From Bacteroidota bacterium (lineage in GTDB: Bacteria > Bacteroidota > Bacteroidia > UKL13-3), in assembly GCA_027484685.1 (NCBI GenBank), contig JAIXSO010000029.1, positions 1-60,911 of the forward strand: 60,911 nucleotides of DNA. The letters are read 5' to 3'. The notes under the pieces were generated by a model that ran no database searches, had not been told where the DNA came from, and saw only the letters and a program-made list of their open reading frames with translations. Positions 1-60,911 of this stretch are shown here, piece after piece (the stretch's first letter is position 1; every line of letters starts with the position of its first letter). The translations under genes and the position numbers were made by a program.

Positions 1-2
1 CC

Positions 3-104
3 TATTCTTTTTTTCCTAAAAAGCCATCTATCAGAAAAGATGTAGAAGAAACAAATCCTGAAATGTTAATGTTGTTTGATCAACAACTTTCATTAGTGGC
101 TTAA
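3..104 (+). CDS. 3' end of a transposase-like gene (partial, left window edge)
   Basis: Only the last 33 codons are present. The frame runs from the window edge to a TAA at 102-104, and the protein tail reads FFPKKPSIRKDVEETN then MLMLFDQQLSLVA. The same 3' end occurs in reverse orientation at the other window edge, identical over 112 bp, as expected for a multicopy insertion sequence. The stop codon lies inside the putative terminal repeat, which is common in compact insertion sequences. An IS982-type element is a guess from the style of the C-terminus and terminus; no catalytic residues are visible in this fragment. Confidence 0.55.
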   Translation, partial: YSFFPKKPSIRKDVEETNPEMLMLFDQQLSLVA

Positions 105-118
105 ACCGAACTCAGGTT
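7..118 (+). repeat. Left arm of a 112-bp inverted repeat shared with the right window edge (insertion-sequence end)
   Basis: Positions 7-118 are the exact reverse complement of 60800-60911. Identity stops abruptly after position 118 (next base T here, A in the other copy), so 118/119 is the likely outer boundary of the element. Read inward from that boundary the terminus is AACCTGAGTTCGGTTTAAG, plausibly the terminal inverted repeat. Confidence 0.8.
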
Positions 119-242
119 TATAATCAAAAAATATACTTTTTCAAAAGAGTAATTTTGTTTTAAATATTTTAAGTAATAAAAATTACATTTTCATAATATT
201 TTTAGTTATTGATTTTCAATTTAAAGTAGTTTTCTTTGTAAT

Positions 243-1358
243 ATGTCACATTTAAAGGAACAAGTTAAGTTTATTGATAAAAATAAAACAGGTTTTTATT
301 CTATTTTAAAAAAGCGTGTAGATCAATATTTTATTGATAACAAAATTTCAAAACATGCCAATACAGGCATGGTTTTAAAAACCATTATTCTTTTAAGCGC
401 TTATATTTTACCTTTTTTAGCTTTAATGGCTTTTAGGCCAAGTTTTGGAATTAGTTTATTGCTTTGGAGTGTAATGGGCATTAGCCTTGCGGGTATTGGC
501 ATGAGCGTAATGCACGATGCCAATCATGGGGCTTACTCAGCTAACAAAAATGTTAATTATTGGGTTGGACATTCATTAAATTTATTAGGTGGTTCTGTGT
601 TTAATTGGAAATTACAACACAATATTTTGCACCATACTTATACCAATATAACACATTTAGATGACGATATATCCGACAGATTGGTTTTAAAATTTTCGCC
701 ACACACCAAACAAAAAAGTTTCCATCAGTTCCAATGGATTTACGCTTTCTTTTTTTATGGTTTACTTACTTTTTATTGGGCCGTAGCTAAAGATTTTATT
801 CAGTTTTACCAGTTTTCAAAAAATGGCGTAAACAGTGCTTCAAAAAAGGAAAATGTGGCTATTCTTTCTAAAATTATTGGCATCAAAATATTTTATTTTA
901 TAGTGATGTTTTTAGTGCCAACTTATGTGTTTCAAATTCCGTTTTGGCAAGTATTTACAGGCTTTATGCTGATGCATTTTTTTTCAGGATTAATTTTAAC
1001 AACTGTTTTTCAATTGGCTCATACTGTTGAACATACCGACCACCCAATGCCTAATGCAGATGGAGTTATTGAAAACGATTGGGCCATTCATCAATTAAAT
1101 ACAACAGTTAATTTTTCGCCAAATAACAAATTGCTTTCGTGGTATGTAGGAGGATTAAATTACCAAGTAGAACATCATTTGTTTCAAAAAGTATCGCATG
1201 TGCATTATCCTGCCATTGCTAAAATAGTAAAACAAACAGCCAAAGAATTTGGGGTGCCTTATTTAGAAAATAAAACCCTTTTTGGTGCCATTGGCTCGCA
1301 CATAGCCTATTTAAAACAATTGGGTAAATTACCTAATTTGCACGAAGCAATTGGCTAG
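243..1358 (+). CDS. Membrane fatty acid desaturase (acyl-CoA/acyl-lipid type)
   Basis: An integral-membrane di-iron desaturase that introduces a double bond into fatty acyl chains and so adjusts membrane fluidity. All three histidine boxes are visible: HDANH at residues 91-95, HNILHH at 126-131 and QVEHH at 308-312, the last being the Q-x-x-H-H form of front-end/acyl-lipid desaturases. Hydrophobic segments flank residues 45-90 and 210-260. At 371 residues it is full length. A TAATTTTG matching the Bacteroidota -7 consensus lies at 150-157, without a clear -33 partner. The next gene begins about 90 bp downstream and is probably a separate unit. Substrate and regiospecificity cannot be read from sequence. 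Confidence 0.9.
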   Translation: MSHLKEQVKFIDKNKTGFYSILKKRVDQYFIDNKISKHANTGMVLKTIILLSAYILPFLALMAFRPSFGISLLLWSVMGISLAGIGMSVMHDANHGAYSANKNVNYWVGHSLNLLGGSVFNWKLQHNILHHTYTNITHLDDDISDRLVLKFSPHTKQKSFHQFQWIYAFFFYGLLTFYWAVAKDFIQFYQFSKNGVNSASKKENVAILSKIIGIKIFYFIVMFLVPTYVFQIPFWQVFTGFMLMHFFSGLILTTVFQLAHTVEHTDHPMPNADGVIENDWAIHQLNTTVNFSPNNKLLSWYVGGLNYQVEHHLFQKVSHVHYPAIAKIVKQTAKEFGVPYLENKTLFGAIGSHIAYLKQLGKLPNLHEAIG

Positions 1359-1451
1359 TTTTAAGTGTTAAAAGCGTGGCTTTTGTTACTTTTTTTCAAA
1401 AAAATTAACACAATCGTCACATACAAATAGTATATTAGCACGATTTTTTAA

Positions 1452-1871
1452 TTGAAAAAGTACACGCTAGATATTACTGATGAGGAAGAAACACTTTTTT
1501 ATGGATTGCTTAGCAATGAAAAAGTGTCGCGCCTAGCTTGGCTATTGAACCATTCACTCGAAATAAATTTGGCTCGAGTTGATAGCATTGAATGGTATAA
1601 CGAATCGGAAAGAGAATATTTTTATTTTGATAAATTGTTTTATGAAGATGAACTTAACCATTTAACTTACACACTATTTGCCAATTACGATGAAAGTAAA
1701 ATTCTTTTTACAGAATTAAGAGCCATGCAGTATTTTATATTAATTGAGGGTGGACTTTCATTTTTTGATGAAAAATTATTTTTAAAACAAGTAAAAAATA
1801 TTTCTGAAATTCAGCTTGTTAGTATAATTGACCAAACAAGACTAAAACAGAAAGTAAATTTAATAGTATAA
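1452..1871 (+). CDS. IPExxxVDY family protein
   Basis: A small acidic protein of a Bacteroidota family that characteristically sits just upstream of pyruvate kinase, as it does here (16-bp gap), so the two are probably co-transcribed. Function is unknown. The start is TTG at 1452: an in-frame TAA occupies 1449-1451 and no in-frame ATG or GTG occurs before conserved-looking sequence, so the non-ATG start is forced. Length (139 residues) fits the family. The name-giving motif itself is poorly conserved in this copy; the assignment rests on overall character and the pyk neighbour. Confidence 0.75.
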   Translation: MKKYTLDITDEEETLFYGLLSNEKVSRLAWLLNHSLEINLARVDSIEWYNESEREYFYFDKLFYEDELNHLTYTLFANYDESKILFTELRAMQYFILIEGGLSFFDEKLFLKQVKNISEIQLVSIIDQTRLKQKVNLIV

Positions 1872-1887
1872 AAAATATAGCATAGAA

Positions 1888-3324
1888 ATGAGTAAAGCAC
1901 TTTTTAACCGTACCAAAATTGTGGCCACTATTGGGCCAGCTACTAGCAGTTTAGAAAATTTAAAAGCAATTATTAACGAAGGAGTTGATGTATGTAGATT
2001 AAATTTTTCGCATGGAACGTACGATGATCATCAAAAGGTGGTTGACAATATTAAAAAAGCCAACGAAGAATTAGGAACTAATGTTTGTATGTTATTAGAC
2101 TTACAAGGGCCTAAATTACGTGTTGGTGAAATGGAAAACGGTAAGGTAGAGTTAATTCAAGGCGAAATAATTGAAGTAACTACTGAAAAATGTATTGGGA
2201 CCAGTAACCGCATTTACATCAATTTTGAAAATTTACCTAAAGATGTAAATATTGGAGAGCGTATATTATTAGATGATGGTAAATTAGAGTTGAAAGTAAT
2301 AGAAACCAATAAAAAGAACCTAGTAAAAGCATTGGTTATATTTGGCGGATGGCTTTCTAACAAAAAAGGATTCAATTTACCTGATACCAAAATGAGTATT
2401 CCAAGTATGACCCAAAAGGATTTGGATGATTTAAAATTTGGTATTGAAAACAAAGTAGAGTGGGTGGCTTTATCGTTTGTAAGAACCGAACACGATGTGG
2501 TTTTTATTAAAAACATCATTGAATTGAACGATTGGAAACCTCGTGTGGTTTCAAAAATTGAAAAGCCTGAGGCTGTAGAAAATATTGATAAAATTATTGC
2601 AGTATCTGACGGTATCATGGTGGCGCGTGGCGATTTAGGAGTAGAAATGCCTATGGAGCAAGTACCTGTTATTCAAAAACGCATTGTTAAAAAATGTATT
2701 GAAGCAAGTAAGCCTGTAATTATTGCTACACAAATGATGGAAAGCATGATTGTAAGTCCTGTGCCTACACGTGCTGAGTTAAATGATATTGCCAACGCAG
2801 TAATGGATGGTGCCGATGCAGTAATGTTAAGTGCCGAAACTTCGGTGGGTGCATATCCGGTTAATGCCATTAGCTACATGCGCAGAACCATTATGGAAGT
2901 AGAAACTGGAACCAATGCACCTTATTTTAAAGGAACTCGCCCTAATGAAAACAGCGAAACCTTTTTATCGGATGAAATATGTTTTACAGCAGTAAGAGTT
3001 AGCGACCATTTAAAAGCAAGCGCCATTGTAGGTATGACTTTTTCAGGTTATTCAGCTTACAAAATTTCATCTTTCCGCCCTAAAGCAAGTATTTTTATTT
3101 TTACTACCAACCCGCGTTTGGTTAATACTTTAAGTTTGGTTTGGGGTGTGCGTGGCTTTTTATACCGTGAGTTCGAAAGTACCGATGATTCAATGCAAGA
3201 TGTAAATAATAACTTGTTAAAAGATGGTTATATTCAAAAGGGACAATTGGTAATTAATACTGCAAGTATGCCAATTATTGAACGCAATAGGGTAAATACA
3301 ATTAAAATTTCTGAAATAAAATAA
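1888..3324 (+). CDS. pyk: Pyruvate kinase
   Basis: Catalyses phosphoenolpyruvate + ADP to pyruvate + ATP, the last step of glycolysis, in the cytoplasm. Visible hallmarks in order: KIVATIGPATS near the N-terminus, NFSHG around residue 40, LLDLQGPKLRVGEM near 70, the K+/Mg2+/phosphoryl-transfer signature SKIEKPEAVENID with MVARGDLGVEMP around 215-255, and ADAVMLSAETSVGAYP near 320. The 478 residues include the C-terminal regulatory domain. It follows the IPExxxVDY gene closely and is followed after 6 bp by a lipoprotein gene, so it appears to head or sit within a multi-gene transcript reaching 4879. Confidence 0.97.
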   Translation: MSKALFNRTKIVATIGPATSSLENLKAIINEGVDVCRLNFSHGTYDDHQKVVDNIKKANEELGTNVCMLLDLQGPKLRVGEMENGKVELIQGEIIEVTTEKCIGTSNRIYINFENLPKDVNIGERILLDDGKLELKVIETNKKNLVKALVIFGGWLSNKKGFNLPDTKMSIPSMTQKDLDDLKFGIENKVEWVALSFVRTEHDVVFIKNIIELNDWKPRVVSKIEKPEAVENIDKIIAVSDGIMVARGDLGVEMPMEQVPVIQKRIVKKCIEASKPVIIATQMMESMIVSPVPTRAELNDIANAVMDGADAVMLSAETSVGAYPVNAISYMRRTIMEVETGTNAPYFKGTRPNENSETFLSDEICFTAVRVSDHLKASAIVGMTFSGYSAYKISSFRPKASIFIFTTNPRLVNTLSLVWGVRGFLYREFESTDDSMQDVNNNLLKDGYIQKGQLVINTASMPIIERNRVNTIKISEIK

Positions 3325-3330
3325 TACGTT

Positions 3331-3726
3331 ATGAATAAGTTATTTGCTGTTGTAATTTTGATGGTAATAATTGCATCATGTACTAAAACCGAAACTTTAA
3401 AAACCGAAACAATAGTTAATAATAAAGATAGTATTATAACTGTTGATAGTTCTTTATTCAATGGAAGATTAAAGGTTTTGGTTTTAGATGGAACCAATAA
3501 TAATACGGCTGTAAATGGAGCGCAAGTTTTTTTGTATCCCACTTATGAAGATGTGAAGCGAAATTATTTTATTTACTCGGTTTCAAGTGTAGCGGGAGAA
3601 GCCGATTTTGGCTATATTTTACAAGGAAATTATTACTTAAGGGCTCAATTTGGCGCCAAAAGCGATACCAATGTAGTGCAAGTTTTGGGGCAAAAAATCA
3701 TTACCCGAACCATGATTGTAAGATAA
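3331..3726 (+). CDS. Small lipoprotein of unknown function
   Basis: The first 16 residues form a lipoprotein signal with lipobox IIAS-C17, so the mature protein should be anchored in a membrane, probably the outer one. The remaining ~110 residues contain KVLVLDGTNNNTAVNGAQVFLYPTYED-like sequence (read here in parts), reminiscent of a carboxypeptidase-regulatory or transthyretin-like beta sandwich in which a 'gained' structural attribute is described as LV.D..G..V.GA.V.LY. It lies 6 bp after pyk and 7 bp before DUF2480 in the same direction. No specific function is recognised. Confidence 0.75.
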   Translation: MNKLFAVVILMVIIASCTKTETLKTETIVNNKDSIITVDSSLFNGRLKVLVLDGTNNNTAVNGAQVFLYPTYEDVKRNYFIYSVSSVAGEADFGYILQGNYYLRAQFGAKSDTNVVQVLGQKIITRTMIVR

Positions 3727-3733
3727 TAATAAA

Positions 3734-4252
3734 ATGGATTTAACAGAAGTAGATTTAATAGAAAATAAAGTAGCTAACAGTGGCCTTATTACCATTGATT
3801 TAGAAACCTTGCGCCATGCAGGCAAAAGGGTTTTGTTCGATATTAAAGTTTGGCTTTTTAGGGAAATGATTTTAAAGGAAAAAGACTTTAGAGATTTTGT
3901 TAAAAACCACGATTGGAGCCAATACCAAAACCAAAACATAGCTTTTTATTGCAGTACCGATGCCATAGTGCCTACTTGGGCTTATATGCTTTTGGCTAGT
4001 GCGGTGCAGCCGTATGCCAATAAATATGTGTTTGGCAATTTAGAACAACTTGAAATAGCATTGTATAACGATGCCATTGCACAACTGAACCCTGCTGATT
4101 ATGCCGACAAACGCATTATCCTAAAAGGGTGTAGCCAAAATGAGTTACCCATAGCTGCTTATGTAGCCATGAGTAATAAATTACTACCAGTGGTAAAAAG
4201 TTTAATGTATGGCGAAGCTTGTAGCAATGTGCCTATTTATAAAAAACGATAA
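3734..4252 (+). CDS. DUF2480 family protein
   Basis: A 172-residue cytoplasmic protein of a Bacteroidota-restricted family of unknown function. It shows a family-like N-terminus ending in VANSGLITIDLE, a central WLFREMILKEKDFRDF segment, and a C-terminal region with FYCSTDAIVPTWAYMLLAS and the cysteines of KGCSQNELP and GEACSNVP. Related genes commonly lie beside the TrpF-like gene that follows here after 9 bp. Neighbours on both sides are tightly spaced, which suggests co-transcription with pyk. Confidence 0.8.
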   Translation: MDLTEVDLIENKVANSGLITIDLETLRHAGKRVLFDIKVWLFREMILKEKDFRDFVKNHDWSQYQNQNIAFYCSTDAIVPTWAYMLLASAVQPYANKYVFGNLEQLEIALYNDAIAQLNPADYADKRIILKGCSQNELPIAAYVAMSNKLLPVVKSLMYGEACSNVPIYKKR

Positions 4253-4261
4253 AAGAATTAA

Positions 4262-4879
4262 ATGAATCAAAACGTAAAAATTAAGTTGGGTAATATTACC
4301 AACTTAAGCGATGCCCGCTTTGCAGCCGCAGCAGGTATTGATTATATGGGTTTTTGTTTTGACCCTCAAAGTGTAAGTTATATCCCGCCAGTTAAAGCCA
4401 AAGAAATTATCGATTGGACTTCAGGATGCTATGTGGTGGCTGAGTTTGGAAACCAAACCATGAAAGAAGTGGCTGATATTGTTGACATGTTAAACATTGA
4501 TATTGTAGAACTAAACAACGATTTATTGCCAACCGATTTAGCCGAAATAGACAAGCCTATTATAAAAAAAATTGATACCAGTTTATGTGATGTAACTGCG
4601 CTTCATAAAATTTTTGAAGTATATACCGATAAAGTAGATGCTTTTCATTTATATGCAAGCAATGGACATACTTTGACTGCTGAAGACTTAAAACAAATAT
4701 GTGCCAATAACAAAATAGTCTGGGGTTATAATACTGCGCCCGAAAACATAAAAGAAACATTGGCTAATTATAAGCCTTATGCCTTAAACATAATAGGAGG
4801 CGATGAAGAAAAAACGGGCCTTAAAGACTTTGAAGAACTGAACAATGTATTAGATGCATTGGGATTATACGAAGCATAA
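4262..4879 (+). CDS. TrpF-like (phosphoribosylanthranilate isomerase fold) protein, probably not an active PRAI
   Basis: A 205-residue protein with the TIM-barrel opening of phosphoribosylanthranilate isomerase: KLGNITNLSDARFAAAAGID then MGFCFDPQSVSYIPP, which aligns with KICGITNLEDA...GA..LGF.F.P.SPRY. In true TrpF the catalytic cysteine follows K-I; here the residue is Gly10 (K-L-G-N-I). The catalytic aspartate region also appears as FHLYASNGH around residues 124-132, with no clear Asp. The late phosphate-binding glycines are partly kept (ALNIIGGDEEKTGLKDFEELN). No other trp gene is in the window. I infer a repurposed paralogue that follows DUF2480 in Bacteroidota. Confidence 0.75.
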   Translation: MNQNVKIKLGNITNLSDARFAAAAGIDYMGFCFDPQSVSYIPPVKAKEIIDWTSGCYVVAEFGNQTMKEVADIVDMLNIDIVELNNDLLPTDLAEIDKPIIKKIDTSLCDVTALHKIFEVYTDKVDAFHLYASNGHTLTAEDLKQICANNKIVWGYNTAPENIKETLANYKPYALNIIGGDEEKTGLKDFEELNNVLDALGLYEA

Positions 4880-4899
4880 TACAACACATAATTTAATGC

Positions 4900-4937
4900 A
4901 AAAAAGCTATTAGGTTTTAAACTTGATAGCTTTTTTT
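4900..4937 (+). terminator. Rho-independent terminator after the pyk-to-TrpF-like run
   Basis: AAAAAAGCTAT at 4900-4910 pairs with ATAGCTTTTTT at 4926-4936, with a short AT-rich loop and a run of Ts, 20 bp after the stop codon of the preceding gene. Confidence 0.75.
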
Positions 4938-5035
4938 GTGAGGTTTAGTTAATATTATTATTAGTGCCGCTTCGCGAAAATAGGAAAAATGGTGGGTTAA
5001 GGTCAGGAATAGTGGTCAAGCACCTTGTGATAGAC

Positions 5036-5581
5036 CTACCCTTGATATAAACTAAAATTAATGGGAACTTTGGATGCAAAATAAAGAAGTATCATTATGA
5101 TTAGGTAAATTATTAAACAAGTATATTGAATCAAGCTGTATCTTTTATCTGAAAAATTAATATTTACAAGAAACCATAATGAGTAAATTACTATTAATCC
5201 TAAAATACCAATTGGTAAATCAAAAACCCAATCATTACTTCTTTGACTACCCCAAGAAAACCCATTTCTCATTGTCCAAGGTCCCTGTTCTCGTCCGTAA
5301 ATTATATAAATTAGGTAAGCTAAAGAGGAAAAAATCAAGACTAATAAAACTGCTATATAAATTATTTGCACCTGTTTATCAAAAATTTGTTTACCTAACT
5401 TCCTACTGTAATAAATTAGAATTTTAAAAATTAAAGGAACTGCTAATCCAAGTATTACTAAATTCGACAATACGTAAAGGCCAGGATTATAATTGTAATA
5501 CCAAATTATTTCTATAAACCAACTTGTTAGTACTGCGGTAATTATTGACGTTAAATTTTTGCTAAATAAATTTATTTTCAT
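5036..5581 (-). CDS. Polytopic membrane protein of unknown function
   Basis: A 181-residue protein with about five hydrophobic spans, at approximate residues 10-28, 37-57, 72-95, 125-145 and 155-175, and short polar loops. No conserved catalytic motif is seen. The longest reading starts at a GTG five codons upstream (5594-5596), but ATG at 5579-5581 is preferred because it is a normal start and the GTG lies on the edge of a repeat unit. The gene is isolated: intergenic repeats begin immediately upstream of it, and it has no operon partner. It may be a recent accessory gene. Confidence 0.6.
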   Translation of the reverse strand: MKINLFSKNLTSIITAVLTSWFIEIIWYYNYNPGLYVLSNLVILGLAVPLIFKILIYYSRKLGKQIFDKQVQIIYIAVLLVLIFSSLAYLIYIIYGREQGPWTMRNGFSWGSQRSNDWVFDLPIGILGLIVIYSLWFLVNINFSDKRYSLIQYTCLIIYLIIMILLYFASKVPINFSLYQG

Positions 5582-5595
5582 TTGTTTTTTTTCCA

Positions 5596-5916
5596 CTGTT
5601 GGTGTTTAGCGAAGCGTCACCAACAGCAATTACTTTTTGTTTTTACTCTTAAAATAATTACTTCTACTCCACAAGTTTCTAGGCTTTTTGCCTGCTGATA
5701 ATTGGTCTATTAGCTCTTTAATAGTTTAGCTTTCATTTAAAACAAAAATATCAATTAGGTTTATTAAAGCAAGTTTAATTTTATAGGGAAATTGAGCCAG
5801 CTAAAATCCAGCATTTCCGAATAATTTTCTCCTCCAAAATGCGTTCGGAATTAACAGAAGTAAAAAAAATAATCCTAATATTCTTGTTGGTGTCGCTTCG
5901 CTCTAACACCAACAAG
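5596..5916. repeat. 321-bp dispersed repeat with palindromic ends, copy A (REPIN-like)
   Basis: The unit begins with the hairpin CTGTTGGTG / CACCAACAG (5596-5604 with 5618-5626; loop TTTAGCGAAGCGT) and ends with the hairpin CTTGTTGGTGT / ACACCAACAAG (5883-5893 with 5906-5916; loop contains CGCTTCGC). The two terminal hairpins are inverted versions of each other. A second full copy of exactly the same length is at 8999-9319 and a truncated one at 7993-8152. The interior has no convincing reading frame; shared interior landmarks are GCCTGCTGATAATTGGTCTA and CATTTCCGAATAATTTT. Confidence 0.8.
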
Positions 5917-6240
5917 GGCAGGGAAATGTAATGGCAAGGTATTACTTAACCAAGGAAGATGCCTCCGGCATGACGAGGTGGGGAATTTTGAATAACGAAT
6001 AACTAAGTAAGAAGTGCTGAAACTAGCGTCATCGCGAGGCACGAAGCGATCTCAAGTTATGGAATACAAATACTCGCTTGAGATTGCTTCTCTACGATCG
6101 CAATGACGTTTGTTGCTAATGGAAAAGAATAAGTTAACTAAGGAAGATGCCTCCGGCATGACGAGGTGGGTAAAATAATAAATGGTTGTTGGTATCCAAA
6201 GGTTTTTGGAATTAGCTACGGTAAAAAATTAAAACAATTC
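5917..6240. repeat. Repeat-rich intergenic stretch with a composite hairpin element (copy 1)
   Basis: No gene is seen. 6003-6123 is a repeat also present at 16960-17108. Its core, 6027-6109, folds into a long imperfect hairpin in which CGTCATCGCGAG...GAAGCGATCTCAAG pairs with CTTGAGATTGCTTC...TCGCAATGACG. This resembles the CGTCATTGCGAGG-type repeats found across many bacterial genomes. Short hairpins ATGCC-TCC-GGCAT at 5959-5971 and 6147-6159 flank it, each followed by GACGAGGTGGG. The same composite order (hairpin, then GATGCCTCCGGCATGAC) recurs at 17133-17145. Confidence 0.7.
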
Positions 6241-6447
6241 GACCCTTTCAGGGTCATAAATAACTTACTTTAATTTACCCCGAACTTCGTTCGCGGCTAT
6301 TCATATTCAATCCTTTCAAGATTGTCGTTATATAAAAATAGGTTTGAATTTATTATTTAAAACCCCAAAGGGGTTTAATTTAAATAGCCCCGAATGAAAT
6401 TCGGTGGCACTAATTAATTAATAACAAATGCAACTACGAAGTAGTTG
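6241..6447. repeat. Array of six short perfect palindromes
   Basis: Six small hairpins with 3-7-base loops occur in 207 bp: GACCC-TTTCA-GGGTC (6241-6255), CGAAC-TTC-GTTCG (6281-6293), CAATC...GATTG (6308-6324), AAACCCC-AAA-GGGGTTT (6360-6376), CCGAAT-GAA-ATTCGG (6390-6404) and CAACTAC-GAA-GTAGTTG (6431-6447). Stems differ in sequence but the design is the same. There is no reading frame. Such clusters are seen between genes in some Bacteroidota; their role is unknown. Confidence 0.7.
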
Positions 6448-6525
6448 AACTTTTGGTAAATAACATAAAATTATTAAGGCAGTTAAACTCTCCATTTCAA
6501 TCAAATGTTTAATGGAAAGATATTT

Positions 6526-7264
6526 ATTAACTAAGGAAGATGCCTCCGGCATGACAACGTGGGGATTTTGAATGATAAATTTTGAGTTTTGTGGCGCAAG
6601 GCGTGATGAATAACGAATATCGAATTAAGAATAAACTATACTCATGCAAATTGTTATTCTAATCCGCTTGGTTAACAACTATTTTTACATCAAGTATAAG
6701 CAAAACACGCATACTTTCTTAAAATAGTTTTACTATAGAAATACTACTTATCGAATTTAGGAAAACATCTTTACCTTCTTTAAAATTTCTTACTCTTGGA
6801 TCAGAATATTCATCAAGCTCAACAAAATTAAAAGAAATACCAGTTTGAAATTGTAGATTGATTTTATTCTTTTTTAAACTCACCTGGATTCCAGCCATTG
6901 TTATAAGTGAGTTTTTATAATAGAGATCATATTCAATAGTTGATAAATTTACATAATTATATTGCCTTTCATTATTATATTTAAATTGAAAACTTGCCAA
7001 TGGATGAAAATAGTTTAAAAATTTTCTTTTAAAAACCATGGTTTCTTTGATGTTATATGAATATTTTGTACTAGAACTATTACCAATACCAACACTTACA
7101 TAATGTTGTACTTTAAAATTATTAAACATCAATCCTCCATTTAAATCAAATCTGATAGTAGGATAAGGCGTATAAAACGAACCACTCAATTCGGCAAAAG
7201 GTTTTATTTTACTGGCAAAACAAATGGTTGTAATGAAGCAAAATACTAAAACTAAGTTTTTCAT
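6526..7264. repeat. Segmental duplication, copy 1 (partner 11614-12353)
   Basis: About 740 bp covering a secreted-protein gene and its 3' flank is duplicated about 5 kb away in the same orientation. Landmarks in both copies are GGCATGACAACGTGG, TTTTGAGTTTTGTGGCGCAA, AATCCGCTTGGT and GCAAAACACGCATACTTTCT. The copies have diverged at many positions, so the event is not very recent. Confidence 0.75.
6719..7264 (-). CDS. Secreted/outer-membrane beta-rich protein, paralogue 1
   Basis: A 181-residue protein with a signal peptide (MKNLVLVFCFITTICFA then SKIKPF). The mature part alternates hydrophobic and polar residues with aromatic strand ends (VQHYVSVGIGNS, FLNYFHPLASFQFKY, INLQFQTGISFNF, ISIVKLF at the C-terminus), as in small outer-membrane beta-barrels. 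The terminal Phe fits a barrel. It is clearly homologous over its full length to the gene at 11808-12353, and the duplication includes the 3' flank. The segment between signal and first strand (KPFAELSGSFYTPYPTIRFD) is the most conserved part. Specific function is unknown. Confidence 0.7.
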   Translation of the reverse strand: MKNLVLVFCFITTICFASKIKPFAELSGSFYTPYPTIRFDLNGGLMFNNFKVQHYVSVGIGNSSSTKYSYNIKETMVFKRKFLNYFHPLASFQFKYNNERQYNYVNLSTIEYDLYYKNSLITMAGIQVSLKKNKINLQFQTGISFNFVELDEYSDPRVRNFKEGKDVFLNSISSISIVKLF

Positions 7265-7369
7265 TTTGGAGTTGTTTATTTTAATGCTAATGAGTTTCTA
7301 TTTGTATTGGTTTATAGATAGTTAATGTTGGAGAGGCTTCGATCAAACACTAGCAAGAAATAGATTTCA

Positions 7370-7954
7370 TTAATATTTTATTTCACTAATTTTCCATTCA
7401 CCATTCTGTTTTATAAAAGTTATAATTATTTCTTTTACAAAATCACTTTTTATAACATTTTTATTATCAAAATAGAGGGAACCAACAACAAAAGCATTTT
7501 TATTAACAACCCTAACGTTTTTAATTGCATATATATCAAACATTTCTTGTCCTCCGGTCCATCTATAATAATTTTTAAAATTGGTATTTAATTTTTAAAA
7601 TTGGTCTAAGTCGGTAAGTTTTAAATAATCGGTATATTTTATTTGTGACAACTTTATTACACATTCATTGTATGATTCTCTTTCCTTTGTTAGAAGAGAA
7701 TCAGAAAAAGACAATTGTTTTAAATTTTTGAAATACTTCGAAAAGTCAAGAGTTGTCATGCCGTTTTTATTTTCTATTTCTATAGGATTATATTCATCAG
7801 TTTTATGGTTTTTAGTAGCAGATATATACCAATTGAAAAAGTTAATTGAAATCTTTGATACTTCAATAGAATCACTTTCTTGGTTTTGTGAGTAACAATC
7901 AAATGATATAAACATTAACAAAAGTAAAAATAGTTTAATTAATAATCTTATCAT
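7370..7954 (-). pseudogene. Secreted protein gene interrupted by an in-frame stop created by a 21-nt near-tandem duplication
   Basis: The reading frame starts at 7954 with a signal peptide (MIRLLIKLFLLLLMF...CYSQ) and hits TAA at 7595-7597 after ...KLTDLDQF. The same frame continues without another stop for 74 more codons to TAA at 7370-7372 and reads like a normal protein end: NYYRWTGGQEMFDIY...VVNKNAFVVGSLYFDN...EWKISEIKY. Around the stop, CCAATTTTAAAAATTA occurs twice, 20 bp apart. Removing 21 nt restores DQF-KNYYRW. The C-terminal part (NAFVVGSLYFD...IITFIKQNGEWKI) resembles NTF2-like/DUF3828-type secreted proteins. It is either a pseudogene, a 119-residue truncated product, or a readthrough gene. 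Confidence 0.7.
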
Positions 7955-7992
7955 TTATCTTCCTTTATAATATTAGTTTTAAAGTTTTGCCG

Positions 7993-8152
7993 CTGTTGAT
8001 GTTTAGCGCAGCGTCAACATCAGCAATTATTTTTTATTTTTACTATTAAAAGAATTAACTTCTTCTCTAACGGTTACTAAGCTTTCTGCCTGCTGATAAT
8101 TGGTCTATTAGTTCTTTAATAGTTTAGCATTTATTTAAAACAAAAATATTAA
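7993..8152. repeat. 321-bp dispersed repeat, truncated copy B
   Basis: Shares the left half of the repeat unit, from the degraded end hairpin (CTGTTGATG...TTAGCGCAGCGT) through GCCTGCTGATAATTGGTCTA and AAAACAAAAATATTAATT. The right half and right hairpin are missing. It fills most of the gap between the interrupted gene and the 57-residue gene. I see nothing else in 7955-8279. Confidence 0.7.
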
Positions 8153-8279
8153 TTTAGTTAAATTTACTAGGTTAATATTATTCCGTTAATTTCGTGTGAG
8201 TCCAATTGTTTTATGTGAGTAGTATCAGCCATTATAATTTACAAAATAGTTTTGGACTATTTTGTAAATAAAATTGATG

Positions 8280-8453
8280 TTAGCTATTTTGCTTATCAGT
8301 TGTCCATTGTTTGGGAAGCCCTACTTTACGCAACATTTCATTTGCTTTTTCTAACTTATCAGGGAATAAAACAATATCGTCATATTTGTTTAATGACTTG
8401 TCAATTTTTACAATTGGAATTTTCCGTTTTTTTAATTCTGTCGTTATTTTCAT
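8280..8453 (-). CDS. Small 57-residue protein downstream of the DUF6934 gene
   Basis: A short frame, MKITTELKKRKIPIVKID...NKYDDIVLFPDKLEKANEML...KVGLPKQW..., from ATG at 8451-8453 to TAA at 8280-8282. It lies 39 bp after the DUF6934 gene on the same strand, with basic N-terminal and amphipathic C-terminal halves. Codon use and composition look protein-like, and no competing reading frame in the window fits better. The pairing suggests a two-gene unit, possibly a toxin-antitoxin-like or effector-partner pair, but nothing in the sequence proves that. The protein has no recognisable domain. Confidence 0.6.
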   Translation of the reverse strand: MKITTELKKRKIPIVKIDKSLNKYDDIVLFPDKLEKANEMLRKVGLPKQWTTDKQNS

Positions 8454-8492
8454 TGCATGAATTGTTATTTGTAACTATTTCAAAGGTAATAA

Positions 8493-8939
8493 TTATTTCT
8501 TTTTACGTCTAACCAAAAAACCCTCATATTCAACATTTTTTTTGAATGGTTCCCAATCGTTATTTAGTTCACCCAAAACTTCAAAGTCTGCTGTTACATC
8601 TGATAGAAACTTTGTAATGCCCATTCTGTAAAGTCTCGTCCTTGCCTTTGTGCTTCCTGTTGCATAAATCCAAACATCAGGATATTTATCGGTAAATGCG
8701 TAAAGTGATGCAACTACTGTTGTTAATACCTTTTCGCTGTCTCCGTTGTTTGAAATTACTGTATCGTCAATTTCACCAGTCGAGTGGTCTTTGTCTCCAA
8801 ACGCAAGATTGTATATGTCCTTGAGGTTGGTTGGTTGATAACTTACCAGTTTATGAATTAGCCCTTTCTGCCCTTCGCTAATAAACTCAAAGGTCAGTAA
8901 CTGTTCACTTGAAGCTAGTGGATACTTAGGTAATTTCAT
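8493..8939 (-). CDS. DUF6934 family protein
   Basis: A 148-residue cytoplasmic protein of a family common as scattered accessory genes in Bacteroidota. Typical segments are FEFISEGQKGLIHKLVSYQP near residue 17, the acidic GDKDHSTGEIDD, DKVLTTVVASLYAFT-like sequence near 75 (actual: SEKVLTTVVASLYAFTDKYP), and the most diagnostic WIYATGSTKARTRLYRMGI around 90-110. The C-terminus is very basic (VRRKKK). A 57-residue gene follows closely downstream. It is surrounded by dispersed repeats and has no housekeeping neighbours, in keeping with a mobile accessory pair. Biochemical function is not known to me. Confidence 0.65.
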   Translation of the reverse strand: MKLPKYPLASSEQLLTFEFISEGQKGLIHKLVSYQPTNLKDIYNLAFGDKDHSTGEIDDTVISNNGDSEKVLTTVVASLYAFTDKYPDVWIYATGSTKARTRLYRMGITKFLSDVTADFEVLGELNNDWEPFKKNVEYEGFLVRRKKK

Positions 8940-8998
8940 TTATTTTTGGTAGTCAAATTTTATGTCAAAGATAAATTATTTTTCATTTGGTTTTGCCT

Positions 8999-9319
8999 CT
9001 GTTGCTAACTAGCGCAGCGTCACCAACAGCAATTACTTTTTGTTTTCACTTTTAAAATTATTACTTCTTCTCTACAGGTTACTAAGCTTTCTGCCTGCTG
9101 ATAATTGGTCTATTAGTTCTTTAATAGTTTAGCATTTATTTAAAACAAAAATATCAATTAGGTTTATTAAAGCAAGTTTAATTTTATACGGAAATTGAGC
9201 TAGCTAAAATTTAGCATTTCCGAATAATTTTTTCCTCCAAAAAGCGTTCGGAATTAATAGAAGTAAAAAAAATAATCCTAAAATTCTTGTTGGTGTCGCT
9301 TCGCTCAAACACCAAAAAG
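8999..9319. repeat. 321-bp dispersed repeat with palindromic ends, copy C
   Basis: Full-length copy of the unit at 5596-5916, same length and orientation. The left end (CTGTTGCTAACTAGCGCAGCG) is partly degraded. The right end (CTTGTTGGTGTCGCTTCGCT...) keeps most of the hairpin. The interior is about 90% like copy A by eye. Confidence 0.8.
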
Positions 9320-9532
9320 GGCGGAAAATAAGCTTAGCATTAAAAATGAATTACCACATGTTTCGAAAGCTTTCGGGATTAGCTAGGGGGATAAATTGCC
9401 ATTTTATCCATTGCCCTTTTCCGAAAGCAATCGGCATTAGCTATAGAGTAAAGTAAGTCTAAAATTATTATTGTTGGTGCTGCATTGCTTAAATGCCAAT
9501 AATGGCTAGATGTTATCAATCTATTTATCTAT
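9320..9532. repeat. Intergenic stretch with small inverted motifs
   Basis: No gene seen. AATGAATTACCACATGT followed by CGAAAGCTTTCG (9347-9376) recurs, slightly altered, at 52168-52205. A second CCGAAAGCAATCGG motif lies near 9430. A decayed GTTGGTG...GCC hairpin remnant is near 9474. Confidence 0.5.
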
Positions 9533-9576
9533 TCAAAAAAAACAGCACTTACCAATATTTTATGGTAAGTGCTGTT
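9533..9576 (-). terminator. Strong hairpin terminator of the SPFH gene
   Basis: AACAGCACTTACCA (9541-9554) pairs perfectly with TGGTAAGTGCTGTT (9563-9576). On the minus strand the hairpin is followed by a T-run (complement of the A-run at 9535-9542). It lies 31 bp beyond the stop of the SPFH gene. Confidence 0.85.
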
Positions 9577-9606
9577 TTATTGCCTATTAAATTAAAAAGC
9601 CAGAAC

Positions 9607-10482
9607 CTAGTTTTCAGGAATACCAATTAATGGAGTTTTACCATCAGTAATTATCACTTTGGCATTATTTGAACCTGAAAGAGATTTAAAAGCTTCAATT
9701 TGTTTTGCTTTTAACACCTGTGGAGTTAAGCTGCTATTTAACATTTGGTTGGCTTTCATTTGTGCTTCCGCTTCTGTTTTTAAGGCATTTGCTTTACCTT
9801 CTGCCTCTATTTCTATAATTCTTTTTTGAGCTTCGGCTGCTATAATTCTGCTTTGTTTTTCGCCTTCGGCTTGTAATATTTTTCTTTCAGCTTCACGTTT
9901 TTCGCGTTCTTTTAAAAATTCCATTCTTTGTGCTTCTTGTTCCGATTGCATTTTTTCTTCAATGGTTTTGGCTAATCCGGGAGGTAAACTAATGCTTTTC
10001 ATTAACACAGATTCAATAATAAATCCTTTAGATTCGGCTACTTCCATCATCCGTTCTTTAATTTCTTTTTCAATAACACTGCGCTTATTGCTATGCATAT
10101 CTTTGGCTTCGTATTTGGCGCATATATCTGCCGCTGCCGACCTAAATACAGGAAGTATTACTACATCTTGAAAGTCTAATCCAGTATTTTTTAAAATATT
10201 GGGTAGTTCAGATGTTTTTATTTTATATAAAATGGATATTTCAGATTGAATGGTTAAACCTTCTTTGCTTGGAAGGGAAGCGTTTATGGCTAAATTGATA
10301 GTTCTAATAGGAACTTTTATTACTCGTGATAAAAATGGATTGTAAACAACTGCTCCTGGGTAGTGAATTTTTTCATTAACTCTTCCTAAGGTTCTTTTTA
10401 CACCTATTTCATCTTGAAGCACTACTGCACACGAACTAAAAAGCAAACTAACCATGGTTAGTAAAAGAAATTGTTTTTTCAT
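9607..10482 (-). CDS. Prohibitin/SPFH-domain lipoprotein
   Basis: A 291-residue protein with a lipoprotein signal (lipobox LFSS-C18) followed by an SPFH/band-7 domain (residues ~20-200: VVLQDEIGVKRTLGRV, VPIRTINLAINASLPSKEGL, FRSAAADICAKYEAKDMHS) and a long charged coiled coil (~165-245: EKREAERKILQAEGEKQSRI, AEAQKRIIEIEAEGKANALK). SPFH proteins form membrane-bound oligomeric cages or scaffolds linked to membrane-protein quality control. Here the anchor is a lipid rather than the usual N-terminal transmembrane helix. It is a single-gene unit with its own strong terminator. It is closer to prohibitin than to HflK/HflC by its YEAKDMHSNKR segment. Confidence 0.88.
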   Translation of the reverse strand: MKKQFLLLTMVSLLFSSCAVVLQDEIGVKRTLGRVNEKIHYPGAVVYNPFLSRVIKVPIRTINLAINASLPSKEGLTIQSEISILYKIKTSELPNILKNTGLDFQDVVILPVFRSAAADICAKYEAKDMHSNKRSVIEKEIKERMMEVAESKGFIIESVLMKSISLPPGLAKTIEEKMQSEQEAQRMEFLKEREKREAERKILQAEGEKQSRIIAAEAQKRIIEIEAEGKANALKTEAEAQMKANQMLNSSLTPQVLKAKQIEAFKSLSGSNNAKVIITDGKTPLIGIPEN

Positions 10483-10955
10483 AATATTTAATTGTTTTGG
10501 GTTTACCCACTAAACAATGCTTTGGTTTATATAGTTTTTTTAAAATAGCAGAATTTGATTTTTTGCCTCATAAACTATTTAAATGGCAAAAAACTGACAA
10601 TGAAATTAAAAATTACATTGATAAACCTGTTTTTTATGCTGTATTCACCAATAGGTTTATCGTAAAACTTAAATTTAGTTAGCTGGAATATTTGAAACCT
10701 GAAGTTTCATTTAGATTATAAGGTACCTTTATTTGGCGAAACACCATTGAGGTTAATCCAGTTTTATCATAATTTTCGTTATTACGAATATAAGTTAGGA
10801 TGCAAATATCAATTTGGTATATAAAATATTGTGCTATTTAATTGATGTGTAAAAACAATATAAATGTTATTTATGCAATAAAACCTACGCGAAATTTAAA
10901 GTGGTTTCAAATAGTTTCTTATTGTTAAAATTACTTCAGCCAATTATTTAGGTTA
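10483..10955. other. Gap of about 470 bp without a recognised gene
   Basis: A 61-codon frame on the plus strand (10497-10682) has poor composition, no partner and overlaps the upstream region of the SPFH gene, so it is not called. AAACCTGAAGTTTCATTT near 10693 is a small inverted repeat. Nothing else is supported. Confidence 0.5.
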
Positions 10956-11534
10956 TCATTGTTGTCTTGTCCAATTTACGTTCCTTTTATCAGTATATTG
11001 AATAATTCCTTTTTCAGTATCAAAAGTAAAGTTACTAATTCCCTCTTCTACATTTATTTCAGGGTAAGTAGCTTTATTGCTGTCAAAAAAATAGGTAGAA
11101 CTGTCAAGTTGTTTAATATTTTCCATTTCCTTACCATTAAAAATTATTCCAATAAATGAAATTTCTTTTTCAGTAAATTCACTTGAAGATGAATTTGAAA
11201 TGCTCAATATATTTTGCTCATATTTTTTACCTTCTTCATTTATTTTTGTAAATTGATGGTAGCTACCCTTTGTAAATTCATAAGCAACTAACAAAGTGGT
11301 TTTATTATAAAAACCTTGCTCTATATCTTTAATGGAGTATTTTGTGGTGTCGGTTATATGAAAAATAATGGTGTCTATTTCACCTTTCTCTGATTTAAAT
11401 ATTACCGTTTCTGTTTCATTGTAAGGTTTAAACCATTTAAGGTCATCGGAAGTGAAGGTTTTAACTTGACCAAAATTGCAAGCATTTAGCAAGGTTAAGG
11501 CCAATAAACTAATGTATATTTTTAGTGTTTTCAT
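10956..11534 (-). CDS. Lipoprotein of unknown function
   Basis: A 192-residue protein with lipobox LLNA-C19 (signal MKTLKIYISLLALTLLNA), so a membrane-anchored periplasmic or surface protein. The mature part is rich in Lys/Glu/Thr with beta-like segments such as TVIFKSEKGEIDTIIFHITD and TTLLVAYEFTKG, and a FTFDTEKGIIQYTDKRNVNW end. No catalytic motif or named domain is recognised. It stands alone between a gap and the duplicated secreted-protein region. Confidence 0.7.
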   Translation of the reverse strand: MKTLKIYISLLALTLLNACNFGQVKTFTSDDLKWFKPYNETETVIFKSEKGEIDTIIFHITDTTKYSIKDIEQGFYNKTTLLVAYEFTKGSYHQFTKINEEGKKYEQNILSISNSSSSEFTEKEISFIGIIFNGKEMENIKQLDSSTYFFDSNKATYPEINVEEGISNFTFDTEKGIIQYTDKRNVNWTRQQ

Positions 11535-11613
11535 TTCTGTTATTTGGTTTATTATTTATTTATGCTGCTTCGGTCAATACCAACAATGCAGAAAAGGTAA
11601 TGGAAAGTTATTC

Positions 11614-12353
11614 GTTAACTATAGCAGTTGCCTTCGGCATGACAACGTGGGAATTTTGAATGATAAGTTTTGAGTTTTGTGGCGCAAGGCGAGATTGAAT
11701 AACGAACATCGAATTAAGAATAACCTATACTCCTGCAAATTGTTATTCAAATCCGCTTGGTGAACAACCACCTTAGCATTAAGTGTAAGCAAAACACGCA
11801 TACTTTCTTAAAATAGTTTTACAACAGAAATACTGCTTATAGAATTAAGGAAAATATCTTTACCTTCTTTTGCTTTATTTAATAATGGTTCAGAATAGTC
11901 ACCCATTTCTTCAAAATTGTATGATAATCCTGTTTGAAATTGAAAATTAGTTTTATATTTCTTTAAGCTTACCTGCAAGCCAGGCATAACTATTAAGGAG
12001 TTTTTATATCTTGGCTCAAATTGCACTGATGATAAATCTATAAAATTGTATTGCCTTTGGTTGTTGTATTTAAATTGAAAACTTACCAATGGTTGAAAGT
12101 AATTCAATACCTCTTTTTTTAAAACCATGGTTTCTTTGATGTTATATGAATATTTTGTGCTAAAACTATTACCAATACCAACACTTACATAATGCTGTAC
12201 TTTAAAATTATTAAACATTACGCCTCCATTTAAATCAAATCTGATAGTAGGATAAGGCGCATAAAACGAACCACTCAATTCTACAAATGGTTTTATTTTA
12301 CTGGCAAAACAAGTAGTTGTAATGAAGCTAAATACTAAAACTATGTTTTTCAT
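11614..12353. repeat. Segmental duplication, copy 2 (partner 6526-7264)
   Basis: Same order of 3' flank and gene as copy 1. The flank begins at the GTTGCC-TTC-GGCATGAC variant of the small hairpin and contains GAATAACGAACATCGAATTA and AATCCGCTTGGT. Confidence 0.75.
11808..12353 (-). CDS. Secreted/outer-membrane beta-rich protein, paralogue 2
   Basis: A 181-residue full-length homologue of the gene at 6719-7264, with the same signal peptide region and the conserved SGSFYAPYPTIRFDLNGG and VQHYVSVGIGNS segments. Differences concentrate in the C-terminal half (for example FIDLSSVQFEPRYKNS against VNLSTIEYDLYYKNS), suggesting a constrained N-terminal half. It starts 12 bp after the stop of the beta-propeller-like gene at 12366-13463, so these two are probably one transcript, whereas paralogue 1 has no such partner. 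The likely location is the outer membrane; function is unknown. Confidence 0.7.
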   Translation of the reverse strand: MKNIVLVFSFITTTCFASKIKPFVELSGSFYAPYPTIRFDLNGGVMFNNFKVQHYVSVGIGNSFSTKYSYNIKETMVLKKEVLNYFQPLVSFQFKYNNQRQYNFIDLSSVQFEPRYKNSLIVMPGLQVSLKKYKTNFQFQTGLSYNFEEMGDYSEPLLNKAKEGKDIFLNSISSISVVKLF

Positions 12354-12365
12354 TTTGTTGATTGA

Positions 12366-13463
12366 TTATTTTTCAAGTTGGTATATTTTAATATTACTAG
12401 AATTGGCATTTAGGAGCTTACCATTCTTAATGATGTAGTTTTCCCAATTTCCATTACCATTATTTATATCATAGTCAAAGGTGTTTTTTACTTTCCCTAT
12501 TTGTTCAACCAAAACATATTTCAATTTTTTTGTTTTTTCTTCTTCAATTATAATCCAAGATGAAGCTCCTATTGTATATGTGTTAAAATAAACTTCGCTC
12601 CATCCCATTTTTTTATAGGTAATTTTACTAGAGGTTACCACTTTGGTATCTAGGTTTACAAAATAATATTTTAAATATTTATTCTTATCTCCATATTCTC
12701 CTGTGTAAACGCACATAACAGTTAATATGTTTCCTTTTATATAACTATCAATAAAAAATTCTGATTTGCTGGAGTTTAATGAAATTTCTGAATATTTACC
12801 TTTTCTGTAAGTCATTATGTTCATTTGTTCAGGTTCAATATATTGTGCAAACAAAAATATATCCGACCCATGTACAAGTACTTTATCAGGCTTTGGTTGA
12901 TATTGGCTACTTTTAAATCGTACAATTTTTTTTGTGTTAAGATTATACTTAATGATTTCTGATTTAGAGCTACTGGAGTATGAAATTCCATTACTAACAG
13001 TGTGTCCAAAAATCAAATTGTCTCCTTCAATTGAAATCTTTGTCGGATTATTAAATGTTCGACCCAAAAGGACTTTTTTTTCAATGATTCCTTCTAAACT
13101 AATTATAAACAAACTAATTTTAACATCTTGAGTTAAAGGCTGTATTTTGCCTTGGGTAACTAAAGCATAAATTTTGTTTTTATGCCTTTTAATTGAATAA
13201 ATAATATTAGAATGTTCATCACTAATTGTAAGTGTCCATTTTACTTTTAAAGTGGTATCATAATTAATTAGGTAAGCATTAGCTGAGTTTCCATCATTAA
13301 TTTTTGTTTTAAAAGTATATCCTGCACAATAAATATCATCGTTATACCAATCTACATCCTCAACGTACTCAATATTTTCGTAAGCTGATTTGACAATAAT
13401 TTCCTGACTGAAGGATAATGATACAAATGAAATGGTAAAAAAGAGTAATAGATTTATTTTCAT
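12366..13463 (-). CDS. Secreted protein with repeated beta segments (propeller-like), function unknown
   Basis: A 365-residue protein with a clean signal peptide (MKINLLLFFTISFVSLSFS-Q). The mature chain repeats a pattern of short strands with D/N-rich turns (DDIYCAGYTF, NKIYALVTQGKI, GDNLIFGHTVSNGI, SDIFLFAQYIEP, GNILTVMCVYTGEY), as in WD/kelch/SBBP-like beta-propellers, with about six such blocks. No enzymatic motif is seen. It is the first gene of a probable two-gene unit with paralogue 2 of the barrel-like protein, so it may be a periplasmic or surface partner of that protein. Confidence 0.65.
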   Translation of the reverse strand: MKINLLLFFTISFVSLSFSQEIIVKSAYENIEYVEDVDWYNDDIYCAGYTFKTKINDGNSANAYLINYDTTLKVKWTLTISDEHSNIIYSIKRHKNKIYALVTQGKIQPLTQDVKISLFIISLEGIIEKKVLLGRTFNNPTKISIEGDNLIFGHTVSNGISYSSSSKSEIIKYNLNTKKIVRFKSSQYQPKPDKVLVHGSDIFLFAQYIEPEQMNIMTYRKGKYSEISLNSSKSEFFIDSYIKGNILTVMCVYTGEYGDKNKYLKYYFVNLDTKVVTSSKITYKKMGWSEVYFNTYTIGASSWIIIEEEKTKKLKYVLVEQIGKVKNTFDYDINNGNGNWENYIIKNGKLLNANSSNIKIYQLEK

Positions 13464-13538
13464 ATTTATTTTTTTTACAGTTAAAATGTTTAGCTAATAA
13501 TGCCCAACACCAAGAGTTTAAAAAATATAATCTTGCAG

Positions 13539-13569
13539 CTGTTGGTGTTTGGCGAAGCGTCATCAACAG
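13539..13569. repeat. Solo end-hairpin of the dispersed repeat
   Basis: CTGTTGGTG...GGCGAAGCGT...CATCAACAG has the form of the left hairpin of the 321-bp unit, with no unit interior attached. Decayed relatives are near 49993-50018 and 56480-56500. Confidence 0.65.
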
Positions 13570-13690
13570 CAACCTGGCTTATAATTCCATTTAACAAACA
13601 TATTGTTTTTAACAATTATTTCTATCGATTAAAAATAATTAGCTATTTATTTAAAAATTGAATTTATTGCATTTATAATTAATTGATATT

Positions 13691-14374
13691 ATGAAATTTT
13701 TAAACACACTGTTTTGTTGCTTATTATTGAGCATTTCTGTTTATGGTCAAACTGAAAAACAAAAGCCCAATTACTCCGAAATTGAAAAGAATATAAAGGA
13801 TAAAAAATCGGGTTTGTTTTACGAAAAATTGTTTGAAAAATTCTTGACTGGCGATACCAGTTTTACCATAACAGAAAAGCAACATTTGTATTACGGTTAT
13901 CAGTTTCAAAAAAACTATTCACCTTATGGTAGCAGCGAGTTTAGCGATAGTTTGAAAAAAGTACTCAATAAAGAAGAACTTGATAGCAATGATGTAATTT
14001 TAGGAATAAAATATGGTAATAATATATTAGAAAAATTTCCTTTCGACTTAAGGACTTTAAATATTTTATCTAGGCTATATTCAAAAAATGGTGACGAGAC
14101 TAACAGTGTTAAAATACTTAATAGAAGAGAAAACATTATTGCAGCCATATTAAGCACTGGTGATGGACTAACCGATAAAACAGCTTTATACATATTAAGT
14201 GTTTCTGATGAGTACGATATGTTACGAATTTTAGGCTTAAAATTTAGTGGAAGTCAGTCGTTAATTGGCGGTAACGATTACTTAAAAGTAACCAAAAACG
14301 AATATGGAATAGAAGGAATGTATTTTGATGTGTCTGCTCCATTTGGCAGCATAAGCCGTATGTTTAAAAAGTAA
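13691..14374 (+). CDS. DUF4919 family secreted protein
   Basis: A 227-residue protein with a signal peptide (MKFLNTLFCCLLLSISVYG-Q). The body matches the DUF4919 pattern: FLTGDTSFTITEKQHLYYGY then FQKNYSPYGSS, KFPFDLRTLNILSRLY near 115, the SGDG-like AAILSTGDGLTDKTALYILS around 150, and the SVSDEYDMLRILGL and G..YFDVS ends. The family is uncharacterised. Length is normal. It is the first gene on the plus strand after the minus-strand run, and the next gene is 130 bp away across a repeat, so it is likely monocistronic. Confidence 0.8.
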   Translation: MKFLNTLFCCLLLSISVYGQTEKQKPNYSEIEKNIKDKKSGLFYEKLFEKFLTGDTSFTITEKQHLYYGYQFQKNYSPYGSSEFSDSLKKVLNKEELDSNDVILGIKYGNNILEKFPFDLRTLNILSRLYSKNGDETNSVKILNRRENIIAAILSTGDGLTDKTALYILSVSDEYDMLRILGLKFSGSQSLIGGNDYLKVTKNEYGIEGMYFDVSAPFGSISRMFKK

Positions 14375-14398
14375 ATATTTTTGAGATAAATATAAATC

Positions 14399-14442
14399 AA
14401 TGTTCGCGGTCGTTGAGCGAAGTCCGAAAGCTTTCGGACGAA
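14399..14442. repeat. Dispersed repeat with a perfect 18-bp palindrome
   Basis: GTTCGCGGTCGTTGAGCGAA is followed by the palindrome GTCCGAAAGCTTTCGGAC (14422-14439). The CGGTCGTTGAGCG core also occurs near 44700 and 60650, so it is a dispersed family. Confidence 0.65.
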
Positions 14443-14504
14443 AAGAATATAAATAAGAGTAAAGAAGCTTAAATAATAAACGAAGAGATAAATATAAATT
14501 TTAA

Positions 14505-15716
14505 ATGAAGCTCCATGTTATAAAGTATATATTTCTATGTTATGGTTTAAGCTCTTTAAATGTTTTTGCTCAAAGGGTTTATCAAAATGAAAAAGCATGC
14601 AGGAATTGTCATGCAATAAATAATAAAAAGCAAGCGCATCCATATTTTGTGCTAGAAAATAGTCTGGTAAATGTAAAAAGTATAAACAACAAATTTGTGG
14701 TGGTAATTGATACTTTAGAAAGTAAAGATTATACATTTAAAAAATATATTTCAGAAAATGATTATTTGGTATTAAGCCATGAGTTAGATAGTTACAACAA
14801 CAAAGAGCAGAATTTCTTAAACATTTATGTAACCGATAGAAAAACCAATACCAAGTATTTTTTAACGAGTAGTTTCTTTTTATATGAAAATCAATTATAT
14901 TATTTTGCTTTACTCAAGCAAACTAAATGTTTTATTTTAGCAACCGTTAATAAGGCTAGAAAGCGGGAGATTACTTTTTTTAATTATTTGGATAAAAAAG
15001 TAAGTAAATATGAAATCTCACAACACTTTGAAATATTAGGTAATAACGATAGTTCAATATTTATTCATAATGCATTTTCAAAATTTAAAATCAATGGTAA
15101 AAGATTTAAAAAAGGTTCAGTTTTAAATATTAGTTCCAATGGAATAAAAACTTTGTCGGTTAGTGCTAAAGATATTAAATATGAAAATTACGCACCTGTC
15201 TATTTTTATAATGAAGCTTTTTTTGTTCAATATAAGGCATTATCAAAACTACCAATGAACAGTAGCATTGAGGTTTTTTACCAATTAAATATTTTGCATA
15301 AAAACAAGGTTTTGGATAGCATATTTGGTATTGACGATTATAATTCAAGTAACATAAAAACATATATAACCTATTTTGATAATCAATTAAGTGTATTTAG
15401 TCCTAGTTATTATAAGTTATATACTAAAGATACTTGTTATACTTGGGATTATAATAATTGGATAAACAAAATAGAAGGACTGAAAAAACAAACCAATGAT
15501 TACTTTTTGAAAGGAGATACTTTGTTTTTGACCAAGGAAATTCAAATTTCTGATAGCATAGGTTTTAATAAAGAAACCAACCAAACATTTAATAATATTC
15601 AGCTAACTAAAGTTGCTAATTTTTTTCAATTGGTAATGGCATTTAATATAAAAACAAATGAGTTTTTGGGTTATCCTGAAATTGAATTTACAACAATAAT
15701 CGGTAAAAGGGATTAG
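14505..15716 (+). CDS. Secreted protein with an N-terminal CxxCH motif, function unknown
   Basis: A 403-residue protein with a signal peptide (ends NVFAQ, residue ~23). Shortly after it lies K-A-C32-R-N-C35-H36, the covalent haem-attachment motif of c-type cytochromes, in a context (RVYQNEKACRNCHAINN) that reads like a decaheme/cytochrome-type 'CRNCH' site. The remaining ~360 residues are beta-rich with many Tyr/Asn/Lys and no further CxxCH, so this would be a mono-haem site on a non-cytochrome body. It could equally be a coincidental cysteine pair binding metal. The gene stands alone on the plus strand. Confidence 0.6.
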   Translation: MKLHVIKYIFLCYGLSSLNVFAQRVYQNEKACRNCHAINNKKQAHPYFVLENSLVNVKSINNKFVVVIDTLESKDYTFKKYISENDYLVLSHELDSYNNKEQNFLNIYVTDRKTNTKYFLTSSFFLYENQLYYFALLKQTKCFILATVNKARKREITFFNYLDKKVSKYEISQHFEILGNNDSSIFIHNAFSKFKINGKRFKKGSVLNISSNGIKTLSVSAKDIKYENYAPVYFYNEAFFVQYKALSKLPMNSSIEVFYQLNILHKNKVLDSIFGIDDYNSSNIKTYITYFDNQLSVFSPSYYKLYTKDTCYTWDYNNWINKIEGLKKQTNDYFLKGDTLFLTKEIQISDSIGFNKETNQTFNNIQLTKVANFFQLVMAFNIKTNEFLGYPEIEFTTIIGKRD

Positions 15717-15859
15717 TTAAGAGGCAATGATTTGTTTATGAATATGGTACTTTAAACTATAAAACTTTTGCTTTAGTGAAGGAAAAATTTAAGAGTGCTG
15801 TTGAACAGCTTCTCTCAAAACTAAAAAGAATGTAGATTTATTGGTTGTTTTATAATAAA

Positions 15860-15896
15860 AAATGCCTCCAAAAGTTGAATACTTTTAAAGGCATTT
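15860..15896 (-). terminator. Hairpin terminator of the two-domain secreted protein gene
   Basis: AAATGCCT (15860-15867) pairs with AGGCATTT (15889-15896), extended inside by AAAAGT/ACTTTT. On the minus strand it is followed by T-rich sequence, 24 bp beyond the stop of the gene at 15921. Confidence 0.7.
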
Positions 15897-15920
15897 AGTA
15901 TTTATAGCTTTGATGTTAAT

Positions 15921-16832
15921 TTAATTACTTCTTCTTCTTCTGGCTACTATTCGGTCTCTTGCAGGTAAAGTTCCATTAGCTGCGATGTTACCTTTTTCAA
16001 AAGATTCTGAAACATATTCATCATCGCAAGCATTGTGTATAATGTATTCGTATGAATTAATCTTCCAATTGCAATCTAAATTTTGAATGATGGCTTGTTT
16101 GCCAACCCATAAGGCTGTTTTAGCATCGTATACCAAATCCACTTTCACGTATTGAATTTCTCCTTTGCAATTTTCTATTTCTAATAGTATATAAGCTTTA
16201 CTAGCTAATCCTTTTTTCTCACTTAATTTCAAAGCTACGTATAAACCCAAAGCCGACTTTTCATTATTGATTACAATGGTTTCATCGCTAATGGTAAAAT
16301 TATTGAAGTCGCATGAATCTTTATGGTTTTCGTTAGTTGTATTTTTTGTTTGTAAATTTGGATTGAAACGTTTTTTTGTTCTATGATTACTGTTATTAGC
16401 GTTTTTGGTGTTTTTTAACTCAGTAAATAACATGGTATCGGTCGAAAAAGTATCGCCACAATTATTGGTTAATTCTAAATTGAAAGATAACAACTGCCAA
16501 GGACATTCTTTGTTACTAGTAATTGTTAAATTATTAGACCAATTTTTAGTTATAGTATTGTATTTTAAAGTAGATAAAACTTGTTTTTCATTTCCTTTAC
16601 AATCTTTTATTGTAACCCAAATATCAATAGATGAAGTTATATCACTATTGTTGGTTAAGGTGTAATCAAAATCTAAATGAATGCCTTTATCATTTTCTTT
16701 TACCAACACATTTCCTTGGTCAATTTTAAAAAATGAACCACAATTCACTTTTTTATTTTCATTTTTTTGCGCAAAACTTTGTAACGAAACAATAGCTAAG
16801 CCAATCATCAATATTATTTTATTTATTTTCAT
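15921..16832 (-). CDS. Secreted protein with two tandem homologous cysteine-containing domains
   Basis: A 303-residue protein with a signal peptide (ends QSFAQ). Two domains of about 105 residues repeat each other. The first starts at CGSFFKIDQGNVLVKENDKG and the second at CDFNNFTISDETIVINNEKS. Each carries an equivalent central cysteine (IKDCKGNEKQV against IENCKGEIQYV), a W-containing strand (NTITKNWSNN against DAKTALWVGK), then C-W (KECPWQLLSFN against LDCNWKINSYE) and N-x-C-[GD]-D. A low-complexity Asn/Thr/Lys linker joins them. The protein ends in a basic ARRRRSN tail. Conserved cysteines suggest one or two disulphides per domain in the periplasm or outside. The family is not recognised. 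Confidence 0.65.
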   Translation of the reverse strand: MKINKIILMIGLAIVSLQSFAQKNENKKVNCGSFFKIDQGNVLVKENDKGIHLDFDYTLTNNSDITSSIDIWVTIKDCKGNEKQVLSTLKYNTITKNWSNNLTITSNKECPWQLLSFNLELTNNCGDTFSTDTMLFTELKNTKNANNSNHRTKKRFNPNLQTKNTTNENHKDSCDFNNFTISDETIVINNEKSALGLYVALKLSEKKGLASKAYILLEIENCKGEIQYVKVDLVYDAKTALWVGKQAIIQNLDCNWKINSYEYIIHNACDDEYVSESFEKGNIAANGTLPARDRIVARRRRSN

Positions 16833-17340
16833 GGCACAATAGTACCACGCTTAAATTTTAAGTTTAATTGAAATTGATAAAAGACCAATAATTTGTAATG
16901 AACTGACAAATATGATTTATGAATATAGAATAATTTACAATAATAACAACAACGAATGCCTAAGTAGGAAGTGCTTAAACTAGCATCATCGCAAGGCACA
17001 GCCTGTCCAGCAAAGCGGGAAAGGGATCTCCAATTATGGAATACAAATACTCACTTGAAACTGCTTCTCAAGCTTTGGTATGATCGCATTGACGTTTGTT
17101 GCTAATGGAATGTTATAAGTTAAACAAGGAAGATGCCTCCGGCATGACGATGTGGGGAGTTGGCTTCTGGCCTCTAGCTACTGGCAAGATAAGTCGAATA
17201 AAGAACATCGATCACTTCGGCCGATAGCTATCGGCCTTCGCTCTGTGACCATAAAAGAATAATGAATACTTCTATTAGCTCAGTGACCGTTTCTGTTATC
17301 AATAACAATTCAACAATTAAGCAATTCAACCATCCAACAA
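16833..17340. repeat. Intergenic region with a second composite hairpin repeat
   Basis: No gene is seen. 16960-17158 repeats the composite found at 6003-6170: CTAAGTA.GAAGTGCT, ATCATCGC.AGGCAC, then TATGGAATACAAATACTC, GATCGCA.TGACGTTTGTTG and the ATGCC-TCC-GGCAT hairpin (17133-17145). Compared with copy 1 the left hairpin arm carries extra sequence (CCTGTCCAGCAAAGCGGGAA). From 17300 on there is a CAA/ATT-rich simple stretch of the kind also seen near 47420-47480. Confidence 0.65.
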
Positions 17341-18969
17341 TTACTTAACCTCTCTCACTTCAATCAAATAATTATCAATATCTACTTTAAAGTTTTCTTT
17401 GGTGGCGTATTGCAGTTCTACTATTTTCCAATGGCTAGCAGGAATAATGTATTCAAATTTGTTTTTACCTAACATTACTTTAATTGGCATTTCTAGTCCG
17501 CTTACATCGGTTTTTAGGCGATATTTTAGTTCTAGTTTATCATCTTTTTCTATAAACTGATATTCAAAAATAGGCAAGGCAGTTTTGCGTAAGTATTGGT
17601 TAAAAAATGGGGCAAAATTGTAACGAGTACGTTTACTGATATAATTTTCTACTTCGGCACTAGTAAGGGTTTGGTGCTTTAAGTCATCGTTTAATTCGTA
17701 TAACATATTAAACCAACAAGTATCGCTGTTAAGCATATTGCGCATGGTATGTAGCATCCAACTTCCTTTGTAATATACATCGTTATCGGTTCTACCATGA
17801 AAATATACATCGCGCGGAGCTATAATTGGCTCCAAATTTTTTATATGATGTCTTTGGCTATTTAAATATTTTACTGCTTTATCGTAACCTTGCTTAAACT
17901 CTACATATACTGATTCGCTGTAGGTAGTAAAACTTTCATGAATCCACATATCGGCATGGTCTTTCATGCTTAAGTTATTGCCAAACCATTCGTGGCCACT
18001 TTCATGTACTATTATAAAATCAAAGCCCCATTGGTTATTTGTATAATCGTTTCCATAAGCCACACAACTTTGATGTTCCATGCCCCAGTAAGGAGTTTCA
18101 ACCAATTTATAACCATCGTTCCAAAAAGGGTAAGGAGTAAAAAAACGTTCAAAACAAGCCATCATATCTTTAACTTGCTTAAAATGCACTTTGGCTTTTT
18201 GTTCATTTTCGCGCAGTACAAAATAATTTAAAACCAAAATTCCGTTTAGTGGACTTCGGTAATCATCTTGTATTTGCACATAATCGGCTATGTTAATGGT
18301 TATGTTATAATTGTTGATAGGGTAACTTGTTTTCCAATCAAATTGCGTGTAGCCATCGGGCAGGGGAGTGCGGCCTATTAGCTTACCATTACTTACTCCG
18401 GATAAACCATTTGGAACTTGTAAGTGCATAATCATGGTTTCGGCTTCATCGCTCAAATGGTCTTTACATGGTAGCCAACTGTATGCACCCAAACCTTCGC
18501 AGGCTAAGCCAACCCAAGGTTTATTGGCACTGTCTTTACTAAACACAAATCCACCATCCCAAGGTGCGTTTTTGGCTACAGGTGGATTGCCTTTAAAGTA
18601 AACCGTTATTGTTGCCTTGCTTCCTTTTTTTATAGTGGTGGGAAATTTTATAAAATATGCATTACTATCTTGCTCATATAAAAGTGGGGTATTTTCCATT
18701 TCCACTTTTTCTATTTGCATGGGTAATTTTAAATCAATTTGTATCTTGTTTAAATTGGCAAGTGCTAAAAAAGTAATACTGTTTTTGCCCGAAATGTACT
18801 TTTGGTCAATATTTACTTTTACTGTTATTTCATACATTTTTACATCAAAACTGCTGCGCAATTTGGTTAGCTTTCCGTGTAGGTAATCTTGTTTTGAAAA
18901 TGGCTGACTATAAACTATTTTAAAAATAGTAAGTAAAAAAAAACTTATTAAAACTCTTTTTGGCAACAT
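17341..18969 (-). CDS. M1 family metallopeptidase (aminopeptidase N-like)
   Basis: A 542-residue secreted zinc peptidase with an N-terminal signal segment (FFLLTIFKIVYSQ). Zinc motif HESGH at residues 322-326 with the downstream Glu345 in WIHE gives HExxH-x18-E. The exopeptidase substrate motif appears as Y-W-G-M-E-H (296-299) rather than the classic GAMEN, a common variant in this subfamily. The N-terminal saddle domain covers ~40-235. The protein lacks the large C-terminal HEAT domain of E. coli PepN, so it belongs to the shorter bacterial group. It follows a small secreted-protein gene by 7 bp on the same strand, implying an operon. The expected role is degradation of peptides outside the cytoplasm. 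Confidence 0.92.
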   Translation of the reverse strand: MLPKRVLISFFLLTIFKIVYSQPFSKQDYLHGKLTKLRSSFDVKMYEITVKVNIDQKYISGKNSITFLALANLNKIQIDLKLPMQIEKVEMENTPLLYEQDSNAYFIKFPTTIKKGSKATITVYFKGNPPVAKNAPWDGGFVFSKDSANKPWVGLACEGLGAYSWLPCKDHLSDEAETMIMHLQVPNGLSGVSNGKLIGRTPLPDGYTQFDWKTSYPINNYNITINIADYVQIQDDYRSPLNGILVLNYFVLRENEQKAKVHFKQVKDMMACFERFFTPYPFWNDGYKLVETPYWGMEHQSCVAYGNDYTNNQWGFDFIIVHESGHEWFGNNLSMKDHADMWIHESFTTYSESVYVEFKQGYDKAVKYLNSQRHHIKNLEPIIAPRDVYFHGRTDNDVYYKGSWMLHTMRNMLNSDTCWFNMLYELNDDLKHQTLTSAEVENYISKRTRYNFAPFFNQYLRKTALPIFEYQFIEKDDKLELKYRLKTDVSGLEMPIKVMLGKNKFEYIIPASHWKIVELQYATKENFKVDIDNYLIEVREVK

Positions 18970-18976
18970 GTTGAAT

Positions 18977-19582
18977 TTATTCAGTGGTTATTGATTTTAG
19001 AACATAATTGATAACATATTTGTTAAGCTTAGGTTCAAACAATTCCATTTGGGTATAAGTAATTTTTACAAATATACCTTTTGATTTTAAGATAGAAACA
19101 TTGTTTTCAGCTACTTCGGTTAGCCATAAAAACTCTTTGATTTTATTATTTTCGTTTTCAATTGTGATAGATACAAATTGATTTTGTTTAGTTTCTTTTA
19201 CCACACCTGAAAATTCAAACACTGTTTCACCTTCTTTTTTCTGAATTTGGTTATTAATTTCAGTTTGCATTAAAGATTTAAAAGAAGGGCAATTGCCCAC
19301 TAATTTTAAAGCAACTAAACGCCCTAGTTTTTCGCCTGTTTCTTTATTTAGTACGTTTAAATCAACATTGTAATCCTTTTTAAGTTCCTTTTTGTAAGGT
19401 TCAGCCACATTTATCATACAAATACCAAGTTCAGCTAGCGCTTCGTTTCTATTCATTTTTTTTGTGGTCTTTGCTTCAATACATCCGCATGTTTTGGTGG
19501 CTATTGAATCTAAAATATCTTGAGCATTAGCGTTTAGGCAGGCAGTAATAACAAGAAGTAGGAGGGTGAATTTTTTAATCAT
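18977..19582 (-). CDS. Secreted protein of unknown function preceding the M1 peptidase
   Basis: A 201-residue protein with a signal peptide (ends NANAQ). The first half, DSIATKTCGCIEAKTTKKMN then GICMINVAEPYKKEL and VGNCPSFKSLM, has four spaced cysteines of the kind seen in small Bacteroidota periplasmic proteins. The second half is an all-beta segment (VFEFSGVVKETKQNQFVSIT, FVKITYTQMELFEP). It starts the operon with the M1 peptidase 7 bp downstream. No enzymatic motif was recognised. Confidence 0.7.
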   Translation of the reverse strand: MIKKFTLLLLVITACLNANAQDILDSIATKTCGCIEAKTTKKMNRNEALAELGICMINVAEPYKKELKKDYNVDLNVLNKETGEKLGRLVALKLVGNCPSFKSLMQTEINNQIQKKEGETVFEFSGVVKETKQNQFVSITIENENNKIKEFLWLTEVAENNVSILKSKGIFVKITYTQMELFEPKLNKYVINYVLKSITTE

Positions 19583-19682
19583 AATTCAAATTAAAGATAA
19601 TTTTTCGATACTGAAATATTATTTTATAATAAACGTAAAAAAACATAAACTTGCGCATTAAACAAAAAATCTAATAAACTAA

Positions 19683-20501
19683 ATGAATAATTTACTTAAA
19701 GGAAAAAAAGGTATCATTTTTGGTGCTTTAAACGATAAATCAATTGCATGGCAAGTAGCTTTAAAATGCCATGAGCAAGGTGCTGAATTTGTGTTAACTA
19801 ACGCGCCAATTGCTATGCGTATGGGCGAAATAAATAATTTAGCAGCTGCTTGCGGAAACGCTCAAATTATTCCTTGCGATGTAACTAAAAATGACGAGAT
19901 GGAAAATTTAATCGATAAGTCGATGGAAATTTTAGGTGGTAAGTTAGATTTTATTTTACATTCAGTGGGTATGAGTATGAACATTAGAAAAGGCAATGTT
20001 TATACTAACCTAGATTATAAATTTATGCACGATACTTTGGATATATCGGCTATGAGTTTCCATCGTTTATTAGCTACTTGTTATAAAAAAGATGCTATTA
20101 ACGATTGGGGTTCAGTAGTGGCATTAACTTATATAGCAGCGCAGCGTATTTTTCCTGATTACAGCGAAATGGCTGATGCAAAATCGTTATTAGAAAGTAT
20201 TTCGCGTAGTTTTGGTTACCAATATGGTAAACATAAAAAAGTGCGTATCAATACCATTTCACAAAGCCCAACTAAAACCACTGCGGGTAGCGGTGTAAAA
20301 GGTTTTGGCGATTTCTTTGATTATGCTGAAGCATTGAGTCCACTTGGAAATGCCAATGCTGAACAATGTGCTGAATATTGCGTTGCTATGTTTAGCGATT
20401 TTACCCGAATGGTAACCATGCAAAACCTTTTTCACGATGGTGGATTTAGCTTTACAGGCTTTAGCCCCGATGTGTTTAACGTAGGTAAAGACGCAGAATA
20501 A
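19683..20501 (+). CDS. fabI: Enoyl-[acyl-carrier-protein] reductase (NADH), FabI
   Basis: Reduces trans-2-enoyl-ACP in the last step of each fatty-acid elongation cycle, in the cytoplasm. It has the divergent FabI short-chain reductase features: cofactor loop GALNDKSIAWQVA (15-27), D-V-T at 66-68, HSVGMS near 93-98, and the Y-x6-K catalytic pair Y160/K167 in IFPDYSEMADAKSLLES. The substrate-loop signature is INTISQSPTKTTAGSGV. At 272 residues it is normal length. It has its own strong terminator 20 bp downstream and is probably monocistronic. Confidence 0.95.
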   Translation: MNNLLKGKKGIIFGALNDKSIAWQVALKCHEQGAEFVLTNAPIAMRMGEINNLAAACGNAQIIPCDVTKNDEMENLIDKSMEILGGKLDFILHSVGMSMNIRKGNVYTNLDYKFMHDTLDISAMSFHRLLATCYKKDAINDWGSVVALTYIAAQRIFPDYSEMADAKSLLESISRSFGYQYGKHKKVRINTISQSPTKTTAGSGVKGFGDFFDYAEALSPLGNANAEQCAEYCVAMFSDFTRMVTMQNLFHDGGFSFTGFSPDVFNVGKDAE

Positions 20502-20522
20502 TTTTAAACTTTTAAATTCAAT

Positions 20523-20557
20523 AAAAAAGGCAGCTTAAATTTTAAGCTGCCTTTTTT
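20523..20557 (+). terminator. Rho-independent terminator of fabI
   Basis: AAAAAAGGCAGCTTAAA (20523-20539) pairs perfectly with TTTAAGCTGCCTTTTTT (20541-20557), giving a long stem with a T-run. Confidence 0.9.
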
Positions 20558-20592
20558 GTTTATGGTAAATTATTAAATTTGATAAACTGATT

Positions 20593-21024
20593 ATGAAAAA
20601 AATAGGAATCATATTATTGTTGGCAATGTTTAGTTTATTGCACTTGAGCTGCGGTTATAGCGGCTGTGGTGGACCTTACTATTACCAATATGATCCTTCG
20701 CCAGGTGTCCTAGTATCTTTAGATAAAAATTATGAAAGTGATAATTTAATGACGATAAAACTAATTGAGCCTAAGGTTTATTATCGCACCGAATCAAAAA
20801 CTGCCTTACCATTATTGGCCAATTACAATCGCATGGTTTTCGAAATTAGCAAACAAGATACCGTTTTAGATTCGTTGATTATAAATTATAAAATGAGTGC
20901 TGTTTATGTTCCTAGCGATAAATGTGATGAGGAAAGATATGAAGCACATGTTGAGATTAAACCAAGTTATTCTACTAGAAATTATTTTAAGTTTGGTTGT
21001 AAAGCCATAAACAGAAATTATTAA
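20593..21024 (+). CDS. Small lipoprotein heading a surface-protein operon
   Basis: A 143-residue protein with lipobox HLS-C20. The start of the mature chain is Cys/Gly/Tyr rich (CGYSGCGGPYYYQYDPSPG). The rest is beta-like with two further cysteines (SDKCDEERYE, FKFGCKAINRNY), possibly paired. Its TAA overlaps the next gene's ATG by one base (TAATG), indicating translational coupling. Function unknown; context suggests a partner of the two barrel-like proteins downstream. Confidence 0.7.
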   Translation: MKKIGIILLLAMFSLLHLSCGYSGCGGPYYYQYDPSPGVLVSLDKNYESDNLMTIKLIEPKVYYRTESKTALPLLANYNRMVFEISKQDTVLDSLIINYKMSAVYVPSDKCDEERYEAHVEIKPSYSTRNYFKFGCKAINRNY

Positions 21025-21695
21025 TGAAAAAAAATATATTTTTACTTTATTTTGTTATCTATTCTCTTAACTCTTTTGGTCAACTTCAAAGCCAAGAAAA
21101 AAGAAACAAACATACCATGGGTATTGGGCTACTCCCGTTAACATCAACTTTATTGATTCAAAATACCTATCATTTAAAATTAAATTATGGTTACTTCATA
21201 AAACCAAATGTAATTGGCTATGCATCTGTTTTTTACTTTAATAATGGGAAAGAATATCACGGAAATATTTTAGGTGTAGAAGGGGATGCTCAGTTTTCAT
21301 TAGTTGGAAATCAACTAAAAATGGGTATTAGGAAAATAAATAATTTTGAAACAGAGCAATCAAATAAATTTCATTCATATACGTTTTGGGGTTTAAGTTT
21401 TGCACGATCTACCTATGAAATAAAGCAAGATATTGCCGTTAAAGACTTTTTAGGTAATTTAGGATACGATAAAAAATACGATAATTTGTATTCATTATCA
21501 TATGAGTTTCAGTTTGGATTGATTTTTAAACTCAATGATAGGATAAATTTAATTCCTGCGTGTGGGTTTGGATTTGCAACCAATAATAATGTTTTGGTTA
21601 CTACAAAGCAACTTCCTGATATAGGTTTTACAACTCGTGGAATGGGGCCATTTTTTAATTTATCCATGGATTTATTTTATAACTTTAATAAATAA
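21024..21695 (+). CDS. Outer-membrane beta-barrel-like protein
   Basis: A 223-residue protein with a signal peptide (MKKNIFLLYFVIYSLNSFG-Q) and alternating beta strands typical of 8-10-stranded barrels (HLKLNYGYFIKPNVIGYASV, FHSYTFWGLSFARSTYEI, LYSLSYEFQFGLIFKL, FFNLSMDLFYNF). It is translationally coupled to the lipoprotein gene before it and 3 bp from the next barrel-like gene. No transport or enzyme signature is seen. Confidence 0.7.
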   Translation: MKKNIFLLYFVIYSLNSFGQLQSQEKRNKHTMGIGLLPLTSTLLIQNTYHLKLNYGYFIKPNVIGYASVFYFNNGKEYHGNILGVEGDAQFSLVGNQLKMGIRKINNFETEQSNKFHSYTFWGLSFARSTYEIKQDIAVKDFLGNLGYDKKYDNLYSLSYEFQFGLIFKLNDRINLIPACGFGFATNNNVLVTTKQLPDIGFTTRGMGPFFNLSMDLFYNFNK

Positions 21696-21698
21696 AGT

Positions 21699-22328
21699 AT
21701 GCAAAAAGTTTATACAATATTTTTATGTTTTTTGTTTATTTATTCAAATGGGCAAAAGAGAAAAAATGCCATAAAACTTGAATTATTATCGTTTAAAAAT
21801 AATTTTTTAGAAATTGGTTTAGAACATCAAATAGCTGAAAACAAAACCATTGAACTTACTATGGGTATAATTGGTTTAAATGCACCTAAATCTACAGGTA
21901 ATGAATATCAATCATACTTATACAAAGCCAATGGATTTTTTATTAAAACCAATTATAAAAAAGTTTTTTCAAATTTTATAAAAACCAATAAAACCGCTTT
22001 TAATGGCTTGTATTTTAGTCCTGAAATTGCTTACGCTCACTTTACAGAATCAAGAAAATGGACTATAAATTATAATAAAACTTTTAAAGAAAACAGCTCA
22101 GAATATGATATTAAAGCACTTGCTTTGATGTTTAATATTGGCGCTAAATATTGTATAAAAAATAGAATATTATTTGATGTTTTTTTAGGAGTTGGTAGCT
22201 GCTTTGACAATAGAAATAATGCAAGTGTGATATATGATGCTAAAGAAAATAACTTTATAGCCAGAAGATATTTTGAAACAAATAGGTTTGCTACTCAACT
22301 GGGATTGAAAATAGGATATCTGTTTTGA
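21699..22328 (+). CDS. Outer-membrane beta-barrel-like protein
   Basis: A 209-residue protein with a signal peptide (ends YSNG-Q). Strand-like segments are NNFLEIGLEHQIAENKTIEL, GLYFSPEIAYAHF, LALMFNIGAKYCIKNRILFD and a C-terminal FATQLGLKIGYLF ending in Phe, typical of barrels assembled by BamA. This style resembles DUF3575-like barrels, but I cannot confirm the family. It lies 3 bp after the previous barrel gene and 50 bp before the Gly-rich lipoprotein gene, so all four genes are probably one transcript. Confidence 0.68.
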   Translation: MQKVYTIFLCFLFIYSNGQKRKNAIKLELLSFKNNFLEIGLEHQIAENKTIELTMGIIGLNAPKSTGNEYQSYLYKANGFFIKTNYKKVFSNFIKTNKTAFNGLYFSPEIAYAHFTESRKWTINYNKTFKENSSEYDIKALALMFNIGAKYCIKNRILFDVFLGVGSCFDNRNNASVIYDAKENNFIARRYFETNRFATQLGLKIGYLF

Positions 22329-22378
22329 GATAAAATTTTGGCATAACTATTGGTAATCAAAAACTAAAGTTATACCAA

Positions 22379-23797
22379 ATGAAAGTTATTATAAACACAT
22401 CTATTTTATTAATTATAGTATGTTTACTTCATTCTTGCTCTCCAAAATTAAACCATAGCTTAAGCAGAAGTGCAATAATAAATGTAAATATTGTTCCTGT
22501 TTTTAAAAATCCAATAGAGGTAAGTAACTGTTTTTATTTAGGATTAATAGTAAAACAAAATAATGGCAAAGTTAAGAGAAAATTTATTGAAGTAGATGAA
22601 GCCGATTATTCAGAAACCGATAATAACTACATTGATAAAAACAGTTATTGGAATAATTTCAACATAACTACTTACAATTGTATATTCAATAATGGAAAAA
22701 TTACTTTTGATAGAAGTTATAATGTTCCAGCTTTTGTAGCTATAAAAATAAGTTCAAAAAATGGTATCACTTCCGATTCATTTGGAATACCAATACCTAA
22801 GATAAATGCTGTAAAAATTGAATACAAAACCAATACTACCTTATCTCCTTCTTTTAAGGTTCCATTCAATTTAGTAGCCTATTTCAATAATGACAAAAAA
22901 ATAGTAATTAGTAATAATAATAGTTTTGATGGTTTTGCAGGAAACTATAAAGTAAAAATTCAAAATAACCATGTCAATTATCCATATCTGTATCAAATAC
23001 CAACAGAAGTGGATTTTAAAACCAGTTTTACTGTTATTTGTAACCATGTTTTGGATACTAATCTTCACGATTCATTAAACATTCCTTTAAAATATGACGG
23101 GCAATACTTCTTTAGTTATAAAGGAGTAAATGGACAAAATGGAGGCAGTGGTGCTGATGCGTACAGAAGACTTAGAAATGGAAACGGAGAAAACGGTCAA
23201 AGAGGACAACAAGGACAAAATGGAGGTACAGGGCCTAAAGTGACTTTAATTTTAAAAAGTTTTTTTGTTGATTCCATTTTATATATCAAAGCTATTTCTT
23301 ACTCAAATGAAGAAGTTAATACTTGTATTATAAATCCACAATTGGGTAAGTTAACCGTTTTAAATACTGGCGGAAACGGTGGCTCTGGTGGCCAAGGTGG
23401 AGGAGGTGCAAATGGTGAAGACCAAACAGAAAAAACTTCAGCTGGAATTGGTGGAAGCGGAGGAGAAGGTGGTGATGGTGGCGAAGGAGGTAAAGGCGGA
23501 AGTTTTAAAGTTTTTGCCGATTCTGCTGCTTCTTTTTACTTTGATAGAATTGAATTAATTAATAATGGTGGTTATGGGGGCCAAGGAGGCCGAGGTGGTA
23601 AAAATGGATTATCTGGCAATGAAAAAGCATCAGGCGCTGGCTCCTACCTTTTACAGTCTTTAGTTAAATTAGTTTTTCCAGGGAGAGGGCCAACTGGAAT
23701 GTCGGGTTATAATGGCGAAAAAGGTGAAGACCCAATATTTGAAATTATTAGTAAAAAGGCCATTGAACAAATGGAACAACGGTTAAGAAAAAGATAA
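22379..23797 (+). CDS. Lipoprotein with collagen/PGRS-like glycine-rich blocks
   Basis: A 472-residue protein with lipobox LHS-C20, a beta-rich N-terminal region (~20-245), then three Gly-rich blocks: ~247-283 (GQNGGSGADAYRR, NGENGQRGQQGQNGGTG), ~333-375 (GGNGGSGGQGGGGANGED, GGEGGDGGEGGKGGS) and ~395-450 (NGGYGGQGGRGGKNG, GPTGMSGYNGEKGEDP). Between blocks are strands SFFVDSILYIKAISY and FADSAASFYFDRIELIN. Such G-G-x repeats form polyglycine-II or collagen-like structures on surface proteins. This is the last gene of the 20593-23797 operon. The function is unknown; a surface or adhesive role is an inference. Confidence 0.72.
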   Translation: MKVIINTSILLIIVCLLHSCSPKLNHSLSRSAIINVNIVPVFKNPIEVSNCFYLGLIVKQNNGKVKRKFIEVDEADYSETDNNYIDKNSYWNNFNITTYNCIFNNGKITFDRSYNVPAFVAIKISSKNGITSDSFGIPIPKINAVKIEYKTNTTLSPSFKVPFNLVAYFNNDKKIVISNNNSFDGFAGNYKVKIQNNHVNYPYLYQIPTEVDFKTSFTVICNHVLDTNLHDSLNIPLKYDGQYFFSYKGVNGQNGGSGADAYRRLRNGNGENGQRGQQGQNGGTGPKVTLILKSFFVDSILYIKAISYSNEEVNTCIINPQLGKLTVLNTGGNGGSGGQGGGGANGEDQTEKTSAGIGGSGGEGGDGGEGGKGGSFKVFADSAASFYFDRIELINNGGYGGQGGRGGKNGLSGNEKASGAGSYLLQSLVKLVFPGRGPTGMSGYNGEKGEDPIFEIISKKAIEQMEQRLRKR

Positions 23798-23810
23798 GGG
23801 AGTTTTTTTA

Positions 23811-23863
23811 GGTCGACTTTTAATAAAAATCTGAAAGCGAATAATATTTAACCTCTATAAGAG
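23811..23863 (+). repeat. 53-bp element, copy 1, with a small covarying hairpin
   Basis: A GGTCGACTTTTAATAAAAAT-type sequence ends in the hairpin CTCT-ATA-AGAG. The copy at 26563-26615 has CTCC-ACA-GGAG at the same place, a paired T-A to C-G change. The two copies flank the 848-residue protein gene in direct orientation. Confidence 0.6.
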
Positions 23864-23870
23864 TTTTGAT

Positions 23871-23897
23871 AATTTTTGATTTCTTTAATCAAAAATT
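23871..23897 (+). promoter_or_regulatory. Perfect 11-bp inverted repeat upstream of the first T9SS cargo gene
   Basis: AATTTTTGATT (23871-23881) and AATCAAAAATT (23887-23897) are exact inverse complements with a 5-base spacer. The right arm contains AATCAAAA 68 bp before the ATG at 23963, matching the position of AATCAAAA upstream of the three other cargo genes. It may be an operator or an attenuating hairpin. Confidence 0.45.
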
Positions 23898-23962
23898 TTA
23901 CAATAAAATAAATGATTAAAAAAATTGTTAATATTGTATAGAAAATTCCAAAGATTATAGAA

Positions 23963-26509
23963 ATGAAAAAGTTTTATTACCAATTATTGTCCGCTTTTAT
24001 ATTCTTCATATTTAATAATGTATATTCACAAAACATACAGTGGGCACAAAATATGGGTGAAAACCTAGGTTATGCAAGAGGAAATTCAATTGCTAACGAT
24101 AAATTCAATAATATTTATACAGTTGGAAGTTTTTCTAATCTAGGTTTTGATATTGATTTTGGAGTAGATACATCTTTATTAGGATATTCAGGCGGTGATG
24201 ATATTTTTATTTTAAAAAATAATACCTATGGAGAATTTTTATGGGCTAAGGGAATAGGTGGTAAAAGGCGTGAAAAAGCCTCATCAGTTTCTGTAGATGA
24301 TTCTGGAAATGTATATATTACAGGCACTTTTGAAGATACAGTTGATTTTAACCCTGGAGTTAATACTAATATTTTAACAGCAATTGGCACCAATATTTTT
24401 GTTTTAAAATTAAATACAAATGGCGATTTTGTTTGGGTAAAGAATATTCCAACGACTCTCATCAATAATAATCCATCAATAAAAATTAGCAACGATGGCA
24501 GTGTAATTGTTAGCGGAGATTTTTCAGGAAACCCTGACTTTGATCCAGGTAGTGGCGTTTTTAATTTAGGTACAAGTCTTACTATTACCTTGTTTGTTTT
24601 AAAATTAAATAATCAAGGAGAGTTTGTTTTTGCAAAAAAATTAGGATCAGGTAATAATTATGGTATGTGCCTTGATAATTCGGGGAATATTTATACAACA
24701 GGAAATTTTAATTCTAGTTCAGATTTTGATCCAGATTCTAGTGTCTTTAATTTGAATAGAACAGGAGCAAACGGTATTTATATTTCAAAATTAAATGCTA
24801 ATGGCAATTTTTTATGGGCAAAAAGTTTTAAAGGAAATAATTCAGGAATGGGATTTGATATTTTTGTAGATGATTCAAATAATGTTTATTCAACAGGTAC
24901 TTTTCGTGGAGTTTCTTATTTTAATCCTAATAACCAAAATGATAGTACCATTTCGGCAGGAAATACAGACGTTTATGCTTTAAAATTAGATTCAAATGGT
25001 AATTTTATTTGGGTGAATAAAATTGGTGGTAGTGGTGGTGATAATGCAAAATCAATTTTAACTGATAAAAACAATAATTTATTGTTATTAGGCTCATTTA
25101 ACAATATAGTTGATTTTGATCCCAGAATTGGAATTCAAAATAGAACAGCCAAAAGCAATGGAAATGATATTTTTTTACTTCAATTAAAAAGTAACGGCCA
25201 ATTTGTAAATGTAAAAATCATAGGAGGAGTTGGATCCGAAAATGGAAATGATTTAACCATCGATAATCAAAACTCAATTATTATTACGGGCAATTTATCA
25301 AGTATTAAGCCTGATTTTGATTCCATTCCTGGAAAATATTTTTTAAATGTAAAAGGTAGTGAGGATCTTTTTATTGCAAAATATTCGAATTGTAATTTAG
25401 AACTGATTAAATCTCCTGAAAACAGAACAATCACTAATGGTTCGAGTACTTTTTTTGTAGTTGGCTCTTCAAGTTCAACTTCCAATTATCAATGGCAATA
25501 TTTGAGTAAAAATGGATTTGAGAATTTACAAAATGATACTCAATTTATAGGTGTTTTAAACGACACTTTATTTATCAATAATGCAACTCAAAACTTAAAT
25601 AATTATAAACTTAGATGTATTATTTATAATGATGGTTGTAGCGTTATTTCTGATACAGCATCACTTAAAGTTGAGTGTGGTTACAAAATTACCAACCAAC
25701 CAACCAGTAAAATAGTTAGTAATGATAAATCTGCATTATTTTCAATTAGTATTGATAATGCTTTTGTGGATTTTCAATGGCAACAAAAAATTGGAAATTC
25801 TTTTATAAATGTAATGAACAACGAACAGTTTTTGGGGTCAAATAATGATAGTCTGACCATTAATAATGTTAATTTAAATCAAAACAATAGTAGCTTTAGA
25901 TGTTTAACATCGTTAAACAATTGTAAGTTGATAAGTGATACAGTTACACTTTCGGTTAGATGCGAAAAACTTATAAAAACTCAGCCAGTAAGTAGAGCAA
26001 TAAATCCAGGTGGAAGTATTATATATTATATAAATACCTTTAGCACAACCGCACTGTTTCAATGGCAAATGGGAGGCACAGCATCAGGTGATTATTTTAC
26101 GAGCCTTAGTCCATCTCCTTTTATAAAAGGTGTAAACGATGATTCATTGATAGTTTCAAACAGATATCCTTTACAAAATAACAAAGAAATATTCAGATGC
26201 ATAGTAACGGATAAAGGGTGTATTGATACCTCTAATAAGGTTTTAGTTTATTTTGTTGGAACTAATGAATTACAAACAAATAATTTGAAGGTTTTTCCAA
26301 ATCCAACCTCTGATTTCATTAATGTTGAGTTTAGTAATTTTGCTAATGAAGTTAAATATCGTTTAACTGATATAAGTGGGTTAGAAGTATTAACTGGAGT
26401 TTTGGATAATTCAAAAACAACCATCAATATTTCAAACTTAAACAACGGGATGTATTTTTTGACAATGTATAATGATGCTATGATTATTTATAAAATAATA
26501 AAGCAGTGA
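23963..26509 (+). CDS. SBBP-repeat secreted protein with T9SS type A sorting domain
   Basis: An 848-residue exported protein with a signal peptide (ends NVYSQ). Residues ~25-475 are a beta-propeller of SBBP-type repeats, each with the pattern G..D.F..K....G.F.WAK..G...........D..GN.Y.TG.F....DF.PG (for example DDIFILKNNTYGEFLWAKGI, VDDSGNVYITGTF). Three ~95-residue Ig-like repeats follow (~475-760), each with a cysteine pair and FQWQ or YQWQ. The last ~75 residues (LKVFPNPTSDFINVEF then LTDISGLEV, GMYFLTMYN) are a type A sorting domain that directs secretion through T9SS and surface attachment. The binding target is unknown. Confidence 0.85.
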   Translation: MKKFYYQLLSAFIFFIFNNVYSQNIQWAQNMGENLGYARGNSIANDKFNNIYTVGSFSNLGFDIDFGVDTSLLGYSGGDDIFILKNNTYGEFLWAKGIGGKRREKASSVSVDDSGNVYITGTFEDTVDFNPGVNTNILTAIGTNIFVLKLNTNGDFVWVKNIPTTLINNNPSIKISNDGSVIVSGDFSGNPDFDPGSGVFNLGTSLTITLFVLKLNNQGEFVFAKKLGSGNNYGMCLDNSGNIYTTGNFNSSSDFDPDSSVFNLNRTGANGIYISKLNANGNFLWAKSFKGNNSGMGFDIFVDDSNNVYSTGTFRGVSYFNPNNQNDSTISAGNTDVYALKLDSNGNFIWVNKIGGSGGDNAKSILTDKNNNLLLLGSFNNIVDFDPRIGIQNRTAKSNGNDIFLLQLKSNGQFVNVKIIGGVGSENGNDLTIDNQNSIIITGNLSSIKPDFDSIPGKYFLNVKGSEDLFIAKYSNCNLELIKSPENRTITNGSSTFFVVGSSSSTSNYQWQYLSKNGFENLQNDTQFIGVLNDTLFINNATQNLNNYKLRCIIYNDGCSVISDTASLKVECGYKITNQPTSKIVSNDKSALFSISIDNAFVDFQWQQKIGNSFINVMNNEQFLGSNNDSLTINNVNLNQNNSSFRCLTSLNNCKLISDTVTLSVRCEKLIKTQPVSRAINPGGSIIYYINTFSTTALFQWQMGGTASGDYFTSLSPSPFIKGVNDDSLIVSNRYPLQNNKEIFRCIVTDKGCIDTSNKVLVYFVGTNELQTNNLKVFPNPTSDFINVEFSNFANEVKYRLTDISGLEVLTGVLDNSKTTINISNLNNGMYFLTMYNDAMIIYKIIKQ

Positions 26510-26808
26510 TTTATATAACGATTAATAAAGCAGGAAAAATTTACATTCAACTTTAAAAGAAAGGTCGGCTTTTGATAAAAATCCGTAAATGAATAGGATT
26601 TAGCCTCCACAGGAGCCGCAACCTTCTAACGTCTTTAATAACAAGTTACTAAAAATCCCACTAGGGTAAAAAAGCCTGGTTTTGGCAAAGCGGTTCAGCT
26701 GTAATAAAATTAGTATTAATTTTTTTCAAATATTACACCGACCTTTCAAGGGCAAATGTACATTATTTTATGGCTAATATAAAATAGATACCTTTAGTTT
26801 TTTAGTTA
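26510..26808. other. 298-bp intergenic region with possible structured RNA
   Basis: Holds copy 2 of the 53-bp element (26563-26615, hairpin CTCC-ACA-GGAG). A 10-bp inverted pair, GAAAGGTCGG (26559-26568) and CCGACCTTTC (26738-26747), encloses about 170 bp containing the CCTGGTTTTGGCAAAGCGG segment. This could close a larger structure. No gene is seen. Confidence 0.45.
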
Positions 26809-27549
26809 TTAGGCATTAATCATTTCTAGTAAAGTACTGATTTTTTCGCCTGATACACCTATTTGTATGTTTTTATTTACTACTAAATAACCACCATCCG
26901 ACTTGATGTATTCTGTTATGTAATTGGTATTAACAATATACGATTTATGGCATCTAAAAAACATCAAATGATTGGCTAACACGTCTTCAAAATATTTTAA
27001 ATTCCTACTTGCTAAAATTTGAGAACCATCTTTTAAATATATTTCGGTATAGGCTCTATCACCTTTAAAATAAATAACCTCAGCAGGTTCTAAAAACCTA
27101 ATTCCATTCATTTGCGGAATACCAATTTTTTTTGCACCCTCTTTACTTAACTGATGTTTTAGTAATTGATAGGTATAATTATTTTTTTCTTGCTTACTTT
27201 TTGCTCTGTTTACAGCATCAATTAAGTGCTGAAACATAATTGGTTTTAAAAGATAATCAACTGCTTGTAACTTAAAGGCATCAATGGCATATTGATTATA
27301 AGCAGTGGTAAAAATTATATCAAAGTTTATCTCATCTGCTTCAAAAAAATCAATTAATTCTAATCCACTATGTCCTGGCATTTCTATATCTAAAAATACC
27401 AATTCTGGTTGGTGTTTTTTTATGGCTTTAACACCATTAGGTAAATCATCGCAAACAGCCAAAATTTCTACATCTGCGCAGTAATTAGCAAGCATAGCTG
27501 TTAGCAATTGTCTTGCTTTGTTTTCATCGTCAATTATTATGGCTTTCAT
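26809..27549 (-). CDS. LytTR-type response regulator
   Basis: A 246-residue two-component regulator. The receiver domain (~1-120) has acidic D7/D8, phospho-acceptor D54 in LVFLDIEMPG, the conserved Thr of IIFTTAYNQYA and Lys of DYLLKP. The C-terminal LytTR DNA-binding domain (~145-246) has IRFLEPAEVIYFKGDRAYTE and FFRCHKSYIVNTNYI. LytTR regulators bind short imperfect direct repeats upstream of target promoters. It lies 67 bp after the propeller-type histidine kinase gene on the same strand and is certainly its partner. The pair sits among surface-protein genes, which makes those genes likely targets (inference). Confidence 0.93.
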   Translation of the reverse strand: MKAIIIDDENKARQLLTAMLANYCADVEILAVCDDLPNGVKAIKKHQPELVFLDIEMPGHSGLELIDFFEADEINFDIIFTTAYNQYAIDAFKLQAVDYLLKPIMFQHLIDAVNRAKSKQEKNNYTYQLLKHQLSKEGAKKIGIPQMNGIRFLEPAEVIYFKGDRAYTEIYLKDGSQILASRNLKYFEDVLANHLMFFRCHKSYIVNTNYITEYIKSDGGYLVVNKNIQIGVSGEKISTLLEMINA

Positions 27550-27616
27550 TAGGTTTCAAATATAAAATCAAAGTATATTAAAATTTAGGTATATTTTACT
27601 TAAGTGTTCTTTGATT

Positions 27617-30517
27617 TTACAAAACACTTAATGGTATTTTTAGAACCACCAAAGTACCTTCTGCAATGCCATTTTTATCAAATTTATCAGTGGTGTTTAC
27701 CCCAATTTCAGTAGTTTGTTTATTTAATAATGTCAATCGTTTTTGATTAGCTTCAGTAGAAAAGGAATTGAATTTATGGTCTTTAATGGAGTTAAGCTCA
27801 TTGGCTTTTTTTCGCCCTACGCCATTGTCATCCACTTTTATTATTAAAAATTGAGAATCTTGTTCAAACACAACACTTAAGTTTCTATTTGTTTTTTTAT
27901 GCAGTAATCCATGTTTTAAAGCGTTTTCTACATAAGGCTGAATTAACATAGAAGGAATTTTTATATCGTTAACTTTTAAATTTGGTGCAATGGTTATTTC
28001 ATAGTTTAAACTGTCTTCAAAACGCATTTTTTCGAGAGATAAATAAAGTTGAAGTGTTTCAATTTCATCGGCCAAAGTTACAGTTTCACTATTGCTCATA
28101 TCTAATATTTTGCGTGTTAACATGGAGAATTGAGCCAAATAATTAGAAGCATTTTCTTTATCGTTTAGGTAAATATATGATTGGATGGTATTTAAAGCAT
28201 TGAAAATAAAATGAGGATTCATTTGTGATTTAATAGAAGACAACATTGATTTTTGTAAATCTGTCTCTAATTTATTTTTTTCAATAAGTAGTTTACTCTG
28301 CCTGTTTATAAGCTTTAAACGGTATTTATAAATTGCAAAAAATAAAGCAGCTAATAATAAAAACACAATGATTAAAAACCATACTTGCTGCCAAATAGGA
28401 TACGAAATTTGGAATGATACATGGGCAATTGGTGAAAAATATTGACCATCGATACAAGTTTTAAATTGTATAAAATAATTACCTGGCGATAATGATGAAA
28501 GTGATAATATGCGCGCACCTTTTTCAAATAATTGCCAATTGCTATTATTAATTTTATAAAATATTTGAAGTCTGTTTTCGCTCGAAAACCAAGGTGTAGC
28601 AAAGTTAATGGTTATATTATTTTGGTTGTATTTTAAATCATTCAATACAGTTTGGCTCAGTATTTTATCGTTAACTTTTATGCTTTCAATAAATAAATTG
28701 GGTACTTTAGGTATATTAAGATCTTGATTAATGGGTGATTGTATAACACCTTCATTGCTGGCTACATATAAAAAATTGTTGTTAAAAGCAATGTCGTTTA
28801 GTTCATTATAAAAAAACGAATTTGACTTAAAATGATTTTTAAGTTCAAAATTTGATAGGTTAATGGTATATAAATTATTATCGCTTATAAGCCATATTTT
28901 ACCTTGCCAATACCTTATTTTATTGATGGTTTGGTTAATAATACTATTGCTTTTATTCCAAATTTTTACTGCTTTATTATTTACAATCATTAACACACCT
29001 TGGTTATAAGTGCTTGCGTATAAAGTATCTTTATGAATAAATAAATCACTTGCAGCTATTGGTGTACCGTTTAATTGTATTTCTGAAATTTTATGTTCAG
29101 TAATACTTAATAAGCCTTTTGCACTTGCAACATATAAGGTTGAAAAATCAGTTGATATTTCAATGGCTTTTGTGCGAGAAGTAAACTCTTTTAAATCAAA
29201 AATATTACAACAAAATAAATTGCTTGTACTTTTAGTACTGTAAAAACTACTCCAATTACTTTGCTGTTTATGCTTTATGATATTAGCTAACGAAGAGGAT
29301 GCTGCCAATAAATATTCATTATGCTCACCCAAACAAACGTCTTTAGCTGCTAAGTTAAAATTGAAGTCCTTTTTTTTATTACTCAATCCATATACCTTAT
29401 CTGCTCCAATTATATAACGATTATTAATTGAATCGAATTTTATAAAATTCACTCTATGTAAAATATCTGTTTTAAATATTTGCTTAAACTCGTTGTGACT
29501 TGAATTCAGTTGGCCAACTTCTCCAGAACTTGTTCCGGCAACAATTTGATGGTTTATATTATTAATAGTAGTAATGTTTTCATTATTAAAGTTAATTTGT
29601 TTACTATGTAAATCTTCTATAATATAAATTCCGTTATTGGTGGTGCTAATCCAATAGGCGCCATTCCTATCTTTAATAACTGCCGATATGCTGTTGTTTT
29701 TGAATAATGGTTGTTCAAATTGCATGGGTTTTAACCGGATATTATAAATAAAACAGCCAGCTGTAGTATTAATCCAAAGTAATGAATCGTTTGTAATATT
29801 CAAGGTTTGAATTAAGGCTGTTTGATTAAATAATTTTGTTTCGGTAAAGGTTGGGAATAATTGAAATAAAATTGCGTCAGCACTTGATTTATTTATAAAA
29901 AAAACATGGTTTTTATTAATAGCAAATGCGGCTCCTGACTTACTGTTTTTATTATCAAAAGTATTATTCAATATTTTTTTGCCATTAATTATTTTACTTA
30001 ATTTATTGTTTTCAATTATATAATAGTTGTTTTTATATAAGAATGAATTTACAAAATCTTTTATTCCAATACTATCTTTTAAAACAAGCTGTTTGTTATA
30101 TATGTACAACATGCTATTTGAAATAATAAAGATGTCGTTTTGGTTGTTTATATACGTTAGGTTAAAAGTTCCTGTGTTTTTTACTTCAGGATAAACCATA
30201 GAATCGTTTAAAACATAAAAATGTTGTCCAGTAAAATTTTGACACCAAATACGTCCAATACCGTCAATTATTATATTAGAAACTGCTGTGCCGTTCATTT
30301 TGGCATGTGTATAAACTACCGTGTTTTTTCCATCAAAACGTACTAAACCCTTTTCGGTTCCAAGCCAAATAAATCCATTTTTATCTTCTTTCAAATCGTA
30401 AATGGTATTTGAAGGAAGGCCGTTGTATTTGTTTATATGCCTAAAAACGGGTTGCTGCGCAAAGTTTATTTTAGCTAATAAACCTAATGCCAAAAGTAAG
30501 TGAAGCTTTATTCTCAT
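27617..30517 (-). CDS. Propeller-sensor histidine kinase (Reg_prop / Y_Y_Y / LytS-type kinase)
   Basis: A 966-residue inner-membrane sensor kinase. A signal peptide is followed by a large periplasmic region of two-component propeller repeats starting FRHINKYNGLPSNTIYDLKE with DKNGFIWLGTEKGL. Then come a Y_Y_Y domain (~625-695: FYKINNSNWQLF, LSPGNYFIQFKTC), one transmembrane helix near 700-722 (VWFLIIVFLLLAALFFAIY), a linker coiled coil, and a LytS-type His kinase domain with phosphorylated His in QMNPHFIFNALNTIQSY (~765). The ATP site has PSMLIQPYVENALKHG and DDNGVGR. It lacks the fused response regulator of hybrid systems; the separate LytTR regulator follows. The ligand is unknown. Confidence 0.92.
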   Translation of the reverse strand: MRIKLHLLLALGLLAKINFAQQPVFRHINKYNGLPSNTIYDLKEDKNGFIWLGTEKGLVRFDGKNTVVYTHAKMNGTAVSNIIIDGIGRIWCQNFTGQHFYVLNDSMVYPEVKNTGTFNLTYINNQNDIFIISNSMLYIYNKQLVLKDSIGIKDFVNSFLYKNNYYIIENNKLSKIINGKKILNNTFDNKNSKSGAAFAINKNHVFFINKSSADAILFQLFPTFTETKLFNQTALIQTLNITNDSLLWINTTAGCFIYNIRLKPMQFEQPLFKNNSISAVIKDRNGAYWISTTNNGIYIIEDLHSKQINFNNENITTINNINHQIVAGTSSGEVGQLNSSHNEFKQIFKTDILHRVNFIKFDSINNRYIIGADKVYGLSNKKKDFNFNLAAKDVCLGEHNEYLLAASSSLANIIKHKQQSNWSSFYSTKSTSNLFCCNIFDLKEFTSRTKAIEISTDFSTLYVASAKGLLSITEHKISEIQLNGTPIAASDLFIHKDTLYASTYNQGVLMIVNNKAVKIWNKSNSIINQTINKIRYWQGKIWLISDNNLYTINLSNFELKNHFKSNSFFYNELNDIAFNNNFLYVASNEGVIQSPINQDLNIPKVPNLFIESIKVNDKILSQTVLNDLKYNQNNITINFATPWFSSENRLQIFYKINNSNWQLFEKGARILSLSSLSPGNYFIQFKTCIDGQYFSPIAHVSFQISYPIWQQVWFLIIVFLLLAALFFAIYKYRLKLINRQSKLLIEKNKLETDLQKSMLSSIKSQMNPHFIFNALNTIQSYIYLNDKENASNYLAQFSMLTRKILDMSNSETVTLADEIETLQLYLSLEKMRFEDSLNYEITIAPNLKVNDIKIPSMLIQPYVENALKHGLLHKKTNRNLSVVFEQDSQFLIIKVDDNGVGRKKANELNSIKDHKFNSFSTEANQKRLTLLNKQTTEIGVNTTDKFDKNGIAEGTLVVLKIPLSVL

Positions 30518-30697
30518 TAATATTTCAAAAGTACAATTTGTTAGCTATTAGCATAATATTTGGTAAAATGAAAAGGCACTTTAGTAAAATGAATAATTTA
30601 GAATTTGTATAAAGTAACTTTGTCTAATTTACAATTAATTGCTAGTGCATACAACTTATTTTATTTCTAATTTTCCTTTAGTTTAATACTTAAGCTA

Positions 30698-30713
30698 TTT
30701 GTCAAATCAAAAC
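30698..30713 (+). promoter_or_regulatory. Conserved upstream element TTTGTCAAATCAAAAC, copy 1
   Basis: Identical 16-mers occur here and at 32443, and a 15-base match at 33655. The AATCAAAA core ends 72 bp before the ATG at 30785. The leaders downstream of the element are unrelated in sequence, so its conservation and fixed spacing suggest a promoter or activator site rather than simple duplication. It is followed by TATATTTTG. Confidence 0.6.
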
Positions 30714-30784
30714 TATATTTTGTAAAAGATACTGTAAAATAAAATTTCAGCTCTTGAAATTCGTGACTTTAAAAATAACAAAAT

Positions 30785-32299
30785 ATGAAAAAAAAATTAT
30801 TAGCAATAATGCTATTTGTAGCTTTACAATCTTTTGCACAAGTACCAACAATTGGTCTTATTAACAGATGGAATTTTGATGGCAACTTAAACAATGAAAT
30901 TTCGACAGGAGTTGATTTGGATTCAAATGAAAATGTACACTTTGGAAGAGATAGATTTGGAAATGCAAATGGTGCTTTGTATAGTATTTATGGTAATGGA
31001 CCATCAGTTAGTGGTATTGGAAATTCAACAAATATTCCTCAAGGAAATTCATCTTTTACCATTTCTTTTTGGATGTATTGCCGCCCTAGCGATAATGTTA
31101 CATGGTTTAGTTTTGGAAAAGATTCTGCATTGGGGTCATTTAACGCCATTACTAGAACAAATTACATAGAAGTTGGTATTACCAAAGATTTTAGAGCAGC
31201 TTACACCACTACTTTAAATGGTAAATGGCGTCATATTCTATTTTCTTATAATGGAACTGAACTTCAAATATACGAAGGCAATACCATGATTGATGCTTTT
31301 ACCATCAATTTAAAAACTAGTGGCAATATGTTGAAATTATTTTGTGGAATTGATGGATTCTTTAATTCAGATAGTGAACGTTTAATTGATGATTTGTATT
31401 TTTACAATCGTGTTTTATCTGGCGTAGAAAAAACACAATTAGCTAATACTGGAAGTAGTTGTAACAATTACTTTTTTTTCCTTAGAAATACAACAAATGC
31501 GAGTGTTGCTGGCAAAAATGACGGGCAAGCGCAATTTTCTTTTAGTGGACCGGCTTATCCGTTTGTAGCAAATTTAACTTTACCAAATACCACTATTCCA
31601 AAGCAAGCCACAATTAATAATGCAGATGATTTTTTTATTGATAGTTTAGAAGCTGGAAATTATACTGTTAGTTTGGTAGGAGTTGGAAATTGTATAGAAT
31701 CTAAATCATTTACAATTGGCGTGCAGCCTCCACCACCATGCGATATAGATTTAGAGACAATACCTTATGAAATAACCGATGCAAGTTCAAATACTAACTG
31801 TGATGGTGTAGTAAAATTAGATGTTAATACATCAAAACAAGGTCAGCCAATTGCTTTTGAAGGAAGAATTGAAGTAAAGCATTTAGAAGGCCCAACTAAT
31901 TTTGGAATATTTGACAGAAATCCCGATAGCATTGCTGCATTATGTGCAGGTAAATATAAAGCCATTATAACAGCAATAACAACGCGAGATAAGGTAGGAG
32001 ACACAAGATTGACTTGTGCTGATACAGTTGAGTTCACAATTGCTGCCAAAACAACAAGTATTAATGAATTAACAATAAACAAAGTGAGTATTTACCCAAA
32101 TCCTGCAAGTACTGCTTTGCAAATAAATAGTGGAAAGGAAATTAAAATAGCAGTTATAATAAATAATTTAGGACAAATTACTGAGGTTGATATAAAAAAT
32201 AATTCAATAGAAATTGGTAACTTATTAGGAGGTATTTATATACTTCAAACCAAGGATGTTTTTGGAAATTTATACACCAATAAATTTATAAAAGAGTAA
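30785..32299 (+). CDS. LamG/concanavalin-like secreted protein with T9SS type A sorting domain
   Basis: A 504-residue exported protein with a signal peptide (ends QSFAQ). Residues ~25-215 are a LamG/laminin-G-like jelly roll (GLINRWNFDGNLNNEI at the start; FTISFWMYCRPSDN, WRHILFSYNGTELQIYEGN, LIDDLYFYNRVLS), a fold that usually binds carbohydrate. The middle (~215-420) holds beta-sandwich sequence with cysteines. The last ~75 residues (VSIYPNPASTALQINSG, GGIYILQTKD, ending NKFIKE) are a T9SS sorting domain. It is transcribed divergently from the sensor-kinase gene. A hairpin terminator follows. Confidence 0.85.
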   Translation: MKKKLLAIMLFVALQSFAQVPTIGLINRWNFDGNLNNEISTGVDLDSNENVHFGRDRFGNANGALYSIYGNGPSVSGIGNSTNIPQGNSSFTISFWMYCRPSDNVTWFSFGKDSALGSFNAITRTNYIEVGITKDFRAAYTTTLNGKWRHILFSYNGTELQIYEGNTMIDAFTINLKTSGNMLKLFCGIDGFFNSDSERLIDDLYFYNRVLSGVEKTQLANTGSSCNNYFFFLRNTTNASVAGKNDGQAQFSFSGPAYPFVANLTLPNTTIPKQATINNADDFFIDSLEAGNYTVSLVGVGNCIESKSFTIGVQPPPPCDIDLETIPYEITDASSNTNCDGVVKLDVNTSKQGQPIAFEGRIEVKHLEGPTNFGIFDRNPDSIAALCAGKYKAIITAITTRDKVGDTRLTCADTVEFTIAAKTTSINELTINKVSIYPNPASTALQINSGKEIKIAVIINNLGQITEVDIKNNSIEIGNLLGGIYILQTKDVFGNLYTNKFIKE

Positions 32300-32327
32300 A
32301 AGTTAGTGGTTCGTTTTCATATAAAAT

Positions 32328-32353
32328 GCTCAATCGAAAGGTTGGGCTTTTTT
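32328..32353 (+). terminator. Terminator after the first LamG gene
   Basis: GCTCAATC-GAAA-GGTTGGGC followed by a T-run, with a GNRA-type tetraloop. A near-identical terminator follows the next gene. Confidence 0.85.
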
Positions 32354-32442
32354 GTTTTTATGACTATTGTATAAGTTTATAAATTAAGATGTTATGTGTT
32401 TTATTAATGTAGATACTATTTGTAAAACTTTTAAATAAGGTT

Positions 32443-32458
32443 TTTGTCAAATCAAAAC
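32443..32458 (+). promoter_or_regulatory. Conserved upstream element TTTGTCAAATCAAAAC, copy 2
   Basis: Identical to copy 1. AATCAAAA ends 71 bp before the ATG at 32529, which supports that ATG over an upstream start at 32487. It is followed by TAGGTTATGTAAAA, similar to the TATATTTTGTAAAA after copy 1. Confidence 0.6.
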
Positions 32459-32528
32459 TAGGTTATGTAAAAACTTTCACAATTTATTGATTCTGATTTT
32501 CCAATTTTGTTGCATAATAATCTATACA

Positions 32529-33521
32529 ATGATAAAAATAATTACAACAGTATTTGCAATTTGTGCATCAGCAAGCCTTTTTGGGCAAACAGTTCCAACC
32601 AATGGTTTAGTAGGAAGATACTCTTTCGATGAAAATTTTAACGATGCATCGGGTAATAACCGACATTTAATTTATGTATCAAAAACTAGCTCTGATCAAA
32701 GTTTTAGGTTGTCCGATACCAGTAAAATTGGTAAATCATTAGCAGCTTTTGATAAAGATATTTTTTCGGCATTATATCATCCATCAAATGATTTTAATTT
32801 TACCAATACATTTTCTGCTAGTGTATGGGCGCAGCCAACGGCAAATATGCTTCAAAATGGTTTTATATTTGTAAATAGAGCCAATATATCTAATGGTAAT
32901 GGAGGTGTTTCTATATACAATAATTATGCACTATGGATATCGAATATTGATAGAAAAATCCATTTTACTTGTAATGATGTAATTGTATCGTCTACTACTT
33001 TAACTCAAAACTATAACTGGTACCATATAGCTGTTAGCTATAATAATGGGGTAGGTAAGATATATGTAAATGGCATATTAGAAAGTACAAATACCAGTTT
33101 TCCTGCCATTATAAATACTTATGGTAATGGCACATATTTTAACAAAGACTATTTAATGGTAGGAGGATTATTTGAAAATGGGCAATCGCAATACAATTCT
33201 TTTATGGATGAATTGTATATTTATAATAGAGAGCTCAGTCAACAAGAGGTTGCAAATATTCATAATGGTAATTCTTCTAGTATTGAAAACATAAAAACTA
33301 GCATAATAAATGTATTTCCAAACCCAACCAAAAATAAATTAAATATAAAAAGTGATGTTGAAATTAAAGAAGTAATTACCATAAATAGCATGGGACAAAT
33401 TTCTGAGTTTGATATCATAAACAACTCAGTTGATATTGGCAATTTACCAATAGGAATATACATCATTCAAATTAAAGATGAAAAAGGAAATTTATATACC
33501 AAAAAGTTTGTTAAAGAATAA
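32529..33521 (+). CDS. LamG-domain secreted protein with T9SS sorting domain (paralogue)
   Basis: A 330-residue exported protein. The start chosen is ATG 32529, giving a proper signal peptide (MIKIITTVFAICASASLFG-Q); the earlier start at 32487 would put 14 extra hydrophobic residues in front and breaks the constant leader length. A LamG fold spans ~20-245 (GLVGRYSFDENFNDASGNNR, FSASVWAQPT, WYHIAVSYNNGVGKIYVNGI, FMDELYIYNRELSQQEV). A T9SS type A domain ends the protein (INVFPNPTKNKLNIKSD, PIGIYIIQIKDEKGN, ending KKFVKE). It resembles the previous gene in its ends, promoter element and terminator, but lacks the middle domain, so it is a tandem paralogue. Confidence 0.82.
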   Translation: MIKIITTVFAICASASLFGQTVPTNGLVGRYSFDENFNDASGNNRHLIYVSKTSSDQSFRLSDTSKIGKSLAAFDKDIFSALYHPSNDFNFTNTFSASVWAQPTANMLQNGFIFVNRANISNGNGGVSIYNNYALWISNIDRKIHFTCNDVIVSSTTLTQNYNWYHIAVSYNNGVGKIYVNGILESTNTSFPAIINTYGNGTYFNKDYLMVGGLFENGQSQYNSFMDELYIYNRELSQQEVANIHNGNSSSIENIKTSIINVFPNPTKNKLNIKSDVEIKEVITINSMGQISEFDIINNSVDIGNLPIGIYIIQIKDEKGNLYTKKFVKE

Positions 33522-33548
33522 AGGTTAGTAGTTAGTTTTCATATGAAG

Positions 33549-33575
33549 GCTCAACCGAAAGGTTGGGCTTTTTTT
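33549..33575 (+). terminator. Terminator after the second LamG gene
   Basis: GCTCAACC-GAAA-GGTTGGGC followed by seven Ts. Relative to the terminator at 32328 it carries a single T-to-C change that turns a G-T pair into G-C, keeping the stem. Confidence 0.87.
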
Positions 33576-33654
33576 GTTTTTAATTCCTGTATTTATTGTC
33601 ATTATACATTGTTTTAGCGAATAGTCATTTTTAGTAAAATTTAAAAATTAGGGT

Positions 33655-33669
33655 TTTGTCAAATCAAAA
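33655..33669 (+). promoter_or_regulatory. Conserved upstream element TTTGTCAAATCAAAA, copy 3
   Basis: Matches copies 1 and 2 over 15 bases. The core ends 70 bp before the ATG at 33740. The downstream TATTAG may be a weak -7 element. Confidence 0.58.
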
Positions 33670-33704
33670 AAGGTATTAGTATAAACTACAAAAATAATTG
33701 GCAG

Positions 33705-33728
33705 TACTACACAAATATTTGTGTAGTA
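33705..33728 (+). promoter_or_regulatory. Perfect 24-bp palindrome in the leader of the giant surface-protein gene
   Basis: The left half TACTACACAAAT is followed directly by its exact reverse complement ATTTGTGTAGTA, ending 11 bp before the ATG at 33740. It could be an operator for a dimeric regulator, or an mRNA hairpin that covers the translation start region. Confidence 0.5.
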
Positions 33729-33739
33729 ATACAAATATT

Positions 33740-36700
33740 ATGAATTATAAAAACAGAACAAATTTTAAACTAACAATAAAGTATGAAGCCATAAAGGTTG
33801 CCTTTATACTTTATGCTATTTTTAACTTTAATGGTTTAATAGCACAATCAAAAACTCCTCAGCATGCGTGGAGTTTTGGTCTTACTAATGCCTTAAACAA
33901 AGGTGTAAAAACCGATAGTTTAGGCAATCTTTACTTAGTTGGTCAAACAGGTGGGAATGCCGATTTTGACCCAGGAACTGCAACTTCAACAATTTCTGCA
34001 GGAGTTTATATTGCTAAATACACTCCCAACAAAGAATTGGTTTGGGTTACTTCTATTTCGGCTGGTACTTGTAATTTTTTTGATGTATCCGCAGGCGGAA
34101 AAGTTGTTTTAGTAGGAGGTTATTCAACAAGTACATTGTTTGGTAATTCAGGTGGAGCATATATGGCTACCATCAATAACAATGGCACTTTATTGGGATC
34201 TCATGGTTTAGCTAACGATGGAAATAACGGAGGTTCAGTAGCTAATGATATGCTAAGTTGTGTGTTTGATAAAAATGAAAATGTAGTTGTTCGTGGACGT
34301 TATGGTGTTACAGGTTCTATCTTACGCAGCATTGATCTAAATCCCGCACCTGGTTTTCAAACCGCAACTACCTACAGTTCTTCAAGCGGAACAGCTGACT
34401 ATTTGGTTAGACTTACCGCTAACCTAACCTATTTAAATCATAGATTTATAAATGGTGGCTTAATTGGAAGCTCATGGGATATGAAAATGCGTAATGATAC
34501 CCTATATTGGGCAGTGGATTTAAATGGTTCAACAAACTTTAACCAAGGCAATAGCACTGCTTTTAATGAAACTGGTCCACAATGTATAGTAGCCTATAAT
34601 GCGACTAATTTTAGTGTATTATGGACTTGTCCATTAGCAGTGGGAACCACCAATTCTAATATGCGTTTAGCATTTAACAGTAATAATGAGCTGGCTGTAG
34701 CTTATCAATCTAATTGGGCTACCAATGTTGATTTAGATCCTCATCCAATAGGTGTTTATACTTTTATTTCAAAGCGTTTGCCTACTGGTTTGTACAGCGT
34801 GTATTTAGCTCATTATAATGCAGCAAATGGTACTTTAATTGCAGGCAATAAGCAGCCAAGAATGGTTATTGATACCATTGATGGTTATCCCAATATTTAT
34901 GTAAATGGTTTTTATATTGATAAAAAGGGAGCTTATTATTTTTCTGGTGCAGCCAATGGAACTTTTGATTTTGATAGAAATATAACATCTACTTATATAC
35001 GTACTTCATCGAATACTTTCGATTCTTATTTTGCAAAATACAATGCTGATTTAAATTTAGATTACGCAGCTATTTTAACCAATACAGCCAATAGTAGCGA
35101 TGGTTTTACCGGAATTGCTGTTACCGATTCTAGCTCAATTTTTGTAGCAGGTACATATGTAAATACCCATAACATAGATAGTACTAAATTGAGTCCTAAT
35201 TTGCCTTTATTAAATGCCACTGCCACTAATACTGTATTGGCTAAATATGTTGCTGAACCATGTATAATTAACTTAAACATAAATAGTGCTGATAATATTG
35301 AAAGCTGTAAAATAAATGTAACTACAGTAGCTACTTCTTTAACCATGCCTTTAAAATACCAATGGTATAGAAACGGTGTATTGTTAACAGCCGATACTTT
35401 CGCAAATATTGTTAATACCACTACTGGTATTTACCAATGCAAAGTTTCAAATAGTTGCGGTGAAAAATGGTCAAAGAAAATAACTTTAACTACCTTAACT
35501 AGTTTTACTTCAAATTTCAGTTATCCATTAGATGGTAATGCATTAAATGAACTTGCTACTACTCAAAACGGTGTGGCTACATCTATTTCTTATGGAAAAG
35601 ACAGATATGGAGTAAATAATAAAGCGGCTGTTTTTAATGGAACTTCATCAGTTATTGATGTTACTGGAGGTATGATTTCAGGCGACAATAATGGTGTTTC
35701 GGTTTGGTTTAAAAGAGCTAACTTAAATCGCAAAGCCATGAGCTTAATTGGTTTTCAAATAGCAAGTCCTGGTTCATGGAATCCAATTTTATACTTGGAT
35801 TCAACAGGACGTTTATCGGGTTATGTTTATCCAGGAAGTGGTTCTCCAATTTATTCATCGGGCATTGTTATGGATACCAATTGGCATCATGCAGCTTGGA
35901 CATACAGTGCTGCTTTGGGCAAACAAATTATTTACCTTGATGGAGTAGAAGTGGGAAGTATGACCTCAGCAGCATTGCAAATAGGTACTTCTAATATATT
36001 TAAAATTGGAAATGGTTATTTAAATACAACTTTGCAAAACGTAAATGCTACTGGAAATAACCAGTTTTTTGAGGGATTAATAGATGATGTTAGAATTACT
36101 TCAACCTTAAAAGCAGGTAATGTTATTCAATTATTCAATGATATAAAAATTTATGGACAAATACCTACAGCCAGCAGTTCGGGTGCAGTTCCTATTTGCG
36201 CTGGTGTTTCAACCACAGTGCAAGTTATAGTTGGTAATAGTGGTTTAAGTTATCAATGGTATAATCAACCATCAAAGGGTACATTCACGGCCTTGGCTGA
36301 TGGGGTAAGTTATTCTGGCGTTAAAACCAATGCTTTAACCATTAACTCCATGCCTTCAACCGATATGAGTTTACGTAATACCATTACTGATAATTTTTGC
36401 AATTCGGTTGATTATTATAATTTAAATTTGACTGGTATTTTAAATAGTACTATAGTTAGACAACCAGTGAATCAAACTGCATGTGTTGGAGAAACAGCCA
36501 TGTTTACTATTAATGTAGCAGGAGGACAAAGTTATGTATGGAAAAAAAATGGAGTAGTTATTCCTAATTCAAATAATGATACTTTGATTTTAACAAATAT
36601 TACCACTGCTGATTTTACAAGTTATACTTGCGAAGTTACTGGTTGCAATAGTGCTGTAATTAATTCAAATGCAGCAACATTAACAGCGGCACCAGCTTCT

Positions 36701-39451
36701 ATTGTTACCAATAACACTGTTTCTAATAGTTTGGTTTGTTTGGGTAGCAGTGTGTACTTTTTTGTGGGTGCTCAAAATGCTGCATCATATCAATGGAAAA
36801 AGAATAATGTAAATATTCCAAATTCTAATAACGATACTTTGTTTATCAATTCGGTACAAAGCAGCGATGTAGCTAATTACACTTGCGAAATTACTGGTTG
36901 TTCAAACAATATACTTGTAAGTGGCGCTGCTACATTTACCATTACTACTAATTTTGCTACAACTAATTTAGTTAGCTATTGGAAGTTTGATAATAATTTA
37001 ACTCCAACGGTAGGTACAAATACCTTTACGCCAACAAATACTGGTTTTGCATTTACAACCGATAGAGCAAATATTACCAACAAAGCAGTTATGCTAACAG
37101 CCACAAACAATGCATTGGTTTTAGCTAGTCCTGTAGCTACAGATAATATTTCTGTTTCATTATGGTATAAACGTGTAGCTAATTCTTTAGGTGAAGCTAT
37201 CATAGGAAGTAATAGCGCAAACTATGGCGATATGTTATTTATAAATGGTTCTGGTATTTTGGGTTACCAAGTTGGTGGTTCTGGTTTTCAATCTTTAGGA
37301 GTTACCGTTACCAATGGCTGGCATCATTTTGTGGTAACCAAAGCGGGAACTACCACTAAAATTTATCTTGATGGAAATAATATTACCATTCCAACTACTA
37401 TAGTAGCTCCACCAACTATGGGAAGTGGTGCAAGTAATACCCAAATCAATCGTTTTGGAAATACAGCTCCTATTTATAATACCAATGGCGCTAAAGGAAC
37501 ATTTGATGAAATACGTATTTACAGTTCAGTTTTAACTGCCACTCAAGTAAGTGCTTTATTCCAAATGGCTGAATTCAATAGCATTTCGGGTTTTGGAGCT
37601 GTGTGTTTAGGAAGCGCTGCTTCGGCTTCAGTTAATGTAACCGCAGGGTCAAATGTAACTTACCAATGGTTAAAAAATGGTAGTCCAATTCAAGGAGCAA
37701 ATGCCGCCACATATACTGTTAATAATGTACAAGTTACCGATACAGGAAGCTATTCATGTTTAATTGGTTTGTCTACAGCTTGTGCAGGTGTATATTCTAC
37801 TAATATTAATTTAAGTATTATTCAGAGTAATTTAGCTATTACCTCGCATCCTACTAATCAAAACATTTGCCCACTTCAAGAAAATCAATTTATCACATTT
37901 CAAGTAACTGCCACTGGTTCAAATTTAACTTACCAATGGAAAAAAAATGGAATAAATATACCAAATGCTTTTAACTCAATATATAGTGTAAATATTGCTA
38001 ATGTAGTCAATAATGATTCATTTACAGTAATGGTTTCAAATGGTTGTTCTAGTATATTGTCAAATGTTGCTTTGGTGAAATTTATTGATGCACTTCAAAT
38101 AACAAATCAGCCTACTAATTTAAATGTATGTACCAATACAAACGCACTTTTTGTAATAAAAACAGAAGGACAGAACATAACTTATGTTTGGCAAAAAAAT
38201 GGGGTTAGCATTCCAAATAGTAATAATGATTCTTTGTTATTAACCAATGTTACTACTGCCGATGCAGCTAACTATAGAGTAATTATGAATTATACGTGTG
38301 GAAATGTTATTTCTAATACAGTAAGTTTATCACTTAGCAATGCTACACAAATTACCTCGCAACCTATAGCACAAACGGTATGCACAAGCCAAGGTTTTAA
38401 CTTTAGTGTAACGGCCACGGGCGATAGTTTACAATACCAATGGAAGTTAAATGGCAATAATATTGCTGGAGCAAATAGCAGTACTTTTAGCAAAACGTTA
38501 GTTAGTGCTGCCGATTCTGGTAATTATACAGTTTCAATTTCAGGAACTTGCGGTAGCCAAAATTCATCTGTAGCTAAATTAAGCATAGTAAATAGTATAA
38601 GTATTTTAACTCAGCCAAGTGCAGTTAATTCATGCCAAGGCTCAGTTTCTTATTTAAGTTTGGTTGCCTCTGGCAATAACAATAACTATACTTGGTTTAA
38701 AAACGGAACTGCTGTCGCTAATTCAAATAATGATACGCTATATTTTAATAGTTTATCAAACAGCGATGCTGGTAACTATATTTGTGAAGTTACATCAAGT
38801 TGCGGAACAGTAAATTCAGCTATTGCAGCTGTTTCGGTTAAGGCAAAATCGGTTTTTAACTTTAACAAAACCATTTGTAATGGCGAAACATTTACTTTTA
38901 AAGGCAATGCTTTAAGCCAATCAGGAATTTACTTTGATACTACAAGTAATGCTGTAGGATGCGATTCAATAATAACTTTAAACTTAACCGTAAATACACC
39001 ATTAACTGTTAGTATAAGTAACAATCAAAATACATTAACTGCAACGGCTGGCTTTAGCAATTACCAATGGTATTTAAATAATGTAATAATTGCAGGAGCT
39101 ATTAATGCAACTCATACTGCAGTAGCCAATGGCGATTATACTGTAAAAGTAAAAGATGCTACCAATTGCGAAGCAACTAGCAATACATTGGTAATTCAGA
39201 ATGTGGGTTTAGAAACTATTAATCCATTAACATTTACAATTTATCCTAATCCTGCTACTAAAACATTAAGTATTGAAAGTAATACAGATATTACAGATAT
39301 TCAAATATTTGCACTATCAGGTACTTTGGTTAAAAATGCAGTATTAACCAATAACACAATAGTTATTGATGATTTAACTAGCGGAATTTACTTAATAAAG
39401 GTAACTGATAATAAAGGTTATAGCTTAACTAGAAAGTTTGTTAAGCAGTAA
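33740..39451 (+). CDS. Giant multidomain surface protein (two LamG, many Ig-like domains, T9SS sorting domain)
   Basis: A 1903-residue exported protein. ATG 33740 is chosen over an upstream in-frame start at 33698 because it keeps the ~70-bp spacing seen in its neighbours. N-terminal signal (FILYAIFNFNGLIAQ). Residues ~35-510 are SBBP/propeller-like (ADFDPGTATSTIS, TDSLGNLYLVGQTGG). Then come one Ig-like domain, a LamG domain (~595-790, FNGTSSVIDVTGG), two or three Ig-like repeats, a second LamG (~1085-1270, WHHFVVTKAGTTTKIYLDGN), and five or six more Ig-like repeats. Many Ig repeats share Y-x-W-K-K-N-G then IPNSNNDTL (36538, 36787, 38188, 38690), so the array grew by internal duplication. 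A type A sorting domain ends it (FTIYPNPATKTLSIESN). Likely an adhesin. Confidence 0.85.
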   Translation: MNYKNRTNFKLTIKYEAIKVAFILYAIFNFNGLIAQSKTPQHAWSFGLTNALNKGVKTDSLGNLYLVGQTGGNADFDPGTATSTISAGVYIAKYTPNKELVWVTSISAGTCNFFDVSAGGKVVLVGGYSTSTLFGNSGGAYMATINNNGTLLGSHGLANDGNNGGSVANDMLSCVFDKNENVVVRGRYGVTGSILRSIDLNPAPGFQTATTYSSSSGTADYLVRLTANLTYLNHRFINGGLIGSSWDMKMRNDTLYWAVDLNGSTNFNQGNSTAFNETGPQCIVAYNATNFSVLWTCPLAVGTTNSNMRLAFNSNNELAVAYQSNWATNVDLDPHPIGVYTFISKRLPTGLYSVYLAHYNAANGTLIAGNKQPRMVIDTIDGYPNIYVNGFYIDKKGAYYFSGAANGTFDFDRNITSTYIRTSSNTFDSYFAKYNADLNLDYAAILTNTANSSDGFTGIAVTDSSSIFVAGTYVNTHNIDSTKLSPNLPLLNATATNTVLAKYVAEPCIINLNINSADNIESCKINVTTVATSLTMPLKYQWYRNGVLLTADTFANIVNTTTGIYQCKVSNSCGEKWSKKITLTTLTSFTSNFSYPLDGNALNELATTQNGVATSISYGKDRYGVNNKAAVFNGTSSVIDVTGGMISGDNNGVSVWFKRANLNRKAMSLIGFQIASPGSWNPILYLDSTGRLSGYVYPGSGSPIYSSGIVMDTNWHHAAWTYSAALGKQIIYLDGVEVGSMTSAALQIGTSNIFKIGNGYLNTTLQNVNATGNNQFFEGLIDDVRITSTLKAGNVIQLFNDIKIYGQIPTASSSGAVPICAGVSTTVQVIVGNSGLSYQWYNQPSKGTFTALADGVSYSGVKTNALTINSMPSTDMSLRNTITDNFCNSVDYYNLNLTGILNSTIVRQPVNQTACVGETAMFTINVAGGQSYVWKKNGVVIPNSNNDTLILTNITTADFTSYTCEVTGCNSAVINSNAATLTAAPASIVTNNTVSNSLVCLGSSVYFFVGAQNAASYQWKKNNVNIPNSNNDTLFINSVQSSDVANYTCEITGCSNNILVSGAATFTITTNFATTNLVSYWKFDNNLTPTVGTNTFTPTNTGFAFTTDRANITNKAVMLTATNNALVLASPVATDNISVSLWYKRVANSLGEAIIGSNSANYGDMLFINGSGILGYQVGGSGFQSLGVTVTNGWHHFVVTKAGTTTKIYLDGNNITIPTTIVAPPTMGSGASNTQINRFGNTAPIYNTNGAKGTFDEIRIYSSVLTATQVSALFQMAEFNSISGFGAVCLGSAASASVNVTAGSNVTYQWLKNGSPIQGANAATYTVNNVQVTDTGSYSCLIGLSTACAGVYSTNINLSIIQSNLAITSHPTNQNICPLQENQFITFQVTATGSNLTYQWKKNGINIPNAFNSIYSVNIANVVNNDSFTVMVSNGCSSILSNVALVKFIDALQITNQPTNLNVCTNTNALFVIKTEGQNITYVWQKNGVSIPNSNNDSLLLTNVTTADAANYRVIMNYTCGNVISNTVSLSLSNATQITSQPIAQTVCTSQGFNFSVTATGDSLQYQWKLNGNNIAGANSSTFSKTLVSAADSGNYTVSISGTCGSQNSSVAKLSIVNSISILTQPSAVNSCQGSVSYLSLVASGNNNNYTWFKNGTAVANSNNDTLYFNSLSNSDAGNYICEVTSSCGTVNSAIAAVSVKAKSVFNFNKTICNGETFTFKGNALSQSGIYFDTTSNAVGCDSIITLNLTVNTPLTVSISNNQNTLTATAGFSNYQWYLNNVIIAGAINATHTAVANGDYTVKVKDATNCEATSNTLVIQNVGLETINPLTFTIYPNPATKTLSIESNTDITDIQIFALSGTLVKNAVLTNNTIVIDDLTSGIYLIKVTDNKGYSLTRKFVKQ

Positions 39452-39472
39452 ATATTTAAAATGTTAGTTAAC

Positions 39473-39510
39473 AAAAAAGCCATTTCAAATTACTTTGAAA
39501 TGGCTTTTTT
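39473..39510. terminator. Bidirectional terminator between convergent genes
   Basis: AAAAAAGCCATTTCAAA (39473-39489) pairs with TTTGAAATGGCTTTTTT (39494-39510). A- and T-runs on both sides serve the plus-strand giant gene and the minus-strand M48 gene. Confidence 0.9.
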
Positions 39511-39532
39511 TATAGTGTTATTAAATAAAGTA

Positions 39533-40369
39533 TTAAGGTAAACTAGCTTTAAATGCCATGTATTGTGCATCAAAAGTTTGACCAACTTTACTTCCATAAC
39601 ATTCCCAAACAGCTGTAATGTCAGCTACTCGAGTAGATGGATTTGGATGTGTACTTAAAAATGCAGGTGTACCTCCTCCTTGTCCTGCAGCTATTAGTTT
39701 TTCAAAAAAGTATTTAGCACCTCTAGCATCATAACTTGTACCGTTTAAATATTTTACCGAAAATTTATCGGCTTCGGTTTCGTCTGAACGGCTAAATGAT
39801 AAGGCTAATAAATTACTTGCAAGTGTACTTATTGCTCCAGGGTCGCCTCCAGTTAGCACAGAAACCAACGAACTAACTCCATATTGTTTTACCATTTGGT
39901 TTGCACTATGGCGTTTGTCAGCATGAGCAATTTCATGGCCCATAACACCGGCCAATTGCGTTTCATTATCTAAGTATTTAATTAAACCTGTGTAAACATA
40001 AATATAACCACCTGGTGTGCAGAATGCATTCAGTACATCGTCTTTTTTAATAATACGTACTCTCCAAGCAAATTCATCTTTATAATAAACCCCACCGCTA
40101 TCTAAAATATTTTTAGTCATTCGGTAAATATTTCTATACGCAACTGGGTAAGAGGCCGAATCTAAAATAGGGTATTCAGCCGGATTTTTTTCAATTTCGG
40201 CTACCGTAGCTAAGCCCATTTGTTTATCTTGGTCTAGGCTAATTAATAAATTGGTAACTCCACTAGGTGCAAATTTACCCGCACATTTGTCTTCTGTTGG
40301 ACCTGATTCTTTGCTACACGAAGCAGTTATCAGTAAAATGGAAAATAGGGAGATTGTTATTTTGTTCAT
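39533..40369 (-). CDS. M48 family metallopeptidase, lipoprotein
   Basis: A 278-residue zinc peptidase with lipobox ITAS-C18, so tethered in the periplasm, probably to the outer membrane. Zinc motif HEIAH at 145-149 (GVMGHEIAHADKRHS), then a third-ligand Glu in SRSDETEADKFSVKYLNG around 195-210. A further hallmark is FLSTHPNPSTRVADI near the C-terminus. This arrangement matches the BepA/LoiP-like soluble M48C group involved in outer-membrane protein quality control, without the TPR part of BepA. A 60-bp gap separates it from the PLD gene upstream on the same strand. Confidence 0.9.
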   Translation of the reverse strand: MNKITISLFSILLITASCSKESGPTEDKCAGKFAPSGVTNLLISLDQDKQMGLATVAEIEKNPAEYPILDSASYPVAYRNIYRMTKNILDSGGVYYKDEFAWRVRIIKKDDVLNAFCTPGGYIYVYTGLIKYLDNETQLAGVMGHEIAHADKRHSANQMVKQYGVSSLVSVLTGGDPGAISTLASNLLALSFSRSDETEADKFSVKYLNGTSYDARGAKYFFEKLIAAGQGGGTPAFLSTHPNPSTRVADITAVWECYGSKVGQTFDAQYMAFKASLP

Positions 40370-40429
40370 ACTTATTTAAATTTTTGTTGCAAAAATAATG
40401 TTTTGATGAGTATTTATCGAATTAAATGT

Positions 40430-41608
40430 TTATTTCTTAAATTTTGAGTTCTTTTTGCCTTGTAAAAAAAATAAAATTAAAAGGGATAATCTAACTAATA
40501 AATACGATATTAATTGAAAAAGCCTGTTTTTAGTTGATTTATTGCTATTGAAATCATCCATCATTACTTTTTCACATCCATCGTTGATCAATTGGTTTAG
40601 TTTAGTATTAGTGGTTAAACAAAATTCTTTATCTAAGATTTCTAAATTACACTCAATGCTACCAAAATCACTCAAATGATTTAAGTTATAAGAACCTACG
40701 CTTAACCATTCAGAATCTACTAGTCCAACTTTAGCATGTAAAACACTTTGTTTCCATTCGTAAATATTTATTCCTGCTTTTAGCAAATCATTATAAAAAT
40801 ATTCAGTGGCATATTTTACCATGGGTACATCTGAATTAGAACTTAAAACAATTTTTACATTTACTCCACGTTTAGCTGCATTTTTTAGTAATCTTTTCAT
40901 AGCCAATGAAGGAATAAAATAACTGGCAATGAGTATAATTTCGTTATTTGCTTTTCTTATTTGTTGTTTGTATTGATGGGTTATTCCAAATTTTGCTTGT
41001 ACCCAATTGTTTTGCAAAACCCTTGTTATAATTGGTTTGTGTTCTTTTTGTATTTCTTGTTTTGTTTTATTTTTAGGGTAACTACTTACTGTTCTTAAAG
41101 TCTGTTTGCAAATTTGAACTAAATCCAAAACTACTTTTCCTTGAGCCAATAACGCAAAATCAAGCCATGGAGTTTGCAAAGTATATGCACTATAATTATT
41201 TGAAATATTAATACCACCCACCAAGGCAAATTTTCCATCTACGCATATTATTTTATGGTGTAAACGCATACCCATATGTAGGTAGTTGGCAAATTTTATA
41301 GGCGAGTAAAAATAGATTTCAATGCCAACATCAGTAAGGTTTTTTTGCCATGTTTTGTTAAAGTTTTTACTTCCATATGCATCCAAAACTATATGAATTT
41401 TTACACCTCTTTTAGCTGCTTCAATTAATAAATCTGTAATGATTTTTCCAGTTTTATCAGGTTCAAAAATATATAACTGAAGATGAATTTCGGTAGTTGA
41501 ATTTTTGATTAAATCAGATAGTTTTTCAAAAAAAGAATTTCCACTTTGGAGTAATTCCAATTGGTTATTATAACGGAAAGGATAAATGCCTAAACTTCTT
41601 TGCCACAT
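40430..41608 (-). CDS. Phospholipase D-family protein (cardiolipin synthase-like)
   Basis: A 392-residue protein with two HKD motifs: H117-x-K119-x4-D124 in LHHKIICVDGKFALVGG, and H291-x-K293-x4-D298 in LHAKVGLVDSEWLSVGS. These two form one active site for phosphatidyl transfer, as in ClsA/B-type cardiolipin synthases. Unlike ClsA there are no N-terminal membrane helices; instead a C-terminal hydrophobic segment (LFQLISYLLVRLSLLILFFL, ~360-382) should anchor it in the membrane, an unusual topology for this family. Cardiolipin synthase is the most likely role; other phosphatidyltransferase activity is possible. Confidence 0.85.
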   Translation of the reverse strand: MWQRSLGIYPFRYNNQLELLQSGNSFFEKLSDLIKNSTTEIHLQLYIFEPDKTGKIITDLLIEAAKRGVKIHIVLDAYGSKNFNKTWQKNLTDVGIEIYFYSPIKFANYLHMGMRLHHKIICVDGKFALVGGINISNNYSAYTLQTPWLDFALLAQGKVVLDLVQICKQTLRTVSSYPKNKTKQEIQKEHKPIITRVLQNNWVQAKFGITHQYKQQIRKANNEIILIASYFIPSLAMKRLLKNAAKRGVNVKIVLSSNSDVPMVKYATEYFYNDLLKAGINIYEWKQSVLHAKVGLVDSEWLSVGSYNLNHLSDFGSIECNLEILDKEFCLTTNTKLNQLINDGCEKVMMDDFNSNKSTKNRLFQLISYLLVRLSLLILFFLQGKKNSKFKK

Positions 41609-41951
41609 ATATTTGTTTGTAATATATAAGTTTTTTTTGCTTTAGTTTATTTTGGTAAAAAATACTTAAAGCAAGTTAATAAAAACGTTACTATTTTAAA
41701 TAAAAACTGATTCGATAAAAACCAAAAATATTTTGTAATTTCTAGAGTTTTGAATAAGTAATAACTTATTAATGTCATGTAAAGCGTTGATTTGGCTTTT
41801 ATTTGTTTGAGTATTAAATCATGTTTTTTATTGATTACTTGCCCTCTTTTATTAGTAATTAATACTAACATTTGTAACACCAATACAAAAACTTAAGTTT
41901 AGTAAGACAGTTTATTTAGGCCTAGGCTGTAAATTTTTGTGTTTAATAAAT
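41609..41951. other. Gap of about 340 bp without a supported gene
   Basis: A 78-codon minus-strand frame (41647-41883) begins with TTG and encodes a hydrophobic peptide with no recognisable feature; its TTG start and AT-rich simple composition argue against it. Nothing else is seen. Confidence 0.4.
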
Positions 41952-43709
41952 ATGAACAAAAAAAATTATCAAAGACTATTAAATAGCTTACTTTTTCTTA
42001 CTTTTTTTTATGTGTTTTTAGGATGTAATAATATCGAAAATGATAACCCCTTAATAAATCCTAAAAATGATTCAATATATTGCTTTTCAAAAAGTAATAA
42101 ATCATTTAAATTAAATAATTTTACTTCAAACGGTAAATTGTTTTATTTAGCTAAAATTTGGGGTTTACTTTATTATCACCCTATTTTAAATAGCTCCAAT
42201 ATTGATTTATCAGATTTAGAAAATAAATCTAAAATGAGCAAGATTGAGTTTGAAAATTATGTATCAAAATTGTTTGATAAACTAATATTAGATGATAATT
42301 TAAAGCATATTATTGATATAAAAGAGGATTCATTATTACAAGTTTTTACTTTGCTAAATAATGAATGGCTTAATGATACTAATTACATTAACAGTGAAAT
42401 TGCATTAAAAATTAAATACTTACAATATGGTTTTAATGGCAAAGCTAATTCCGAAAACACACTGTCTCAATCAAAAAACGGTTTAATTGAATACAATAAT
42501 ACCAATGATGTTTTTAACGAAAATTTGCCTAACACAAATTTAAGATTGGTTGGTTTATTTCACTACTGGAATTTTATTAATTATTTTTATCCATATAAGA
42601 ATATTATAGATAATAATTGGGATGAGGTTCTATATATATCTATCAGTGATTTTTTGACAGCAAATAATAAAATAAGATATGGTAAAGCCATCTTAAAATT
42701 AATTGCTCACCTTGATGATAATAATTCAAAAGTTAGTTCTGCTAGAATGTTAACTAGTATTTTCGGCAATTTTGTGCCTAATTTTAGGATAAGAAAGATA
42801 GATAACAGTTATTATATTTCATCATTTAGAACTAAAGATATGGACAGTTACGGTTTAAAAATAGGTGATAAATTAATCAGTTTAAATGGTACTAAAATAG
42901 AAAAGTTAGATTCTTTGATGGCTCCTTACTTATCTGGAGGTAATCCAGAATCTAAACAACGCGAAATAAATAAGTCAATTTTGATAAGTCAAAATGAATA
43001 CAATGAAATTGAAATTTTAAGAAATAATAAGTTAAGTAAAAAACAAATTCAATTTTACAATTATGCAGTTTTAAAAGAATTTAGTCGAATGGGTGAGAAA
43101 GATTGGGAAAATAAAACAAGTGTTATTTGGTATCCTAATAACATCGCCTATCTCAACATGAATCATTTATTTGAAAATAATTTTGATAGAAATGTAACTG
43201 AGATACTTAAAAGCAGTGGATATATTCTTGATTTGAGGGGTTTTCATAATGACGGTGTAGCTCATAAAATAATTGATTTATTAGTGAAAAAGGATCAATG
43301 CGAACAAACAAGTATATATGCAGATATCAATTACCCTGGTGTTTTAAAAACAACTAGTTACACTCCTAAAGTTACTGATTCTATTATTTATAAAAATAAG
43401 GTTGTGTTAATAGTTGATGAGTCAACTCAGGGTCATGCAGAATATGTTGCAGGAATTTTTAAAAATAAATTGAAAACCCAAGTAATTGGTAATACTACAG
43501 CAGGTGCAAGTGGAGAGGTGTCTTTTTTTGTTTTTCCTGGTAATATAAAAGTAGAATTAACAGGTGTAGGTATCAATTATTGTTATAAGAGTATTTTACA
43601 AAGAGTTGGTGTAGAATTAGATAGCACCATAAACTACAACGCGGAGTATTTGCAACAAGGAAGAGATATTATGCTAGAAACTGCGTTGAAAATAGCCGCT
43701 TCTAAGTAA
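41952..43709 (+). CDS. S41-like (tail-specific protease fold) lipoprotein lacking the catalytic serine
   Basis: A 585-residue lipoprotein (ATG 41952 chosen; lipobox FLG-C25). Domains: an N-terminal helical region with repeated LLNNEWLND-like content (~35-215), a PDZ-like region (~295-345: YGLKIGDKLISLNGTKIEKL), then the S41 catalytic fold (~375-585: NNIAYLNMNHLFE, GYILDLRGFHNDG, KVVLIVDESTQGHAEYVAGI, VIGNTTAGASGEVSFF). In related Bacteroidota S41 proteins the nucleophile sits in T-Q-S-[HQ]-A-E. Here it is T-Q-G494-H-A-E (GGT codon at 43431-43433), one base change from AGT. The GDxFGHHE-type Lys is not obvious. Likely a pseudoprotease or a recently inactivated enzyme. Confidence 0.75.
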   Translation: MNKKNYQRLLNSLLFLTFFYVFLGCNNIENDNPLINPKNDSIYCFSKSNKSFKLNNFTSNGKLFYLAKIWGLLYYHPILNSSNIDLSDLENKSKMSKIEFENYVSKLFDKLILDDNLKHIIDIKEDSLLQVFTLLNNEWLNDTNYINSEIALKIKYLQYGFNGKANSENTLSQSKNGLIEYNNTNDVFNENLPNTNLRLVGLFHYWNFINYFYPYKNIIDNNWDEVLYISISDFLTANNKIRYGKAILKLIAHLDDNNSKVSSARMLTSIFGNFVPNFRIRKIDNSYYISSFRTKDMDSYGLKIGDKLISLNGTKIEKLDSLMAPYLSGGNPESKQREINKSILISQNEYNEIEILRNNKLSKKQIQFYNYAVLKEFSRMGEKDWENKTSVIWYPNNIAYLNMNHLFENNFDRNVTEILKSSGYILDLRGFHNDGVAHKIIDLLVKKDQCEQTSIYADINYPGVLKTTSYTPKVTDSIIYKNKVVLIVDESTQGHAEYVAGIFKNKLKTQVIGNTTAGASGEVSFFVFPGNIKVELTGVGINYCYKSILQRVGVELDSTINYNAEYLQQGRDIMLETALKIAASK

Positions 43710-43840
43710 TACCATTTTGATTTGCAAAATAGGCCAATGGGTTGGGTGTAAATCTTAGATGGTATTATGCCGCAAAAAACAAATTGGACTAAATAATATA
43801 TCAAAGCGGTATAATTTTTTTTCCTTAACCTTGCGCAAGC

Positions 43841-44569
43841 ATGTTAACCAAAACCAAAGCCATTGTTATAAAAACCATCGATTACAGCGAAAACAGTGTA
43901 ATCTTAAAGTGTTTTACAGAGCAATTTGGATTACAATCGTATTTAATTAATGGTGTAAAAAATAAAAAAGGAGCTATAAAACCATCACATTTGCTGCCTT
44001 TAAATTTATTAGATTTAGATGTTTACCATCAATTAAATAAAAACCTGCAACGTATAAAAGAACTTAAATGCCAACCAATTATAAATAATATTCATTACGA
44101 TTTATTAAAAAGTAGTATTGGTATTTTTATGGGCGAAGTGTTAAATAAAACCATTCAGGCCGAAAATCAAGCTGATAAAAACTTGTTTGAGTTTTTGTTT
44201 ACATTTATTCAATATTTAGATTTAACACAGCAAAGTTTGGCCAATTTCCCGGTGTATTTTATGTTACAATTAAGCCAATATTTAGGCTTTAACCCCAAGC
44301 TTAATTACAGTACCGAAAACAATAGCTTTGATTTGGAAGAAGGTGTATTTAAACCAAGCGAAAAAGGCGATATAAAAGTGGTTGAACCTCATTTATCTGA
44401 ATATTGGTTCAAACTGTGCACCATACATTTAGATGCATTTAATACTTTAGAAATTAATAAAACTTACCGAAATGAACTGCTCAATCATGTAATGCTTTAT
44501 TTTAAAATTCATTCCGATGGATTCAATGAATTGAAATCGAATAAAGTACTGATGGAAGTGCTTGCGTAA
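43841..44569 (+). CDS. recO: DNA repair protein RecO
   Basis: A 242-residue recombination mediator that helps RecR and RecF load RecA on SSB-coated DNA. N-terminal OB fold: TKTKAIVIKTIDYSENSVIL then FTEQFGLQSYLINGVKNKKG. The central helical domain includes HYDLLKSSIGIFMGEVLNKT and FPVYFMLQLSQYLGF. The four-cysteine zinc site of some RecO proteins is absent, as is usual in Bacteroidota. It is 130 bp after the S41-like gene on the same strand but with poor linkage. A fully overlapping frame at 43759-43950 is a shadow. Confidence 0.9.
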   Translation: MLTKTKAIVIKTIDYSENSVILKCFTEQFGLQSYLINGVKNKKGAIKPSHLLPLNLLDLDVYHQLNKNLQRIKELKCQPIINNIHYDLLKSSIGIFMGEVLNKTIQAENQADKNLFEFLFTFIQYLDLTQQSLANFPVYFMLQLSQYLGFNPKLNYSTENNSFDLEEGVFKPSEKGDIKVVEPHLSEYWFKLCTIHLDAFNTLEINKTYRNELLNHVMLYFKIHSDGFNELKSNKVLMEVLA

Positions 44570-44880
44570 ATAAATTGGAAATAAAAAATTCGAAATTCGA
44601 GAGAGTATTGAATTAGGTAACCAATTAAGTTTATCTAGCGTTTTTATACTTTTTGATAATCGTTTCGTTCGATAAATTTCGGATAAGCTCAATGTTCACG
44701 GTCGTTGAGCGAAGTCGAAACGAATATTAATTTAAATAAAATGTTTAATCAAACAACACCGAATAGATAATTCTGACGTTTGTAAAAATCTTTCTTTTTT
44801 AGATAAATATATTTTAGATAATAAAATTTTCAACTTAATATTACAGCAACAAAACAATAACATTTTTTTTAGCTACGCAC
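44570..44880. repeat. Intergenic region with a dispersed GTCGTTGAGCGAAGTCGAAACG element
   Basis: About 44655-44722 carries ATCGTTTCGTTCG...AATTTCGG, then CAATGTTCACGGTCGTTGAG and GCGAAGTCGAAACGAAT. CGTTTCG and CGAAACG at the two ends can pair. Relatives are at 14399 and 60640. Downstream, 44723-44880 is AT-rich promoter-like sequence for the next gene. Confidence 0.6.
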
Positions 44881-46215
44881 TTGCAGACAAATTATATAAA
44901 AAACATATTTTATTTATGTTTAAGTTTGGTGGTTATTTTGCTTATTATTAGTCAATTACAATTTTTAAATTTAGAAAAAATTGGACTAAAAAAAGTAGAT
45001 ATACTAGCCGATATTAGGAAAGACACTACTCAAAAAATTACTCAAAAAGTAAAGGTTAAAATAAATAAAGACAGCACTATAGTTGATGATTTTATTGGTT
45101 TTGAAGATTTTTCGGAGGATAAAAATGGCATAAAAGCATTTGTCTTGGCTCTTAAAAAAATAAAAACCGATAAACAAAAAGTACGCATTGGTTTTTTTGG
45201 CGATTCGTTCATTGAAGGCGATATGCTTACCAGCGATATTAGAGATAGTTTGCAATATTTATATGGTGGCAGTGGGGTAGGTTTTGTGCCAATTACTTCT
45301 ACAGTAGCGGGTTTTAGAGGAACCGTTTTACACGAATTTGAAAATTTTGAGACGTATTCAATAGTAGGCAAACGCTCTGCAAATGTAACTCTTGGAATAT
45401 CAGGAACTTGTGATATTCCGTTGGCAGACAATAAATTACATTATACTTTGCCTTATCGCAATAAAGCCTACGATCATTTTGCCCAAGCTACCTTGTTTTA
45501 CAATAATAAATCGGCCGATAGTTTAAGTTGTAAATACCAAGTGAACGATTCTATTGTAAGAATAAAATTAATTCCAAATTCTGGAGTGGCAACAACTGTT
45601 ATTAAAAGCAATTATGCACGCAATTTATCATTTGAATTTGCACCTAGTAGCCAATTGCAACTTTATGGGGTAAGTTTTGAAAATAAAGAAGGAATTTACT
45701 TAGATAATTTTGGCATGCGCGGCAATTCGGGTGTTGGGTTAGGTTATGTAAATACCAGTGTTTACAGTGCATTTAATAAAATTCAAGATTATAAATTGAT
45801 TGTACTTCAATATGGTTTAAATGCTTTAAGTGAAAAAGATACAGGAACTGCTTGGTATGAACGTAGCATGAATGTAACCATAAAAAATTTAAAACAAGCT
45901 TTTCCAAATGCTACTATTTTATTGGTAAGTGTTAGCGATAGAAGCACTAAAATTAATGGCAAATTTGTAACCATTCCTAATTTACCCAATTTTGTAAGCA
46001 TGCAGCGCAAGTTGGCTATTCAAAATAAAATATTGTTTTGGAATATGTTTGAGGCAATGGGAGGCGAAGGAACCATGGTAGAATGGGCCCAACGTAAAAA
46101 ACCTTTAGCCAATAAAGATTATACGCATTTAACTTTTAGAGGTGGTAAACAGCTTGCAACTTTGTTTTGCAAAGCATTAATTAGCGAGGTAAATAAAAAT
46201 GGAAAGAAAAAGTAA
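44881..46215 (+). CDS. SGNH-hydrolase-fold membrane-anchored protein
   Basis: A 444-residue protein with an N-terminal membrane anchor (~8-28, IFYLCLSLVVILLIIS). The SGNH fold begins with G107-D108-S109 (RIGFFGDSFIEGDML) and ends with the D413-x-x-H416 pair in NKDYTHLTFRGGKQL. An oxyanion Gly/Asn may be in LQYGLNALSE (~310-320). A TTG at 44881 is taken as the start because no in-frame ATG precedes the GDS region. It overlaps the next, homologous gene by 17 bp. In AlgX/AlgJ-type systems such proteins transfer or remove O-acetyl groups with an MBOAT partner, present two genes downstream. Confidence 0.78.
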   Translation: MQTNYIKNIFYLCLSLVVILLIISQLQFLNLEKIGLKKVDILADIRKDTTQKITQKVKVKINKDSTIVDDFIGFEDFSEDKNGIKAFVLALKKIKTDKQKVRIGFFGDSFIEGDMLTSDIRDSLQYLYGGSGVGFVPITSTVAGFRGTVLHEFENFETYSIVGKRSANVTLGISGTCDIPLADNKLHYTLPYRNKAYDHFAQATLFYNNKSADSLSCKYQVNDSIVRIKLIPNSGVATTVIKSNYARNLSFEFAPSSQLQLYGVSFENKEGIYLDNFGMRGNSGVGLGYVNTSVYSAFNKIQDYKLIVLQYGLNALSEKDTGTAWYERSMNVTIKNLKQAFPNATILLVSVSDRSTKINGKFVTIPNLPNFVSMQRKLAIQNKILFWNMFEAMGGEGTMVEWAQRKKPLANKDYTHLTFRGGKQLATLFCKALISEVNKNGKKK

Positions 46216-47377
46216 AGCGTTGTTTGTTTTTATTTTGCTTGCAATGTCAGTTAGTAAATTGATGGCTCAAAGTGTGGTTCCATTTGTGAACGATGAAAAA
46301 AATATAATTGGTAATGCCCAGTATTTGCAATTGTTTTATAAAAAAATGGCTTTAGTAGATGATAGCAATGCACAAGTTCATATTTTACATATTGGTGATT
46401 CGCACTTGCAAGCCGATTTCTTAACTGAGCAAACACGTAAATTGTTTAACTCTGATGCTGCCCGTGGATTATTGGTACCTTATAAAGTGGCTAAAACCAA
46501 CTCTAGTTATATGTACACTTCTAAAACCTTTAGCGATTGGGCTGGAAAACGCTGCACTAAACTCGAAAACCCATTGCCAATAGGAATTGGAGGAATTACA
46601 GTACAAACCACTGATGATAGCGCCCGCATAATTATTACAACCAAAGACGAAAAAGGATTCAATTGCTTTAAAATATTTCACCAAAATGATGAAACAGCTT
46701 TTGATTTTGATGTGTATGATAATACCGGAAACTCCTTATTGCCGCAGGCTTATATTCAAAATAAAAAATACTTCGAAACTGTATTTTACTCAAACGAATT
46801 GCTTTATTCGGTTACTGTAAAAAATAAGAAAACCAACAATTCACAATGGCAAAGTTTAATTTATGGTTTTTATGCAGGCAATGGTAAAAAAGGAGTTATT
46901 TACAATAGCCTTGGTGTTAATGGTGCTGAATACAGGCATTATAATGAAGCACAATATTTTGCCGAACAAAGCCAAGCTTTAACGCCTGATTTGATCATTA
47001 TCTCGCTTGGAACAAACGAAGCCGCTAATTCAAAATTTGATGAACTTACCTTTTATAATCAAATTGATAAATTGGTAAACGATTTACAAAACTATAATCC
47101 CAATGCCATTATTTTACTAACTACTCCAGCTGATAATTATAGAAAACGTAGATACCCAAATACCATTATAAAACGAGTAAGTGAAACCATTATTACTTAT
47201 TGTATAGAAAATAATATGCCTTATTGGGATTTATATAAAATAAGTGGTGGTTATAAATCGGCTAAGTATTGGAAAAAACATCGGTTATTTGCTAAAGACT
47301 TTTTGCATTATAGCCGCCAAGGTTACGAAGTACAAGGAACTTTATTGTATAACGCATTAATGAAAAATAGGAAATAG
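46199..47377 (+). CDS. SGNH-hydrolase-fold secreted protein
   Basis: A 392-residue protein with a signal peptide (ends KLMAQ). G66-D67-S68-H69 (VHILHIGDSHLQADF) is the block I nucleophile; LIIISLGTNEAANSKF gives the block III GTNE; and D367-x-x-H370 (KDFLHYSRQGYEVQG) completes the catalytic set. GDSHxxAD with GTNE is typical of the peptidoglycan/polysaccharide acetyl-esterase type linked to MBOAT genes in Bacteroidota. It starts within the 3' end of the previous SGNH gene and is followed by the MBOAT gene 144 bp later. Confidence 0.82.
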   Translation: MERKSKALFVFILLAMSVSKLMAQSVVPFVNDEKNIIGNAQYLQLFYKKMALVDDSNAQVHILHIGDSHLQADFLTEQTRKLFNSDAARGLLVPYKVAKTNSSYMYTSKTFSDWAGKRCTKLENPLPIGIGGITVQTTDDSARIIITTKDEKGFNCFKIFHQNDETAFDFDVYDNTGNSLLPQAYIQNKKYFETVFYSNELLYSVTVKNKKTNNSQWQSLIYGFYAGNGKKGVIYNSLGVNGAEYRHYNEAQYFAEQSQALTPDLIIISLGTNEAANSKFDELTFYNQIDKLVNDLQNYNPNAIILLTTPADNYRKRRYPNTIIKRVSETIITYCIENNMPYWDLYKISGGYKSAKYWKKHRLFAKDFLHYSRQGYEVQGTLLYNALMKNRK

Positions 47378-47521
47378 TCAATTCGTAAAAATCCATTACC
47401 GTTCGGCTTTAGCCAACGGAAATTAACAATTATAGCAATTTAACAATACAACAATTCAACTCTCGATTTATCGGGACAACAAAATCAACAAATCTCCAAA
47501 TCAACAAATCAAAAATATAAA
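47378..47521. repeat. Short low-complexity intergenic stretch
   Basis: Repeats of AACAATT, CAACAATTCAACTC and AATCAACAAATC lie before the MBOAT start. Similar CAA/ATT-rich strings occur at 17300-17340, so this is a dispersed simple repeat rather than gene-specific sequence. Confidence 0.45.
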
Positions 47522-49000
47522 GTGTTCGACATTTCAAAAATATTACAACAGTTTGTTTACAACCCGCAAGAACCCATTTTATTCAATACTGGCTTTTTCT
47601 TGTTTTTGTTTACTGGATTTATGGCGGTGTATGCATTATTGCATAAAACCCATAGAGCTAAAATTACTTTTGTAACGCTGTTCTCATTGTATTTTTATTA
47701 CAAATCGAGTGGTATTTATTTCTTGATTTTAATAGCATCTACAGTGGTTGATTATACGTTGGCTAATTTTATTTATAATGGTAAAAATGCACCACAAAAA
47801 AAGTTTTGGTTGGTGGTGAGTTTGGTGGTTAATTTGGGGCTTTTGGGTTATTTTAAATATACCAATTTTATACTTTCAGTTTTTTATAATTTAGCCAATA
47901 ACGAGTTTGAACCATTGGATATTTTCCTACCTGTTGGTGTTTCGTTTTTTACTTTTCAATCGTTAAGTTATACACTAGATATTTACCGAGGAACGCTAAA
48001 ACCCGTTAAAAATATTTTTGATTACGCATTTTTTGTTTCGTTTTTTCCTCAGTTAGTAGCAGGGCCAATTGTTCGTGCGCACGATTTTATTCCGCAACTG
48101 TATAAACCCACTTTTGTAAGTAAGGAAATGTTTGGAAGAGCTTTGTTTTTAATCAGTTGTGGTCTGTTTAAAAAAGCAGTTATCAGCGATTATATCAGTG
48201 TAAATTTTATTGATAGAATTTTTGACAATCCAACTTTATACAGCGGCTTTGAAAACTTAATTGGTGTATATGCTTATGCATTACAAATTTATTGCGATTT
48301 TAGCGGTTATAGCGATATGGCTATAGGGATTGCTTTGCTTTTGGGCTTTGAGTTTTGTTTAAATTTCGACTCACCATATCAATCAAAAAGCATTACTGAA
48401 TTTTGGCGCAAATGGCACATGTCGTTAAGCAGTTGGTTGCGCGATTATTTATATATTTCGCTTGGCGGAAACCGTGGAGGTAAATTTAGAACTTATATGA
48501 ATTTATTTATTACCATGCTTTTGGGTGGTTTGTGGCATGGAGCTAGTTTTAATTTTATATTTTGGGGAGCTATGCATGGTGCAGGTTTGGCTGCACATAA
48601 ATATTACTTAGAAATAAAAAATAAAGCCACCAATGTCTTTACCAAATTTTTTGACAATGCGTGGGTTTCAACCATTATTACGTTTCACTTTGTGTGCTTT
48701 TGTTGGATATTTTTCAGAGCTCCCAATTTTGATATTGCCAAACAATTATTGAATCAAATATTTACCCAATTTAATGGCAGCATAGCTTATACATTTGTTA
48801 CTTCGTATCATAAAATAGTATTGGTTATTTTATTAGGATATGCCTTACATTTTATTCCTAAAAAGTACGAAACAGCTTCGTTAGCGTGGTTTACCAATAC
48901 TTCATTTGCAGTAAAATTGGTTTGTATGCTTGCTGTCATAATTATTTTCATTCAAGTAAAATCAGCCGAAATACAACCGTTTATTTATTTCCAGTTTTAG
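47522..49000 (+). CDS. MBOAT family O-acyltransferase (AlgI-like)
   Basis: A 492-residue polytopic membrane acyltransferase that moves acyl groups, usually acetyl, across the membrane onto a polysaccharide or peptidoglycan. Family marks: VGVSFFTFQSLSYTLDIYRG (~140-160), FPQLVAGPIVRAHDF (~180-195), CDFSGYSDMAIGIALLLGFE (~260-280), WRKWHMSLSSWLRDYLYISLGG (~293-312) and the invariant His in LLGGLWHGASFNFIFWG (~335-350). About ten hydrophobic spans. The start is GTG at 47522 because no ATG precedes the first helix. With the two SGNH genes before it, this forms an AlgI/AlgX-like module. Confidence 0.93.
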   Translation: MFDISKILQQFVYNPQEPILFNTGFFLFLFTGFMAVYALLHKTHRAKITFVTLFSLYFYYKSSGIYFLILIASTVVDYTLANFIYNGKNAPQKKFWLVVSLVVNLGLLGYFKYTNFILSVFYNLANNEFEPLDIFLPVGVSFFTFQSLSYTLDIYRGTLKPVKNIFDYAFFVSFFPQLVAGPIVRAHDFIPQLYKPTFVSKEMFGRALFLISCGLFKKAVISDYISVNFIDRIFDNPTLYSGFENLIGVYAYALQIYCDFSGYSDMAIGIALLLGFEFCLNFDSPYQSKSITEFWRKWHMSLSSWLRDYLYISLGGNRGGKFRTYMNLFITMLLGGLWHGASFNFIFWGAMHGAGLAAHKYYLEIKNKATNVFTKFFDNAWVSTIITFHFVCFCWIFFRAPNFDIAKQLLNQIFTQFNGSIAYTFVTSYHKIVLVILLGYALHFIPKKYETASLAWFTNTSFAVKLVCMLAVIIIFIQVKSAEIQPFIYFQF

Positions 49001-49002
49001 TT

Positions 49003-49050
49003 GTTAGTTGATTGTTGATGGTTGTCAGTTGATAGACCATAGACGATAGC
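49003..49050 (-). repeat. Left arm of an inverted repeat flanking the 231-residue gene
   Basis: Contains TTGATGGTTGTCAGTTGATAG and ACCATAGACGATAG (read in parts). 50027-50060 carries the inverted counterpart TCTATGGTCCATCGTCTATC then AACCATCAACTAA. A further relative is at 56352-56376. It belongs to a dispersed CTATCAACCATC/GTCTATGG family. Confidence 0.55.
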
Positions 49051-49070
49051 TGATTACAACCAAAACTGTA

Positions 49071-49766
49071 TTATTTTATTTCAATTTCATTATAAACTTC
49101 AAAAGCTGAGAATTTTTTAAGAGCTAATTGGTTTTTTAAATTTTCTGATATATATATGTTTGCATCTCCTGCGGAAATTTGAATAAGGTCAAAATTGTCG
49201 ACTTGTTTTGTAGTTAAATAAACGTTCGATGTGTGAAGTTTTTTAAGCGGACTTGTTTGGTTTAAGTTTTTTTCTTTAAAGTCTTCTATGCTTGAAATTT
49301 CAATTCGTGTATATGATTCGTCTAAAATATCAAAAATGTAAAATTTAGTTTTTTCAAAATCAATGTCATATTCGTATCTATATATAGGGTTCAACCATAC
49401 ATAATCAAAAGTTTTGCCCTTATGGTGAATAATGGTTTTGTATGTTTCCATATCAGGCTGTAAGTTAAACCCTGAAAGAAATTCAAATACACTCTGTGAT
49501 ACCAGAATACCAATGGAACCAATCCAAGATTGAGAAATAAAATCGGTAGGGTTTGTTTTATGATCTAGTTCTAATTCTATTATCAAACCCTCGGAATCTG
49601 GGTTTGGTTTGTTTCTAAGGTTAGTTATTTTCTGGTAATGCTCTGAACCTTTTGGAGCAAGAGGCTTAAGTACTTGAGGATATATATTGTTAGTTTTCTT
49701 ACAAGCTACGCCACCCTTTATTACATAAAATTTTTTCATCTGTATACAAATATTATTCTTTTCCAT
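49071..49766 (-). CDS. Possible Imm11-like immunity-type protein
   Basis: A 231-residue cytoplasmic protein. The C-terminal part, VYLTTKQVDNFDLIQISAGD then NIYISENLKNQLALKKFSAF, has the look of the Imm11/DUF1629 family, whose members end in a 'sis..l...l......g..f.p' block and neutralise polymorphic toxins. The central region (DFISQSWIGSIGILVSQSVF, HHKGKTFDYVWLNPIYRYEY) is less distinctive. No toxin gene lies next to it, so it would be an orphan. An internal start at MKKFYVIKGG (residue 11) is also plausible. The gene is bracketed by an inverted pair of dispersed repeats. Confidence 0.45.
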   Translation of the reverse strand: MEKNNICIQMKKFYVIKGGVACKKTNNIYPQVLKPLAPKGSEHYQKITNLRNKPNPDSEGLIIELELDHKTNPTDFISQSWIGSIGILVSQSVFEFLSGFNLQPDMETYKTIIHHKGKTFDYVWLNPIYRYEYDIDFEKTKFYIFDILDESYTRIEISSIEDFKEKNLNQTSPLKKLHTSNVYLTTKQVDNFDLIQISAGDANIYISENLKNQLALKKFSAFEVYNEIEIK

Positions 49767-50026
49767 TCCAAAACAGGAATCTAACTTAGAAAATACGGAT
49801 TTTTACCTTTTCAATAAATGAATTTAAGGTTTTGATTCAGAAAAAAACATCCAACCAAAACAACTTTATCCAATAACTAAAGAGTTTTATATCTTACAAA
49901 AAATGTGCAGGCAAAGCGGTGTGGGTGGATGTCCACTAAATGCGCGAAATTTAAATTTTTTGGCCCGAGTTGCGTTAGCCTAAAAATGTTGTAGGTGACG
50001 CTTTACTAAACACCAACAACTGCATG

Positions 50027-50060
50027 AAATCTATGGTCCATCGTCTATCAACCATCAACT
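50027..50060 (+). repeat. Right arm of the inverted repeat flanking the 231-residue gene
   Basis: TCTATGGTCCATCGTCTATC followed by AACCATCAAC is the inverse of the element at 49003-49050. It touches the 3' end of fmt. Just upstream (49993-50018), GTAGGTGACG...AACACCAAC is a decayed hairpin of the 321-bp repeat family. Confidence 0.55.
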
Positions 50061-50963
50061 AATTTTATTCCCCCTCAAAAACTCATCTACTTTCATGCGT
50101 TTTTTACCTTCTAGTTGAATTTGCAATAAATGAATATATCCATCTTGGCAAGCTAGTTTTAAAAAGGTTTTATTGTCACTCATCATTTTGCCAATTGGTT
50201 CTTGATGGTTTGTTGCTTCAAAACTTGCTTCATAAACTTTCAATATTTTATTATCAAAGTGCGTAAATGCCGCTGGATAAGGACTTAAACCCCTAATTAA
50301 ATTATAGATATTTTGTCCGTTTTGGTTAAAGTTAATAAGGCAATGTTCCTTAAAAATTTTAGGGGCCATTTTGTTATTGTCATCACCTTGAGGTGTACCT
50401 TTGGTACTACCATTTTCAATTAACGCTAATGATTTTACAACCGTTTCCGCGCCAATTTGCATTAATAAATCGTGCAGCTCACCTGCGTTCATGGTTGGTG
50501 TAATTGCTACTTCTTTGGTTAATAATACATCGCCTGTATCAATTTCGTGTTTTAAGAAAAAAGTACTCACACCCGTTTTGGTTTCTCCATTGATAATTGC
50601 CCAATTAATTGGTGCTGCACCACGGTAGTCAGGAAGTAAAGAGGCATGTAAATTTAAAGTACCAAACTTTGGCATTTGCCAAACTATTTGAGGCAACATT
50701 CTAAAAGCAATAACCACTTGCAAATCGGCATTTAGCGCTTGCAATTCAGCAATAAATTCAGGGTCTTTTAACTTGACAGGTTGTAATACTTTTATATTGT
50801 TTTCAACCGCATATTTTTTTACCGCACTTTGTTGCAATTGCATGCCGCGTCCAGCAGGTTTGTCGGACATGGTAACTACTGCTACTACTTCATGTCCGGC
50901 TTTTACTATAGCATCTAGCGATGGAACCGAAAAATCGGGAGTTCCTAAAAATATAATTCTCAT
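50055..50963 (-). CDS. fmt: Methionyl-tRNA formyltransferase
   Basis: Adds a formyl group from 10-formyl-THF to initiator Met-tRNA. A 302-residue protein with FLGTPDFSVPSLDAIV at the start, FRMLPQIVWQMP near 105, and the catalytic/folate signature LNLHASLLPDYRGAAPINWA (about 112-131: Asn, His and the SLLP loop), followed by GVSTFFLKHEIDTGDVLL. The C-terminal OB-like domain has the LSPYPAAFTHFDNK segment. Start ATG 50963 overlaps the lpxB stop in ATGA, so the two genes are translationally coupled. Confidence 0.95.
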   Translation of the reverse strand: MRIIFLGTPDFSVPSLDAIVKAGHEVVAVVTMSDKPAGRGMQLQQSAVKKYAVENNIKVLQPVKLKDPEFIAELQALNADLQVVIAFRMLPQIVWQMPKFGTLNLHASLLPDYRGAAPINWAIINGETKTGVSTFFLKHEIDTGDVLLTKEVAITPTMNAGELHDLLMQIGAETVVKSLALIENGSTKGTPQGDDNNKMAPKIFKEHCLINFNQNGQNIYNLIRGLSPYPAAFTHFDNKILKVYEASFEATNHQEPIGKMMSDNKTFLKLACQDGYIHLLQIQLEGKKRMKVDEFLRGNKIS

Positions 50964-52069
50964 TTTTTAATTAAATCAATAATAATTTGAGCTGCATTAT
51001 TGCTTGCTCCTTGTTTGTTAAGTTCAGTTGCTAAAGTTGCATAATCTTGCATCAAAGCCTCGTATTTATTGCCGGTTGGCAACACTGCTTCAAACTCTTG
51101 CTTTAGCTTTTGTAAGGTATAATCTTGTTGAATTAATTCGGTAATGGCAGGTTTATCCAAATTTAAATTAACCAACGATATATATTTTATTTTCACAAAT
51201 TGTTTGGCTATAACATACGAAATTTGATTGGCCACATAAGCGCACACTTGAGGTACTTTAAACAAAGCTGTTTCTAAAGTAGCTGTTCCGCTACAAACTA
51301 TGGCAGCCTTGGCTAAATGCAAAACTTCGTAAGTTTTATTGTAAATAATTTTGGTGTTTGGTCCAATATAAGTTTGGTAAAATTCTGGCTTTATAGAAGG
51401 TGCGGCACAAATCACAAATTCATAATTTGGATAAGCTTGTGCAAGCAACATCATATTGGGTAGGGTAGTACTAATTTCTTGTTTGCGGCTGCCGGGCAAT
51501 AAAGCTATAATTGGTTTTTGTGGCGATAAATTATTTTTAGTTTTAAAATCAGGGTCGGGAACAAAAGCATTTATTTCATCAAGCAGCGGATTGCCAATAT
51601 AAGTTGCTTTAACTTTCCATTTTTTAAAATACGATACCTCAAAAGGAAAAATGAGCAATAATTCATCTACAAATTTTTCTAATTTTTTGGCTCTGTTTTC
51701 TTTCCAAGCCCATACTTTTGGTGCTATGTAATACACAGTTTTAATATTTTGTTGCTTGGCAAATTCAGCTATTCTAAGGTTAAAGCCAGGGTAATCAATC
51801 AAAATAACCACATCGGGTTTAAAGGCAGTAATTTGTTTTTTGCATAAAGTTAAAAAGCCTAAAATGGTTCTAATTTTAAGCAATACCTCCACAAAACCCA
51901 TGATAGCCGTTTGGTTATAATGCATGAGTAAACCATTGGCTTGCGCCTGCATTAAATCGCCACCCCAAAACTGAAATTCAGCTTGAGCATCCTTTTGTTT
52001 AATGGCTTTTATTAAATTGGCACCATGCAAATCGCCACTTGCTTCGCCTGCCACAATAAAATATTTCAT
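50960..52069 (-). CDS. lpxB: Lipid-A-disaccharide synthase
   Basis: Joins UDP-2,3-diacylglucosamine and lipid X into the lipid A disaccharide core at the inner membrane. A 369-residue GT19 protein: MKYFIVAGEASGDLHGANLI at the start, FWGGDLMQAQG-like GG.M.A.G near 35-45, DVVILIDYPGFNLRIAEFAK (~88-107), YYIAPKVWAWKENRAKK (~113-130), FPFEVSYFKK, and LLPGSRKQEISTTLP (~192-206) for UDP binding, then CSGTATLETALFKVPQV. All are canonical. It is upstream of fmt with a 4-base overlap. Its presence implies a lipid-A-containing outer membrane. Confidence 0.96.
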   Translation of the reverse strand: MKYFIVAGEASGDLHGANLIKAIKQKDAQAEFQFWGGDLMQAQANGLLMHYNQTAIMGFVEVLLKIRTILGFLTLCKKQITAFKPDVVILIDYPGFNLRIAEFAKQQNIKTVYYIAPKVWAWKENRAKKLEKFVDELLLIFPFEVSYFKKWKVKATYIGNPLLDEINAFVPDPDFKTKNNLSPQKPIIALLPGSRKQEISTTLPNMMLLAQAYPNYEFVICAAPSIKPEFYQTYIGPNTKIIYNKTYEVLHLAKAAIVCSGTATLETALFKVPQVCAYVANQISYVIAKQFVKIKYISLVNLNLDKPAITELIQQDYTLQKLKQEFEAVLPTGNKYEALMQDYATLATELNKQGASNNAAQIIIDLIKK

Positions 52070-52525
52070 TGCCGCGAAAGTAAGGCAGATTTTTGATTTT
52101 TGGATGTGGAATGGGTGATTAAGTTAATTGAGTTGATTGGTTGAATTGTTAATAAGGTTGATAAGATGACAAATGAATTACCACATGTTCCGAAAACTTT
52201 CGGAATTAGCATGTGGAAGAAATAAAGCCAGAAGCATCCTTCGACAAGCTCAGGACGACAAATTATAAAACAATCATCCATCAACTAAATAACGCAAGGC
52301 GTGAATCAACCACTAATAACCTCTTTGCAATCCGAATACTCACTTTGTTACCGTCATATGTATGAAAACTCTGGTGGCTTTGCATTTGCTTAACCAATCG
52401 CGTTAATTTATTTCAAATATAAATGTGGCAGGACAGCTCATTGAATTTTCTTTCATAAAGCAAAATGTCAGCATTTACAAAATAGTGAAATGTTTGGAAT
52501 TGACTGCGTAAAAGCACCAAATATT
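52070..52525. repeat. Intergenic region with dispersed repeats; no gene
   Basis: AATGAATTACCACATGTTCC then GAAAACTTTCGGAATTAGCA (52168-52207) is a copy of the 9347 motif. CCTTCGACAAGCTCAGGA (52229-52246) belongs to the widespread TTCG[AG]CAAGCTCAGGATGACA family also present near 56387 and 57207. The rest holds no reading frame I would support; a 72-codon frame here is made of repeat sequence. Confidence 0.55.
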
Positions 52526-52600
52526 TAAGGGCGTTGGGACTCGAACCCACAACATCAAATTAGCAATTTGCCGTTTTACCCAAGTTATAACTACATCCCT
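52526..52600 (-). tRNA. tRNA-like sequence, degenerate (reads as anticodon GCU; short variable loop)
   Basis: The minus strand gives a cloverleaf of normal size. Acceptor AGGGATG with CGCCCTT has one A-C mismatch and two wobbles. T8-A9 are present. A weak D-arm GTTA/AAAC has a long loop containing TTGGG. The anticodon stem is (G)CAAA/TTTG(A) with loop TTGCTAA, anticodon GCT. The T-arm is (G)TGGG-TTCGAGT-CCCA(A). Anticodon GCU would mean serine, but the variable loop is only about four bases, not the long arm of tRNA-Ser; body and TGTTGTGGGTTCGAGTCCCA look glycine-like. One end-pair is broken in each helix. CCA is not encoded. Probably a pseudo-tRNA, possibly an attachment-site remnant. Confidence 0.45.
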
Positions 52601-52680
52601 TTTGTAACAAATGTAAGTTTTGCGTTACAAATTGTTACAAATTAATAGAATAATTCTTTATTTGCTTTTACTATTACAAA
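52601..52680 (+). promoter_or_regulatory. Operator-like GTTACAAATT array upstream of the Ubl-DUF4132-E1 operon
   Basis: GTTACAAATT is repeated head-to-tail exactly at 52624-52633 and 52634-52643 (one helical turn apart). The inverse TTTGTAAC lies at 52601-52608, and a further TTACAAA at 52674-52680, just before the ATG at 52685. The stretch between (52644-52673) is AT-rich and should contain the promoter. This looks like a repressor or activator site array. Confidence 0.5.
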
Positions 52681-52684
52681 CTTT

Positions 52685-53080
52685 ATGAATATAACAATTA
52701 CGGCTAAAGACGAAACATTTTCAGGGAAAATTTTGAATGAAGTTTTGCTTCATTTTAAGTCAGAAAAAGTATTAGTAAAAGACATTATTAAGGAACGTGT
52801 GCTAAAAGAAGTTGAAAATTATAATAATAAATTACCACAATATTTTAATGGATTGGTAGAGCCAACTGATGCTGAAAAAACTTTGAATGGTTACAAACTT
52901 AAGCCTAAAAAACTAATAGATGGCGAAAAACAAGTGTATGTGGCTTTAGATGCTTTTTTAAAAAATGGTTATTTTTTATTGATAGATGATATTCAAGCGG
53001 AAAGTTTGGAAGATGAAGTGATAATAAGCAATGACACCAAAATTAGTTTTATTAAATTAACACCTTTAGTTGGAGGATAA
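52685..53080 (+). CDS. Ubiquitin/MoaD-like protein with C-terminal Gly-Gly
   Basis: A 131-residue protein ending ...TKISFIKLTPLVGG, the stop following directly after Gly130-Gly131. The exposed di-glycine and the preceding L-T-P-L-V match ThiS/MoaD (..PPVAGG) and other activated beta-grasp proteins. The start also fits a beta-grasp: hairpin MNITITAKDETFSGKILNEV, helix KVLVKDIIKERVLKEVENYN. An insert (~47-85, YFNGLVEPTDAEKTLNGYKL) makes it longer than MoaD (~80) or ubiquitin (76). It then resumes with VYVALDAFLKNGYFLLIDDI and SLEDEVIIS. The next gene starts 2 bp later; the E1-like gene is third. The expected role is adenylation at Gly131 by that E1. Confidence 0.72.
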   Translation: MNITITAKDETFSGKILNEVLLHFKSEKVLVKDIIKERVLKEVENYNNKLPQYFNGLVEPTDAEKTLNGYKLKPKKLIDGEKQVYVALDAFLKNGYFLLIDDIQAESLEDEVIISNDTKISFIKLTPLVGG

Positions 53081-53082
53081 TT

Positions 53083-55626
53083 ATGGGTATTTTAAACAAA
53101 TTGTTTAATTTTTCTGGCAAGTCAAATTACGATGAGCTGATTGCAGATTCAATAGCCGAAGTAAAAAAAACAAACAATTATTTTTACGTAGCTAACGTTA
53201 AAAATTTAGAAAGTTATGTGAACACCGTTAGTCAATTTACTGATGATGTGAAAATAGATTTTGTGCTTGATTGTATTCATAAAATATACACGATTGAACC
53301 GCCAAAAAATTACTATCCAAACGAAAATAGGGTAATCAGGGAAGCATATATTAACCAAATTTTTAAATCAAAAATTCAAATTAGTTTTGATCAATTTGAC
53401 GCCATGGTAAATGCCATTTGCAGTACTAAAAACTGTTACGATTTTGATTTAAGTACATTTTCTGTTTCAGGAATTTTAAATCAGGTTGAAAAACAATTTT
53501 CAGCCAAAAACTTACCAGAATCAACGCTCAAAAGTTTTGAAATATTGAAAAATTATATTTCAAAAAACAATGTTTATACATCGGATAAAGACAGATTGAA
53601 GTTAATTTCTAAAATTGACAGCATTGTGTTTTCAAATGCAAATGCAGATAAAATTAAACCTACTTATTTTATGGGTCAGGATGATTTTACGGCATTTGCA
53701 AACAATATTATTCAGCAAAAAAAAGATGACGAAAAAGAACTTTGGTTTATACTTATAGACAAGGCAAGTAAAGCTACTGGGTCCAAACCATCTGATAAAT
53801 ATTTAAAAGATAGCAAGAAAATAATTGATGAAATGGGTAGTGATAAATTTAAAAAAACTACCCACGAATGGTTTCAGTTTATTATTGATTTAAAAGAAAA
53901 ATTGACCACCCAAACCCACACCTATGGAACAGAAACTTATAATATAATTACATCAGAGTTTTTAAGTGCCATCAATATTGAAACCATGAAAGGTTTTATT
54001 TGGATGTGTTCGCATTTTTATGACAACCAAACCATTCAACTATTATCAAAATTAGCAGAACGATGTTATAAAAAAATTCCTCAAAAAGGTCCTGCCGCTG
54101 CGGCTATTGGCAATGCTTGTCTGTTTTCGCTTTATAGCTCCAATGGATTGGATGGAATTGGACAATTATCGAGACTTAGGCTTAGAATTAAGCAAACCAA
54201 TACACAAACTATTATTGAAAAGTACATAAACAGTGCCGCACAAAAACTGGGAATTAGCACGCATGAAATTGAAGATTTAGCAGTGGAAGATTTTGGATTG
54301 ACTAATAACGAAAGAACTTATGTTATTGAAGATTTTCATTGTACAATTCAAATTACGGGAGTTGGAAAATCGTCTTTACGTTGGTTTAAGGCTGATAACA
54401 CCGAGCAAAAATCCGTTCCAGTTATTGTTAAAGAAAAATATGCGGCTAAGCTTAAAAAAATAAAAGATACCCAAAAACAAATTGAACAAACTACTTCGGC
54501 TCAAAGAGATAGAATAGACCGAATGTTGCGCAGCAATAGAATAATGCCTTTGGATTATTTTATAAAAAACTATTTTCAACATGCTTTGCTTTCGTTTTTA
54601 AGCAAAAAAATAATTTGGAATTTTATTGGTGAAAACCACTCGACTACTGCTATTTTTAAAGAAGAAACTTGGGTTGATTTTAATAATAATTCTTTAAATA
54701 TAAATGACTTTAATAATGTCTCACTTTGGCATCCGGTAACGGCTAAAACCAATGAGGTAAAAGCTTGGAGAAACTTTTTAATTGAAAATAAAATTCAACA
54801 ACCTTTAAAACAAGCTTTCAGGGAAATTTATATTCTTACTGATGCTGAAATAAATACACGCAATTATAGCAACAGAATGGCAGCGCATGTTTTGAAACAA
54901 CATCAATATGTAACTTTAGCAAAAGGAAGAAGTTGGAGTGCAAAGCTTATTGGCTCTTGGGATGGTGGAGATCAGGATACTGCTTTTTTAAATTTACCTG
55001 AATACAATTTAAGGGTAGAATATTGGGTAAATGCGCTTAATGCTGATAATGAATTTAATGATACTGGTATTTGGAATTATATTACCACCGATCAAATTAG
55101 ATTTATAAATACTACTAACAATACTTCAGTCGATTTAATCGATATTCCTCCAATAGCTTTTTCAGAGGCATTAAGAGATGTAGATTTGTTTGTTGGTGTA
55201 GCAAGTGTTGGTAACGATGCTACTTGGCAAGATTCAGGTGGATTACCTGCTTACAGAGATTACTGGCAATCATATTCATTTGGCGATTTATCGGAAACGG
55301 CAAAAAATAGAAAAGAAATATTGAGTGGATTAATTCCAAGACTGAAAATAGCGAATGTAAGCTCTATTATTGATAAGTTTTTGGTGGTAAAAGGTAAACT
55401 CAGAACATATAAAATTCACATTGGAAGTACCAATATATTGATGGAACCTAACGATCAATACTTATGTATTGTAGCGGATAGAAGTCAAAAAAGTTTAACA
55501 GAAAATTTGTTTATTCCATTTGAAGGAGATAGCGGACTGTCGGTTATTTTATCGAAAGCATTTTTATTGGCCAATGATGATAAAATTACAGATACCACAA
55601 TTACCTCGCAAATAAACAGAAGCTAG
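53083..55626 (+). CDS. DUF4132 domain-containing protein
   Basis: An 847-residue cytoplasmic protein without signal or membrane segments. The N-terminal ~430 residues are helical, HEAT-like (for example FIWMCSHFYDNQTIQLLSKL then AERCYKKIPQKGPAAAAIGN). The DUF4132 core (~430-640) shows RWFKADNTEQKSVPVIVKEK, AQRDRIDRMLRSNRIMPLDY and the Lys-rich KLKKIKDTQKQ. The C-terminal region (~600-847) contains REIYILTDAEINTRNYSNRM, HVLKQHQYVTLAKGRSW and PPIAFSEALRDVDLFVGVAS, typical of E. coli YehI/MolR relatives, though no WGR domain is present. Biochemical role is unknown. Sandwiched with 2- and 4-bp gaps between a Gly-Gly protein and an E1, it may be the substrate, ligase or effector of that system. 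Confidence 0.8.
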   Translation: MGILNKLFNFSGKSNYDELIADSIAEVKKTNNYFYVANVKNLESYVNTVSQFTDDVKIDFVLDCIHKIYTIEPPKNYYPNENRVIREAYINQIFKSKIQISFDQFDAMVNAICSTKNCYDFDLSTFSVSGILNQVEKQFSAKNLPESTLKSFEILKNYISKNNVYTSDKDRLKLISKIDSIVFSNANADKIKPTYFMGQDDFTAFANNIIQQKKDDEKELWFILIDKASKATGSKPSDKYLKDSKKIIDEMGSDKFKKTTHEWFQFIIDLKEKLTTQTHTYGTETYNIITSEFLSAINIETMKGFIWMCSHFYDNQTIQLLSKLAERCYKKIPQKGPAAAAIGNACLFSLYSSNGLDGIGQLSRLRLRIKQTNTQTIIEKYINSAAQKLGISTHEIEDLAVEDFGLTNNERTYVIEDFHCTIQITGVGKSSLRWFKADNTEQKSVPVIVKEKYAAKLKKIKDTQKQIEQTTSAQRDRIDRMLRSNRIMPLDYFIKNYFQHALLSFLSKKIIWNFIGENHSTTAIFKEETWVDFNNNSLNINDFNNVSLWHPVTAKTNEVKAWRNFLIENKIQQPLKQAFREIYILTDAEINTRNYSNRMAAHVLKQHQYVTLAKGRSWSAKLIGSWDGGDQDTAFLNLPEYNLRVEYWVNALNADNEFNDTGIWNYITTDQIRFINTTNNTSVDLIDIPPIAFSEALRDVDLFVGVASVGNDATWQDSGGLPAYRDYWQSYSFGDLSETAKNRKEILSGLIPRLKIANVSSIIDKFLVVKGKLRTYKIHIGSTNILMEPNDQYLCIVADRSQKSLTENLFIPFEGDSGLSVILSKAFLLANDDKITDTTITSQINRS

Positions 55627-55630
55627 TAAA

Positions 55631-56341
55631 ATGGATTATTCGCAACAAATAATGGTAAATGAAATAGGGCAAAAAGGGCAAAAAGAAATTAATGATGCCA
55701 AAATACTAATAATTGGAGCTGGTGGATTAGGAACGCCTTTAGCCACTTATTTAACTAGCATGGGAATTGGCAAAATTGGAATAATGGATGGAGATAAAAT
55801 TGCTGCAACCAATTTACACCGGCAGTTTTTATACCAAGCAAATGATGTTGGCGAGAAGAAAGTAGTTGTTTTACAACAACGTTTATCAGCAATTAATCCC
55901 ACAATAAATATTGAAGCCTATGATTTTATGTTTGAAAATAATGAAGTGTGTAATTCCATCATTAATCAATACCAAATTATATGTGATTGTAGCGATAATT
56001 CAAATACGAGGATTTTGGTAAATAATAAATGTTTTGAAAATAACAAAACACTGATTTACGGTGCTGTGAAAAATTGGGAAGGTTATGTTACCATTTTAAA
56101 TGGACAGAAAAGAATTAGTTTAAATCAAATATTTAGCGAAGAATTACTTGTATTTGAAAATAACAATAATTGTAATGTATCGGGAATTATAAGCAGTGTT
56201 TGTGGTATAATTAGTAGCATAATGGCTACTGAAGTAATAAAAATAATTACTCAACAACCAACGACATTAGATGGATCTATTTTATGTTTTGATGCGTTAA
56301 ATAATGTTTCAAAATTGTTTAAGCTGAAGTCTGCAATGTAA
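55631..56341 (+). CDS. E1/ThiF/MoeB-type adenylyltransferase
   Basis: A 236-residue Rossmann protein that should adenylate the C-terminal glycine of a beta-grasp protein. ATP site G29-AGGLG-34 (ILIIGAGGLGTPLATYLTSM), D53-G-D55, N61-L-H-R64-Q, K77, and D119-C-S-D122-N-S-N-T-R. A candidate thioester cysteine is C181 in NNNCNVSGIISSVCGIISS, aligned with the AGV/G.iG..qA.E.iK block of MoeB (SIMATEVIKIITQ). The zinc-binding CxxC pairs of MoeB/ThiF are not seen, and there is no rhodanese or second E1 domain, so it is a minimal E1. It lies 4 bp after the DUF4132 gene. It is more likely the activator of the Gly-Gly protein than a free ThiF: no thi, moa or moe gene is in the window. Confidence 0.85.
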   Translation: MDYSQQIMVNEIGQKGQKEINDAKILIIGAGGLGTPLATYLTSMGIGKIGIMDGDKIAATNLHRQFLYQANDVGEKKVVVLQQRLSAINPTINIEAYDFMFENNEVCNSIINQYQIICDCSDNSNTRILVNNKCFENNKTLIYGAVKNWEGYVTILNGQKRISLNQIFSEELLVFENNNNCNVSGIISSVCGIISSIMATEVIKIITQQPTTLDGSILCFDALNNVSKLFKLKSAM

Positions 56342-56594
56342 AATTGGAGATTTAAGTCTATCAACCATCGTCTATGGCCCATTGCCTCCTTCGGCAAGCT
56401 CAGAATCACAACATTTCTCTACTCCCAACTCCATCAAAATTGCCTATGGATTTGTGTTTTCACCGAACAGTTCAAGTCGATTGGCGTAAACACCAACTGC
56501 AGGCAAGATTGGCAACATTGAAAGATTGATGTATAAATTCTTTTTGCTTACTTGAAATACATTAAAATCAATACTTTTATTATGTTTGCTGTTT
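56342..56594. repeat. Intergenic region with dispersed repeats
   Basis: CTATCAACCATCGTCTATGG (56356-56375), TTCGGCAAGCTCAGAATCAC near 56389 and a decayed hairpin (GATTGGCGTAAACACCAAC, near 56482) are all family members seen elsewhere in the window. No hairpin terminator stands out for the E1-like gene. Confidence 0.5.
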
Positions 56595-57119
56595 ATGCTG
56601 GAAAGATTTTTGATTTTTTTGATTATTTTTTCTATTTCTTTTAAAGGAATATCTCAAAATGGACGCTATTCATTGAACAGGGAAATGATTATTTCACCTC
56701 TTACGGAAGGAAGTTTGGATTATGTAATAGCACTTAATCAATTTAACCAAACTTATGGTGAGCTTGGTGTTTGTTTAGGTTATAGAGAAAGTAAAAAGGG
56801 TATGGCTTATGGTTCTTATCAACTTACTACAGAGTTTGGAGGAAGCTTTAAAAATTTTATAATAGCACCTAAATTAACTTATTCTTATAGTCTAGTCATT
56901 TTAAATTTTTCATCAAGTTTAATTTATTATTCTGATTTTAAGGATGGTGCTTATTATTTTAGACCTTCCTTTGGTTTTTCTTATTTTGGTTATTATGATA
57001 TTATTTATGGATATAATTTTGCTTTTAACAATTCAATACCAAATGTAAATTCTCACAATATTGGAATTAGATTTATTATTAAGGAATGTATTAATGATAG
57101 GATTTTTAAAAAGAAATAA
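56595..57119 (+). CDS. Secreted beta-rich protein of unknown function
   Basis: A 174-residue protein with a signal peptide (MLERFLIFLIIFSISFKGIS-Q) when started at ATG 56595; an upstream in-frame TTG at 56586 adds only three residues. Strands rich in Tyr/Phe (YGSYQLTTEFGG, IIAPKLTYSYSLVILNFSSS, YYFRPSFGFSYFGYYDIIYG, NIGIRFIIKE) suggest a small outer-membrane barrel. It lies between two repeat stretches with no operon partner. Confidence 0.6.
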   Translation: MLERFLIFLIIFSISFKGISQNGRYSLNREMIISPLTEGSLDYVIALNQFNQTYGELGVCLGYRESKKGMAYGSYQLTTEFGGSFKNFIIAPKLTYSYSLVILNFSSSLIYYSDFKDGAYYFRPSFGFSYFGYYDIIYGYNFAFNNSIPNVNSHNIGIRFIIKECINDRIFKKK

Positions 57120-57329
57120 GTTCTATTTTGGTCTCTTTGACAAGTTCAGGTTTATGCACTAACTTACTTCGCATTTTTGTCACTCCGCATTCCGAACTCA
57201 ATTGCTTCCTTCGGCAAGCTCAGGATGACACTGTCTATATTTTCTCATCTCCCAATTCCCTCAAAATTCACACTTCAAAAATCAAAAATTTAGCCTTACA
57301 TTTGCCGCCTTTAAAAAAGTAAATAATAA
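57120..57329. repeat. Repeat-filled gap upstream of the ABC-F gene
   Basis: TTCGCATTTTTGTCACTCCG (from 57169) recurs at 59098. TTCCTTCGGCAAGCTCAGGA (57206-57225) is the CAAGCTCAGGATGACA family. The 64-codon frame here is built of these repeats and is not a gene. Confidence 0.5.
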
Positions 57330-58961
<1,632 letters not shown>

Positions 58962-58982
58962 GTAATAAACTAAGAATTTATA

Positions 58983-59016
58983 AAATCCTGGTAATGTTAA
59001 AATTATCGGGATTTTT
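58983..59016 (+). terminator. Rho-independent terminator after the ABC-F gene
   Basis: AAATCCTGGTAAT and ATTATCGGGATTT form an imperfect stem followed by Ts, 21 bp after the stop codon. Confidence 0.7.
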
Positions 59017-59215
59017 TGTTTAAAGTACTTTCAACTTTTATCAATAAAAATGAAACACGTTAAATAATTATTCTTCACTCAACTCCCGCAATACATTTCG
59101 CATTTTTGTCACTCCGCACTCCGCATTTTTTCCCATTTTTCTAACAAACATCATTCATAAGCTTCGCAAATAAGTTTAATTTTGCTAGCATAAATTTTAC
59201 AATAAAAATAACTTT
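59017..59215. repeat. Intergenic region with TTCGCATTTTTGTCACTCCG repeat
   Basis: From 59098 it repeats the string seen at 57169, with a CTCCGCACTCCGCA variation after it. The remaining bases up to the lpdA ATG look like an AT-rich leader. Confidence 0.45.
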
Positions 59216-60610
59216 ATGAAATACGATATAACCATTATTGGTTCTGGCCCCGGAGGATATGTTGCTGCTATTCGTTGTGCGCAATTAGGTTTTAAAACAG
59301 CCATTATTGAAAAATACAGTACCCTAGGCGGAACTTGTTTAAATGTAGGTTGTATTCCATCAAAAGCCTTATTAGATTCAAGCGAACATTACCATAATGC
59401 TACCCATACTTTTGCTACTCATGGTATTGATGTAAAAGATGTAAAAGTAAATTTAAAACAAATGATAGAGCGCAAAGCAGGTGTAGTTAAAACTACTTGC
59501 GAAGGCATTGATTATTTGATGAAAAAAAATAAAATTGATGTATACAAAGGCATTGGCTCGTTTGTAACTAAAAACCAAATAAAAATTACTGGCGAAACTG
59601 AACAAGTAATTGATACCGATAAAGTGATTATAGCTACAGGTTCAAAACCAGCAAGTTTGCCAGGTTTAGAAATTGATAAAAAACGCATTATTACCAGTAC
59701 CGAAGCTTTGAATATGACAGAAGTGCCAAAGCATTTAGTAATTATTGGTGGTGGTGTAATTGGTTTAGAATTAGGTTCGGTTTACGCACGTTTAGGTGCT
59801 AAAGTTTCGGTAATTGAATATACCAATGCCATTATACCAACTATGGATGGAACTTTGGGTAAAGAATTACAACGTAGCTTACGTAAATTAGGCTTTGAGT
59901 TTTTCTTTAGCCATAAAGTAAAATCGGCAAAAGCTAAAGGCAAAGAAGTAACCATTATAGCCGATAACGAAAAAGGCGAAGAGGTAACATTTACTGGCGA
60001 TTATTGCTTGGTTTCTGTAGGCCGTAAAGCTTATACCGAAGGTTTAGGTTTAGAAAATATTGGCTTAAAAACCGATGAACGCGGACGTATAGAAACTGAT
60101 GCGCATTTAGAAACTGCTATTAAAGGAATTTACGCCATTGGCGATGTGGTAAAAGGTGCAATGTTGGCTCATAAAGCGGAAGAAGAAGGTGTATTTGTAG
60201 CTGAAATCATTGCTGGACAAAAACCACATATCAACTATAACTTAATTCCGGGTGTAGTTTATACTTGGCCCGAAGTGGCTGGTGTAGGTGCTACCGAAGA
60301 AGAATTGAAAAAAGCAGGAACTAAATACAAAGTGGGAAGTTTCCCAATTCGTGCTTTAGGCCGCGCTAGAGCAAGTATGGATATTGATGGATTGGTAAAA
60401 GTATTAGCCGATGCCACCACCGATGAAATTTTAGGAATGCACATGATTGGTCCACGTGTGGCTGATTTAATAGCCGAAGCAGTAGTAGCCATGGAGTTTA
60501 GAGCAAGTGCCGAAGATGTAGCAAGAATGAGCCATGCGCACCCAACCTATGCCGAAGCAGTGAAAGAAGCATGTTTGGCAGCTACAGACAATAGAGCAAT
60601 GCACGTGTAA
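59216..60610 (+). CDS. lpdA: Dihydrolipoyl dehydrogenase (E3)
   Basis: A 464-residue flavoprotein that reoxidises dihydrolipoyl groups of the pyruvate, 2-oxoglutarate or branched-chain dehydrogenase and glycine-cleavage complexes with NAD+. FAD site GSGPGGYVAAIRCAQLG (9-25), redox disulphide C41-x4-C46 in GGTCLNVGCIPSKALL, NAD site VIIGGGVIGLELGSVYARLG (~175-195), second FAD contact GIYAIGDVVKGAMLAHKAEE (~305-325), and the catalytic dyad in SHAHPTYAEAVKEA (~441-455). Every key residue is in place. No E1/E2 genes are nearby. It ends with its own terminator. Confidence 0.97.
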   Translation: MKYDITIIGSGPGGYVAAIRCAQLGFKTAIIEKYSTLGGTCLNVGCIPSKALLDSSEHYHNATHTFATHGIDVKDVKVNLKQMIERKAGVVKTTCEGIDYLMKKNKIDVYKGIGSFVTKNQIKITGETEQVIDTDKVIIATGSKPASLPGLEIDKKRIITSTEALNMTEVPKHLVIIGGGVIGLELGSVYARLGAKVSVIEYTNAIIPTMDGTLGKELQRSLRKLGFEFFFSHKVKSAKAKGKEVTIIADNEKGEEVTFTGDYCLVSVGRKAYTEGLGLENIGLKTDERGRIETDAHLETAIKGIYAIGDVVKGAMLAHKAEEEGVFVAEIIAGQKPHINYNLIPGVVYTWPEVAGVGATEEELKKAGTKYKVGSFPIRALGRARASMDIDGLVKVLADATTDEILGMHMIGPRVADLIAEAVVAMEFRASAEDVARMSHAHPTYAEAVKEACLAATDNRAMHV

Positions 60611-60624
60611 GCAATTATGAATGA

Positions 60625-60672
60625 TGCCCTTCGACTTCGCTCAGGGTCCGCGGTCGTTGAGCGTAGCCGAAA
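60625..60672 (+). repeat. Dispersed TTCGACTTCGCTCAGGG / CGGTCGTTGAGCG element
   Basis: CCTTCGACTTCGCTCAGGGT followed by CCGCGGTCGTTGAGCGTAGC and CGAAACG. It shares the CGGTCGTTGAGCG part with the elements at 14399 and 44690. Confidence 0.6.
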
Positions 60673-60674
60673 CG

Positions 60675-60707
60675 AAAAATCCGTTACAGTTTGTAACGGA
60701 TTTTTTT
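60675..60707 (+). terminator. Rho-independent terminator of lpdA
   Basis: AAAAATCCGTTAC (60675-60687) pairs with GTAACGGATTTTT (60693-60705), with a T-run. Confidence 0.88.
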
Positions 60708-60799
60708 GTTTTAAATGCGTTGGATACCTACCGTTGTGGGAGACCTATGAGTCTGCCCTCCATAATAAATGAAAGAATTTTTTTATGTTTGATAGTATT

Positions 60800-60911
60800 A
60801 ACCTGAGTTCGGTTTAAGCCACTAATGAAAGTTGTTGATCAAACAACATTAACATTTCAGGATTTGTTTCTTCTACATCTTTTCTGATAGATGGCTTTTT
60901 AGGAAAAAAAG
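60800..60911 (-). repeat. Right arm of the 112-bp inverted repeat (insertion-sequence end)
   Basis: Exact reverse complement of 7-118. The element lies in opposite orientation to the left copy and its outer boundary faces inward (AACCTGAGTTCGG at 60800). The sequence stops at the window edge inside the element. Confidence 0.8.
60814..60911 (-). CDS. 3' end of a transposase-like gene (partial, right window edge)
   Basis: The same C-terminal tail as the left-edge fragment (KKPSIRKDVEETN... MLMLFDQQLSLVA), with its stop at 60814-60816 on the minus strand. It is truncated at the window edge. See the left copy for the reasons to call it a transposase; family assignment is open. Confidence 0.55.
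   Translation of the reverse strand, partial: FFPKKPSIRKDVEETNPEMLMLFDQQLSLVA

Follow-up and report, generated by a model that had tools for sequence, protein, structure and literature searches.

A predicted LytTR-type operator before a cassette of T9SS laminin-G surface-protein genes in a Bacteroidota genome

Known LytTR sites consist of repeats of 9-11 nt with spacers of 11-13 nt, according to the excerpts of PMC4847170 used here. The same excerpts describe the operators of the E. coli LytTR regulators YpdB and BtsR as direct repeats at a 21-bp pitch, with GGCATTTCAT occurring twice in the yhjX oligonucleotide; both regulators are paired with a kinase carrying a PF06580-type domain, and YpdB has a single target gene, a private regulon. 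In the Firmicutes, AgrA, ComE and HdrR-BrsR sites are direct repeats with 11-13 bp spacers just 5' of the promoter, the AgrA centre lying at about -60 (PMC4227749, in part), and regulators of this type form an autoregulatory loop (PMC6193735, in part). In the Bacteroides LRS operons, the consulted part of PMC6193735 (Table 3) gives predicted LytTR repeats, TCCGGTATTCA-11bp-ACCGGAAATCA, followed by TGTA-19bp-TATCTTTG, that is, direct repeats at a pitch of about 22 bp 5' of a TAnnTTTG promoter. Two-component control linked to type IX secretion is represented by PorXY-SigP of Porphyromonas, which acts on secretion-machine genes via an ECF sigma factor (PMC4800418, in part). Little is known of how individual T9SS cargo proteins are controlled, and most of the published work that we found concerns the secretion machine.

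Here we describe a locus in a stretch of 60,911 nucleotides (the window) that compares with each of these systems. Like YpdB and BtsR, it has direct repeats at a 21-bp pitch and a kinase with a PF06580-type domain next to a LytTR regulator, and a private regulon is proposed for it; its half-site letters differ, its targets are T9SS surface proteins and not transporters, and its kinase carries Reg_prop repeats. An autoregulatory loop, as in the AgrA, ComE and HdrR-BrsR type, is also proposed, whereas the promoters of this locus have no -35/-33 box and their -7 box is of the Bacteroidota type. The LRS operons share the direct repeats before a TAnnTTTG promoter, but their LytTR regulators are coupled to membrane proteins and have their own operon as sole target, their half-site is another one, a -33-like TGTA/TGTG is present, and the box lies about 7 bp further away by our own count from the same part of PMC6193735. 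With PorXY-SigP the locus shares only the link of two-component control to type IX secretion, since here a LytTR regulator adjoins a few cargo genes. Our literature searches found no published account of this regulon; the kind of operator is already known.

A two-part unit in the window

The 15-mer TTTGTCAAATCAAAA occurs at 30698, 32443 and 33655, with AATCAAAA ending 72, 71 and 70 bp before the ATG codons at 30785, 32529 and 33740, and on re-checking these positions agreed with the earlier note. No other exact copy exists in the whole genome of 4,525,610 bases, where 0.17 would be expected on both strands (order-2 Markov estimate from the window), and all three lie 5' of T9SS-cargo genes. Five further genome copies with one mismatch are all inside called ORFs, the one-mismatch count of 8 being close to the 6 of a reversed-pattern control, and with up to three mismatches there is no enrichment in the window (23 found, 20.3 expected).

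The 15-mer is only the first half-site and A-tract of a larger unit, the other half of which lies 21 bp downstream. The leaders had been thought otherwise unrelated; a second GTA(A/T)AA core in fact stands exactly 21 bp past the first in all three. The predicted half-site consensus is approximately TTTnGTnAAnT, with both half-sites on the same DNA face. For target 1 (30785..32299, + strand, 504 aa; Laminin_G_3 and T9SS C-terminal sorting domain) the predicted operator at 30701..30728 (+) comprises GTCAAAT 30701-30707, within the 15-mer at 30698-30712, and GTAAAAG 30722-30728, 21 bp apart (matrix rank 7); its -7 position at 30757..30764 (+) is degenerate, with AAATTCGT, which has no TTTG, and CAAATTTG as the counterpart in a congener (G003). 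For target 2 (32529..33521, +, 330 aa; Laminin_G_3 and T9SS sorting domain) the predicted operator at 32446..32473 (+) has GTCAAAT 32446-32452 and GTAAAAA 32467-32473 (rank 2), and an nAnnTTTG box, CAATTTTG, follows at 32502..32509 (+), 35 bp past the second G, from which transcription would start at about 32514 with the box at -12 to -5 (position from PMC9723704, in part). For target 3 (33740..39451, +, 1903 aa; Ig-like, Laminin_G_3 and T9SS sorting domains) the corresponding features are GTCAAAT 33658-33664 and GTATAAA 33679-33685 (predicted operator 33658..33685, +; rank 3) and an nAnnTTTG box, AATATTTG, at 33714..33721 (+), again at 35 bp. The alternative TTG starts at 32487 and 33698 are 5' of the predicted -7 boxes, which favours ATG 32529 and ATG 33740, the start codons previously preferred. 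That the layout is not the canonical -33/-7 one was also correctly seen, but the TA-rich stretch directly 3' of the element, 12 bp after TTTG, which had been taken for the following box, was rejected as a -7 box and is spacer.

Two further units lie before the regulatory genes. The response regulator (26809..27549, - strand, 246 aa) has a LytTR DNA-binding domain (2.7e-15) with FFRCHKS at residue 197, comparable to FFRCHNS in AgrA (PMC4227749, in part); its nearest NCBIfam model is BtsR at 144.7 bits, under the 246-bit cut-off of that model, and a structure search gave only receiver-domain relatives among the best 60 of 95 matches. Its predicted operator at 27593..27620 (-; GTAAAAT 27620-27614 and 27599-27593; rank 5) overlaps the stop codon of the kinase gene and is conserved in the congener, and a -7 box of full consensus, TATATTTG, stands at 27557..27564 (-), at +35 from the second G and 8 bp before the regulator ATG. 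The sensor kinase (27617..30517, -, 966 aa) has Reg_prop repeats and a His_kinase domain. In the divergent region between it and gene 30785 lies the best-scoring predicted operator, 30563..30590 (+; GTAAAAT 30563-30569 and 30584-30590; rank 1, score 15.7), a 14-nt repeat 21 bp apart that is inverted relative to the kinase gene and likewise conserved in the congener; the -7 box of the kinase gene is TACTTTTG at 30526..30533 (-). Of these promoters only that of the regulator itself has the full TAnnTTTG, the cargo boxes being CA/AAnnTTTG.

In the window and in the congener alike, the two-part unit stands before each cargo gene of the three and before the regulator gene, and an inverted one before the kinase gene; the spacing of the cores is exactly 21 bp at all five sites of either. 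A TTTG-ending -7-like box at +35 from the second core is present at six of the eight forward sites of the two genomes; in the congener, the box of the third cargo gene is at +45. A fourth site before ATG 23963, proposed in the earlier note, does not belong: AATCAAAA is indeed found at 23887-23894 in an 11-bp inverted repeat 68 bp 5' of that ATG, but the sequence is a different one, and the best upstream matrix score is -16.9 against 1.4, 8.3 and 7.1 for genes 30785, 32529 and 33740.

The copies could be remnants of a tandem duplication of gene and promoter, with no regulator behind them. Genes 30785 and 32529 have the same domains; the intergenic regions before 32529 and 33740 have in common a duplicated stretch that resembles a terminator (35 nt, 89% alike), so that these copies are partly homologous by descent, and 66 nt around the copies at 32443 and 33655 are 73% alike; the gene order also differs in the congener, which indicates that the cluster has been reshuffled. 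Nevertheless the bipartite unit is also found ahead of the regulator and kinase genes, which are unrelated, and the 21-bp pitch, with diverged letters, is kept beside regulators in other orders, which makes duplication alone a very unlikely explanation. Even less credit can be given to a palindromic site bound by a different regulator, such as one of the CRP/FNR kind: copies 2 and 3 do read TTTTGTCAAATCAAAA, a TTTTG-N6-CAAAA dyad, yet in relatives the dyad is lost (first half e.g. GTTAACTGAAAA), whereas the GTnAA cores keep their 21-bp pitch.

Genome-wide scans and T9SS cargo genes

The matrix was trained on 17 Flavobacteriia sites picked by GTnAA at lag 21 and a distance of 84-92 bp, both learnt from the window itself. 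With it, the five window sites are ranks 1, 2, 3, 5 and 7 of all window positions, and only the rank-1 site at 30563..30590 outscores all 20 simulated sequences, the other four scoring within the maxima of these Markov sequences (9.1, 8.1, 5.6 and so on). The exact bipartite pattern and its reversed control each have 13 matches in the genome, so that for the pattern only the clustering of five of them within about 6 kb is informative. Under a sequence model the five sites are the best matches of the whole genome, scores that are not independent because the model includes these sites; a genus-wide search with the model gave only weak matches outside the two clusters.

Cargo-type genes number at least 150 in the genome (150 of 222 candidates scored). 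All three exact copies of the 15-mer precede cargo genes, as a general regulatory element of T9SS cargo would, and a test for enrichment before such genes had been proposed; however, of 55 cargo genes sampled, only the 3 of the cluster have the site, and the other 52 lack it. A T9SS-wide role has therefore almost no probability left, and the regulon appears to be local.

A proposed switch for the cassette

The 15-mer is very probably the upstream half-site and A-tract of an autoregulated LytTR-type operator that drives the neighbouring cassette of T9SS laminin-G surface-protein genes. An activator site is still the best reading, and the adjacent LytTR regulator the best candidate to bind it, as first suggested; binding, phosphorylation, and activation rather than repression are what we infer. 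The Reg_prop kinase (27617-30517) would drive phosphorylation of the regulator (26809-27549), of which two subunits would then occupy the half-sites, at their 21-bp pitch, and bring RNA polymerase to a promoter with a -7 box 35 bp on and no -33 TTG. The three adjacent genes for T9SS-secreted laminin-G-type surface proteins would be switched on, the regulator's own gene would also be activated in a positive loop, and the kinase promoter would be acted on through the inverted operator copy. Judged by sequence, the repeat geometry, the linked regulator gene with its contact motif, the lineage specificity and the position just before a promoter are those of a LytTR operator, the same-clade paralogs in C14, G005 and G006 being exceptions to the specificity. 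If true, this would provide a concrete regulon (kinase, regulator, operator, promoter and targets) and a rule for finding other such regulons by geometry where letters differ, and the regulator clades with matched half-sites would be material for how the LytTR domain reads DNA.

Recurrence beside related regulators in other Bacteroidota

The element has a defined sequence and spacing, is conserved, and is linked to a clade of regulators. In this clade (clade A) 26 of the 34 loci have GTnAA pairs at lag 21 (mean 5.3 and maximum 14 at other lags), and in another regulator clade YAGAA pairs do so in 36 of 46 (mean 2.0, maximum 7), although these counts are not independent because the loci are related. 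When the patterns were exchanged, they were at background at lag 21 (GTnAA in 6/46, YAGAA in 1/34). A letter-free test near the kinase gene also peaked at lag 21, with 19 of 34 loci against 5 for the next best lag. On the regulator tree, where 51 of the 85 rows carry a half-site label, there is a single change of type. In 7 of the 34 clade-A loci no site scored above 10. The presence of the same layout beside related regulators in many other Bacteroidota suggests that a few secreted surface proteins have a switch of their own.

The -7 boxes keep their place as well: TTTG is at +34/+35 in 21 of 62 clade-A pairs and at +33/+34 in 74 of 81 pairs of the other clade, and TAnnTTT is at +34/+35 in all 17 Flavobacteriia training sites. 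TTG at N18-N20 before the box was found in 0 of the 21 clade-A sites with a box. In the genome of the window it precedes 9 of the 52 TAnnTTTG boxes that lie no more than 120 bp from a start, and the TTG-to-box spacing there peaks at N19; by their sequence, the operator-linked promoters are not of the canonical Bacteroidota sigma-A form (TTG-N19-TAnnTTTG). The missing TTG and the fixed distance to the start codons would fit the upstream box of an alternative, ECF-type sigma factor promoter, and T9SS genes of P. gingivalis are under an ECF sigma factor (PMC4800418, in part). Against this stand the two repeated halves at a 21-bp distance, a TTTG -7 box of sigma-A-like form beyond them, the association of the site with the LytTR regulator gene, and the lack of any sigma-factor call for the six annotated neighbour proteins tested, so that we regard an ECF promoter as highly improbable and retain the LytTR operator.

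Same-clade paralogs of the regulator (G000 C14, G005 and G006; ~55% identical) had no matching site before their kinase genes, with best scores of -10 to -14, and in G000, G003, G005, G006, G009 and G004 no same-letter sites were found in front of the kinase genes that belong to paralogous pairs. Before three of these kinase genes GTAAA stands at +34 from TATATTTG/TACATTTG, without a clear 21-bp partner, and is not counted here as a site. It is conceivable, at somewhat less than even chances, that in Bacteroidota many Reg_prop-kinase/LytTR pairs are private-line adhesin switches, each for its adjoining T9SS surface-protein cassette alone. Their operators would share one geometry, with 21 bp from half to half and 33-35 bp on to the -7 box, while the letters diverge with the regulator and so insulate the paralogous systems of one cell.

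In the whole intergenic set of clade A, lag 14 gave 157 hits in 17 loci against 132 in 23 for lag 21, a signal partly explained by 7-bp tandem repeats (GTGAATG...); near the kinase genes the figures were 39 hits in 5 loci and 91 in 19. Some of the 62 clade-A lag-21 pairs are such tandem repeats or a queuosine inverted repeat, without an operator. At +45 another preferred spacing seemed to emerge (6 of 62 pairs), which resembled one helical turn; it was dropped, with only the congener's third cargo gene remaining as a case, four of the six being one inverted repeat that precedes a queuosine-synthesis gene in four Flavobacterium loci.

Two-core sites in the cassette

The 15-mer at 30698, 32443 and 33655 lies, as the earlier note had it, at near-constant distances from the start codons of the adjoining cargo genes 30785, 32529 and 33740, and these positions and distances were confirmed in the sequence. 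A whole-genome search found no exact copy elsewhere (0.17 expected by chance) and five copies with one mismatch, all within ORFs; with up to three mismatches there was no enrichment in the window (23 seen, 20.3 expected). The fourth copy that had been claimed before the gene at 23963 is an inverted repeat of different composition, scoring -16.9 with a matrix trained on Flavobacteriia.

When the three leaders are aligned on the 15-mer, a second core (GTAAAA, GTAAAA and GTATAA) follows exactly 21 bp past the GTCAAA core. An independent repeat search (family D14) returned a 14-nt repeat with the same 21 bp pitch; its copies, at 30559 and 30580, lie where the kinase gene (27617-30517, minus strand) and gene 30785 diverge. 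Upstream of the LytTR regulator gene (26809-27549, minus strand), GTAAAAT is likewise repeated at 21-bp pitch, overlapping the kinase stop codon, so that about 6 kb (27594-33684) holds five sites. The exact bipartite pattern matches 13 times genome-wide, eight of them outside the cluster, and its reversed control also 13 times.

Both strands of the window were scanned with a 42-column matrix built from 17 sites at 14 Flavobacteriia loci, selected for having GTnAA at lag 21 and for lying 84-92 bp from a start codon, both rules being derived from the window itself. The sites ranked first (30563, score 15.7), second (32446, 8.3), third (33658, 7.1), fifth (27620, minus strand, 4.1) and seventh (30701, 1.4). 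The top scores of 20 Markov control sequences lay between -0.6 and 9.1; by its own score, therefore, the first-ranked site alone stands out, and it is the joint ranking of the five that carries weight. Furthermore, all five are present in an equivalent cluster in the congener G003 (a Bacteroidetes MAG, contig JAAFJM010000022.1), where the regulator is 99.6-100% and the kinase 86% identical and the two smaller cargo genes are swapped in order. The sequence, geometry and conservation of the sites are direct observations.

The cassette grows by duplication, a terminator-like stretch after genes 30785 and 32529 having been copied (32325-32359 and 33546-33580, 89% over 35 nt).

Lag-21 repeats beside homologous regulators

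According to PMC4847170, known LytTR sites consist of 9-11-nt repeats, direct or inverse, that are separated by 11-13 nt and have no letters in common; PMC6193735 places such repeats 4-11 bp upstream of the -35 box in the LRS operons of S. mutans and gives two predicted LRS examples from Bacteroides. By this layout the window sites belong to an already known type. In open-licence papers we found no description of T9SS cargo genes preceded by a LytTR operator.

We took the loci of the best 80 of 426 regulator relatives from their genome contigs and split them by identity into a first group of 34 (L143-L176) and a second of 46 (L177-L222). GTnAA pairs peak at lag 21 in the first group (62 pairs, 26 of 34 loci; other lags averaged 5.3 loci, maximum 14), with no such peak in the second (6 of 46; mean 5.1, maximum 11). 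There the half-site is (C/T)AGAA, paired at lag 21 in 36 of 46 loci (81 pairs; other lags averaged 2.0, maximum 7) and in 1 of 34 first-group loci. In a letter-free test, counting 9-mers that match in 8 places, lag 21 came top near the first-group kinases, at 19 of the 34 loci against 5 for the lag in second place. Over all intergenic stretches it appeared in 33 of 46 second-group loci (next lag, 10), and in the first group lag 14 gave 157 matches at 17 loci and lag 21 gave 132 at 23, the lag-14 excess being partly due to 7-bp tandem repeats. With each locus's own sites left out of the matrix, the top site exceeded 10 in 27 of 34 first-group loci versus 3 of 46 second-group loci, including 13 of the 20 first-group loci that had no training site.

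In a quick maximum-likelihood analysis of 85 regulators, the window and the GTnAA loci fall in a 40-row clade (SH-aLRT 99) and the CAGAAA loci in the remainder of the tree. Half-site type changes once across the 51 labelled rows, a count that leaves out 34 unlabelled ones (30 loci and four paralogs). One observation counts against a simple clade-to-site rule: the paralogs in the window's own genome (G000) and in G005 and G006, about 55% identical, group within the window's 40-row clade, but upstream of their kinase genes no site of this kind was seen.

Downstream of the regulator at L179, L204, L222 and L219, lag-21 repeats with other half-sites (TTAGAAGTT; ATTCATT/ATTCAC) adjoin other second-clade regulators, among which the half-site letters seem to diverge further. 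At L146-L149 a conserved inverted repeat, GGCGTTGTCAAGTAAAAC followed by a GTTTTACTTGACAACGCC-like stretch, precedes a queuosine-synthesis (PF02547) gene (for example L146:2839-2990, with TATATTTG downstream of the repeat). Probably a control element of another kind, it imitates the lag-21 pattern.

Promoter geometry and a possible mechanism

At 35 bp past the second G stand CAATTTTG and AATATTTG, TATATTTG at the regulator gene and AAATTCGT at gene 30785. TTTG occurs at +35 in six of the eight forward sites of the window genome and G003 pooled, the exceptions being gene 30785 and the third cargo gene of G003 (box at +45). Measured from the second core, the TTTG of the -7 box lies at +34/+35 in 21 of 62 first-group pairs and at +33/+34 in 74 of 81 second-group pairs; the TAnnTTT version of the box was found at 17 of 17 training sites. 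The usual promoter of this genome is TTG-N19-TAnnTTTG (nine forward cases at N19). TTG occupies the -33 place at none of the 21 first-group sites with a box, at 14 of 74 second-group sites and at 9 of 52 own-genome boxes. If the -7 box spans -12 to -5, as in PMC9723704, the half-site cores fall at about -47 and -68, a placement close to that of the AgrA site, whose centre PMC4227749 puts at -60. This geometry would suit an activator that compensates for the absent -33 box.

From sequence we infer the following biochemistry. The kinase, with its Reg_prop repeats and His_kinase domain, would perceive a signal and phosphorylate the LytTR regulator; each half-site would take one regulator molecule, the two lying on one DNA face two turns apart; the bound regulator would bring polymerase to a promoter without -33, and its own site would close a positive loop.

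The leader of gene 33740 contains a near-perfect palindrome at 33697-33736, whose two 23-nt arms overlap one another and are 87% complementary; the palindrome also overlaps the predicted -7 box. The regulator mRNA would start about 3 nt before its ATG, nearly leaderless, if its predicted box is used (27549-27564).

Targets and extent of the proposed regulon

Genes behind first-group sites carry a T9SS sorting domain in 9 of 10 cases and Laminin_G_3 in 9 of 10; behind second-group sites 4 of 7 have the sorting domain. The window's genome has at least 150 cargo-type genes. The idea that the site precedes T9SS cargo generally did not hold: only 3 of 55 sampled cargo genes of this genome have it, all three in the cluster, and the regulon consequently appears to be private to one cassette, not T9SS-wide.

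The top model match outside the window, on contig C20 at 8192, is intergenic and scores 23.1 bits, against 23.2 for the weakest window site. This stretch (8192-8224; L228:1501-1533) reads TTTTATAAAACCAAAACAAGGTTTCATAAAAG; it could be a sixth site, or else belong to another, related regulator. On contigs C51 and C54, and on C19 and C68, sorting-domain matches fall at identical coordinates (1316-1540; 1147-1374), which points to contig ends in the G000 assembly that are nearly duplicates of each other.
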